In this document: positions 1 to 43,888 of the stretch, piece by piece
Numbering within the stretch: the first letter of the stretch is position 1
Layout: each line of letters opens with the position of its first letter
Assembly (NCBI GenBank): GCA_027312165.1
Contig: DAICXN010000004.1
Span: 1 to 43,888, forward strand
Direction of reading: 5' to 3'
Source of the DNA: Candidatus Saccharimonadota bacterium
GTDB taxonomy: Bacteria > Patescibacteriota > Saccharimonadia > Saccharimonadales > Saccharimonadaceae
Length of the DNA stretch: 43,888 nucleotides
Notes under the pieces: model-generated
The model's database searches: none
Told to the model about the DNA's origin: nothing
Seen by the model: only the letters and a program-made list of their open reading frames with translations
Program-made: the position numbers and the translations under genes

Positions 1-223
1 TAGTCTTAGGCTCGTCAAAGCGGTACGAACCGAACCTTAGAGCCAACTTCTGACCAGTGTAGTCGTCGATTGGATTAATTTCTGAAAATATTTCGCTCAA
101 ACCGCCCTCGACGTAGTCACGCCAAGAGTCTTTCTGGTGAGCGATGAGATCTGGTAGCGGTAGGGTGTCGTTCCCTGACGTGAAAAACACGCGTCCGCCA
201 CTTGTGGTCTGTTTTTTTGCCAC
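1..223 (-). CDS. rpoB: DNA-directed RNA polymerase subunit beta, N-terminal part (runs off window; GTG start)
   Basis: Reverse-strand translation from GTG at 223: MAKKQTTSGGRVFFTSGNDTLPLPDLIAHQKDSWRDYVEGGLSEIFSEINPIDDYTGQKLALRFGSYRFDEPKT, typical of the RpoB N-terminus; GAGGAG SD upstream. Missing from the ORF track because it is partial. Confidence 0.9.
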   Translation of the reverse strand, partial: MAKKQTTSGGRVFFTSGNDTLPLPDLIAHQKDSWRDYVEGGLSEIFSEINPIDDYTGQKLALRFGSYRFDEPKT

Positions 224-456
224 AGGCGTATATACTCCTCGCATTGTTTTAGTGGTTGATAGATCGGCCGGAAGATCCCTAAGTGCATGACGTTATCTTG
301 CTTTTTGCCTAGGATATTTGCAAAATAACCCACTGCCATGACTACACTACTTCTCAAAATACATTATGAGCGATATAGGAAATAAATGCAAGGGTTTTGC
401 CGGATATTACAGTATAAGCCTTCTCCTATTGACTATAGCTTGTTTTTCTGATATAA

Positions 457-1110
457 TTAAAGTATATTGGCGCCTCCGATATAGCGCCTAACTTCCTGGT
501 GAACCTCATCTACCGAATTACTCGCATCAATAGCGGCTATACCTCTTGCCTCCGCTATCTGCACATATGCCGCGTTGACCTTATCCTGGAAATCACTCCC
601 GCGTGATTCGAATGTGTCGGGATTTTCTAGCTCACCGCGCTTTGCGATTCTATGAGAACGAGTGTCGTGATCAAGCGTCAGCACCAGACTAAGATCTGGG
701 TTCATGTAGCGCGGATGAGTAAACAGCCTAGTCATGCGAATAATCTCTTCCTCATCAAGCCCTTCGCCCTTGCCTTGATATGCCAAGGTCGACAAATAAT
801 TGCGTGCTGATAACACTATCGCACCTCTAGCAAGCGCCGGCTCGATCTTCTCACGCCAAAGCTCTCGTCGTGCCGCACTAAACAGGGTGAGGTTGATCTC
901 TGGAGACCGTGCTAACGAACCATTCTTGATAACATTTCGTAGCTCATTGGCAATCGGCGTGGTCTTATCGGGATTGTCGCTGCCTGGCTCCTCAACCACC
1001 TGAACTAACTTGCCGCTGTCCCTTAGCCAAGCCGCCAACATCTCAACTTGAGTTGACTTACCGGTGCCGTCATTACCCTCAATCACAACATATTTGCCCG
1101 CTTCAGTCAC
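457..1110 (-). CDS. tmk: Thymidylate kinase
   Basis: YVVIEGNDGTGKSTQ P-loop and TMK architecture. Confidence 0.93.
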   Translation of the reverse strand: MTEAGKYVVIEGNDGTGKSTQVEMLAAWLRDSGKLVQVVEEPGSDNPDKTTPIANELRNVIKNGSLARSPEINLTLFSAARRELWREKIEPALARGAIVLSARNYLSTLAYQGKGEGLDEEEIIRMTRLFTHPRYMNPDLSLVLTLDHDTRSHRIAKRGELENPDTFESRGSDFQDKVNAAYVQIAEARGIAAIDASNSVDEVHQEVRRYIGGANIL

Positions 1111-1826
1111 TTCAGTCCCTCCGTCAGACCAGCAATAACTTGCGGCATCTTGCGGCTGTCCTTAAACGCTCGCGGCAACATCATCTCCGGTCGCCAACTG
1201 GCAATTAACTCTTCGAGGTTGTCGGTATGCTGGTACTTTCCGCTCATACCTGACCGACCATTTGAATAATCACCATCCACGGGCCCTGTTCGATGAAATA
1301 TAAGCTGCCCAATTCGTTCGCCAACTGGTAGGACTACAGACTCATGCTCATTTAAATTGAAAATTTCTAAAGTTATGCGGTTTATGTAGCCCGGATCGAT
1401 CCAACCGGCATCAAAACACACCGCAACGCCGTTTCGACCCCAGCTCGAGCGACTTTTCACCTCAGCCGCGCCACCATGTGCACGTATACCGATAAACTCA
1501 TGGGTGTGAGCCAAGATGCGCTCACCTGGCTTTAATACGATAATAGGATGGTCTGGCGGGATATTCTTAAATGTCTTAAAGCCGTATCGATCACACCACT
1601 GCTGATGCGGCATTGCCTCGAGAGGCCCCTTGAAATAACGCGCCACATCCTCCTCGTCAAATGGATTATAGACGCGAGAGCGCTCATCGTACTCTTGCTT
1701 GTAAAAATAATGTCCCAGCGTGAAATCAACGCTTGCTTCTGAAATATTACGCTCATCAAGTGGCGTACAGACTATCGTTCCGTCTGCGATCGCTTGTTTG
1801 ATCTCCACGTTTGAATACACACTCAT
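1107..1826 (-). CDS. dcd: dCTP deaminase / dUTPase-family protein
   Basis: AAEVKSRSSWGRNGVAVCFDAGWIDPGYINRITLEIFN and GERIGQLIF motifs; 4-nt overlap with tmk. Confidence 0.85.
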   Translation of the reverse strand: MSVYSNVEIKQAIADGTIVCTPLDERNISEASVDFTLGHYFYKQEYDERSRVYNPFDEEDVARYFKGPLEAMPHQQWCDRYGFKTFKNIPPDHPIIVLKPGERILAHTHEFIGIRAHGGAAEVKSRSSWGRNGVAVCFDAGWIDPGYINRITLEIFNLNEHESVVLPVGERIGQLIFHRTGPVDGDYSNGRSGMSGKYQHTDNLEELIASWRPEMMLPRAFKDSRKMPQVIAGLTEGLK

Positions 1827-1897
1827 TAAACAAGTCTCCCTTGTCCTTAAAATCTCTCCCTTAGAGTGATTTCATTGTAGCATGTTAAAATCTAGTT

Positions 1898-2122
1898 ATG
1901 AAAAAAGCCTCCCCCCGATCGATAATCATGGACTATGATCAGTTTGTCTCACAAGGTAGTCAGCCCATAGAAGGCAACGAGACTATAGTTATTGCCGACG
2001 AGCCGACCGGGGTACCCGGCGTACTAACCGTGATGGATATGCCAAGCGCCCTCGCCCTGGCACGATACGAAATTGAGGTTAGAGAAAAAGCCCCAGCGGA
2101 CAGCCAAACGACTACTGAGTAG
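1898..2122 (+). CDS. Small hypothetical protein (74 aa)
   Basis: ORF with TAAAAT -10 box ending 6 nt before the ATG; lies between dcd and thyA on the opposite strand. Confidence 0.5.
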   Translation: MKKASPRSIIMDYDQFVSQGSQPIEGNETIVIADEPTGVPGVLTVMDMPSALALARYEIEVREKAPADSQTTTE

Positions 2123-2146
2123 CCTTTTTGGCATGTCCGCCGGGGC
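2090..2146. terminator. Long hairpin covering the 3' end and stop codon of the small ORF
   Basis: GCCCC-A-GCGGACA ... TGTCCGC-C-GGGGC outer stem with inner GCCAAA/TTTGGC stem. Confidence 0.5.
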
Positions 2147-2160
2147 AAGGTTAGCTTGCC

Positions 2161-2976
2161 TCACACAGCGATTGGAGCCTTGATGGCGGGATATGGATCG
2201 TAGCCTTCGATTTCAATATCAGAAAGCTCGAACTTGTCGATATCGCGTACCTCGGGGTTGAGTCGCAGCCTTGGTAGAGCTCGAGGCTGCCGAGACAACT
2301 GCTCACTCACCTGGTTGAAGTGATTGAAATAGATGTGAGCATCGCCCAGAGAGTGGATAAACTCACCCACCTCCAAGTCACACACCTGGGCAACCAGATG
2401 CGTAAGCAGGGCGTAGCTAGCGATGTTGAACGGCACGCCAAGGAAGACGTCAGCCGACCTCTGATACATCTGACAGCTCAAAACTCCACGCCCGCCCTCT
2501 TCAGCAGCAGGCCTGACATAGAACTGAAACATCGCATGACAAGGCGGCAAAGCCATCTTGTCGACCTCAGCGGGATTCCAAGCGGTAACCATGTGCCTAC
2601 GAGAGTCAGGGTCTCTCTTGATAGACTCAATCACCCGAGTGATTTGATCGATTGACTCCCCGTCTGGAGTTGGCCAAGATCGCCACTGCGAACCATATAC
2701 AGGTCCGAGATCGCCGTCTTCATCGGCCCACTCATCCCAGATTGTTATCTGGTTGTCGTTAAGCCACTTGATGTTTGTATCACCTTTCAGGAACCACAGC
2801 AGCTCGCCAAAGACGCTCCGCGTGTGCACCTTCTTGGTGGTGAGTAGCGGAAAGCCCTCTCGGAGATCAAATCGCATTTGATAACCAAAAACGCTCCGCG
2901 TGCCTGTGCCCGTTCGATCTGACTTATTCACCCCCTTTTGGACAATGTATTCCAACAAATCCAAATACTGCTTCAT
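2161..2976 (-). CDS. thyA: Thymidylate synthase
   Basis: [15 protein letters not shown]...[36 protein letters not shown] motifs. Confidence 0.96.
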
Positions 2977-3023
2977 AGCAGCACCCTTCTGCTAGATTGC
3001 AAGGCAAACTATTAATGTTCGCC

Positions 3024-3042
3024 CACCCATGGGTGAATTATA
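3024..3042 (-). promoter_or_regulatory. Putative thyA promoter (TATAAT) with 12-bp perfect palindrome CACCCATGGGTG near +1
   Basis: Reverse strand: TATAATTCACCCATGGGTG in the clpP-thyA intergenic gap. Confidence 0.4.
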
Positions 3043-3044
3043 CC

Positions 3045-3644
3045 CTATTTGATTTTCGTTAGCACCTGATCGACTAGGCCGTACTTCTTTGCCTCATCAG
3101 CCGCCATCCAGTAATCCCTCTCCATGTCGGCTTTTACCTTGGCCAACTTTTGACCGGTGTTCTTTGCCAAGATTTTTGCAAGCAACTCTTTGACCTCCAA
3201 ACTCTCCTTGAGGTCAATCTCCATATCTGTCACCTTGCCTCTTGTGCCGCTTGATGGCTGATGAATCATAACTTTAGCGTGCGGCAAGACGTGTCGCTTA
3301 CCTTTAGCGCCGCTTGAAAGCAAAAAGGCACCCATGCTAGCCTGCAACCCAATACCGTAGGTTGCGACATCCGGAGCAATAAAGTTCATCGTGTCATAAA
3401 TTGCCAAGCCGTCATACACACTGCCGCCAGGGCTGTTAATGTAAAGCGAGATATCTTTCTCGGGATCCTCATAGGCTAAGTGAAGCATTTGAGCGACAAT
3501 AATATTTGCAGTGTGCTCATTGACCTGCTCTCCGAGGAAAATTATCCTCTCCTTGAGCAAGCGCGAGTAGATGTCGTAGGCTCTTTCACCATCGTGCGAC
3601 CTCTCTATAACCGTTGGGACTAAGTATGAGCTAGGTTTTGTCAT
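3045..3644 (-). CDS. clpP: ATP-dependent Clp protease proteolytic subunit
   Basis: [16 protein letters not shown] and HQPSSGTRG motifs. Confidence 0.96.
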
Positions 3645-3651
3645 AAACTAA

Positions 3652-3690
3652 TATTAACAAAAACTAGCACTCTTTGCAATTGAGTGCTAG
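3652..3690 (-). promoter_or_regulatory. CIRCE (HrcA) operator overlapping clpP promoter
   Basis: CTAGCACTC-N9-GAGTGCTAG at 3664-3690; reverse strand TTGCAA-17-TAATAT then 6 nt to ATG. Confidence 0.88.
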
Positions 3691-3709
3691 TTTGCTTGAT
3701 TTTAACTAC

Positions 3710-4996
3710 TTATTTCGAGTTTAATTCGACTAGTTTCGCAACCGTCTTGTCGCTAATCATGCGATTTGCAATATCACGATGGACGTTCGGATCGTTAAAC
3801 TGCTCGGCCGTTTTTGCATCTTTGCCGTACTGGGACTTAAATGCATCAATTTGTGACGAAAGCTCCTCGCGCGAAACATCGACATTAAGCTCTCGTGAGA
3901 GTTCAGCTAGAACCAGTCCAGCCTTAACTCTCTTTTCGGCAGCAGGCCTGACCTCTTTAGCAAGCCAATCGTCTCTGTCCTTGAACTTTTGGGCTTCAAG
4001 GTATGACTCTAGAGACATACCTCGATATGACAGATTCTGCGTCATATCCTGCTCAATTGAGCGGATCTGATCTTCAACCAGCATTTCCGGCAGTGCAACC
4101 TTGCTTGCATCAGCCAGTTCGCCGACCAGTGCGTCCTTTAGCTTTTCGTCAGCTTCTCGCTCTTTTTGAGAGGTGATCTCTCGCTTAATATCATCTTTTA
4201 GTTCGTCAACTGAAGTGAATGGGCCGCACTTAGCTGCGAACTCGTCGTCCACGTCAGGCAGACTGACTTCAAAGACAGTTCGGAGCTTGACGTCAAAAGT
4301 AACTTTTTGACCAGCCAAATCTTTGGCGTGATAATCCTTTGGAAACTCAAGATCTAACGTAAACTCTTCGCCAGCCTTATGGCCAACGACACCCTCTTCA
4401 AATCCCGGTATAAACTGGCCATCGCCAAGCTTTAGCGAATATCCCTCTGATGCACCGCCCTCAAATGCGACTCCGTCTTTTTTGCCAACAAAATCAATCA
4501 CCACCTCATCACCATTTTTGGCGGCTCTTTCGACCTCTTTTTTGGTAGCGAAGTTCTCGCGCATGCGATCGATTATAGTATCGACTTCATCATCCGCCAC
4601 GACCACTTTATCGCGCTTTGACTTTAGCTTTTTATAGTCTCCGAGCTTTACTTCAGGAACAATCTCAGACTCAGCCGTGAACTCAAGTTCCTGACCTGGT
4701 ACAAACTTTTTCACTTCAACTTCAGGTCGTTCAATGGCCTGGATATTTTCGTTCATAAATGCCTCGGCCACGGCCTTTGACAGGGCGTTGTCTAGTGTGT
4801 GCTCCTGTAGAGCAGCTGGATCAACGTGTTTTTGTGCAACGCCTAGCGGCACTCTTCCTTTTCTAAAGCCAGGAACTTTAATGTCTCGTGATAATTTTCT
4901 TAACGCCACCTGCTCGGCAACTTCAAGCTCAGCACCCCCAAGAGCAATGGTTAGTTTCACCCTTGTGTCTGATAAATGTTGTACGGTCGTATTCAT
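3710..4996 (-). CDS. tig: Trigger factor
   Basis: MNTTVQHLSDTRVKLTIALGGAEL..., GFRKGRVPLGVAQK, FKBP-like central domain. Confidence 0.92.
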   Translation of the reverse strand: MNTTVQHLSDTRVKLTIALGGAELEVAEQVALRKLSRDIKVPGFRKGRVPLGVAQKHVDPAALQEHTLDNALSKAVAEAFMNENIQAIERPEVEVKKFVPGQELEFTAESEIVPEVKLGDYKKLKSKRDKVVVADDEVDTIIDRMRENFATKKEVERAAKNGDEVVIDFVGKKDGVAFEGGASEGYSLKLGDGQFIPGFEEGVVGHKAGEEFTLDLEFPKDYHAKDLAGQKVTFDVKLRTVFEVSLPDVDDEFAAKCGPFTSVDELKDDIKREITSQKEREADEKLKDALVGELADASKVALPEMLVEDQIRSIEQDMTQNLSYRGMSLESYLEAQKFKDRDDWLAKEVRPAAEKRVKAGLVLAELSRELNVDVSREELSSQIDAFKSQYGKDAKTAEQFNDPNVHRDIANRMISDKTVAKLVELNSK

Positions 4997-5064
4997 GGTT
5001 ATTAATTATAACAGATACGAGCCGCCCTTTCCAGTGAGCCACGTCAGGTAACAATAGCCAGATG

Positions 5065-5628
5065 TTAGGCCGGGTGCGGAGGACCTTCGATCCTCACGAT
5101 ACATTGGGTCTTTCCAGCTCCACCGATATTGCCGTTGGTGTAGCCAGTTGAAGAAAAACCAGTAATACTAGCATTAGTGATGCGGCTGAGACCGCATTGC
5201 TGATTTACCCCCTGAAGAAAATACTGCATATATAAAGGACCAGCAGTGGCAGAGCCCCAATATGTGAGTGTTACGCCATAGTTACTATCACCGAACGTAG
5301 GAACAGAACGGGGCGGCTGACCTATCGATCCGATACTTGATTCAAATGTGGCATTCTGAGTAACCGAACCGTTAGATGACACGTGGCAACCAGTAGCCGT
5401 AGTCACACAAGCAAGCATCGTCCCTGGGCCTGGTAGCGGGTACTTGCCCTCAAGCGCTACATATGCCTCAGTAAGCTTCTTAGTTTGTGCAGCGGCATCA
5501 ATAATAGCCGTATTATTAGCTTTTTGCGATACGTTATTAAAAGCAACGACAGAGATTGCGGCTAGTATACCAATCACTACAATCACTATCAGCAGCTCCA
5601 CTATCGTGAAACCATAAGCTCTTTTCAT
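5065..5628 (-). CDS. Type IV pilin-like / prepilin-type N-terminal cleavage protein
   Basis: MKRAYGFTIVELLIVIVVIGILAAIS prepilin motif; start set at 5628 rather than 5670. Confidence 0.88.
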   Translation of the reverse strand: MKRAYGFTIVELLIVIVVIGILAAISVVAFNNVSQKANNTAIIDAAAQTKKLTEAYVALEGKYPLPGPGTMLACVTTATGCHVSSNGSVTQNATFESSIGSIGQPPRSVPTFGDSNYGVTLTYWGSATAGPLYMQYFLQGVNQQCGLSRITNASITGFSSTGYTNGNIGGAGKTQCIVRIEGPPHPA

Positions 5629-5687
5629 GCCTCTAAGTTTATCCCCCAGAGAGATTTTTTGCAACCGCAAGGAGATCTGAAACTTCC

Positions 5688-7022
5688 CTACACCTCAAAC
5701 ACGGCGTCGTCGTCACCATCGTAGCGGCGATCTCGAACGACCGTTACCATGCGCACCGCATCCATCTTTTCTTCGCTTGAGTCAACCAGATTTCTAACCG
5801 TATAAACTCCGCTAGAAAGCTCGTCTTCACCTACAAAGGCCACGAACGGAATCTGCTTCTTTAGGGCGGTCTTTATCTGCTTGTCGAGCTTACGACCGGT
5901 GATATCAAGCTCAACTCTTACGCCCTCGGAACGCAGCTTTCGAGCCAATGCATCTGCTCCATCGACCACCGACTCATCGACGACAGCAACATAAACATCA
6001 GTATGTGAGGCAAATCGAGGCAGTAGCTTATGCACTTCTAGAAATTGCTGCATAGTTGTAGCCCCGAGACCCACGCCAACTGTCGCTACAGGCTCGACTC
6101 CGAATAGCCCGACCAGCCCATCATAGCGACCACCGCCGAACAGAGCTCGGTTATTCTCAGGTGAAGTATCAAAAAACTCAAACACCGTTCCAGTATAGTA
6201 GTCAAGTCCGCGCATAAGCGTCACGTCAAATACCACGTTATTAATTCCTTTTTTCTTTAGACTCTGCATGACTTGGCGCATCTCGACCACGCTTGGCAGA
6301 TTAGCCAGACCTGGAGGGAGTGCCTCGAGAGTACTGATACTGATCAGATCCGCAAGCTTGGGCAGCCCCTTCTCGGCGTCAGCCCCAAATATACTAATAG
6401 CTTGGCGCTTAAATTCCTCAACTGGCAATTTATCTTTCTTGTCCAATAGCTTAGTCATCATGGTTGCGCCAATAAAATCTAGACCTAAAAACTCAGACAT
6501 CAATTGGTTGATCAGCTGTCGATTATTGACCCGGATCTTAAACATGTCTTCAGTCGCACCAAACCCCATGACACAGGCATAAGAAAGCTCAATAATCTCT
6601 GCGTCGGCCATCGCACCCTCTACTCCGAACAGGTCAGCATTTAGCTGCCAAAACTCTCGCTCGCGTCCTCGCTGCGGTCGCTCGTAACGCATAAAGTTGG
6701 CTATAGAATAAAGCCTTGATGGCATCGGCATCTCCTGACGACGGGCTGCCACCATTCGTGACACGCTAGGCGTCATCTCCGGCCGAATGGCCACCATACG
6801 CTCGCCGCGATCTTGAAATGCGTAGGTTTGCTCGCCAGCCAGCTCTTGACCAGACTTGGCGGTGTAAATTTCAAGCGGCTCAATTAACGGCGCACCGTAC
6901 TCTTCGTAACCAAACCCTTCAGCGGCTTCACGCCATACCTTAAAAATATAGTTCTGCAGACGCTTATCCTCAGGATAGTAGTCTCGGGTACCTTTATAGC
7001 TCTGGGTTGATAAATTACTCAT
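5688..7022 (-). CDS. hisS: Histidine--tRNA ligase
   Basis: YKGTRDYYPEDKR, RYERPQRGREREFWQLNADLFG, GGGRYDGL motifs. Confidence 0.96.
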   Translation of the reverse strand: MSNLSTQSYKGTRDYYPEDKRLQNYIFKVWREAAEGFGYEEYGAPLIEPLEIYTAKSGQELAGEQTYAFQDRGERMVAIRPEMTPSVSRMVAARRQEMPMPSRLYSIANFMRYERPQRGREREFWQLNADLFGVEGAMADAEIIELSYACVMGFGATEDMFKIRVNNRQLINQLMSEFLGLDFIGATMMTKLLDKKDKLPVEEFKRQAISIFGADAEKGLPKLADLISISTLEALPPGLANLPSVVEMRQVMQSLKKKGINNVVFDVTLMRGLDYYTGTVFEFFDTSPENNRALFGGGRYDGLVGLFGVEPVATVGVGLGATTMQQFLEVHKLLPRFASHTDVYVAVVDESVVDGADALARKLRSEGVRVELDITGRKLDKQIKTALKKQIPFVAFVGEDELSSGVYTVRNLVDSSEEKMDAVRMVTVVRDRRYDGDDDAVFEV

Positions 7023-7096
7023 AATTGTCTCTATTGTGTCATTTTTTGAACATCTGTGTCAATCTATACTTTAATTATACCACATTTTGTGATTTT

Positions 7097-7621
7097 TTAC
7101 AACACGTGTCGCTGCAGCCACGCATACAATACGACGGCAGCGGCCGCTCCGACATTGATTGACCGAGTCGAACCAAACTGTTCAATAGCCACAATACTAG
7201 ATGCACTCTTGGCCAGCTCCTCTGATATGCCTGGGCCCTCTTGCCCAAAGACCAATACTGCATTTTTGGGCAGGACGCTAACGCCAAGCGGAGTAGAGCC
7301 AGCGACATTGTCTACGGCAATTATTTCGCGAGACTGCTGCTGCATTTCACCTACAAATTCTCGGACGCTATCAACGTAGTGAACATGCAGATACTTATCG
7401 GTTGCCATCGCGCCGCGCTTGTTCCACTGGCGTCGGCCAATTACGTAAACATGTCTGACCCCAAATGCATTTGCACTTCTGACAATTGAACCCATATTAA
7501 AGTCTCTCTGGGTGTTTTCTAGAGCGATAACTAGTCCGTGACCGCTCTCATCTAAGCGAGCAACGATCTCCTCTTCGGAGATATTCTTAAATTCGTCAAT
7601 TACGTTTCTCGAGTCATCCAT
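7097..7621 (-). CDS. TrmH/SpoU-family RNA methyltransferase
   Basis: NTQRDFNMGSIVRSANAFGV, VFGQEGPGIS, STRSINVGAAAAVVLY SPOUT motifs. Confidence 0.9.
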   Translation of the reverse strand: MDDSRNVIDEFKNISEEEIVARLDESGHGLVIALENTQRDFNMGSIVRSANAFGVRHVYVIGRRQWNKRGAMATDKYLHVHYVDSVREFVGEMQQQSREIIAVDNVAGSTPLGVSVLPKNAVLVFGQEGPGISEELAKSASSIVAIEQFGSTRSINVGAAAAVVLYAWLQRHVL

Positions 7622-8249
7622 TGACTTCAGCCTGACGAATAATTATCGCAACCCAGAGTATAAAGAAAGCAAATGTCGCCACTTCGGCCAAATACAAGCT
7701 CTCGCTTAGACCACTCCAATACAAAATAAACAACCCGATGATCGCCGCGTGAATAAGATACGATGCAGCATAAAACCAGCGACTCATTCCAGGGAGAATC
7801 CATGGAGCGCTAACGCAGAGTGCTAGAAATATAAAGTAAATAGCATGGCCAAAAATATCATGCGGCAATACACCGAAGCTACGCGGAAATAACCCAACCA
7901 AATATATACACACTGCTATGGCGGATATGCCAGCCAGAATCACTCCCGGCCTCATCAGAGCAAGTTCACTTGAGCTAGCTTTTGCCTTCTTTAGCTCCTG
8001 ATAGAACGCCCAGCCAAACCAGCCGACAAGCGCGCCAGCCACCCACATCGATACGTTAAAGAAGTGCGCTGAGAATATATCACCCTCTCCCAGGTAACTA
8101 ATATGCCACCTCGACCAGTTCGGATCATTTGATAATATGGCAGATAGTCCGACGCTGACTAGTAGCTGGACTACAACTACGCCTAAAATGAATCGGGCTG
8201 AAATATTTAGTGTAGAAATCGGTCGCTGCAGCCAGGTGCGTAAACTCAT
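7614..8249 (-). CDS. DUF998-like multi-pass membrane protein
   Basis: MSLRTWLQRPISTLNISARFILGVVVV..., multiple TM segments; start reset to 8249, where TATACT ends 6 nt upstream; the longer ORF runs antisense through a tRNA. Confidence 0.7.
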   Translation of the reverse strand: MSLRTWLQRPISTLNISARFILGVVVVQLLVSVGLSAILSNDPNWSRWHISYLGEGDIFSAHFFNVSMWVAGALVGWFGWAFYQELKKAKASSSELALMRPGVILAGISAIAVCIYLVGLFPRSFGVLPHDIFGHAIYFIFLALCVSAPWILPGMSRWFYAASYLIHAAIIGLFILYWSGLSESLYLAEVATFAFFILWVAIIIRQAEVNG

Positions 8250-8317
8250 GGGGCAAGTATAGCAAATGCGCCTTATTGCAACAAAGTAAAAAGAGCCCGG
8301 AAGGACTCTTCTTACTC

Positions 8318-8402
8318 TGGTGCGGATGAAAGGACTTGAACCTTCACGCCTTGCGGCACATGCTCCTAAGGCATGCGTGTCTACCAATTCCACCACATCC
8401 GC
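8318..8402 (-). tRNA. tRNA-Leu (anticodon TAG)
   Basis: Reverse strand GCGGATG...CTTAGGA loop...CATCCGC-A-CCA; class II variable arm. Confidence 0.95.
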
Positions 8403-8471
8403 ATAATTGGTTGCTTTGATTATTATATCAGAGAATATATGATTTTCCATACTCTTTTGCATTTTTTCACT

Positions 8472-8647
8472 CTTAGGGAATCTTCTCTCGCTGACCTCTA
8501 TGACCCGTGACTATGCCACCGCTTCTTGCCAAGGCCCACAAAGCACTCGACCGCGTCGTCGACCGCCTCTACCGCCGCGGACCCTTCCCGACCGAGGCCG
8601 ACCGCGTAGCGATGCTATTTGAAAAATACCAAGAAGCTATAGCCTAA
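8472..8647 (+). pseudogene. C-terminal remnant of MmeI/type IIG-like DNA methyltransferase, frameshifted
   Basis: ...ESSLADLYDP / frameshift / VTMPPLLAKAHKALDRVVDRLYRRGPFPTEADRVAMLFEKYQEAIA*; resembles the conserved C-terminus of that methyltransferase family; GC-rich relative to flanks. Confidence 0.7.
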
Positions 8648-8684
8648 GCAGACCGCAGACTTTAGTTGTGATATAGTTTTCGTA

Positions 8685-8712
8685 TTGACTTTGTGAGATA
8701 TGATTGTACAAT
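8685..8712 (+). promoter_or_regulatory. Promoter TTGACT-16-TACAAT
   Basis: 8685-8690 and 8707-8712; ATG 7 nt downstream at 8720. Confidence 0.75.
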
Positions 8713-8719
8713 TAGCCTC

Positions 8720-9307
8720 ATGAAATCATCTCCTGAAAACTCCTCAGATCAGTCTGCTCAACTTGAACCTGCTTATTACGCAAGCCTGCTAGTCAGCCTC
8801 ACTAGCGGCCATCATCCAGACTCAGTCGGTGTTCTAGGAACATCGTTTGCCGACCGAAAAGCCGGGAGACTGTTTTACAACTACTATCTGGGCAGTGGCC
8901 CAAACGGTCTGCACGAACACCTCAGGCAGGCTGAGCCGATGAGACAGTATCACGACGAGAAAGACCCCCTTTACTCAAAGCTTATCGACAAGGAGACTGG
9001 CAGCGCACTGATGAAGCTCCACTCAAACGGCTGGATTATGGACGAGAGGATCCACGTAACCTTTGGCTACGAGCCAGAGTCAATAAACCAGGATACTGCT
9101 AAATACATTTCGGCTATGGGTGCGATCGGCATGGTTTTGACGATGAGCAAATCAAATGAAATTAGGCGTTCGATGGACGGCAGGAAAAGAGAGCTCGAAC
9201 TGGACGATCGATTGGATTTCGCCAGTGGCGCCAAAGACAATATGCTCAAATATGGCACTGGCCATATATCACTAGACGGTGAGTCACTGCACTTTCACAA
9301 CTACTAG
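8720..9307 (+). CDS. Hypothetical protein, no recognised family
   Basis: MKSSPENSSDQSAQLEPAYYASLLVSL...; start chosen from promoter position. Confidence 0.7.
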   Translation: MKSSPENSSDQSAQLEPAYYASLLVSLTSGHHPDSVGVLGTSFADRKAGRLFYNYYLGSGPNGLHEHLRQAEPMRQYHDEKDPLYSKLIDKETGSALMKLHSNGWIMDERIHVTFGYEPESINQDTAKYISAMGAIGMVLTMSKSNEIRRSMDGRKRELELDDRLDFASGAKDNMLKYGTGHISLDGESLHFHNY

Positions 9308-9342
9308 AATAATCAATGACAGTTACGCCCTAACGAGAGATG

Positions 9343-10950
9343 TTAAGGGTGGCACCAGGCATTAATCTGAGCAGCTACTTCCTTTGGCGAAGCACCTTGC
9401 TTGACGCCCGGATTTAGTATACCGTAGGGGTCAAAAATAGCTTTTATTTGCGTATAAAGCTCAGTAACCTCGTTTGGCATGATAGCTGGGCAGGTGATTG
9501 ATTTGAGCCGCCCGTCTCCCCCGTGACCAGCCAAGGTTCCCTTGTGATCAGTCACCAACTTGGCGACAGCGTTCAATACTTTGACTAGCTTTTGGCGATC
9601 GCTTACTTTTTTCATGTCAAATATCGGCAGTAAATCAATAAATCCGCTCGACGAGTCAACAAACACCGGCATAGGCAGCGAGTGCTCCTTCTCGATTTTG
9701 CGAAGAGCGCCCAGGAAACTATCGAGCTGAACAGTTGGTAGCCATAGACCACGAAACGCACCCGGAACGGCCTCATTTGGCTTGCCAGGCTGTGATGCTA
9801 CGGCCAAAATAGTCGTGATATCAGTTAAGTCGGCGGACTGGATGGACTGAGATGACAAGTGCACAGTGTTGTTAGGCCGAGCGAGCTCTTTCTGCAGCTT
9901 TTTGACCAGCGCCCGACGAGCTCGTTCAGAATATTGATCAAACACCACGACAACCAAACCGCCCTTGTAGCACTCCTTTGGAGCAAAATCTCGCTTTTTG
10001 CCTTGATCTGCGGCGCGTTTGAGCAACCGTCCATCAAACAGCTGGACAGATGCCGCCTTTTTCGTAAGCACTGCCTTGTCGGCTGCTGCCTGTGCATCGC
10101 TCAGATTATCGTAGGCAGCATAGAGCACGTGCATGTCTTGTCGTGCAAACTGGCCATCCATAACAACTTCAGTAATGATACCTAGGGTTCCCTGTGAACC
10201 AACGAATAAAGGAGTTAGGTCAATCGATCCGTCCTTTTGCTTGACATGGACTATGTTGCGATAGCCCATGGTGTCATATTCTGGCCCATCCGCCAAAGAC
10301 TGGATAAGTTCTTGGTTGTCAGAGATAAGGTTGTCTACCTTGCGATAGATCTCGCCCTCAAAGTTGTGCTGACCTTTTTTGCGATTTACCGCCCCTTTTG
10401 ACAATCGCTCTGTCTGCAAAACCTCACCGTTGCTCAAGACTATTTCAAGCTGACGAACAGCACTGCCAACCGTGCCATAGCGATGGTTCAACTGACCAGC
10501 GGCGCCAGAAGCTATAGCTCCGCCAACGCTTCCGCTCTCACCATCAAATGAGTCTCGCGGCAGGGTCAAGCCGCGATGAGTCGACAAAGTCATCTGGGCA
10601 CCGGCGTAGGGTGCGCCCGCCTGCAGCAGAATCATCCGCTTCTTTGTATCTATAGCGATTACTCGACTCATGTGCCGAGTGGGTGAAATCACTATACCAG
10701 AACCAATTGCGGCCCCCGTCATATCTGTGCCATGGCCACGCGCCGTAATTGAAATGACGTGCCCCTTCTCTGCCAGCTGCCAGCAAAAGCGAGCAACCTT
10801 GCGGATATCGCTCGTGTTCGCCACGTGGGCGACAATTTCCGGTTTTTGCAATAGTTGACTACCGTCAGTTGATGCCTCAGTTAAGTCTTTACCTTGACTA
10901 ACTACTTCGCCCATAAGATGTTCATTTAGATACGTAGCAATTTTACTCAT
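9343..10950 (-). CDS. FAD-binding oxidoreductase (GlcD / D-lactate dehydrogenase-like)
   Basis: ITARGHGTDMTGAAIGSGIVI, GESGSVGGAIASGAAG, GSQGTLGIITEV, GHGGDGRLK motifs. Confidence 0.88.
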   Translation of the reverse strand: MSKIATYLNEHLMGEVVSQGKDLTEASTDGSQLLQKPEIVAHVANTSDIRKVARFCWQLAEKGHVISITARGHGTDMTGAAIGSGIVISPTRHMSRVIAIDTKKRMILLQAGAPYAGAQMTLSTHRGLTLPRDSFDGESGSVGGAIASGAAGQLNHRYGTVGSAVRQLEIVLSNGEVLQTERLSKGAVNRKKGQHNFEGEIYRKVDNLISDNQELIQSLADGPEYDTMGYRNIVHVKQKDGSIDLTPLFVGSQGTLGIITEVVMDGQFARQDMHVLYAAYDNLSDAQAAADKAVLTKKAASVQLFDGRLLKRAADQGKKRDFAPKECYKGGLVVVVFDQYSERARRALVKKLQKELARPNNTVHLSSQSIQSADLTDITTILAVASQPGKPNEAVPGAFRGLWLPTVQLDSFLGALRKIEKEHSLPMPVFVDSSSGFIDLLPIFDMKKVSDRQKLVKVLNAVAKLVTDHKGTLAGHGGDGRLKSITCPAIMPNEVTELYTQIKAIFDPYGILNPGVKQGASPKEVAAQINAWCHP

Positions 10951-11010
10951 AGCTTCCCCTTATGCATATATCATCATTTTAGCATAAGCGCACACTAAGC
11001 ATTGAATATC

Positions 11011-11039
11011 TTGATTTATCGCTGATTTTGCTATATTTT
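11011..11039 (+). promoter_or_regulatory. Promoter TTGATT-17-TATTTT ahead of tRNA-like leader
   Basis: Boxes at 11011-11016 and 11034-11039. Confidence 0.5.
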
Positions 11040-11050
11040 ACTAGTGGTAC

Positions 11051-11100
11051 GCGGATGTGGCGGCTACGTGAAACGTAAATGATCGTAGATGTGGTAGCGC
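11051..11100 (+). other. 5'-half tRNA-Leu-like segment with 29-nt insertion at the D-loop position
   Basis: GCGGATGTGGCGG identical to the first 13 nt of tRNA-Leu(CAG) at 11154, then an insertion, then GGTAG. Confidence 0.55.
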
Positions 11101-11153
11101 GGGAGTCCGAAACTAGCAGTAAATTACTGTCGTACATTGAGATCATAACTTAT

Positions 11154-11240
11154 GCGGATGTGGCGGAATTGGTAGACGCGCTAGCTTCAGGTGCTAGTGT
11201 TCGCAAGTACGTGGAGGTTCAAGTCCTCTCATCCGCACCA
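11154..11240 (+). tRNA. tRNA-Leu (anticodon CAG)
   Basis: GCGGATG...CTAGC-TTCAGGT-GCTAG...GGTTCAAGTC...CATCCGC-A-CCA. Confidence 0.96.
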
Positions 11241-11251
11241 AAAATAAGAGG

Positions 11252-11276
11252 CATCGTGGAGACATGGTGTTTTTTT
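11252..11276 (+). terminator. Rho-independent terminator after tRNA-Leu
   Basis: CATCGTG-GAGA-CATGGTG followed by T-run. Confidence 0.75.
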
Positions 11277-11361
11277 GTTGGCTAAATTCGACTCGTTTGA
11301 ACCTCCTTACTTTTGCTCACGCAAAAGGTGGAGCTAGCGCCTCCGCTGGAGGCTTCTTCGC

Positions 11362-11427
11362 CAAGTCCTCTCATCCGCACCAAACTCAGAGGCATCATGG
11401 AAACATGGTGTTTTTTTGTTGGCTAAA
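11362..11427 (+). repeat. Duplicated tRNA-Leu 3' end plus terminator (copy of 11220-11286)
   Basis: CAAGTCCTCTCATCCGCACCAA...AGAGGCATC.TGGA.ACATGGTGTTTTTTTGTTGGCTAAA in both copies. Confidence 0.9.
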
Positions 11428-11463
11428 ATAGTGTAGAATGGTCATGAACAAGGCAACAAGTGC

Positions 11464-11539
11464 GGGGCATTAGCTCATTTGGTAGAGCGCTTCCATGGCA
11501 TGGAAGAGGTGAGGAGTTCGAATCTCCTATGCTCCACCA
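11464..11539 (+). tRNA. tRNA-Ala (anticodon GGC)
   Basis: GGGGCAT...CTTCC-ATGGCAT-GGAAG...GTTCGAATC...ATGCTCC-A-CCA. Confidence 0.95.
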
Positions 11540-11568
11540 TTGATTTTGTGTAATATTTATGCTATAAT
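11540..11568 (+). promoter_or_regulatory. typA promoter TTGATT-17-TATAAT
   Basis: -35 directly abuts the tRNA-Ala CCA end. Confidence 0.75.
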
Positions 11569-11576
11569 TAAATGAT

Positions 11577-11614
11577 AGGAGCTCGTTCAAAGTCGCTTTG
11601 ACGAGCATATTTTT
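11577..11614 (+). promoter_or_regulatory. typA 5' UTR: AGGA SD + 26-nt hairpin + ATATTTTT before ATG
   Basis: GCTCG(T)TCAAAG-TCG-CTTTGACGAGC at 11581-11606. Confidence 0.7.
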
Positions 11615-13438
11615 ATGAAAAAACCTGAATACATTCGAAACATCGCGATAATCGCTCACGTCGACCACGGCAAGACTACTATGGTCGATGGGCTACTTAA
11701 GCAATCTCAAACCTTTCGCGATAACCAAGCCGAGATGAGCCAAGAGCTTATCATGGACTCTGGCGACCAAGAACATGAGCGCGGCATTACCATCACGGCC
11801 AAGCAAACCTCGATCTATTATAAGGACTACAAGATCAATGTGATTGACACACCAGGACACGCCGACTTTTCTGGCGAAGTTGAGCGAACTCTCAACATGG
11901 CTGATGGCGTTCTGCTAATAGTTGATGCCCAAGAAGGACCGATGCCACAAACTAAGTTCGTGTTGTCTAAGGCTCTCGAGCTAGGGCTAAAGCCGATCGT
12001 GATTATCAACAAGATTGATAAACCAGCCCGACGAATCGACGAGGTTGAGGACGAACTGAGCGATCTGTTCCTCGAGCTTGCAACTGACGACTCACAGCTC
12101 CAGTACCCGGTTTATTATGCGATTGGGCGCGAGGGTAAGGCCTGGAAAAACCTACCGCAAGATGCCACCGAGGACGCTAGCTTGATTCCACTGTTTGAGG
12201 CAATTATTGAAGAAATCCCCGCCCCTTCAGTCGAGCAAGATGGAGACTTCCAGATGTTAGTCACTAGCCTGCAGTATGATTCTTTTCAGGGCAAATATGC
12301 CATTGGACGGATTAACCGTGGCATAGCCAAGCGCTCACTGCCCGTAAGCCTACTAAAGGACGGCCAAGTGGTCAGCTCGTCTCGAATTGACCGATTGTTT
12401 AGCTATCGCGGCCTAAATCGCGAAGAGGTCCAAGAGGCTGCTGCCGGTGATATCGTAGCTCTGGTTGGCGTAGACGACGCACATATCGGCGACACTATAG
12501 CCGACAAGGAAAATCCCGAGGCCCTACCAACTATTGAAATTGAAGCGCCTACACTGAGCATGTACCTAGGTCCGAACACCAGCCCGATGAAGGGTCGCGA
12601 AGGTGAGTTTACCACCTCTCGCCAGATCGGCGAACGATTGACGCGCGAGCTCGAAACCAATGTGGCACTTCGGGTAAAAGAAAACGGGATCGGCTTTACT
12701 ATCTCAGGTCGCGGTGAACTTCACTTGAGCGTACTGATTGAAACTATGCGCCGTGAAGGTTTTGAGTTTGAAGTCGGCCGCCCACAGGTGGTTACTATCA
12801 CCGAAGATGGTATTGAAAAAGAACCAGTCGAGGAGCTGCTGATTGAGGTATCCAGTGAATTCGTTGGCGTAATCAGCCAAGAACTTGGAGCGCGACGTGC
12901 AGAAATGCGCGGCCAAGAGACCACATCAACCGGCGCAGCCCGTCTGACTTACATCCTACCGACACGAGCACTCATTGGCCTAAGGAACACACTGCTTACT
13001 GCCACCAAGGGTACCGTTATCATGAATAGCCTGCCTCACGGCTACCAGCCAGTTGCGGGCAAGCTGCCAAGGACTCGAAATGGCGTATTGATCGCCTACG
13101 AAGCCGGCACAACAACACCATACGCCCTCGAAATGGCGGAAGCTCGGGGCGAGCTGCTGGTAGGTCCTGGGGTTGAGGTATACTCTGGAATGATTGTCGG
13201 CATATACAATCGCCAGGAAGATCTCGAGATTAACGTATGTAAAGCCAAGCATCTGACCAACATGCGCTCAAAGTCTAGCGACGGAACAGTTCAGCTAACG
13301 CCATTTACTGACTTAAGTCTCGAACAGGCGATCGACTTCATTGAGGATGACGAGCTGCTAGAGGTGACTCCAAAGAACCTGCGTCTTCGCAAGCGCTATC
13401 TCGACGCCAATGAGCGAAAGCGTCACAACAAGAATTAA
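11615..13438 (+). CDS. typA: Translational GTPase TypA/BipA
   Basis: IRNIAIIAHVDHGKTTMVDGLL, HERGITITAK, DTPGHADFSGEVER; C-terminal TypA domain. Confidence 0.97.
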   Translation: MKKPEYIRNIAIIAHVDHGKTTMVDGLLKQSQTFRDNQAEMSQELIMDSGDQEHERGITITAKQTSIYYKDYKINVIDTPGHADFSGEVERTLNMADGVLLIVDAQEGPMPQTKFVLSKALELGLKPIVIINKIDKPARRIDEVEDELSDLFLELATDDSQLQYPVYYAIGREGKAWKNLPQDATEDASLIPLFEAIIEEIPAPSVEQDGDFQMLVTSLQYDSFQGKYAIGRINRGIAKRSLPVSLLKDGQVVSSSRIDRLFSYRGLNREEVQEAAAGDIVALVGVDDAHIGDTIADKENPEALPTIEIEAPTLSMYLGPNTSPMKGREGEFTTSRQIGERLTRELETNVALRVKENGIGFTISGRGELHLSVLIETMRREGFEFEVGRPQVVTITEDGIEKEPVEELLIEVSSEFVGVISQELGARRAEMRGQETTSTGAARLTYILPTRALIGLRNTLLTATKGTVIMNSLPHGYQPVAGKLPRTRNGVLIAYEAGTTTPYALEMAEARGELLVGPGVEVYSGMIVGIYNRQEDLEINVCKAKHLTNMRSKSSDGTVQLTPFTDLSLEQAIDFIEDDELLEVTPKNLRLRKRYLDANERKRHNKN

Positions 13439-13440
13439 CA

Positions 13441-13470
13441 AAAAACCGCCCAGAAATGAGGCGGTTTTTT
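13441..13470. terminator. Rho-independent terminator
   Basis: AAAAACCGCC...GGCGGTTTTTT. Confidence 0.85.
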
Positions 13471-13485
13471 AAAATCCCAGACTAA

Positions 13486-14031
13486 TTAGCCGACCAGAGT
13501 CTCTTTGACTCGCTTTGAGAACAAGAAGTACAAAACCAACAAGCCATAGATAACCAAGCTTACCACTATGCTCGACACAAGAGTTGCAGCATGGTCTCTG
13601 ACCTGGGACTCCATAAAGACGATCACTCGACTGATCACGGTATATAAAGCCAGCGCGACCAAGGTGCCTATAGCCAGCCACTTGCCTGTCCTTTTTTGAA
13701 TCGATATAAATACCGCAGACAAAGTTGACAAGATTGCGATAACTGGAGCAAGGGTTAGGTTGAGAAGCGAGAAGTTAGTAAATGCAGCAAAAAAGACCGG
13801 TATAAAAGTTAGGCCAATCAGCGCAAAACTTACGACAAACAGCAGCAGCCAACCCTTGACACCCTTTAGTGAATCGGCCGCCACTACGTACTGAACTGGC
13901 GCGGCTTGTGGTTGGGCAAAGTACTGCTGCTCAACTGGCTGATCAACTGATGGCGTGTGCTGAGGCGCAGAGTCAACAGGTTGTTGCGGCTCGCTTTGGC
14001 GCAGATCTTTATCAGATTGTGTGGGTTGCAT
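13486..14031 (-). CDS. Hypothetical four-TM membrane protein with Q/P-rich N-terminus
   Basis: Hydrophobic segments after QQPVDSAPQHTPSVDQPVEQQYFAQPQAAP; SD GGAGAA. Confidence 0.75.
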   Translation of the reverse strand: MQPTQSDKDLRQSEPQQPVDSAPQHTPSVDQPVEQQYFAQPQAAPVQYVVAADSLKGVKGWLLLFVVSFALIGLTFIPVFFAAFTNFSLLNLTLAPVIAILSTLSAVFISIQKRTGKWLAIGTLVALALYTVISRVIVFMESQVRDHAATLVSSIVVSLVIYGLLVLYFLFSKRVKETLVG

Positions 14032-14036
14032 ATAAA

Positions 14037-15239
14037 TTAATTCTCCTTTGAATTACTCTTACCTAATCTTATCACGTCCTGCACATCTTCTGGCAGGAAG
14101 CCTTTTTGGTGTTTAAAATCAGCCTGCCACTTATAATCTTTCGCGTAGCCAAGATCTTTCATCAGCTTAGTCGGTGCGTTACGCAGGTGTAGCGGCACAG
14201 GGCTATTGTTGTAGCGACTCGCCAGATCCTTTGCCGCATACATCAAATCGGTCACTTCGCGAGATTTCTGAGAACGAGCTAGTGCCGTAGCGCAGTGATA
14301 GAGGTTGTAGCTACCTTCCGGCAGCCCTACCCTTTCAACTGCCTGAAACGTCGCTACAGCTAAGCTCAAGGCTCCATTTCCCGCCAGCCCAATGTCTTCG
14401 GACGCGAAAATCACCATCCGTCGAGCGATAAACTTTGGATCCTCTCCGGCATCCAACATCCGGCTCAGATAGTAAAGCGTAGCCTCAACATCAGAGCCTC
14501 GCATGCTCTTTATAAATGCCGATATGACGTCGTAGTGCATATCACCTTTTTTGTCATAGCCCGGCAGACGCTTTTGCGCCGCCGCCTTAACGACGTCTGG
14601 CGTAACCTTTTGGCTCAAGCTCAGTGCCAACTCCAAGTTACCCAGGGCAACCCGAGCATCCCCGCCCGATAGTTCAGCCAAATAATCGATCGCTTTTGGG
14701 GTTACATTTTTGGTCTTTTTTATCAGTTTTAGGGCTCGCTTGATTATTGATATAATCTCGTCCTTTGATAGTGGCTCCAAAACGAGAACTCGGGTTCGCG
14801 AAAGTAAAGGATGTATCACCTCAAAACTAGGGTTTTCAGTCGTTGCACCAATCAGTGTGATAAGCCCAGACTCAACATGTGGCAAAAATGCATCTTGCTG
14901 AGCCTTGTTAAACCGATGTATCTCATCAACAAATAAAATCGTCCTGAGGCCCAGGTTCCAGTTCTGCCTGGCGTGTTCAACGACCTGTGTAACATCCTTT
15001 TTGCCACTTGTAACAGCCGAAAGCTCAATAAATTCAGCCTCAACCTCATTGGCAATAATCCTTGCAAGGGTTGTCTTGCCTGTGCCGGGTGGGCCCCAAA
15101 GTATCAAGCTTACAGGCTGTTTTTTTGCAACAATTTGCCGTAATATCTCAGCATCCCCAAGCAAGTGCGACTGTCCGATCACTTCGTCAAGTGACGTGGG
15201 TCGCATACGCTCGGCCAATGGCTGTCGTTGATTGTCCAT
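14037..15239 (-). CDS. rarA: Replication-associated recombination protein A (AAA ATPase)
   Basis: [51 protein letters not shown]. Confidence 0.95.
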
Positions 15240-15294
15240 ACTTATATTATATCTTATAGGTGTAGTATAATATTGCTATAAACAAAGGAGGAGT

Positions 15295-16062
15295 ATGGAG
15301 TTTATTTCTGGAACAACGCTATTTGTACTATTTATCGTAGCTGCGTTTATCATCGCTGGCATCAAGATAGTTAACCAATACCAGCGCGGCGTCGTGTTGA
15401 CACTAGGTAAATTTACAGGCGTGCGTGAACCTGGACTTCGAATAGTCATCCCGATAATCCAGCAAATGCTTCGCGTTGATGTTCGCTCAACCCCGATTGA
15501 CGTGCCTAAGCAGGAAATTATAACCAAAGACAACGTCACGGCTGGTGTTGACGCGATTGTGTACTTCCGAGTGATTGATGCTCCAAAGGCCGTACTAGAG
15601 ACTACGAACTACGTATATGCAACCAGCCAGTTTGCACAGGCGGCACTGCGCGATGTTACCGGTAACTTCGAGCTAGATGACCTACTATCAAAACGCGAAG
15701 AGATTAGCCAGCAAATCAAGGAAATAGTCGACAAGCAAACTGACCAGTGGGGTATCGATGTCGAGGCGGTAAAGATTCAAAACATCGAACTACCGCAGGA
15801 CATGAAGCGAGCGATGGCGAAACAAGCCGAAGCTGAGCGCGAGCGACGAAGCAACATTATCAACGCTGAAGGAGAACGAGCGGCTGCTGAAACCCTAGCG
15901 GAGGCCGCCAGAATTATCGCCGGCACCCCTGGTGCGATTAACCTACGTACGCTCAATACAGTCGAGAGAATCAGCACCGAGCCAAGTCAAAAAACCACCA
16001 TACTTTTCCCTGTTGAACTACTTGAAGCCGTCAAAACTATTGGCGACAATATGAAGAAGTAA
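15295..16062 (+). CDS. SPFH/Band 7 (slipin-like) protein
   Basis: N-terminal TM, NQYQRGVVLTLGKFTGVREPGLRIVIP, VKIQNIELPQDMKRAMAKQAEAERERRSNII. Confidence 0.92.
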   Translation: MEFISGTTLFVLFIVAAFIIAGIKIVNQYQRGVVLTLGKFTGVREPGLRIVIPIIQQMLRVDVRSTPIDVPKQEIITKDNVTAGVDAIVYFRVIDAPKAVLETTNYVYATSQFAQAALRDVTGNFELDDLLSKREEISQQIKEIVDKQTDQWGIDVEAVKIQNIELPQDMKRAMAKQAEAERERRSNIINAEGERAAAETLAEAARIIAGTPGAINLRTLNTVERISTEPSQKTTILFPVELLEAVKTIGDNMKK

Positions 16063-16079
16063 TTTGAAAGGAGCGTACA

Positions 16080-16292
16080 ATGGCAGACCCAGAGTCACTC
16101 AGGCAGCAGGCAGATAGGCTTCGCCAAGAAGCCGACCAGTTGCAAAGCCAAATAACAAACCTTCAGGGTCAAATAACCCAAAAGTTGGATCAAGCGGCCA
16201 AACTTGATCAAGATGCGGCTGCCGCTCAAAAACTTCAGCAAGATTCAGAGGCAAAACAGCGCGGCGATAAACCAACTTTCCTTGGATTGTAG
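16080..16292 (+). CDS. Small coiled-coil hypothetical protein
   Basis: Heptad-like Q/L-rich ORF with SD aaaggag. Confidence 0.65.
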   Translation: MADPESLRQQADRLRQEADQLQSQITNLQGQITQKLDQAAKLDQDAAAAQKLQQDSEAKQRGDKPTFLGL

Positions 16293-16310
16293 TAGGATCC
16301 AAAAGCCAGC

Positions 16311-16339
16311 TTGCCTAACAGCGACAACTTTAGTACAAT
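16311..16339 (+). promoter_or_regulatory. Promoter TTGCCT-17-TACAAT
   Basis: Boxes at 16311-16316 and 16334-16339, upstream of the tRNA-like segment. Confidence 0.65.
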
Positions 16340-16355
16340 ACTAGAGTTATGCAGC

Positions 16356-16410
16356 GGGTCTCTAGCTCATTGCCTGCAAAGCAGCGTCATAAAAAGCGTA
16401 GAGCAGAGGC
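16356..16410 (+). other. 5'-half tRNA-Phe-like segment with 25-nt insertion in the D-loop
   Basis: GGGTCTCTAGCTCATTG-[25 nt]-GTAGAGCAGAGGC versus tRNA-Phe GGCTCTTTAGCTCAGTTGGTAGAGCAGAGGC. Confidence 0.55.
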
Positions 16411-16461
16411 TAGGCCGTCCATACTTGCGGCATAAAATAAGTTGTATAAGCTACCATGTGC

Positions 16462-16537
16462 GGCTCTTTAGCTCAGTTGGTAGAGCAGAGGCCTGAAGAG
16501 CCTTGTGTCCCCAGTTCAAGTCTGGGAGGAGCCACCA
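16462..16537 (+). tRNA. tRNA-Phe (anticodon GAA)
   Basis: GGCTCTT...GAGGC-CTGAAGA-GCCTT...GTTCAAGTC...AGGAGCC-A-CCA. Confidence 0.95.
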
Positions 16538-16545
16538 AAGAAAAC

Positions 16546-16569
16546 ACCTGACTTATGTCGGGTTTTTTC
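16546..16569 (+). terminator. Rho-independent terminator after tRNA-Phe
   Basis: ACCTGAC-TTAT-GTCGGGTTTTTT. Confidence 0.8.
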
Positions 16570-16597
16570 TTTTAGGTGCTGAGGCTGATAATTCGTC

Positions 16598-16626
16598 TTG
16601 CAAATAACTGCGCTGTTTAGTAAAAT
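16598..16626 (+). promoter_or_regulatory. tRNA-Gly promoter TTGCAA-17-TAAAAT
   Basis: Boxes at 16598-16603 and 16621-16626. Confidence 0.7.
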
Positions 16627-16644
16627 ATATCAAGTAAACAACAT

Positions 16645-16720
16645 GCGGGTATAGCTCAGTTGTTAGAGCGCTTCCTTGCCATGGAAGAGGCCTGGAGTTA
16701 GAGTCTCCATACCCGCACCA
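16645..16720 (+). tRNA. tRNA-Gly (anticodon GCC) with T19/A56 elbow
   Basis: GCGGGTA...CTTCC-TTGCCAT-GGAAG...TGGAG-TTAGAGT-CTCCA...TACCCGC-A-CCA. Confidence 0.95.
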
Positions 16721-16734
16721 AGACTAGCGACTTA

Positions 16735-16760
16735 AAGAGATGGTATTGCCATCTCTTTTT
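16735..16760 (+). terminator. Rho-independent terminator after tRNA-Gly
   Basis: AAGAGATGG-TATTG-CCATCTCTTTTT. Confidence 0.85.
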
Positions 16761-16881
16761 CATTCTCCCGCACCATGCCTCGGCAACTATTCAAGGAATA
16801 GAATCAGGTTGTTATATCTACTTAGCCCAGTTAGTATAAAGACGGATCATTTAAAAATCGAACAATAAGGAGAAAAACCGC

Positions 16882-17523
16882 GTGACAACTAAGTCAAAAT
16901 CATTTCCAGCACGACTAGACATCGACTATCCGAGCAAGCTCAGCAGACTGACTACATTCTTCCGCCTAATACTTGCGGTTCCTATAGCATTTATACTCGC
17001 ACTAATTACCGCCGCAGATAGCAGTACAGTGGTAGACGAGGCCGGTAGACAGATCACGACCAGTTCTGGCGGTATAATGGTCGGTATTTTTATAGCTACA
17101 GCCTTAATGATCCTGTTTCGTCAGCGCTATCCGCGTTGGTGGTTTGACTTTGCTTTAGAGTTTAATCGATTTTCAGCTCGAGTTGGGGCATACTTATTCC
17201 TACTGACAGATAAATACCCCTCAACTGTCGACAAGCAGTCGGTTAGCTTGAACCTAGAATATCCGGACGTCAAAAAGGATTTAAACAGGTGGCTGCCACT
17301 AGTAAAGTGGATTCTTGCGATCCCTCACTATATAGTGCTTATAATACTGGCAATTGGCGCACTTTTTGCAACTATCATCGCCTGGTTCGCGATACTATTT
17401 ACTGGACGCTATCCGAAGAGTTTATTTAACTATGTGGTAGGAGTTGGTCGATGGAGCCTCAGGGTTGCAACTTACTCCGAACTGCTTATCACAGATAAAT
17501 ACCCGCCATTTAGCCTAAAGTAA
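16882..17523 (+). CDS. DUF4389-like membrane protein (internal duplication), GTG start
   Basis: Two related units, YPSKLSRLTTFFRLILAVPIAFI and YPDVKKDLNRWLPLVKWILAIPHYIVLI; SD aaggag. Confidence 0.8.
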   Translation: MTTKSKSFPARLDIDYPSKLSRLTTFFRLILAVPIAFILALITAADSSTVVDEAGRQITTSSGGIMVGIFIATALMILFRQRYPRWWFDFALEFNRFSARVGAYLFLLTDKYPSTVDKQSVSLNLEYPDVKKDLNRWLPLVKWILAIPHYIVLIILAIGALFATIIAWFAILFTGRYPKSLFNYVVGVGRWSLRVATYSELLITDKYPPFSLK

Positions 17524-17540
17524 CTTAAAAGCATGAAGAT

Positions 17541-17575
17541 AAAAAATAGACCCCGTCGTAGGGTCTATTTTTAAA
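17541..17575. terminator. Bidirectional terminator between convergent genes
   Basis: AAAAATAGACCC...GGGTCTATTTTT. Confidence 0.85.
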
Positions 17576-17593
17576 ATCGACTACTCAGTTAGA

Positions 17594-18160
17594 CTAGCTA
17601 TTTCTAGCAGTCTTTAGCTTCTCGGCCCAAGTCGTAAGCTCAGAAAGCATTGTATCGGCAGCCTTTTCTTCCTCTTCAGAGAACTGGTAATTACCCTCGT
17701 CATCCAAGCGGAAGTAGTAGTTTGGCAATAAGACCTGCTCACGAAGGTCAAACATGCGCAACTCGCCCGCTATGCCCCTAAGGTGCTCGACCGCTCGCGC
17801 GCCACCAGCCTGTGAGCCGTAGCTGACAAATGACACTGGCTTATAGTTCCACTCAGCGTTCAGATAGTTCAGAGCGTTAGCCAACACGGGCGAGTAGCTG
17901 TGGTTGTACTCTGCCGTAACAAATATAAACCCATCTGCCTCACCCATAATCTTAGCTAGATTCTTTGTATGATCAAGCTCGTAATCACCCATCATAGCTG
18001 GCTTTGGCTCGTTGTAAAATGGCAAGTCTAGCTCCTTTAGGTCAACTAGCTCAACGTCAACGTCCGGATTTCGCTTTGCAATCTCCGTTATCCAGGTAGC
18101 TGGTTGAATATTAAATCGCCCTGGTCGAACCGAGCCTGATATAACTTTTATTTTTACCAT
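17594..18160 (-). CDS. NADPH-dependent FMN reductase family protein
   Basis: ISGSVRPGRFNIQPATWI..., DGFIFVTAEYNHSYSPVLANALNYL. Confidence 0.93.
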   Translation of the reverse strand: MVKIKVISGSVRPGRFNIQPATWITEIAKRNPDVDVELVDLKELDLPFYNEPKPAMMGDYELDHTKNLAKIMGEADGFIFVTAEYNHSYSPVLANALNYLNAEWNYKPVSFVSYGSQAGGARAVEHLRGIAGELRMFDLREQVLLPNYYFRLDDEGNYQFSEEEEKAADTMLSELTTWAEKLKTARNS

Positions 18161-18206
18161 GTATTCCCTCCTTGAAATAAACTTAAATATACGTTACAAT
18201 AATATT

Positions 18207-18227
18207 GTACTTTCAATTATAAAGTAC
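18207..18227. promoter_or_regulatory. Perfect 7-7-7 inverted repeat GTACTTT-N7-AAAGTAC (putative HxlR operator)
   Basis: Between divergent FMN reductase and HxlR genes. Confidence 0.7.
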
Positions 18228-18246
18228 TTTGATTAATAAAGCAACT

Positions 18247-18579
18247 ATGAATGAGCTAGATTCCCAAAAAATAAGCTGCACCCCCGGATATAAACTTCTT
18301 GGTGATTTTTGGACGCTGCGAATTATCAACGCCTTGAGAGAGGAAGAGAGGCGTTTTTCTGAGATTGAGCGAGACCTAGGAGACTGCAACACCTCTACAC
18401 TATCCAACCGCCTAGCTAAACTACACGGCGACGGCATCATCAATCGCAACGAACTAAGTCGCGCAGACGTAACCTATAGTCTAACCGATCTAGGCAAATT
18501 AATTTTGCCAGTTCTTGCGGCGATGGATAAATTCACCGCGCAATTTGACAAAATCCGAAGACAAAACACAGATAAATAG
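18247..18579 (+). CDS. HxlR-family winged-helix transcriptional regulator
   Basis: CTPGYKLLGDFWTLRIINALREEERRFSEIERDL...LSNRLAKL; alternative TTG start at 18229. Confidence 0.88.
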   Translation: MNELDSQKISCTPGYKLLGDFWTLRIINALREEERRFSEIERDLGDCNTSTLSNRLAKLHGDGIINRNELSRADVTYSLTDLGKLILPVLAAMDKFTAQFDKIRRQNTDK

Positions 18580-18671
18580 TAGTTCACCGTTGGCTATCCT
18601 GACTTGTCACATAAATAAACATGGAATATACTTAGACAATCTTATCTGGGAGGATTTTGAGGAATGGTCGG

Positions 18672-19730
18672 ATGAACTTATCACCCACGAAAAGGCCTAT
18701 ATCCAGTAAGTTTATTGGCAAGGTGTTAATTGGTAGCTTGGCTGCTGCAACCGTCTTTACTGTGGCCTATGCAACATTTACTGGCTACCGATCTCTTGAA
18801 GCGGAGAGTGGACTTATCTACGGAGAAGCCTCGTCTATTAACGACCAGTCCGCATCCTCCAATAGTCTACTTAAGTTCGGCTATGGTAGCGGCAGTGAAT
18901 GCACGCCATCCAGTGTAGGTGCCGGCGGATACCCCTTACCAAACCTAGCCGGCAGAGCAAGCGATTGCAATACAGGCCCTAGATACCCCTGCACTTCTAC
19001 CTTCGTGGGTAACTTCGCAACATCAAGTGATGGTCAGGTGATCGAAGGGCTATGCGTGAATGGTGAATTAAGAGTAAATCATGATAACGTAACGATCCGA
19101 GACTCTAAGATCTTGAGCGGCGGGCTGTACGGACTCGATATTGGTCGAGACTCACCGACCTGCCCAACCAACACCCTGATTGAATACGTGGAAATTGATA
19201 AGTCACCTGCGGCCGATAGCATACCTTGGGGATCGTACCAACGCTGTCCAGGTGGACAGGTATATGACCATGTTAAGATCCATAATGTCGGCAGAGGAAT
19301 GATGATCTATGGAAATGTCACGGTTAAAAATTCTTATATATATTCACACTTAACCGCAGAAGGTGCGCACCGCTCTGGGATAAGCACGCATGGAGGCGAC
19401 AATTTCAACATCACAAACAATACTATCATCTGCGTCAACACTGGCTGTTCATCCGCAGTCAATATGTACAGTGATTACGCGCCCGTAACCGACTACCTTC
19501 TACAGGGGAACCTAGTGGCAGGCGGATCAATCTGCGTAAGAGGAGGGCAAACTCACACATACCCAAATGACACGCATGATATCCGCATACTTAACAATCG
19601 CTTCTCCACACTTTATGCACCAGAGTGCGGCACATTGCAGGCTTTGGCACAATTTGACTCTACGGCCCCAGGTAATATTCGCTCGGGCAATGTCTGGCAC
19701 GAATCAAGCCTACCTATAACTGGCGAGTAA
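18672..19730 (+). CDS. Exported right-handed beta-helix-type protein with short EAESG-type N-terminal module
   Basis: N-terminal TM/signal anchor; VTIRDSKILSGG, VTVKNSYIYSHL, FNITNNTIICVN repeated beta-coils. Confidence 0.7.
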   Translation: MNLSPTKRPISSKFIGKVLIGSLAAATVFTVAYATFTGYRSLEAESGLIYGEASSINDQSASSNSLLKFGYGSGSECTPSSVGAGGYPLPNLAGRASDCNTGPRYPCTSTFVGNFATSSDGQVIEGLCVNGELRVNHDNVTIRDSKILSGGLYGLDIGRDSPTCPTNTLIEYVEIDKSPAADSIPWGSYQRCPGGQVYDHVKIHNVGRGMMIYGNVTVKNSYIYSHLTAEGAHRSGISTHGGDNFNITNNTIICVNTGCSSAVNMYSDYAPVTDYLLQGNLVAGGSICVRGGQTHTYPNDTHDIRILNNRFSTLYAPECGTLQALAQFDSTAPGNIRSGNVWHESSLPITGE

Positions 19731-19746
19731 GGCTACTGGAACTTAA

Positions 19747-19950
19747 CTAAGATCTATCAATTTCAACAATTTGATGAACAACGGCCGAGCCTAGCTTTAC
19801 CTCTCCATTTTCGCGCACCGACTGGAGGTAGTCGCTCAGCACTTCAAATAAACTCTTGTCGCCGCGCGCCAGTAGCTCGTCCACCCTCGCCTCAACGTCA
19901 CTCCACAGCTCGTCTTTTATTTGATTTTCTGGAGATATTTGTATCGTCAT
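19747..19950 (-). CDS. Small hypothetical protein (67 aa)
   Basis: ORF with SD-like aaggggta upstream. Confidence 0.5.
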   Translation of the reverse strand: MTIQISPENQIKDELWSDVEARVDELLARGDKSLFEVLSDYLQSVRENGEVKLGSAVVHQIVEIDRS

Positions 19951-20077
19951 ACCGCTACCCCTTCTGTTGCCTTATGATGTTATCTGTTTTACCAGACCAT
20001 AAGCGGCTTGTCAATTACTATATCTAGGCAGTTTTAAGTTCTGGCATTTTATACCGCTCTAGCTTATACTTATGTTT

Positions 20078-21694
20078 ATGCAAAAAACATGGCGGGATGT
20101 TGGCTCACTTTATCAAATTTACCCTAGAAGCTTTCAGGACACCAACGGCGACGGCGTTGGCGACCTCAATGGAATTACTGATCGGCTAGGTTATCTGTCG
20201 TGGTTGGGGATTGAATCGATTTGGATATCGCCATTTTTCACCTCTCCGATGACTGACTTCGGCTATGATGTAGCCAACTACCGAGACGTTGACCCGTCTT
20301 ATGGCACACTCGATGACTTAAAGAGACTGCTCGAATCCGCTCACGACTACGGCATCAAAGTTATGATTGACCTGGTACCATGCCACACTTCCGAAGAGCA
20401 CCCATGGTTCATTGAATCTCGTAGCTCTCGCGATAACCCAAAGCGAAATTATTACGTATGGCGCGACCCAAAAGCTGATGGTAGCGCACCCAACAACTGG
20501 CGAAGTTTAGCTGCCGGCAGATCGTGGACATACGACGAAACTACCGGACAATATTACCTGCATTCATTTTTACCGACACAGCCAGACCTGAACTGGGACA
20601 ACCCGGAAGTTCGTGAGGAAATTAAAAACGTGGTTCGTTTTTGGTACGACCTGGGTGTCGATGGCCTAAGGGTTGATGCTATCTGGGGAATATCAAAAGA
20701 CCCCGATTTGGCCGACGACCCCGTCAATCCCGACTACCATCACGATCTTGACCAGTACGGCTCTTACATACACAACAAGTGTAAATACGGACCAAAATTT
20801 GATCAGTACCTGAGAGAACTAGCCTCTGTTAGTGATGAATATCACGACAAGCAGATCGTCTTTGAATTTTACCCGGACGAACAGCTTGGCAATGTATACG
20901 ATCAGTATGAACGAGTCCTGAACATACACCCCTCCTCATCGGCCTTCTTTATGGAGTACCGTCAAAATATTTGGCACGCCGATCACGTTAAGAACACGGT
21001 GTTAGAGTACTTAGCGAGAACAAAAAATACCACTATACCATTCTTCGGTCTCGGCAACCACGACCAACCAAGAATTGCCTCGCGCTTAGGCAACGAGCGG
21101 TCTCGCGCGCTAAACTTTCTCAATTTACTAACTCCCGGGATAAGTCTAATTTATTACGGCGACGAGATAGGCATGGAGAACGGCGAGCTCGCAGACGAGC
21201 AGATCCAGGATACCTTTAGCCCGAGTAATACAAAATTTGATAGCCGAGACCTAGAAAGAACGCCGATGCAGTGGGACTCGGGCGAGCATGCTGGCTTTTC
21301 CAACGCAACCACATGGCTACCCGTTCACTCTAATCGAGAATGGTGCAATGTGCTCGATCAATCTCAAAACGAACAGTCGCTACTATACATGCACCGCAGC
21401 CTGTTAAAAATCCGCAGTGCCTATCCAGTTCTTCGAAATGGTACGCTAAGGGCAGTTTATGTAGGAAGCGGCTATGTCCTAGCCTTTGAGAGTCGGCTAG
21501 ACGATACCTATGCATATATAGTTGTGAATTTCGCCGATCAGCCTCAGGAGATATATCTACCAGAGCCCAGTCGGCTAGTCTTGTCTTCACGCATGCAGAC
21601 GGTTGAGCGAGACCACCCCAACACATTGGGTGGCTACGAAGCTCGTCTGTATATGAATAGCCTAGTCCACATACGGCGTAGCGCAGCCAAATAG
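20078..21694 (+). CDS. GH13 alpha-amylase-family glycosidase (alpha-glucosidase / trehalose synthase-like)
   Basis: YQIYPRSFQDTNGDGVGDLNGI, DLVPCHTSEEHPWF, GVDGLRVDAIWG, FGLGNHDQPRIASR; start from promoter spacing (20072 also possible). Confidence 0.92.
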   Translation: MQKTWRDVGSLYQIYPRSFQDTNGDGVGDLNGITDRLGYLSWLGIESIWISPFFTSPMTDFGYDVANYRDVDPSYGTLDDLKRLLESAHDYGIKVMIDLVPCHTSEEHPWFIESRSSRDNPKRNYYVWRDPKADGSAPNNWRSLAAGRSWTYDETTGQYYLHSFLPTQPDLNWDNPEVREEIKNVVRFWYDLGVDGLRVDAIWGISKDPDLADDPVNPDYHHDLDQYGSYIHNKCKYGPKFDQYLRELASVSDEYHDKQIVFEFYPDEQLGNVYDQYERVLNIHPSSSAFFMEYRQNIWHADHVKNTVLEYLARTKNTTIPFFGLGNHDQPRIASRLGNERSRALNFLNLLTPGISLIYYGDEIGMENGELADEQIQDTFSPSNTKFDSRDLERTPMQWDSGEHAGFSNATTWLPVHSNREWCNVLDQSQNEQSLLYMHRSLLKIRSAYPVLRNGTLRAVYVGSGYVLAFESRLDDTYAYIVVNFADQPQEIYLPEPSRLVLSSRMQTVERDHPNTLGGYEARLYMNSLVHIRRSAAK

Positions 21695-21699
21695 AAAAT

Positions 21700-21725
21700 A
21701 AGCCTGTCCAAAAGGACAGGCTTTT
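21700..21725. terminator. Rho-independent terminator
   Basis: AAGCCTGTCC-AAAA-GGACAGGCTTTT. Confidence 0.85.
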
Positions 21726-21738
21726 AAATGCGCACTCT

Positions 21739-22281
21739 CTACTCTACTCGACGGTAGAGAGTGATATGCGCATTTCCATAACTACGATTGTCCACCACAA
21801 CAATTCCCGTTTTGTGTGGCATACCACCCCTACCTGAGTGTGATAATATCACACTTCCACCCACTTTGAGTAGTCCAAAAAGCTTCTCGACTGTGGAAAA
21901 CTGCGGCTGATGATAGGGTGGGTCGGCAAAAATAATATCAAACTCCCCGTCGCTTGATGAATCAAGCCAATTGACAACCGTGGTGGAGACCACATGGGCT
22001 TGAGAGCCTACTCCGAGCAACTCGACGTTTTCCCTGATTACGTTTGCAGCTACGCGATTCTTCTCAAGAAATACAACCGAATCAGCGCCTCGGCTCAGTG
22101 CCTCTAGGCCAACAGCACCACTACCGGCAAACGCGTCGAGCACCTTGGCGCCTATAACTTCAGACGACAAACTGTTAAAGATCGCAGCCCGCGCCCTCTC
22201 ACTCATTGGGTGGGTCGCTGAAGTGTTCGGGGCGGCAATAAACCTACCGCCATACTTGCCTGAGACAATCCTAATCCTCAT
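21739..22281 (-). CDS. rsmD: 16S rRNA (guanine966-N2)-methyltransferase-like
   Basis: MRIRIVSGKYGGRFIAAP, FAGSGAVGLEALSRGA, FADPPYH; start reset to 22281, ATGA-coupled to the upstream gene. Confidence 0.9.
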   Translation of the reverse strand: MRIRIVSGKYGGRFIAAPNTSATHPMSERARAAIFNSLSSEVIGAKVLDAFAGSGAVGLEALSRGADSVVFLEKNRVAANVIRENVELLGVGSQAHVVSTTVVNWLDSSSDGEFDIIFADPPYHQPQFSTVEKLFGLLKVGGSVILSHSGRGGMPHKTGIVVVDNRSYGNAHITLYRRVE

Positions 22282-23099
22282 GCGGATCTTGCCTCTTCTA
22301 GCCTCCAGATCGCCGCAAGCCACGCCAACACCACGGCTCGAATGATGAGAGGAATAAGATCTTGATTTGTCTGCTTGGCCAATTTGGCAGTCCAGCCACT
22401 TCTGTAAAACCTTTCGTACATCTCCATCTCGGAAATTTGCCTGACACATTCTTGAAAGTACTTACGATAGCCAAACTTTCTGACCACATCGATATCTCGC
22501 CTAGTCGGTATGCCGTCTTGAAATCTTTGATAGGCTACCACGCTAGCCACCCCAGCCTCAAATGCCAGATGGGTTGTCATTGCGCCTTTTGCGCCCCAGT
22601 ATTTCCAGTTATTTTTTATCAGCTCTATTGGACCAGCCCCTGTCATCAACCCTTTTTGGAGTAAAGAATTACGAGTCTCCAGACCCTTGCCGCCACGAAG
22701 CTGAACTAGAGTCTCCTCAAGTGGAAAATGATGGGCCGGAGTTAAGCCATCGGTTACCGCATGAGCTAGCCATGCGGCCTCAAACGCTGCCCGCTCCATA
22801 CTGTCGCGCTCTAGTGCAGCATAAAGACTATTTATGTGACTGTCTATGACATCGAGCAGTGGAGCTGAGTCCATGCTTGCGGGATCTATAAAATGCCAAG
22901 GCTCATCGACACTCGGACTCTTTCGCTTTATGCCATCTGGTCCATTTTTACCCTCAAAATCAATAATTTGCCTGATTTGCGGGAAGTTGATACCCTCTGG
23001 CATATGTATCTCTAAATGCTTTCGAGCAACCCGGTCGATTTTTTGATGCACGCCTATGAGTCGGCCTGATCGCTTATTAAGTGTAGTTCCTGAATACAT
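22278..23099 (-). CDS. Zinc-dependent phospholipase C / S1-P1 nuclease-like protein
   Basis: Motifs GVHQKIDRVA, EPWHFID, AWLAHAVTDGLTPAHHFP, THLAFE fit the Zn-ligand pattern of that superfamily. Confidence 0.6.
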   Translation of the reverse strand: MYSGTTLNKRSGRLIGVHQKIDRVARKHLEIHMPEGINFPQIRQIIDFEGKNGPDGIKRKSPSVDEPWHFIDPASMDSAPLLDVIDSHINSLYAALERDSMERAAFEAAWLAHAVTDGLTPAHHFPLEETLVQLRGGKGLETRNSLLQKGLMTGAGPIELIKNNWKYWGAKGAMTTHLAFEAGVASVVAYQRFQDGIPTRRDIDVVRKFGYRKYFQECVRQISEMEMYERFYRSGWTAKLAKQTNQDLIPLIIRAVVLAWLAAIWRLEEARSA

Positions 23100-23101
23100 G
23101 A

Positions 23102-25144
23102 TTAATTAAGTGTCGTTAGTCGCTGATAGCGAGAAACTGCTCTCGCCAAGTGCTTATATTGTACCAAATCCTCCTGCTTTTTAATAAACTCTTCAGCCGC
23201 CTCTTGCGCTCTTGTAATCAGCTTGACATCAGCTAACGTGGCTATTTGAAGATTTAATGCACCGTGTTGAGCCCTGCCATATATTTCACCCGGCCCTCTC
23301 AGTTTGAGATCGACCTCGGCCAGATAAAACCCATCCTGGGAGCTTTCGATCTCCCGAAGCCGATTACTCGGCTTGTCATTGCCGCTCATCATCAAATGAC
23401 AGTAGCTCTTATGTTCACCCCTACCAACTCGTCCTCTCAACTGGTGGAGTTGGCTGAGACCAAAGTGATCTGCGTTCTCAATCAGCATCACCGTGGCATT
23501 TGGAACGTTTACACCAACCTCGACAACTGTGGTGCTGACTAGTATATCAATATCCCCTGCCGCAAATTGCCTCATCACAGCGTCTTTTTCGTCCGCTTTT
23601 AGCTTACCGTGAAGCAGTCCGATCTTTCGTCCATAAAAAATAGTACTTTTTAGTCGCCTATACTCCGCCTCAACACTTTTTCTATCGTTATCTGGATTTT
23701 CATCTATAAGAGAGCATATTACATAGGCCTGCCTCCCCCCGGAGATCTCTTTGTCGATGGATTCGTACAACTTGCTTGCACTTGTTGGCGACCAAATCTT
23801 GGTTTCTATCGGCTGCCTGCCGGCAGGCAGCTCGTCGAGTACCGATACGTCGAGCTCACCATATAGCGTTAGCGCAAGACTGCGAGGTATGGGGGTAGCT
23901 GTCATCGATAAAAGGTGTGGCATAAATTGAGACTTTTCTAGAAGCGCCTGACGTTGTTTTACCCCAAAGCGATGCTGCTCATCGATCACAACAAAGCCAA
24001 GCTTGTGATACTCTACGCCGCGCTGAATTAGGGCATGCGTTCCGACTATTACGTCAATATCGCCGGACACCAATCTAGACAAGATCTCTTGTCGAGGCCG
24101 AGATTTTACACTGCCGCTAAGGAGCGCGACGTTCACGCCAAAAGGCTCCAGAAGCCTACTTAGAGTCTCTGCGTGCTGAGTCGCCAATATCTCGGTCGGT
24201 GCCATTACGGCTGTCTGGAGGCCCGCCTGAGCCACCTGACGCGCTATTAGTCCCGCAACGGCAGTCTTACCCGAGCCAACATCTCCCTGCAATAGTCGGT
24301 TCATAGGATGTGGGCTCTCAAGATCCTGGAGTATTTGCCAGGCAGCACGTCTCTGAGCATTTGTCAGATTAAAGGGTAAAGACTCCACAAAAGACTTGAC
24401 GGTTGGTTGATCAAAAGGGATTTGCCAACCAGTCAACTTGGCGTGATCCTGCTTATTAAGCTGGGCTGCCAAAATCATCTCAAAAATCTCCTCGAAAGCG
24501 AGCCGTTCTCGACCCCGATCTACCTGACTTGAGCTATCGGGAAAATGCAAGAAGCGAATCGCTTCAGCGCGACCAACAAGGCCCTGACCCTGCACTATCC
24601 AATCCGGAAGTGTCTCAGGAATAAACTCCATAAACACCCTAAGCTGATTAAATAAATCTTGAACAGTCTTTGGCTTTATCCCTTTTATGTGTCGGTACAC
24701 AGGAACTATCTTGCTAGAAGAGGCTTGTGGCGCAGCATCAGACTCCTCAAACTGCTCGACGCTAGGATTTTGCAGCTGATATCTGTTGTACTGAAAAACA
24801 AATTGCCCAGAGAATAAAAATTCCTTCCCCGACTTAAGCTGAGTCTCCCTATATGGCTGGTTAAACCATACTGCCTTTACCTTGGAGGTCGCATCGGCCA
24901 AAACAGCTGTGGTAATTCGCATGCCGCGCCTCACTGGCCGAGTCGATACCGATTCGCACCTCGCCCTAACCACTACATTACCGGGCTTTAAATCGACGAT
25001 ACTAACTACTTCTGAAAAGTCGTCATAACGCCTAGGAAGATATACGAGAGCATCCTCAATAGTTTTTAGTCCAGCCCCCATTAGAGCCTCTTCGGTTTTG
25101 GGGCCGACTCCTTTTATTGAACTAAGAGGGGTGCTGAGCTTCAT
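23102..25144 (-). CDS. recG: ATP-dependent DNA helicase RecG
   Basis: LLQGDVGSGKTAVAGL, VIDEQHRFGVKQR, MTATPIPRSLALTLYGELDVS, LRGRVGRGEHKSYC. Confidence 0.97.
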   Translation of the reverse strand: MKLSTPLSSIKGVGPKTEEALMGAGLKTIEDALVYLPRRYDDFSEVVSIVDLKPGNVVVRARCESVSTRPVRRGMRITTAVLADATSKVKAVWFNQPYRETQLKSGKEFLFSGQFVFQYNRYQLQNPSVEQFEESDAAPQASSSKIVPVYRHIKGIKPKTVQDLFNQLRVFMEFIPETLPDWIVQGQGLVGRAEAIRFLHFPDSSSQVDRGRERLAFEEIFEMILAAQLNKQDHAKLTGWQIPFDQPTVKSFVESLPFNLTNAQRRAAWQILQDLESPHPMNRLLQGDVGSGKTAVAGLIARQVAQAGLQTAVMAPTEILATQHAETLSRLLEPFGVNVALLSGSVKSRPRQEILSRLVSGDIDVIVGTHALIQRGVEYHKLGFVVIDEQHRFGVKQRQALLEKSQFMPHLLSMTATPIPRSLALTLYGELDVSVLDELPAGRQPIETKIWSPTSASKLYESIDKEISGGRQAYVICSLIDENPDNDRKSVEAEYRRLKSTIFYGRKIGLLHGKLKADEKDAVMRQFAAGDIDILVSTTVVEVGVNVPNATVMLIENADHFGLSQLHQLRGRVGRGEHKSYCHLMMSGNDKPSNRLREIESSQDGFYLAEVDLKLRGPGEIYGRAQHGALNLQIATLADVKLITRAQEAAEEFIKKQEDLVQYKHLARAVSRYQRLTTLN

Positions 25145-25900
25145 CTATGAAACAGCGATAATACCCTCAAGCGCGTATGCTGTATCCTCCCAGCGCTCGA
25201 CAGAGATACAATCTACACCCATGTTCTTAACTGGAAAATCATTTCCACCCTCTTCTAGCTTGTCTCCAAAAAATAGAATGTCCGACTTATCAAAGCCAGT
25301 GGCTTCCATCAACTTCCTCATGCCGTACGCCTTGTCAACACCGGGCTTTGTCACGTCCAGACTGGTGGTTCCAGCTGTCCTAATCTCAAACTCAGGGATA
25401 AGCTTTTCGACTGCAGCGTGAAGCTGCTTTCGCTTCTCTTTATTAGCCTCCGCCCATGCGTACTTGTCCTCCGGTGTAGCTTGTTGGCCAAGAGCCGAAT
25501 AAGTTATCTGACTCAATCGGTCTTCGATGATTTCGCCCGCTGGATCCTCCACCCACATACCAAGCTCCTTTGCAGATTTCTCAATCGCAGCAAAGATCTT
25601 ATCTTTCTGCTCCTGGGTTAAATCCTCCTGATACTGCAGTCTCCACTCACCATCCTGGTATCGATAATACCTAGTTCCGCAGGTTGGCATAATATGAAGC
25701 CGCGACAGGTCGACGCCTGGGATCTTCTCTATCTGGCTGACCGTATTAGGGTAGATGACTGACTCAAAACCAGTTCCCGAAATAATACAGATATCATACT
25801 TACTCATCGCCGCAGCGAGAAGCGCAGCCATTCTTTCGGTCGCTGGCATCTTTGAAACCACTATTGTATCGTCTGAGTCAAAAGCTAATAGTTTCTTCAT
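25145..25900 (-). CDS. HAD-IIB family hydrolase (phosphomannomutase-like)
   Basis: LAFDSDDTIV motif I, IISGTGFES, KPGVDKAYGMRKL, ILFFGDKLEEGGNDFPV. Confidence 0.82.
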   Translation of the reverse strand: MKKLLAFDSDDTIVVSKMPATERMAALLAAAMSKYDICIISGTGFESVIYPNTVSQIEKIPGVDLSRLHIMPTCGTRYYRYQDGEWRLQYQEDLTQEQKDKIFAAIEKSAKELGMWVEDPAGEIIEDRLSQITYSALGQQATPEDKYAWAEANKEKRKQLHAAVEKLIPEFEIRTAGTTSLDVTKPGVDKAYGMRKLMEATGFDKSDILFFGDKLEEGGNDFPVKNMGVDCISVERWEDTAYALEGIIAVS

Positions 25901-25903
25901 TAT

Positions 25904-27133
25904 CTAGTCCTCCTCCAAAGTTTCACTAACCAATATAAATGAATTTTTACCTTTTCTAATCAGCGCTGTCTGATTAACTGGCTGATCTTCGGCAATTTTG
26001 TCGCCATTTAACGAAATTGCGCCAGCCGAGAGCATTCGTCGAGCCTCTCCATTTGACTGAACAACCCCACTAACCACGAGAGCCTCAACAACTCCTACGC
26101 CCAACGGGACGGTCGGAATCTCTTGAGCGAGAAGATCGACATCATCGTCTGACAAGGAATGAAAGTCGCCTCCGCCAAATAACACTTCAGTCACCCTCTC
26201 AACCGCTTCACGACGATGTGCGCCGTGAACTATATCAGTCACCTCGCGGGCCAGCACCTTCTGAGCAGAACGCGCCCCAGGATTTACCGCATGGTTTTCA
26301 GCGATAGCTTCGATAGTTGGTCGGTCTAGCGTGGTGTATATCTTCATGTAATCGATTACACCTTCATCATCAACATTTAGCCAGAACTGGTAGAACTGAT
26401 AAACACTGGTCTTTTTCTCATCAAGCCAGATTGCCCCACCCTCAGACTTGCCAAACTTTTGGCCAGTTGACTTATTGACTACTAGAGGGGTCGAGCAGAC
26501 GTGCGCCTCAACGCCGTCAAGCTTTCGCAGCAAACTAACACCAGTAGTCGAGTTTCCCCACTGGTCAGCTCCACACAGCTGAAGCGTAACGCCATGCTCG
26601 CGATTTAGGTGAACAAAGTCATAGCCTTGAATTAGCGAGTAGCTGAACTCTGCGTAGCTAATACCACTGCCACCCTCGCCAATACGGCTCTTAACGAACT
26701 CTCGATCAAGCATCTGGGTCATTGAGACGTGCTTACCAACTTTGTGCAAGAATTCGATATAATTTATTGACTTAAACCAGTCATTATTGTCGACGATATG
26801 AAACTTCCTATCGGCAAAAAGTCGCCTATACTGACCTGCGATAGCGTTCTTATTTCGTATTACGTCCTCGACTAGTCGAATTGCCCGTTCGTCCTTCTTG
26901 CCATCAGGATCGCCGATCATGCCAGTAGCGCCACCGACCAGAAGATATGGCTCGTGTCCGTAGTCGGCAAATAGCCTGACCATCATTGCTGCCGCTAAAT
27001 TACCTATCGTCATACTATCGGCACTGGGATCTACGCCAAAATAAAACTTTCGAGGATTATTAACCTCATCGATATCATTAAAGGTCATTTGGTTGACAAA
27101 GCCTCGCCACTGTAGCTCATCTGATAACTGCAT
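25904..27133 (-). CDS. tyrS: Tyrosine--tRNA ligase
   Basis: YFGVDPSADSMTIGNLAAAM, QLCGADQWGNSTTG, KFGKSEG; C-terminal S4 domain. Confidence 0.95.
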   Translation of the reverse strand: MQLSDELQWRGFVNQMTFNDIDEVNNPRKFYFGVDPSADSMTIGNLAAAMMVRLFADYGHEPYLLVGGATGMIGDPDGKKDERAIRLVEDVIRNKNAIAGQYRRLFADRKFHIVDNNDWFKSINYIEFLHKVGKHVSMTQMLDREFVKSRIGEGGSGISYAEFSYSLIQGYDFVHLNREHGVTLQLCGADQWGNSTTGVSLLRKLDGVEAHVCSTPLVVNKSTGQKFGKSEGGAIWLDEKKTSVYQFYQFWLNVDDEGVIDYMKIYTTLDRPTIEAIAENHAVNPGARSAQKVLAREVTDIVHGAHRREAVERVTEVLFGGGDFHSLSDDDVDLLAQEIPTVPLGVGVVEALVVSGVVQSNGEARRMLSAGAISLNGDKIAEDQPVNQTALIRKGKNSFILVSETLEED

Positions 27134-27235
27134 ATCTGCTCCTTTTCTTAGGTTTAGTATACCAAGTTTTTCGGTCGAGACGAATGGGTTGGTGTATAAT
27201 AAAGTATATAAATAGTGCTTTATGGGAAGGACAAC

Positions 27236-29890
27236 GTGAAGAAGACTGAACGTAAATCAAAGCGCATGAGCGTTTACGCCAATCTTGCGCACAAAAGAAA
27301 GACCAGAAAAGACGCCTCTTCGCGAAGAAAGGCCGAGTATCTTGCTACATTGCCAAAAGATCCAATCAAGCGGACTCTCTATCGATTACACCCGAAACGA
27401 CTAGCTAACTACTGGTTTTCAAAGCGCGGCGGGATGATGGCCCTCAAGATAGCTGGGGTGTCCCTGCTTGTCATGCTATTGTTTGTTGGCGGACTGTTTG
27501 CCTATTTCAGGAAGGACCTCGACAAAATACGCCCAGGAGAAATCGCAAAGCGTGTACAAACGACTGTCACCAGATACTACGACCGCAACGACCAATTACT
27601 CTGGGAAGATAAGGGCGGCGGAAACTATAAGTTAGTTGTCGACTCAGACCAGCTTAGCCAACACCTCAAGAACGCAACCGTAGCGATTGAGGACAAAGAC
27701 TACTATAAGCACAACGGAATAAGCATATCTGGTATTACACGCGCCATGATCAGCAATGCCTCTGGTGGCCAGGTCCAAGGTGGCTCTACGCTCACCCAGC
27801 AGCTAGTCAAGCAGGTATTTTTTGCGGAAGAGGCCGGTGATCGCGGACTGAGCGGTATTCCTCGAAAGATCAAGGAGATGATTCTCGCCATTGAAGTAGA
27901 AAGAATGTATAACAAGGATCAGATCCTCACTCTCTACCTAAATGAATCGCCTTATGGTGGTCCAAGAAATGGCGCCGAGTCTGGTGCTCAGGTCTACTTT
28001 GGAAAACCAGCCAAGGACTTAAGTATCGCAGAAGCGGCACTACTAGCCTCGATACCGCAAAATCCTTCGGTATTCGATCCCTACAGCCCGGGTGGAAATG
28101 AGGCTCTGATAAAGCGCCAGCACACAACGATCAACTACATGGCAGAGCAAGGCTACATAACCCAGAAACAAGCCGATGAAGCCAAAGCCTATCCGATATT
28201 AGATAATATTCGCCCGCGCTCCGATCAGCTTCAGGACATAAAGGCACCACACTTCGTTCTAATGGTGAGGTCTCAACTAGAGGAAGAACTCGGCAAGGCG
28301 GTTGTAGGCCGCGGTGGCTTAACCGTAAAAACAACCCTCGACATACGAATCCAAGAGAAACTAGAGGAAGCGACGACTGCATTCTTTGACTCGGGCGCCC
28401 CGGCTGCTGCAAGCATCAGCAATTCCGCTTCAACGGTCGAAGACACACAAACTGGTCAGATTGTCGCCATGGTAGGTAGCCGAGACTTTGACTACCCTGG
28501 ATTTGGTCAAGACAATGCCGCTACAGCGTTCATTCAACCTGGATCATCGATCAAACCTTTCGTCTACGCCCAGCTATTTAAGGACAAGGGCGAAAATGTT
28601 CAAAACTACGGCAGCGGCACCGTACTAAGAGACGAAAATATTGACAGGATATATGGAGCTCAACTGAGAAACTGGGATGGCCGATTCATGGGCAACCTTA
28701 CTATCCGTCAATCTCTGGCACTTTCACGAAACATCCCAGCAGTTAAAGCGATGTACATTAGCGGCATAGAAGAAACCATAGCGGGAATCCGTGAAATGGG
28801 CAATACCGAGTACTGTAAGCCTGAGGAAGCCGCCGGTGGTCTATTCCTGTCATCTGCCATTGGTGCGTGTGGCTCAAGAGAAGTTGACCTAGTAAACGCC
28901 TACTCCACCATGTCACGCATGGGTACATATAAACCCACTACGTCTATTCTCGAAGTTAAAAACAGCCAAGGTGAAGTCATGAAGAAGTGGAAAGACGAAA
29001 GTAAAAAGGTTGTCGACCCTCAAGTGGCTTATATTATCAACGACATACTGGCAGACCAGCGTGCATCAGCGCCACTCCATGGCCTAGGGGCTACTGCTAC
29101 CCCCGGAGTCCGCACGAGCGTCAAGACCGGAACAACCGACCGTGACTCAAAGCCCAAAGACCTATGGATTGCCTCATATAGTCCCGTGCTCTCAATGGGT
29201 GTTTGGCTTGGTAACTCAGACACTAGCACCATACGAAGCGTCAACTCAGCTTACGGCATGCCAATCGTTCGAAGCGTCATGCAGTTCGCACACCAAGAAA
29301 TATACGCCAAGGACGGACGCTGGAATCCGGACATGTGGTACACCAGACCGTCTGGAATCCAACAAGTTGGCTCGGAGCTATACCCATCATGGTGGAACAA
29401 AAACCAGGGTCGGACAAGTACGAAAATGACATTTGACCGCGTTTCAAAGAAACGAGCAACTGACTGCACCCCTGCGGGGGCTCGGATTGAGCTCGACGTA
29501 GTTAAATCAATCGATCCGATAACCAAGGCTGAGGTCTATCTAGTCTCTGACGGCTACGACGCGAGCAGCGAAGATGATGCCCACAGCTGTAGCGATGCCA
29601 AGCCATCGATAAGTGACATCAGCCGCAACCGAGTCAATGGCAGTAACAGATACCGTATACAGGTTAATGTGTCCCGCGGCACATTTGGCCTAGAGACAAT
29701 CGAAATACTGCTGAATGGTAATGCAGTAAAGAGCACATCCATCAACCCAGCTGGCGGACAAGAATCAGTTACTGTCGAGGTGCCTAGTGGCGATCACACA
29801 ATAACCGTAAACGTCCGCGACCAAGGCTACTACACCGCGTCAAGAAGCCTGCAGTTCAGCCATCAAAGCAGCTCAAGTAATGACGATTGA
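27236..29890 (+). CDS. Class A penicillin-binding protein (GT51 + transpeptidase)
   Basis: AIEDKDYYKHNGI, GGSTLTQQLVKQVFF; transpeptidase SSIKP, SRN and KTGT motifs; GTG start with SD ggaagga. Confidence 0.93.
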   Translation: MKKTERKSKRMSVYANLAHKRKTRKDASSRRKAEYLATLPKDPIKRTLYRLHPKRLANYWFSKRGGMMALKIAGVSLLVMLLFVGGLFAYFRKDLDKIRPGEIAKRVQTTVTRYYDRNDQLLWEDKGGGNYKLVVDSDQLSQHLKNATVAIEDKDYYKHNGISISGITRAMISNASGGQVQGGSTLTQQLVKQVFFAEEAGDRGLSGIPRKIKEMILAIEVERMYNKDQILTLYLNESPYGGPRNGAESGAQVYFGKPAKDLSIAEAALLASIPQNPSVFDPYSPGGNEALIKRQHTTINYMAEQGYITQKQADEAKAYPILDNIRPRSDQLQDIKAPHFVLMVRSQLEEELGKAVVGRGGLTVKTTLDIRIQEKLEEATTAFFDSGAPAAASISNSASTVEDTQTGQIVAMVGSRDFDYPGFGQDNAATAFIQPGSSIKPFVYAQLFKDKGENVQNYGSGTVLRDENIDRIYGAQLRNWDGRFMGNLTIRQSLALSRNIPAVKAMYISGIEETIAGIREMGNTEYCKPEEAAGGLFLSSAIGACGSREVDLVNAYSTMSRMGTYKPTTSILEVKNSQGEVMKKWKDESKKVVDPQVAYIINDILADQRASAPLHGLGATATPGVRTSVKTGTTDRDSKPKDLWIASYSPVLSMGVWLGNSDTSTIRSVNSAYGMPIVRSVMQFAHQEIYAKDGRWNPDMWYTRPSGIQQVGSELYPSWWNKNQGRTSTKMTFDRVSKKRATDCTPAGARIELDVVKSIDPITKAEVYLVSDGYDASSEDDAHSCSDAKPSISDISRNRVNGSNRYRIQVNVSRGTFGLETIEILLNGNAVKSTSINPAGGQESVTVEVPSGDHTITVNVRDQGYYTASRSLQFSHQSSSSNDD

Positions 29891-29953
29891 AGCTATCGTC
29901 AGCCGACAAGAGTCGGCCCAGGATCAAGAAATCGATAGAATAAATAGACTAAG

Positions 29954-30889
29954 TTAATTTTGACTATCGACAAGCCGTATCAGCTCAGCTTCTCGCTGAG
30001 CTGATGTTTTATGAGCCCTGTTAGCTTGAGGCTTAGTCGGTCGCTTTACTCGATCTACGCTCTTACCCTGATTTTGGTTGTTACCGCCGTGACGTCGAGC
30101 CTCCTGCTGGCTGTGATCGGCGCCATTATTTGCCCTACCAGTCCGCGAGTCCCTTTTGCCAATGGGTCGAGATGAGCTTTTGTGTTGAGAATCGTTGGGT
30201 TGAGTCAACCTAGCAAACATCATCTTGCCTGCGTCAGTTTGAAGACTGCGAATAATCTCAACCTTCTGACTCTTACCGATAAATTTTTTGCCCTGTTCAA
30301 CCACGACCATGGTGCCGTCTGACAAATAGCCAACAGCTTGGTCTGACGCCTGACCCTTCTGAGTCAACTCGATGGTCACAATGTCACCCGGCAAGTGAAC
30401 CATGCGCAGAGATTTAGCCAGCTCATTGATATTGAGAACATTAACACCCTCAACCTGAGCAACCTTATTTAGGTTGTAATCTAGCGTCAGTATGGAGCTA
30501 CCGGTCTGCTTAGCGAGACTAATCAGCTGCTCATCCACGCCGTTAGCGGTTTTGGGACTATCGGCAAGCAAAGTGAATGAGGTGCCGAGCGTGTCCTGAA
30601 GCTCCTTAAGGGCATCGAGGCCCAGTCTGGCCCGCTCACGCTTGTCGTGATCCGCTCCGTCAGCCAGCAGCTGCAATTCAGCCAGAACACTCTTAGGTAC
30701 GATCACCTGCCCAAGCAAAAAACCGGTCTTAGCCAAATCCACAACCCGGCCATCCATTATGACCGAGGTGTCAACCAGCATTGATATTTGGTTGGTCTCG
30801 TACTTTCTTTTTGGTCGGCCTATCAAATAAACTTCTATGATTATAAGTATCAATAACCCGACAATAATTCCAGACGTTGTTTCGTTCAT
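29954..30889 (-). CDS. PIN/TRAM domain protein (YacL-like)
   Basis: MLVDTSVIMDGRVVDLAKTGFL, ILTLDYNLNKVAQVEGVNVLNINELA, TRAM-like region. Confidence 0.88.
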   Translation of the reverse strand: MNETTSGIIVGLLILIIIEVYLIGRPKRKYETNQISMLVDTSVIMDGRVVDLAKTGFLLGQVIVPKSVLAELQLLADGADHDKRERARLGLDALKELQDTLGTSFTLLADSPKTANGVDEQLISLAKQTGSSILTLDYNLNKVAQVEGVNVLNINELAKSLRMVHLPGDIVTIELTQKGQASDQAVGYLSDGTMVVVEQGKKFIGKSQKVEIIRSLQTDAGKMMFARLTQPNDSQHKSSSRPIGKRDSRTGRANNGADHSQQEARRHGGNNQNQGKSVDRVKRPTKPQANRAHKTSAQREAELIRLVDSQN

Positions 30890-30904
30890 ATTTTTTCCTT
30901 CTTA

Positions 30905-32257
30905 TTACTGTAAATAGTCGATCAGTGCCTGCCTAAGGTCACCAACTCCCCTGACAAAGGCGTCGCTCGCATGAGTCTTCGGCCCAATTGCGTACGTGAA
31001 GCCTAATTTTTTCGCCTCTTTAATTCTGGCATGCCAACCGCTTACCGAACGAACCTCGCCGCCAAGCCCTATTTCGCCGAATACTACCGCCTCGTCGCTT
31101 AATTTCTTCCCAGCGCTCGCGCTAGCAATCGCCATCGCGATAGCCAAGTCGGCTGCTGGATCATTGAGCTTAAGTCCGCCCACGACATTAACAAAAATAT
31201 CTTTATCGGATAATTTCAATTTCGTTCGTCGCTCAAGTACTGCGATAAGTAGATTGAGTCGATTTAAATCGACTCCGCTGGCGGTTCGCTTAGGATAGCC
31301 GAAGCTAGTGGGGTTTACTAACGCCTGAATCTCTACTAGCAGCGGACGATTGCCTTCAAGTGCAGCTAGGACAATTGAACCATCTAGGTTTTGCCTCTCG
31401 GCAAGCAGGCTTGCTGATGGGTTGGCAACAATACTTAAGCCCCGTTCGGACATTTCAAAAATCGCCGCCTCGGTTGTTGATCCAAAACGATTTTTTTGAG
31501 CCCTGACGACTCGAAAGCCGCCATACCTATCCCCTTCAAAGTTTAGCACAACATCAACTAAATGCTCGAGAACCTTTGGGCCAGCTATCGAACCTTCTTT
31601 CGTTACGTGGCCGACCAAGATGACCGCCGTATCCACCGCCTTTGCGGCTCTAATAATGACGTTGCTCGAGTTAGTTATCTGACTGACAGATCCCGGGGCT
31701 GAACTAATTTCCGCAAGCGACAAGGTCTGAATGGAGTCAACTATGACTAGCTTGTAGCGGCCAGTTCTTATTGAAGCTGCGATGTCCTCAGCGCTATTAC
31801 TAGATGCAAGCTTCAGCGACCCACCGTCGCCCGCCCCAAGCCGAGATGCCCGAAGCTTTATCTGCTGAGCCGACTCTTCCCCGCTAACGTAGAGAACCGG
31901 GCTGTTCATGCCCGTAGTTGCGGCAATCTGCGTCAGTAATGTACTCTTACCGATACCAGGCTGACCGGCCAACAACACCACGCCACCCGGCAGAAATCCT
32001 CCGCCCAAGACAACATCCAGATCACTTATACCGGTGGAAATTCGCTCAGATGTCGCTTCATCGCTGGCCTCGCTCAAAGTCCTGGCCGGCAGATCCTTGC
32101 CAGACCTAGAACTCTTAGCTATCGCTGAGACACCAACCGACTCAACCACCTGCTCAACCAGGCTATTCCATTCGCCACAGTTGTCACATCTACCCGACCA
32201 CTTAGACGTAGCCGCTCCACACTGCTGACAAACATACTGGCTTCGCTGCTTTGCCAT
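30905..32257 (-). CDS. radA: DNA repair protein RadA
   Basis: CQQCGAATSKWSGRCDNCGEWNS zinc finger, LLAGQPGIGKSTLL, KNRFGST. Confidence 0.96.
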   Translation of the reverse strand: MAKQRSQYVCQQCGAATSKWSGRCDNCGEWNSLVEQVVESVGVSAIAKSSRSGKDLPARTLSEASDEATSERISTGISDLDVVLGGGFLPGGVVLLAGQPGIGKSTLLTQIAATTGMNSPVLYVSGEESAQQIKLRASRLGAGDGGSLKLASSNSAEDIAASIRTGRYKLVIVDSIQTLSLAEISSAPGSVSQITNSSNVIIRAAKAVDTAVILVGHVTKEGSIAGPKVLEHLVDVVLNFEGDRYGGFRVVRAQKNRFGSTTEAAIFEMSERGLSIVANPSASLLAERQNLDGSIVLAALEGNRPLLVEIQALVNPTSFGYPKRTASGVDLNRLNLLIAVLERRTKLKLSDKDIFVNVVGGLKLNDPAADLAIAMAIASASAGKKLSDEAVVFGEIGLGGEVRSVSGWHARIKEAKKLGFTYAIGPKTHASDAFVRGVGDLRQALIDYLQ

Positions 32258-33235
32258 CTAGTTAACTGCCTCTAGGCTATCGAGGCTTTGATTTAGCTGT
32301 CGCATTTGCCCCCCTAATGAATTAAATCTCTCGACATCACTATTATACCTCTCAATCTCCGCTGCGAGCTGCCTTCGCCTAAGTTCGAGACTAGAAGATC
32401 GAGACACCAGCTGGTTGCGTACCGCGTTAAACTCACTCTCTGAGGAAAATCCACCCGAGCTGGCTCGCTGATTAAAGGATAGAATATCTCTGTTGAGTTG
32501 AGCAATGTCGGCGTTATACTGACTGTGCAACTGAGCTATCCTCGACTCTGCCTGCCTTAACGCCTCACCCAAGTTTCGTTGCTCATTCTCTAGCTGCTCA
32601 AATGTCGAGCTGTAAGATTTATGTAAAGCAACTATTTTCTGACGATCATCAAATAATTTTGCGTAGTATCGCTCGAGCTCGCTACCAATTTCAGAAAATT
32701 CTGTCGGGATAATCGAGTGCAGCTCATTAAAGTGAGACCCGGGCTCAGCTCGATCATAATAAGCCATCCTCTCTTCTAGTCGTGGGTTCTTCAGTCGCTG
32801 ATAAGCCAGGTCAAGTTCTGAGTCAACCCTCTTTCGCTCACTCTCAGATAATCGATCATACGCTACATGTAGCATCTCATGCGCAGCCGTGACTTCCTTG
32901 ATTCCATCCAGCCGCGTATCCGCTACATTATAGATATGAATCGTGCTAGCAAGGGGGCTGTAACAGCCCAAGATCGGGCTAGACTCCTCAACTCTTGGAC
33001 AAGCTTCGTTAAACTCCGCCGAATCGACTAGCTCCGGTCGACCGACGTAAAAAAAGAATCTGCCCCGCTCAGACAGTCCTCCGCGCTCAGCCAATTGCGA
33101 CACCTCGACACTTGGCTGATAGGTCAGCACAGCGAATTGATCTAAAATAGGTTGACGAAAAGCACCGACCGCTAGCACCGCCAGAACTGCAGCGGTAGCA
33201 AAAATACCGCCGGCGAGCCTACGTAGATTTGACAT
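32258..33235 (-). CDS. Membrane-anchored HExxH putative metalloprotease with coiled coil
   Basis: N-terminal TM; KEVTAAHEMLHVAYDRL; long C-terminal coiled coil. Confidence 0.65.
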   Translation of the reverse strand: MSNLRRLAGGIFATAAVLAVLAVGAFRQPILDQFAVLTYQPSVEVSQLAERGGLSERGRFFFYVGRPELVDSAEFNEACPRVEESSPILGCYSPLASTIHIYNVADTRLDGIKEVTAAHEMLHVAYDRLSESERKRVDSELDLAYQRLKNPRLEERMAYYDRAEPGSHFNELHSIIPTEFSEIGSELERYYAKLFDDRQKIVALHKSYSSTFEQLENEQRNLGEALRQAESRIAQLHSQYNADIAQLNRDILSFNQRASSGGFSSESEFNAVRNQLVSRSSSLELRRRQLAAEIERYNSDVERFNSLGGQMRQLNQSLDSLEAVN

Positions 33236-35672
33236 CTACGACCACCTTACCCTGCCTTGCTCTAGCTTCTAATATATCCCCTTCGGAGCTCTTGCCGCTA
33301 ATCAGCACGTCAGCAACTGCACCAATCAACTGCTGCTCAACCACTCGTCTGAGAGGCCTCACTCCATGATGCTCGTCGTAACCTTCGGATATAAGGTGTT
33401 TTTTTGCGCTTGGCTGAACTTTTAGCTGACGACCCTGTGCCGCAACCTGTGAGTTCATGTCGGCAACTATTAGGTCGAAGATTTTCTCTACGACCGACCT
33501 GGTTAGGGCCTTGAACGTAAATATTCCATCGAAACGGTTAATTAGCTCAGGTCGCATCATCATCTCAAGCTCACGCCTAGCTTCTCGTGAATTACGCTGA
33601 TGAAGCTCGCTCATGCGCAAGGTCTCCTTGGCCGAAGTAGCCTGAAAGCCAAGTTCAGCCTCACGGATCATTTTATCGGCTCCAAGATTACTTGTCAGGA
33701 TGATGATTGTTTGACGAAAACTTACAACCCTACCCTGGGCATCCGTCAGCTGACCATCCTCAAGAAGTTGAAGCAAGAGATTGAGTACATCGGGATGAGC
33801 TTTTTCAATCTCATCGAACAAGACTACACTGTAAGGTCGACGCTTGACCGCCTCAGTAAGCTTGCCTCCGTCATCATAGCCGACATATCCAGCGGGCGCA
33901 CCGACTAATCTAGAGGCGGTGTGTTTTTCGCCAAACTCACTCATGTCAATTTTTATCAGCGAATTCTTTCCACCAAAAACTTCTTCCGCCAATACTCGGG
34001 CCAGCTCGGTCTTGCCGACTCCCGTAGGTCCAAGTAACACGAAGGACCCTAGAGGACGCGTCGGAGAGGCTAGGCCACTCCTGGCACGCTTAATTGTCTT
34101 GGCTATCTCGCTCACAACGTCGTCCTGACCAACAATCCGTTTTTTGAGCCTACTTTCAAGCTTGCTCAGCGTCTTAAGTTGGATTTGGTCGATATGTGCC
34201 AGCGGTATGTCGGTCATCGCGGCCACTGCTCGACGAACATATCTTTCGGTCAATGGCACCTGTGGCTGATCTGTGTCTTCTAACTCAGCAGAGCGCTGCT
34301 CCAGCTGTACTAGCTGAACTTTGAGCAGTGCTGCCTGCTCATAATTTTGCTCTTCGACGGCAACATCAATTCGCCGAGCTAAGCTTCTTATCTGCCTCTC
34401 GTAACGATGTCGCTTGGAAGCCACCGGAGCCTGTTCCGAGCGTAGTAACGCCGCTGCCTCATCAATCACATCGATGGCCTTGTCGGGTAAGCGCCGATCG
34501 GTGACGTATCTTTCCGATAGCTCAACAGCCTGACGCAAAATGTCGTCTGCCAGCGAAACTCGGTGATGCGTCGCCAACTTAGCGGCCAACCCCCTGACCA
34601 TTGCGACCGCTTCGTCTGTCGATGGCTCATTAACGGTTATTGTTTGGAAGCGGCGGGTGAGAGCCGCATCTTTTTCGATGTGCTTGCGATACTCATCAAA
34701 AGTCGTCGCCCCAATCATCCGTATCTCACCTCTAGCGAGAGCCGGTTTAACGATATTGGCTGCATCCATCGAGCCCTCCGCCGAACCGGCACCAACTAGT
34801 ACGTGCAGTTCGTCAATAAAGATAATAATTTCCGGATGTTTCTTTAGAACATCTAGCACCTTCTGCAACCTCTCTTCGAATTGGCCACGGTACTTTGTCC
34901 CCGCAATCATCGATACGAGGTCGAGCAATATCAACCGTCGTCCCTGTAGAAATTCAGGGACCTTACCATCGGCAATCCTCTGAGCCAGACCTTCAACAAT
35001 AGCCGTCTTGCCCACACCAGGCTCACCGATTAGAGCCGGGTTGTTCTTGCTTCTACGACCCAATATAGTCACCATTCGGTCGATTTCTTTATCTCTTCCA
35101 ATCACAGGGTCGAGCTCCCCGTTGTGGGCTTTCATCGTCAAATCTGAGCCATACTTTTCCAAAACCCCAACATCTTTAGCAGACTTGGTGCTAGATGGCT
35201 CAGAAAGCGACTCGTATTGCTGTCGATCGAAAACCTGTTCAAAGTCAGACCTCAAAGTATCGATATCAATATTCATCTCCCGAAGCAACCTGGTGGCGCG
35301 GGCGTCTGCCTGAGACAGGATACTGTAAATCAAGTGCTCGGTGCCGATAAACTCCTGGCCAAACTCAGTGGCAACTTGCCAGGCCGTTCTGATGGTCTGG
35401 AGTATTTCTTGACTAATCCCCTTATCGGCCATCACAACCACAAAGGAGCGCATAGTTATGTCAAGGGCTACTTCAGCACGATCAAGTGTCACGCCGCTAT
35501 CAGCCAAAATCTTCGCTCCCAGCGAAGAGTTCTGCGCCAATACACCAAGCAACAAGTGCTCGGTGCCGATATACGGACTGCCGATTTCCTGAGCAATCGA
35601 ACCTGCTCGCTCTAGACTAGCTCGAGCGGTGTCAGTTAATCGATTTTCTAACTCCGAAAAATCCTCAGGCAT
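33219..35672 (-). CDS. clpC: ATP-dependent Clp protease ATP-binding subunit ClpC
   Basis: Two AAA modules ([30 protein letters not shown]), N-terminal Clp repeats. Confidence 0.95.
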
Positions 35673-35718
35673 ATCTTTATTATATTACACTCCCCTTAAC
35701 ATTATCACTTTCTTAGTA

Positions 35719-35754
35719 TATACAAAATTAGCACTCGAGTCAAGCGAGTGCTAA
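35719..35754 (-). promoter_or_regulatory. Perfect CIRCE (HrcA) element overlapping clpC promoter
   Basis: TTAGCACTC-N9-GAGTGCTAA at 35728-35754; reverse strand TTGACT-17-TATACT with -35 inside CIRCE. Confidence 0.93.
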
Positions 35755-35778
35755 TTTGTAGGATGTAATACTATGTAG

Positions 35779-36897
35779 CTATTCAGCCACTTCTTCAACA
35801 ACACTCATCAGGCTATCCTCGATATTCTTTCGAGGTTTTGGCTCAGTCTTTGCTGGAGCCTTGGCCTCAATATCTAGCTCATAACCTGTTAGGCGACTGG
35901 CCAGACGAACATTCTGACCGGCTCTACCAATTGCCACCGACTGCTGATCTTCCGACACAAAGACAGTCGCGCGCTTTGCAGCCTCATCAACCGAAACACT
36001 CAAGACTTCAGCCGGGCTCATAGCGCTAGCGATAAATGCAGACGACTCTTCCTCATAAGGGATGATGTCGATCTTTTCCTGGTCTCCAATCTCATTCATC
36101 ACAGCTTGAACGCGGGTACCATGACCACCCACAAAAGTACCGACAGGATCGATACCGGGCAAGGCTGAGGCAACAGCCAGCTTGGTACGTCGTCCAGCTT
36201 CACGTGCAATCTTCTTAATCTCGACTGCGCCAGTCTCCATCTCAGGAACTTCTTGGCTAAAGAGATGGCGGACAAACTCTTCGCTTCCCCGTGAAAGAAT
36301 TAGCTGCGGACCACGACCTTCGCGCTCAATATCCTTAATCAACACCTTAATCCTGCGGCCGACTCCGTAGTATTCACCCTGAATTTGCTCGCTCTGTGGC
36401 ATAATGCCAATCGCCTTGCCGAGCTCAATCCGGACTACTCGCGGCTCAACCCTCTGCACAGTACCAGTCACCACCGTACCAATCTTATCCTCAAACTCAG
36501 CTAGCACGACTTCGCGCTCAGCCTCACGTAGACGCTGCAGAATAACTTGCTTAGCAGTCTGAGCGGCCACGCGGCCAAAGCTAGTGACATTGTGGGCATC
36601 TTCAATAACTCCACCGATCTCGGCGTCACTCTTAATCTTCTTGGCGTCTTCGAGGGAAATTTCGGTCACATCATTTTCAACTTCTTCAACGATGTCCCGA
36701 ACTACATAAACAGTCGCGCTGCCGTCGTTAATATTTAATGAAGCACGAACATTTTGCTCTCGCTCACCGTTATCGCGTCGCCATGCAGCCGCGATAGCCT
36801 GCTTAATTACCTCTAGCACTGTGTCTTCAGGTAGATTTTTCTCTTCGGCGATCGTTCGAAGCGCCAATGTTAGCTGCTTGATGTTTAAATCTTCCAT
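35779..36897 (-). CDS. nusA: Transcription termination/antitermination protein NusA
   Basis: AAAWRRDNGEREQNVRASL, GPQLILSRGSEEFVRHLFSQEVPE, KH domains VGGHGTRVQAVMNE and IGRAGQNVRLASRLTGYELDI. Confidence 0.96.
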   Translation of the reverse strand: MEDLNIKQLTLALRTIAEEKNLPEDTVLEVIKQAIAAAWRRDNGEREQNVRASLNINDGSATVYVVRDIVEEVENDVTEISLEDAKKIKSDAEIGGVIEDAHNVTSFGRVAAQTAKQVILQRLREAEREVVLAEFEDKIGTVVTGTVQRVEPRVVRIELGKAIGIMPQSEQIQGEYYGVGRRIKVLIKDIEREGRGPQLILSRGSEEFVRHLFSQEVPEMETGAVEIKKIAREAGRRTKLAVASALPGIDPVGTFVGGHGTRVQAVMNEIGDQEKIDIIPYEEESSAFIASAMSPAEVLSVSVDEAAKRATVFVSEDQQSVAIGRAGQNVRLASRLTGYELDIEAKAPAKTEPKPRKNIEDSLMSVVEEVAE

Positions 36898-37039
36898 AAA
36901 TTATCTCCTTAGCTTTATTTAATAATACTATTCATCCCCTTGAATGAAAAACTCCGACCTATTTGGCCGGAAACACATATCAACTCTTTATCAGTATAGC
37001 ACACTATCCCATCAGTTGTCAATAAGAACTCCGTTAGAA

Positions 37040-37612
37040 TCAAAGGTACAACACCTTGGCGGAGCGCATGCCGTAGCCCTGAAATGTCGATGCCGAACCC
37101 GTGCGGCCACACTCAGCCAACACAGCGTCAAACTGAGCCGTGTCATCAGCTGTTGGTTGCTGCAAGGACCACATTAGCAAATAGCGGTTGCTGCCCGATG
37201 AGCAGGTATACAGCATAATTGAACGCTTGCCGCCCAAGTTTGCTGACTGGCTCTTGTTGACTGGCAGCGAGTACATAAAATTCTCCGGCAAAAACCCTCC
37301 AGCCACTAAAAAATCTTCAGTTGTGCACGTATAAACGCCGCTATGGACCCAGCCCTGGCCCCCACCATCGCGGCAATTGCTTCCAGACAATGGCAATGTT
37401 GATCCAGAATTGCCCAAAGGCCTGCGGTCATTGGTCTTAAGCGACCACAGCTTCATTGCTTTTTCGAACTTATTAACACCCTGGCGAGTCAGCGAGTCAT
37501 TTGCTCGAGCGGTTACGTGATTATAGGAGACTATCGTTATCGATGCCAAAATAGCTATCACTACTATCACTACCAATAGTTCAACCACCGTATAGCCACG
37601 AGCTTTTTGCAT
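37040..37612 (-). CDS. Type IV pilin-like protein
   Basis: MQKARGYTVVELLVVIVVIAILASITIVSYNHV prepilin motif. Confidence 0.88.
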   Translation of the reverse strand: MQKARGYTVVELLVVIVVIAILASITIVSYNHVTARANDSLTRQGVNKFEKAMKLWSLKTNDRRPLGNSGSTLPLSGSNCRDGGGQGWVHSGVYTCTTEDFLVAGGFLPENFMYSLPVNKSQSANLGGKRSIMLYTCSSGSNRYLLMWSLQQPTADDTAQFDAVLAECGRTGSASTFQGYGMRSAKVLYL

Positions 37613-37653
37613 AGGCTTATTGTATCCCGGTATCTACGAAGTATCAAGTAAAT

Positions 37654-38334
37654 CTAGCAAGCTTTGAGAACATTACTAATTGCAACCTTCTCGGCCTGCG
37701 TAATCCAAAGAGAGTATTTATGCTTTACCGCTACCTGGCGCGCTACATACTGGCAGCGAAAACCTCGATTGGATGGTAGCCAGGTAGCTGCGTCCCCGTC
37801 ACCCTTTTGCTGGTTGGCCGAGCCAGAAACCGCCAGCAGATTCAGCGGGTCATTTGAAAAACTAATTCGCTTTTCATAGCTAATTTGCTGCGCACCTTTT
37901 TGCCAGGCATCAGATAGCGCGACTACGTGATCTATCTGTACATCATCACTAGTTGTTGCGCCGCGACTAAACTTAATCGCGACACCCGTATAAGGATCGT
38001 TTAAGACCCCGACAAGCACCCGGCACCTATCGTCTATTACCGTCTCTGTTAGATCACGAGCTAATATAACATTCCTAGTGTCGCACCCACCAACTTTCGA
38101 CCAACCATCACCAAACTGTGAGCGTGAGTAATTAGTTTTTGGGGCGCGACCTTTGACCTCAAGACTATTTAAAACCTCAATAGCCGAGAGCTCACCGAAA
38201 TACTGCTGCTCTAACTCAGATGACAGCACTGACGACGGGACGTTTGCAGTCTGCTGAACAAGGAAGATATAGCCCGCCACAATTACGCTCATTAGCAAAG
38301 CGATAACTCGACGCCTAGCATAAGCACTCTTCAT
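37654..38334 (-). CDS. Exported HNH-type nuclease (DUF1524-like)
   Basis: N-terminal TM; DVQIDHVVALSDAWQKGA, NDPLNLLAVSGSANQQKGDGDAATWLPSNRGFRCQYVARQVAVKHKYSLWI. Confidence 0.88.
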   Translation of the reverse strand: MKSAYARRRVIALLMSVIVAGYIFLVQQTANVPSSVLSSELEQQYFGELSAIEVLNSLEVKGRAPKTNYSRSQFGDGWSKVGGCDTRNVILARDLTETVIDDRCRVLVGVLNDPYTGVAIKFSRGATTSDDVQIDHVVALSDAWQKGAQQISYEKRISFSNDPLNLLAVSGSANQQKGDGDAATWLPSNRGFRCQYVARQVAVKHKYSLWITQAEKVAISNVLKAC

Positions 38335-38387
38335 ACCTACCAGTATAGCGCACGGTTTCAAGCGACTGGGTCTGATACAATAGTTGT

Positions 38388-40922
38388 ATGAAAACAGTCA
38401 GACAGCTTAGCTCTATTTTTTTGCCCACAAACTACTCAATTAGCCTAGACCTATCGGAAGCCAAGGATCGGAGTTTTAGCGGGCTCGTCGACATCTCGGG
38501 CGTCCTAAACACCAATCAGTCAGAGATTGTCTTGCATTCAAAAGATCTCGATATTAAGTCGGTGATGATTGATGGTAAAAGTGCAAATTTTCGACACGGA
38601 GATTTTGACGAACTTCTAATAGCCAACGAACATCTACTGCCCGGAAAGCATATCGTGACTATAGCTTTTTCCGGCAAAATAACCGACGCCATGCACGGAC
38701 TCTACCCGTGCTACTTCAAGCACGATGGACAGTCAAAGGAGCTGCTGGCAACCCAGTTTGAATCACATCACGCCCGCGAGGTGTTTCCCTGCGTTGACGA
38801 ACCAGCTGCCAAGGCTACCTATGAGCTAACCCTAACGACCGCGTCCAATCAGACGGTTCTAGGAAATATGCCGATTCGAAGTCAGAAACTAGAATCTGAG
38901 GATCTGCTAGTGACAGTATTTGACAAAACACCTCGAATGAGTAGCTATCTATTGGCATTTGTGGTTGGCGAGCTTCACAAAAAGACGGCTTTGACTAAGC
39001 GTGGCGTCGAGGTCAATGTCTGGGCAACACCAGCGCACGACGACAATGAGCTCGACTTTGGATTAGATATCGCTACAAGGACTATTGATTTCTTTGAAGA
39101 ATATTTTGGCGTCGACTATCCACTGCCCAAGTCCGATCATGTCGCCCTCCCCGACTTTTCTTCAGGTGCGATGGAAAACTGGGGTCTGATCACCTACCGC
39201 GAGAGCTGCCTGCTAGCAGATCCAAAAAACACTTCGGTGAGCGCCAGACGCTACATCGCCACCGTGATCGCCCATGAACTAAGCCACCAATGGTTCGGCA
39301 ACCTGGTCACGATGCACTGGTGGAACGATCTCTGGCTTAACGAAAGCTTTGCAAACATGATGGAGTACGTCGCAATTGATGCACTGGAGCCAGACTGGCG
39401 TGTATGGGAGGACTTTGCCTCGAACGAAGTCGCGGCAGCCTTAAGGCGAGACAGCCTGGATGGTGTACAGCCAGTTAAAAGCGAAGTTAACCACCCCGAC
39501 GAAATTGGAACCTTGTTTGATGGCGCCATCGTTTACGCAAAAGGCGGTAGGTTATTAAAAATGGCACGAGACCTGATTGGCGACGAGGCGTTTAGGCTCG
39601 GACTAAGATCGTACTTTAAAAAGCACGCTTATGCCAACACAACTGGCAATGACCTGTGGCGTGAACTGGAAATATCTAGCGGCCGTCCGATGACTGAGCT
39701 AATGAATCGCTGGATAACTCAACCGGGCTTACCACTAATAACCCTTCGAAGAAATGGCAGCGATCTGTCGATAGAGCAGCGGCGATTTTTCATCGGCGAA
39801 AATGCGGCCGATGATACGCTTTGGCCGGTGCCTCTATTTTCAAATGAAAGTAAGCTTCCCGAGGTGTTTGAAGCGGCTCACCAGAGACTTGCCATAGATC
39901 AGCCGATTGAAATAAACAAGAACCTGAGCGCTCACTTCGTGACAAATTATGATGATCTATCGAAACAGGCATTATTAGAAAAAACCTCCAATGACACCCT
40001 GCCTACGCTAGACAAGCTCAGCTTGCTCCAAGATCAAACCCTATTAGCTAGAGCTGGAATAATTTCCTCTGCCGATCACATCGAGTTGGCGCTGGCTTTT
40101 ATCAACGAGAAAAATGAAAAGGTTTTCGCTATGGCCGCCGCACTTCTTGGTGAACTAAGAAAATTCGTCGAAGACGAGCCTGAGGCCAAAAAAGCCCTGC
40201 AGCAAATTTCAAAGACAATGGCTAGGCCAACCTATGATGAGCTAGGCTGGGACGAGAAACCCGAAGATACGAGTGATGACATTGAGCGAAGAAGCACTGC
40301 CCTCGGGTTAATGATATATGGCGAGGATGAGGCGGTACAAGCCGAAGCAAAGACTCGTTACGACGCTGGGCTTGAGGAGATATCGCCAGAGATTAGAAGT
40401 CTGATTATTAGCAGTGTGACGAAGACTCACGGCGATGTTGAGCTAGGGCGAAGGCTGCTTGATACCTATGCTAGCACTAGTTCGAGCGACCTGCAAAACG
40501 ACATATCCCTAGGTCTAACAAGCACCAGAAATCACGAACTAACTGAGCTACTACTAGACCATCTGCAAAGAAGCGACATAATTCGTCCTCAGGATGCTTC
40601 ACGATGGTTTCTGTACTTAATTCGAAACCCTTACTCACGTGAGCAGGCCTGGCAGTGGCTGCAGACTAGCTGGGCATGGATCGAGAAAATATTTGCCGGC
40701 GACAAAAGCTATGATGAGTTTGTTCGCTTCGCCGCCAGCGGGCTAAGTAGCCGCCAGCACTCCGAAAGCTTTAAGTCGTTCTTTGAACCGATGAAAAGTA
40801 TCCCTGCTCTAGAGCGGGTAATAAATCTTGGGATTGTTGAGATCGATGGCCGAGTCAGGTTAATTGAACGGGACAAAGATCAGGTTATCGATAGACTAAA
40901 GAGCTTCAGCCTAAACCCTTAG
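38388..40922 (+). CDS. pepN: M1-family aminopeptidase
   Basis: SSGAMENWGLITYRE and VIAHELSHQWFGNLVTMHWWNDLWLNESFA. Confidence 0.93.
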   Translation: MKTVRQLSSIFLPTNYSISLDLSEAKDRSFSGLVDISGVLNTNQSEIVLHSKDLDIKSVMIDGKSANFRHGDFDELLIANEHLLPGKHIVTIAFSGKITDAMHGLYPCYFKHDGQSKELLATQFESHHAREVFPCVDEPAAKATYELTLTTASNQTVLGNMPIRSQKLESEDLLVTVFDKTPRMSSYLLAFVVGELHKKTALTKRGVEVNVWATPAHDDNELDFGLDIATRTIDFFEEYFGVDYPLPKSDHVALPDFSSGAMENWGLITYRESCLLADPKNTSVSARRYIATVIAHELSHQWFGNLVTMHWWNDLWLNESFANMMEYVAIDALEPDWRVWEDFASNEVAAALRRDSLDGVQPVKSEVNHPDEIGTLFDGAIVYAKGGRLLKMARDLIGDEAFRLGLRSYFKKHAYANTTGNDLWRELEISSGRPMTELMNRWITQPGLPLITLRRNGSDLSIEQRRFFIGENAADDTLWPVPLFSNESKLPEVFEAAHQRLAIDQPIEINKNLSAHFVTNYDDLSKQALLEKTSNDTLPTLDKLSLLQDQTLLARAGIISSADHIELALAFINEKNEKVFAMAAALLGELRKFVEDEPEAKKALQQISKTMARPTYDELGWDEKPEDTSDDIERRSTALGLMIYGEDEAVQAEAKTRYDAGLEEISPEIRSLIISSVTKTHGDVELGRRLLDTYASTSSSDLQNDISLGLTSTRNHELTELLLDHLQRSDIIRPQDASRWFLYLIRNPYSREQAWQWLQTSWAWIEKIFAGDKSYDEFVRFAASGLSSRQHSESFKSFFEPMKSIPALERVINLGIVEIDGRVRLIERDKDQVIDRLKSFSLNP

Positions 40923-41858
40923 CCATTGCTCTAACTTAAAGTCATCGCCACTAACTGAAGCTGCTGCAAGCTCAATATTGCCATTTATTTGCTTATTTAA
41001 AGCATAAAACTCTGCGGCAAACTTCATTTGCCGAAGCTTAGACTTGGTGATAGCCTCAAGCCCACTACCATATTGAGCAGCTTTTCGGTACTTAACTTCC
41101 GTAAAAAAGACCGTGTCATCTTTTTTTGAAACGATATCAATTTCACACCATCGAGTTTTCCAGTTTCTATCGTGTATCACATGACCCTGACCAGCCAGAA
41201 AGTCGGCGACCACTTGCTCGGCCTTGTTTCCGATCAATTTTGAGGTTACGGACTCTGGCGATGTGCCAGAGTCAGAACTATCAGCTAGGGTCGAGGAGCG
41301 GTAGGCTGCCAGCGGGGCAAAGCTCAATCGATGCAGGGGTGTAATTCCCAACTTCTCAATCGCTTCGCGGTGCTTTGCCACTCCATATCCCGAATGCCCC
41401 GCAAAGCCATATCCTGGATAAACCTCGTCTTGCCCAGCCATATAGCGATCCCTCTCTACCTTGGCCAAGATCGATGCGGCGCTCACACTGGGAATCAACA
41501 GATCGGCCTTTGCCATTGTCTGAACATACTTGCCTTTGCCGGTTTCAGCTAGAAAGTTAACCGTTCCATCAATAATAATCTCTGAATAGGGCACCTTGAT
41601 CTGTCCTACCGCCCGAATAGTCGCCAGCCGTAAAGCCCGACCCAGCCCCAACTCATCAATTTCTAGAGCCTCCACCCATCCAGTAGCATGAGCTACTGAA
41701 TTATCTATGATCTTTTGGTATAAAAGATCTCTTTTCTTTTTTGTAAGTTTCTTGCTATCGGTGAGACCCTCAATACTTACCCCGCCTAGCACCACCGCCC
41801 CAACGACCAGAGGTCCAGCCCAAGGGCCCCTGCCAGCCTCATCAATTCCTAATATCAT
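40911..41858 (-). CDS. rnhB: RNase HII fused to a YraN/UPF0102 endonuclease-like domain
   Basis: MILGIDEAGRGPWAGPLVVGAVVLGG...DSKKL; C-terminal GNKAEQVVADFLAGQGHVIHDRNWKTRWCEIDIVSKKDDTVFFTEVKYR. Confidence 0.92.
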   Translation of the reverse strand: MILGIDEAGRGPWAGPLVVGAVVLGGVSIEGLTDSKKLTKKKRDLLYQKIIDNSVAHATGWVEALEIDELGLGRALRLATIRAVGQIKVPYSEIIIDGTVNFLAETGKGKYVQTMAKADLLIPSVSAASILAKVERDRYMAGQDEVYPGYGFAGHSGYGVAKHREAIEKLGITPLHRLSFAPLAAYRSSTLADSSDSGTSPESVTSKLIGNKAEQVVADFLAGQGHVIHDRNWKTRWCEIDIVSKKDDTVFFTEVKYRKAAQYGSGLEAITKSKLRQMKFAAEFYALNKQINGNIELAAASVSGDDFKLEQWLRV

Positions 41859-41879
41859 ACTATCATTGTAATACAAAAA

Positions 41880-41902
41880 CCCTCCTCAATTTGAGGAGGG
41901 TG
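41880..41902 (-). terminator. Rho-independent terminator downstream of rplS
   Basis: Reverse strand CCCTCCTCAAATTGAGGAGGGTTTTTG. Confidence 0.85.
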
Positions 41903-41921
41903 AATTTTCGTCTAGTTGGTT

Positions 41922-42359
41922 TTAGGCTTCGGTTGACTTAGCTGACTCTTCAACTACTGGCTCGGCTTCGACGGGTGCTTCGTCTAGAGTGTTAACACCT
42001 GCGCGGTCGAACTGCTTAGCAGTCAACCTAGCTGACTTACCAGATCGCTCGCGTAGGTAGCTTAGGAAGTTTCGGCGAACCTTGGCTCGGCGTACGATTT
42101 CAATCTTTTCGACCAAGGGGCTATGTAGAAGAAAACTCTTTTCAACGCCGACTCCTGAAGCGATTTTTCGAACAGTGATCCTTGAGGTGTGTGACTTTTT
42201 GTTGTCGGTGCGAATAACGACACCTTCAAACATCTGTACACGCTCTTTTGAACCTTCCTTAATTTTCTGATAAACACGAACCGTGTCGCCGCTTCGGGCG
42301 TCAACTACAGCTGACTTTTTTTGTGCTTGATTTACTTTGTTGATTAATTCAAAGCTCAT
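41922..42359 (-). CDS. rplS: 50S ribosomal protein L19 (bL19) with acidic C-terminal tail
   Basis: GDTVRVYQKIKEGSKERVQMFEGVVI, GVGVEKSFLLHSPLVEKIEIVRRAKVRRNFLSYLRERSGKSARL. Confidence 0.95.
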   Translation of the reverse strand: MSFELINKVNQAQKKSAVVDARSGDTVRVYQKIKEGSKERVQMFEGVVIRTDNKKSHTSRITVRKIASGVGVEKSFLLHSPLVEKIEIVRRAKVRRNFLSYLRERSGKSARLTAKQFDRAGVNTLDEAPVEAEPVVEESAKSTEA

Positions 42360-42537
42360 ATATTAATTCCTCTGGATTTAGTTCACATTCTAATCTGACT
42401 GGCCACGTAGCTGTACACCTACGGCTCCAAATCATAGAATAATGAGTTTTACTCTGTACAATCAGTTAATGACTATATCACAGCCAGGCAGAATTGACAA
42501 GGCTGATGACTAGATTGTTTTCAGGTATAATAGAAGT

Positions 42538-43671
42538 ATGAACTATGATGAATTAGCCCTACAACTACACAAAGAAAATAAAGGGAAAATCACCACCCGC
42601 CTCCGCGACGAGTCCGAACTGGACCGAACGAAACTTAGCGCCTACTATACTCCAGGCGTAGCCGCCGTCTCAAAGGCGATTAGCGAAGACGAATCTCTCC
42701 TCCCCACCTACACCTGGACCAACAACCTGGTGGCCGTCATATCTGACGGATCAGCCGTACTTGGCCTGGGAAATATCGGCCCCAAGGGCGCCATGCCGGT
42801 GATGGAAGGAAAATCGCTATTATTTAAACACTTCGCCGATATCGACAGCATGCCAATAGTCTTAGATGCTCACACGGCTGATGAGATCGTTCAAACAGTT
42901 AAGGCCATAGCTCCAAGCTTCGGCGCGATTAATCTTGAGGATATCGCGGCTCCCATATGTTTTGAAGTTGAAGATCGATTGAAAGAAGAGTTGGACATAC
43001 CAGTGTTTCATGACGACCAGCACGGCACGGCCATAGTTGTATTGGCAGGCTTAATTAATGCTATGAAGGTAACTGGCAAAAATCTGCGAGACAGCAAGGT
43101 TGTTACAATCGGAGCAGGTGCAGCCGGAACAGCCATCATGAAACTCCTTCATAAATACGGAGTCGGCTCAATAGTGGCGGTTGACTCTAGGGGCATCATA
43201 TCTGACACTAGAGACGACTTAAATGACGAAAAACGAGCTCTTCTGCCTTATCTCGACAGCAGCCAGTCAGGCAGCCTAGACGATGCCATAACGGGCGCTG
43301 ACATATTTATCGGAGTATCCAAGCCTGGCTTGCTGAGCCCTGACATGGTTCGAAAGATGACCGATAAATCCATTATCTTTGCCTTAAGCAACCCTACGCC
43401 AGAAATTATGCCCGATGAGGCAAAGGCAGCTGGTGCGGCGGTAGTAGCAACTGGCCGAAGCGATTTTGCAAATCAAGTAAATAACGCCATCGCATTTCCA
43501 GGAATTTTCCGCGGCGCACTAGACAACGGCGTCAAGAAAATTACTGATGAGCACAAAATTGCTGCGGCAGAAGTAATTGCTTCGTTAGTTGAAAACCCGA
43601 GCTCTGACGAGGTTATTCCAAGTGTATTTGATGAAAGACTGGTTCCAGAGATAGCTAAAGTAATAATTTAG
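42538..43671 (+). CDS. NAD(P)-dependent malic enzyme
   Basis: [65 protein letters not shown]. Confidence 0.95.
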
Positions 43672-43723
43672 CTCTATGGGCTATCTTTTTATTATAGCAT
43701 ATATCTATAGGTTAGTCAACGAT

Positions 43724-43888
43724 CTAAATTACGCGGTTAACTTCTTCTAGTGTAGTTTCGCCACGTAGCGCGGCCAATACACCGGCCTGAAGCAGAGTGA
43801 CCATACCCTGCTTCTTTGCCGTATCCTCAATTGCCTCAGCATTAAAGTCCTGGATGTCTCCGCGGAGAAACTTTTGAATATCCAGGCT
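43724..43888 (-). CDS. pilB: Type IV pilus assembly ATPase PilB/GspE, C-terminal end (runs off window)
   Basis: Reverse-strand translation SLDIQKFLRGDIQDFNAEAIEDTAKKQGMVTLLQAGVLAALRGETTLEEVNRVI*; typical GspE/PilB tail; absent from ORF track. Confidence 0.85.
   Translation of the reverse strand, partial: SLDIQKFLRGDIQDFNAEAIEDTAKKQGMVTLLQAGVLAALRGETTLEEVNRVI

Follow-up and report, generated by a model that had tools for sequence, protein, structure and literature searches.

The tertiary pair between G19 of the D-loop and C56 of the T-loop is among the most conserved features of tRNAs, and it is contacted by the ribosome, by RNase P and by many proteins. A tRNA-Gly(GCC) gene of Candidatus Saccharimonadota has T and A at these two positions, which raises the question of whether such an elbow marks a decaying tRNA, one diverted to another task, or a translating tRNA in which an altered pair is maintained. 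The original prediction, made on the 43,888-nucleotide stretch of DNA analyzed here (the window), favored compensated covariation over decay and put forward two possible causes, a specialized role of the staphylococcal type and lineage-specific drift. The compensated character of the change has been confirmed, and neither of the two causes has fared well.

The tRNA-Gly(GCC) Gene and Its Elbow

The gene lies on the forward strand of the window, at 16645..16720, and comprises 76 nt with its encoded CCA. It was called as Gly(GCC) by both ARAGORN and Rfam (RF00005), with 16720 or 16717 as its end, and it is the top-scoring tRNA in the window (67.6 bits, for a gathering threshold of 29). The 8-nt D-loop, AGTTGTTA (bases 14-21; 16658..16665, +), and the 5-nt variable loop make the standard positions unambiguous. 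At base 19, almost universally G, the gene has T (16663, +), and at base 56, almost universally C, it has A (16700, +), a Watson-Crick partner for T19. G18 is kept in the D-loop, as are T54, T55, and A58 in the T-loop, TTAGAGT (bases 54-60; 16698..16704, +), and the discriminator is A73 (16717). Every stem pairs, as judged from the sequence and from Rfam, and neither the broken stems nor the uncompensated changes of a tRNA pseudogene were found. A promoter-like site, TTGCAA-17-TAAAAT (16598..16626, +), and a terminator-like hairpin followed by a T run (16734..16758, +) were picked up by scans, the former being a consensus match and no proof of a promoter. The neighboring tRNA-Phe(GAA) gene (16462..16537, +) has the canonical G19-C56 pair and a terminator-like hairpin of its own (16546-16563), and all four other tRNAs of the window have G19/C56. 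The two bases, the canonical state of the other four tRNAs, and the intact stems and CCA are as originally described; the promoter and terminator, also described as intact, are represented by the matches above.

Cloverleaf, stems, GCC anticodon, G18, T54-A58, encoded CCA, and the presence of a single translating gene are common to this tRNA and the canonical bacterial elongator tRNA-Gly(GCC), from which the copy found in the class (Saccharimonadia) differs by having U-A or A-U in place of G-C at 19-56. Elsewhere in the window, 7097-7621 (-) encodes a SpoU-family RNA 2'-O-methyltransferase (PF00588, 1e-28), possibly a tRNA or rRNA methylase.

A Sole Gene for GGU and GGC

The genome to which the window belongs (665 kb in 35 contigs, 89.5% complete) yielded 36 tRNA matches. 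No second, canonical tRNA-Gly(GCC) is among them: Gly(GCC) is represented by one gene, and Gly(UCC) and Gly(CCC) have canonical elbows. Similarly, relatives with single-contig genomes (e.g., G125, G043, G079, and G023) have just one tRNA-Gly(GCC) gene each. The codons GGC and GGT account for 70% of the 732 Gly codons in 25 window ORFs, and the only gene available for them has a full cloverleaf and a GCC anticodon, with a score above the Rfam threshold. That this gene is the sole one of its kind, that its codons are used so heavily, and that phage copies share its elbow (see below) all argue for a working elongator tRNA. As far as sequence can tell, it would be an ordinary elongator, the only reader of GGU and GGC in the cell, in which T19/A56, and class-wide an A/U pair, stands where G19-C56 is expected.

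Only Gly(GCC) and Pro(UGG), the latter with A19-U56, depart from G19-C56 in this genome; a match miscalled as Val/Cys shows GGTAG and GGTTCGAATCC, i.e., a canonical elbow. A simple rule by which a strong anticodon goes with a weak elbow was rejected, since Ala-GGC, Pro-GGG, and Gly-CCC, whose anticodons consist of G and C throughout, keep G19-C56. The tRNA-Pro(UGG) gene, located outside the window (G000:C14:885-960, -), has a compensated A19-U56 pair with an 8-nt D-loop; much of the family shares A19-U56 in this tRNA, and other members of the class have G19-C56. The A/U states of tRNA-Pro(UGG) and tRNA-Gly(GCC) vary separately across the class. A class-wide pattern for A/U elbows in other isoacceptors gave no matches, but its frame fits only Phe among the tRNAs of the window's own genome and is too narrow for this zero to carry weight.

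Distribution of the Replacement

Matches resembling tRNA-Gly were found in 150 of 151 related genomes. Ninety of the relatives' tRNA-Gly(GCC) genes were read and 89 were parsed with stem checks; T19/A56 is present in 74 of the latter and A19/T56 in 15, with no other combination. The covariation of 19 and 56, for which a test among relatives had been suggested, is observed, and the recurrence of the same two bases excludes an assembly error and chance. The discriminator is A73 in all 89, and the 21 stem pairs are formed in every one of them except L115 (G081:C14:35606-35681), in which A58 is replaced by G and a C2-C71 mismatch interrupts the acceptor stem, possibly because it is a decaying copy or contains a sequence error.

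A tRNA-Gly(GCC) pattern that requires C56 matched in only one of 393 class genomes, G619. That copy, with G19-C56, is 33 bases away from the start of its contig and has T73 and a different body; as it looks foreign on these three grounds, it was set aside as a native exception. When any base was allowed at 19 and 56, the pattern matched in 154 of 165 class genomes, all listed rows being T/A or A/T; 50 rows chosen to span lineages were parsed by script and comprise 28 T/A and 22 A/T. Every readable native tRNA-Gly(GCC) in the class carries U19-A56 or A19-U56. In other classes of Patescibacteria, the same pattern retrieved 52 genes, 50 of them with G19-C56 (by inspection) and two with A19-U56 (G233 and G186). 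The U19-A56 form occurs in 16 of 287 genomes of the phylum, all inside the class, and in none of 262 outside it. No description of a class-wide replacement of the Gly(GCC) elbow was found in the open-access literature searched.

One relative has, about 4 kb from its normal gene, a near-copy with a CCC anticodon and U19-A56 (L126; G048:C3:117912-117987), apparently a glycine tRNA that was duplicated and recoded. The tRNA-Gly(GCC) gene is often found at a contig end (G019, G071, G080 with two copies, and G100), which would suit an integration site or a position within a repeat at which assemblies break.

Switches between the Two Orientations

The TypA protein, which is encoded in the window (11615-13438), was used to build a tree of 90 class genomes. 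On this tree 15 switches between U-A and A-U are needed, at least 10 of which are forced by strongly supported (starred) branches; these counts are rough, because they come from a one-gene tree with many weakly supported forks and with A-U genomes included on purpose, and they could be too high if members of the class have exchanged tRNA genes horizontally. No switch to G-C or C-G was seen among the changes on the tree of these 90 genomes. In two genomes of one genus (G016 and G072), the 76-nt tRNAs are unlike only at 19 and 56, and in further pairs of genomes these two bases are the sole differences over 61 nt. Pairing has thus been kept through many flips across the class, in agreement with compensated covariation and not with decay.

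The path from A-U to G-C takes two transitions by way of G-U, while that from A-U to U-A takes two transversions. As G-C is reachable by transitions, neutral wandering should often have restored it; with equal odds for G-C and for the reversed A-U pair at each switch, the probability of missing G-C 10 times out of 10 would be about 0.001. A pair that flips its orientation and yet excludes the native G-C points to selection rather than decay.

Phage-Borne Copies

Three IMG/VR contigs (L149, L152, and L157) carry, in the stretch examined, one tRNA each, and in all three it is a tRNA-Gly(GCC) with U19-A56 and A73 (L149:10074-10150, L152:4146-4222, and L157:766-841). Their phage genes include RecT, FtsK/PDDEXK, ParB-like proteins, and endolysins; in L149 and L157, the tRNA gene adjoins RecT and a PDDEXK nuclease-FtsK fusion. 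The bodies of the phage tRNAs differ from one another and from the copy in the window's genome. Hosts within the class are suggested for these phages by A73 and U19-A56 only. Phage-borne copies of Gly(GCC) fit a translational role.

Proposed Selection for a Weak Pair and Its Alternatives

Four observations have to be accounted for: the covariation is compensated, G-C is excluded throughout the class, the orientation has flipped repeatedly, and copies are borne by phages. The reading favored here, with a rough probability of 0.45, is that selection holds 19-56 of the sole Gly(GCC) as a Watson-Crick pair of two hydrogen bonds, and not as G19-C56. For the class as a whole, the notion of a selected, obligatory weak elbow in tRNA-Gly(GCC), with A-U or U-A required and G-C unusable, is proposed tentatively.

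A historical account, in which one change in the ancestor of the class was followed by wandering between nearly equivalent Watson-Crick states, gains from the fact that A-U is evidently tolerated, A19-U56 having arisen separately in other bacteria and in the tRNA-Pro(UGG) of part of the class. It makes the drift of the original prediction unlikely, however, that at least 10 and up to 15 switches occurred with no return to G-C (about 0.001 if G-C was an equally likely target), that tRNA-Pro in the same genomes does vary between G-C and A-U, and that no native G19-C56 tRNA-Gly(GCC) was found nested among A/U lineages in 393 class genomes. Alternatively, the loss of G19/C56 might hide tRNA-Gly(GCC) from a protein or RNA that reads these bases, such as the C-Ala domain of AlaRS. 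This antideterminant is conceivable because the tRNA resembles tRNA-Ala(GGC), the two having D-stem and anticodon stem in common in the window's genome, as well as A73. There is also a precedent in Caenorhabditis elegans, whose C-Ala reads G18G19 and binds about 10-fold worse to a compensated mutant, with AA for G18G19 and a change of C56, that still folds (PMC10485164). That evidence concerns a eukaryotic AlaRS, though, and G3-U70, the main AlaRS identity element, is absent from tRNA-Gly, while Gly(UCC) and Gly(CCC) have A73 too and yet keep G19-C56, so that such a function is quite unlikely. Avoidance of a T-loop modification through the loss of C56 (pseudouridine 55 by TruB, or m5U54) is highly improbable. 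Of 41 relatives, 35 encode TruB, the window's genome among them, and the TruB consensus, GUUYRANYC, leaves out A56 and admits U56 (PMC7912444); the A19-U56 form thus fits it, and two interchangeable forms should differ in their recognition by TruB, which led to the rejection of TruB avoidance as a common cause.

The staphylococcal non-proteinogenic tRNA-Gly species are donors for cell-wall bridges, and an elbow that favors FemAB-type aminoacyl ligases, for bridge formation or peptide synthesis, would by analogy make the present tRNA a dual-use glycyl donor. Likened by general description, both are tRNA-Gly species with an altered elbow in a genome that encodes a ligase of this type. The FemX/MurM-like transferase that had been suggested as an accompaniment is indeed present, as a FemAB-type protein of 306 aa (G000:C31:9717-10637, -; Pfam FemAB PF02388, 5e-26) with weak similarity to FemA, FemX, and an aminoacyl-tRNA-dependent peptide synthase, and FemAB proteins were found in 41 of 61 relatives as well as in this genome. 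In contrast to the staphylococcal species, the window gene is no extra copy beside a canonical one, its elbow motif is not lost (19-56 is compensated, and G18, T54, T55, and A58 are kept), and as the sole tRNA-Gly(GCC) it must read GGU and GGC. Phage copies carry U19-A56 too, and the A/U elbow is kept in at least nine near-complete genomes (≥93%) in which FemAB was not detected (G035, G095, G097, G099, G100, G103, G104, G110, and G113), so that FemAB as the sole cause was rejected. The gene thus appears not to encode a non-proteinogenic tRNA of the staphylococcal type; it may have a secondary use as glycyl donor, but an elbow shaped by that use is very unlikely. FemAB-type ligases are common among these epibiont-like relatives and multiplied in places, the number of matched stretches reaching about 11 in G023.

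To return to selection for a weak pair, either A/U orientation is allowed and neither G-C nor C-G is seen, which suggests that the property under selection would be weak closure of the pair and not which base stands at 19 or at 56. With U19-A56 or A19-U56, the pair would be weaker yet still formed, and the elbow softer. As two hydrogen bonds are common to U-A and A-U and not to G-C and C-G, a softened elbow is the best guess for why G-C is excluded. Alternatively, C19-G56 could be absent because G56 is not tolerated, and not because the pair has to be weak. The effect would probably be exerted at a step in which Gly(GCC) is engaged by its elbow, either on the ribosome or by a tRNA-processing factor. 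The ribosome touches the tRNA elbow in all three of its sites, and a destabilized elbow slows translocation (reviewed in PMC4810234).

The elbow replacement is real, conserved, and unexpected, and there is strong reason to regard it as an evolutionary fact about a variant tRNA-Gly, not as a new kind of molecule. A natural, class-wide swap mainly in one isoacceptor indicates that pairing, and not the bases, can be what is conserved, and that the standard G19-C56 pair can be denied to one tRNA. If the favored reading is true, translation would be tunable, separately for each tRNA, through how tightly the universal elbow lock is closed, and phage copies would be held to this as well; the class offers a direct way to test what elbow strength contributes to decoding and translocation.

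Altered Elbows in Other Bacteria and in Other tRNAs

When about 85,000 genomes were scanned for genes with A or T at 19 as well as at 56 and a base other than G at 26, a restriction that avoids the class, 39 DNA stretches were retrieved (L160-L198), all of them A19-U56; no U19-A56 was seen under these terms. The holders are Sporolactobacillus, Pullulanibacillus, Jeotgalicoccus, Clostridium tepidiprofundi, an Arcobacteraceae MAG, Flavobacteriales MAGs, and two further MAGs. A-U elbows thus arise repeatedly in tRNA-Gly(GCC). In Sporolactobacillus, Pullulanibacillus, Jeotgalicoccus, and C. tepidiprofundi, the compensated A-U pair at 19-56 is found in the same isoacceptor as in the class, and T-box riboswitches that read tRNA-Gly elbows are known in these lineages. 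Copies of the Sporolactobacillus type differ from those of the class in that they belong to scattered lineages, have the A-U orientation only, and carry T73, whereas the class has both orientations and A73; T73 was read in the copies from Sporolactobacillus and Jeotgalicoccus, and in that of G619. Natural tRNAs without G19-C56 also include tRNA-Pyl and metazoan mitochondrial tRNAs (PMC7609411). In those, G18/G19 and the T-loop motif are lost and the elbow is rebuilt in another manner, whereas in the class a single pair is swapped for another Watson-Crick pair.
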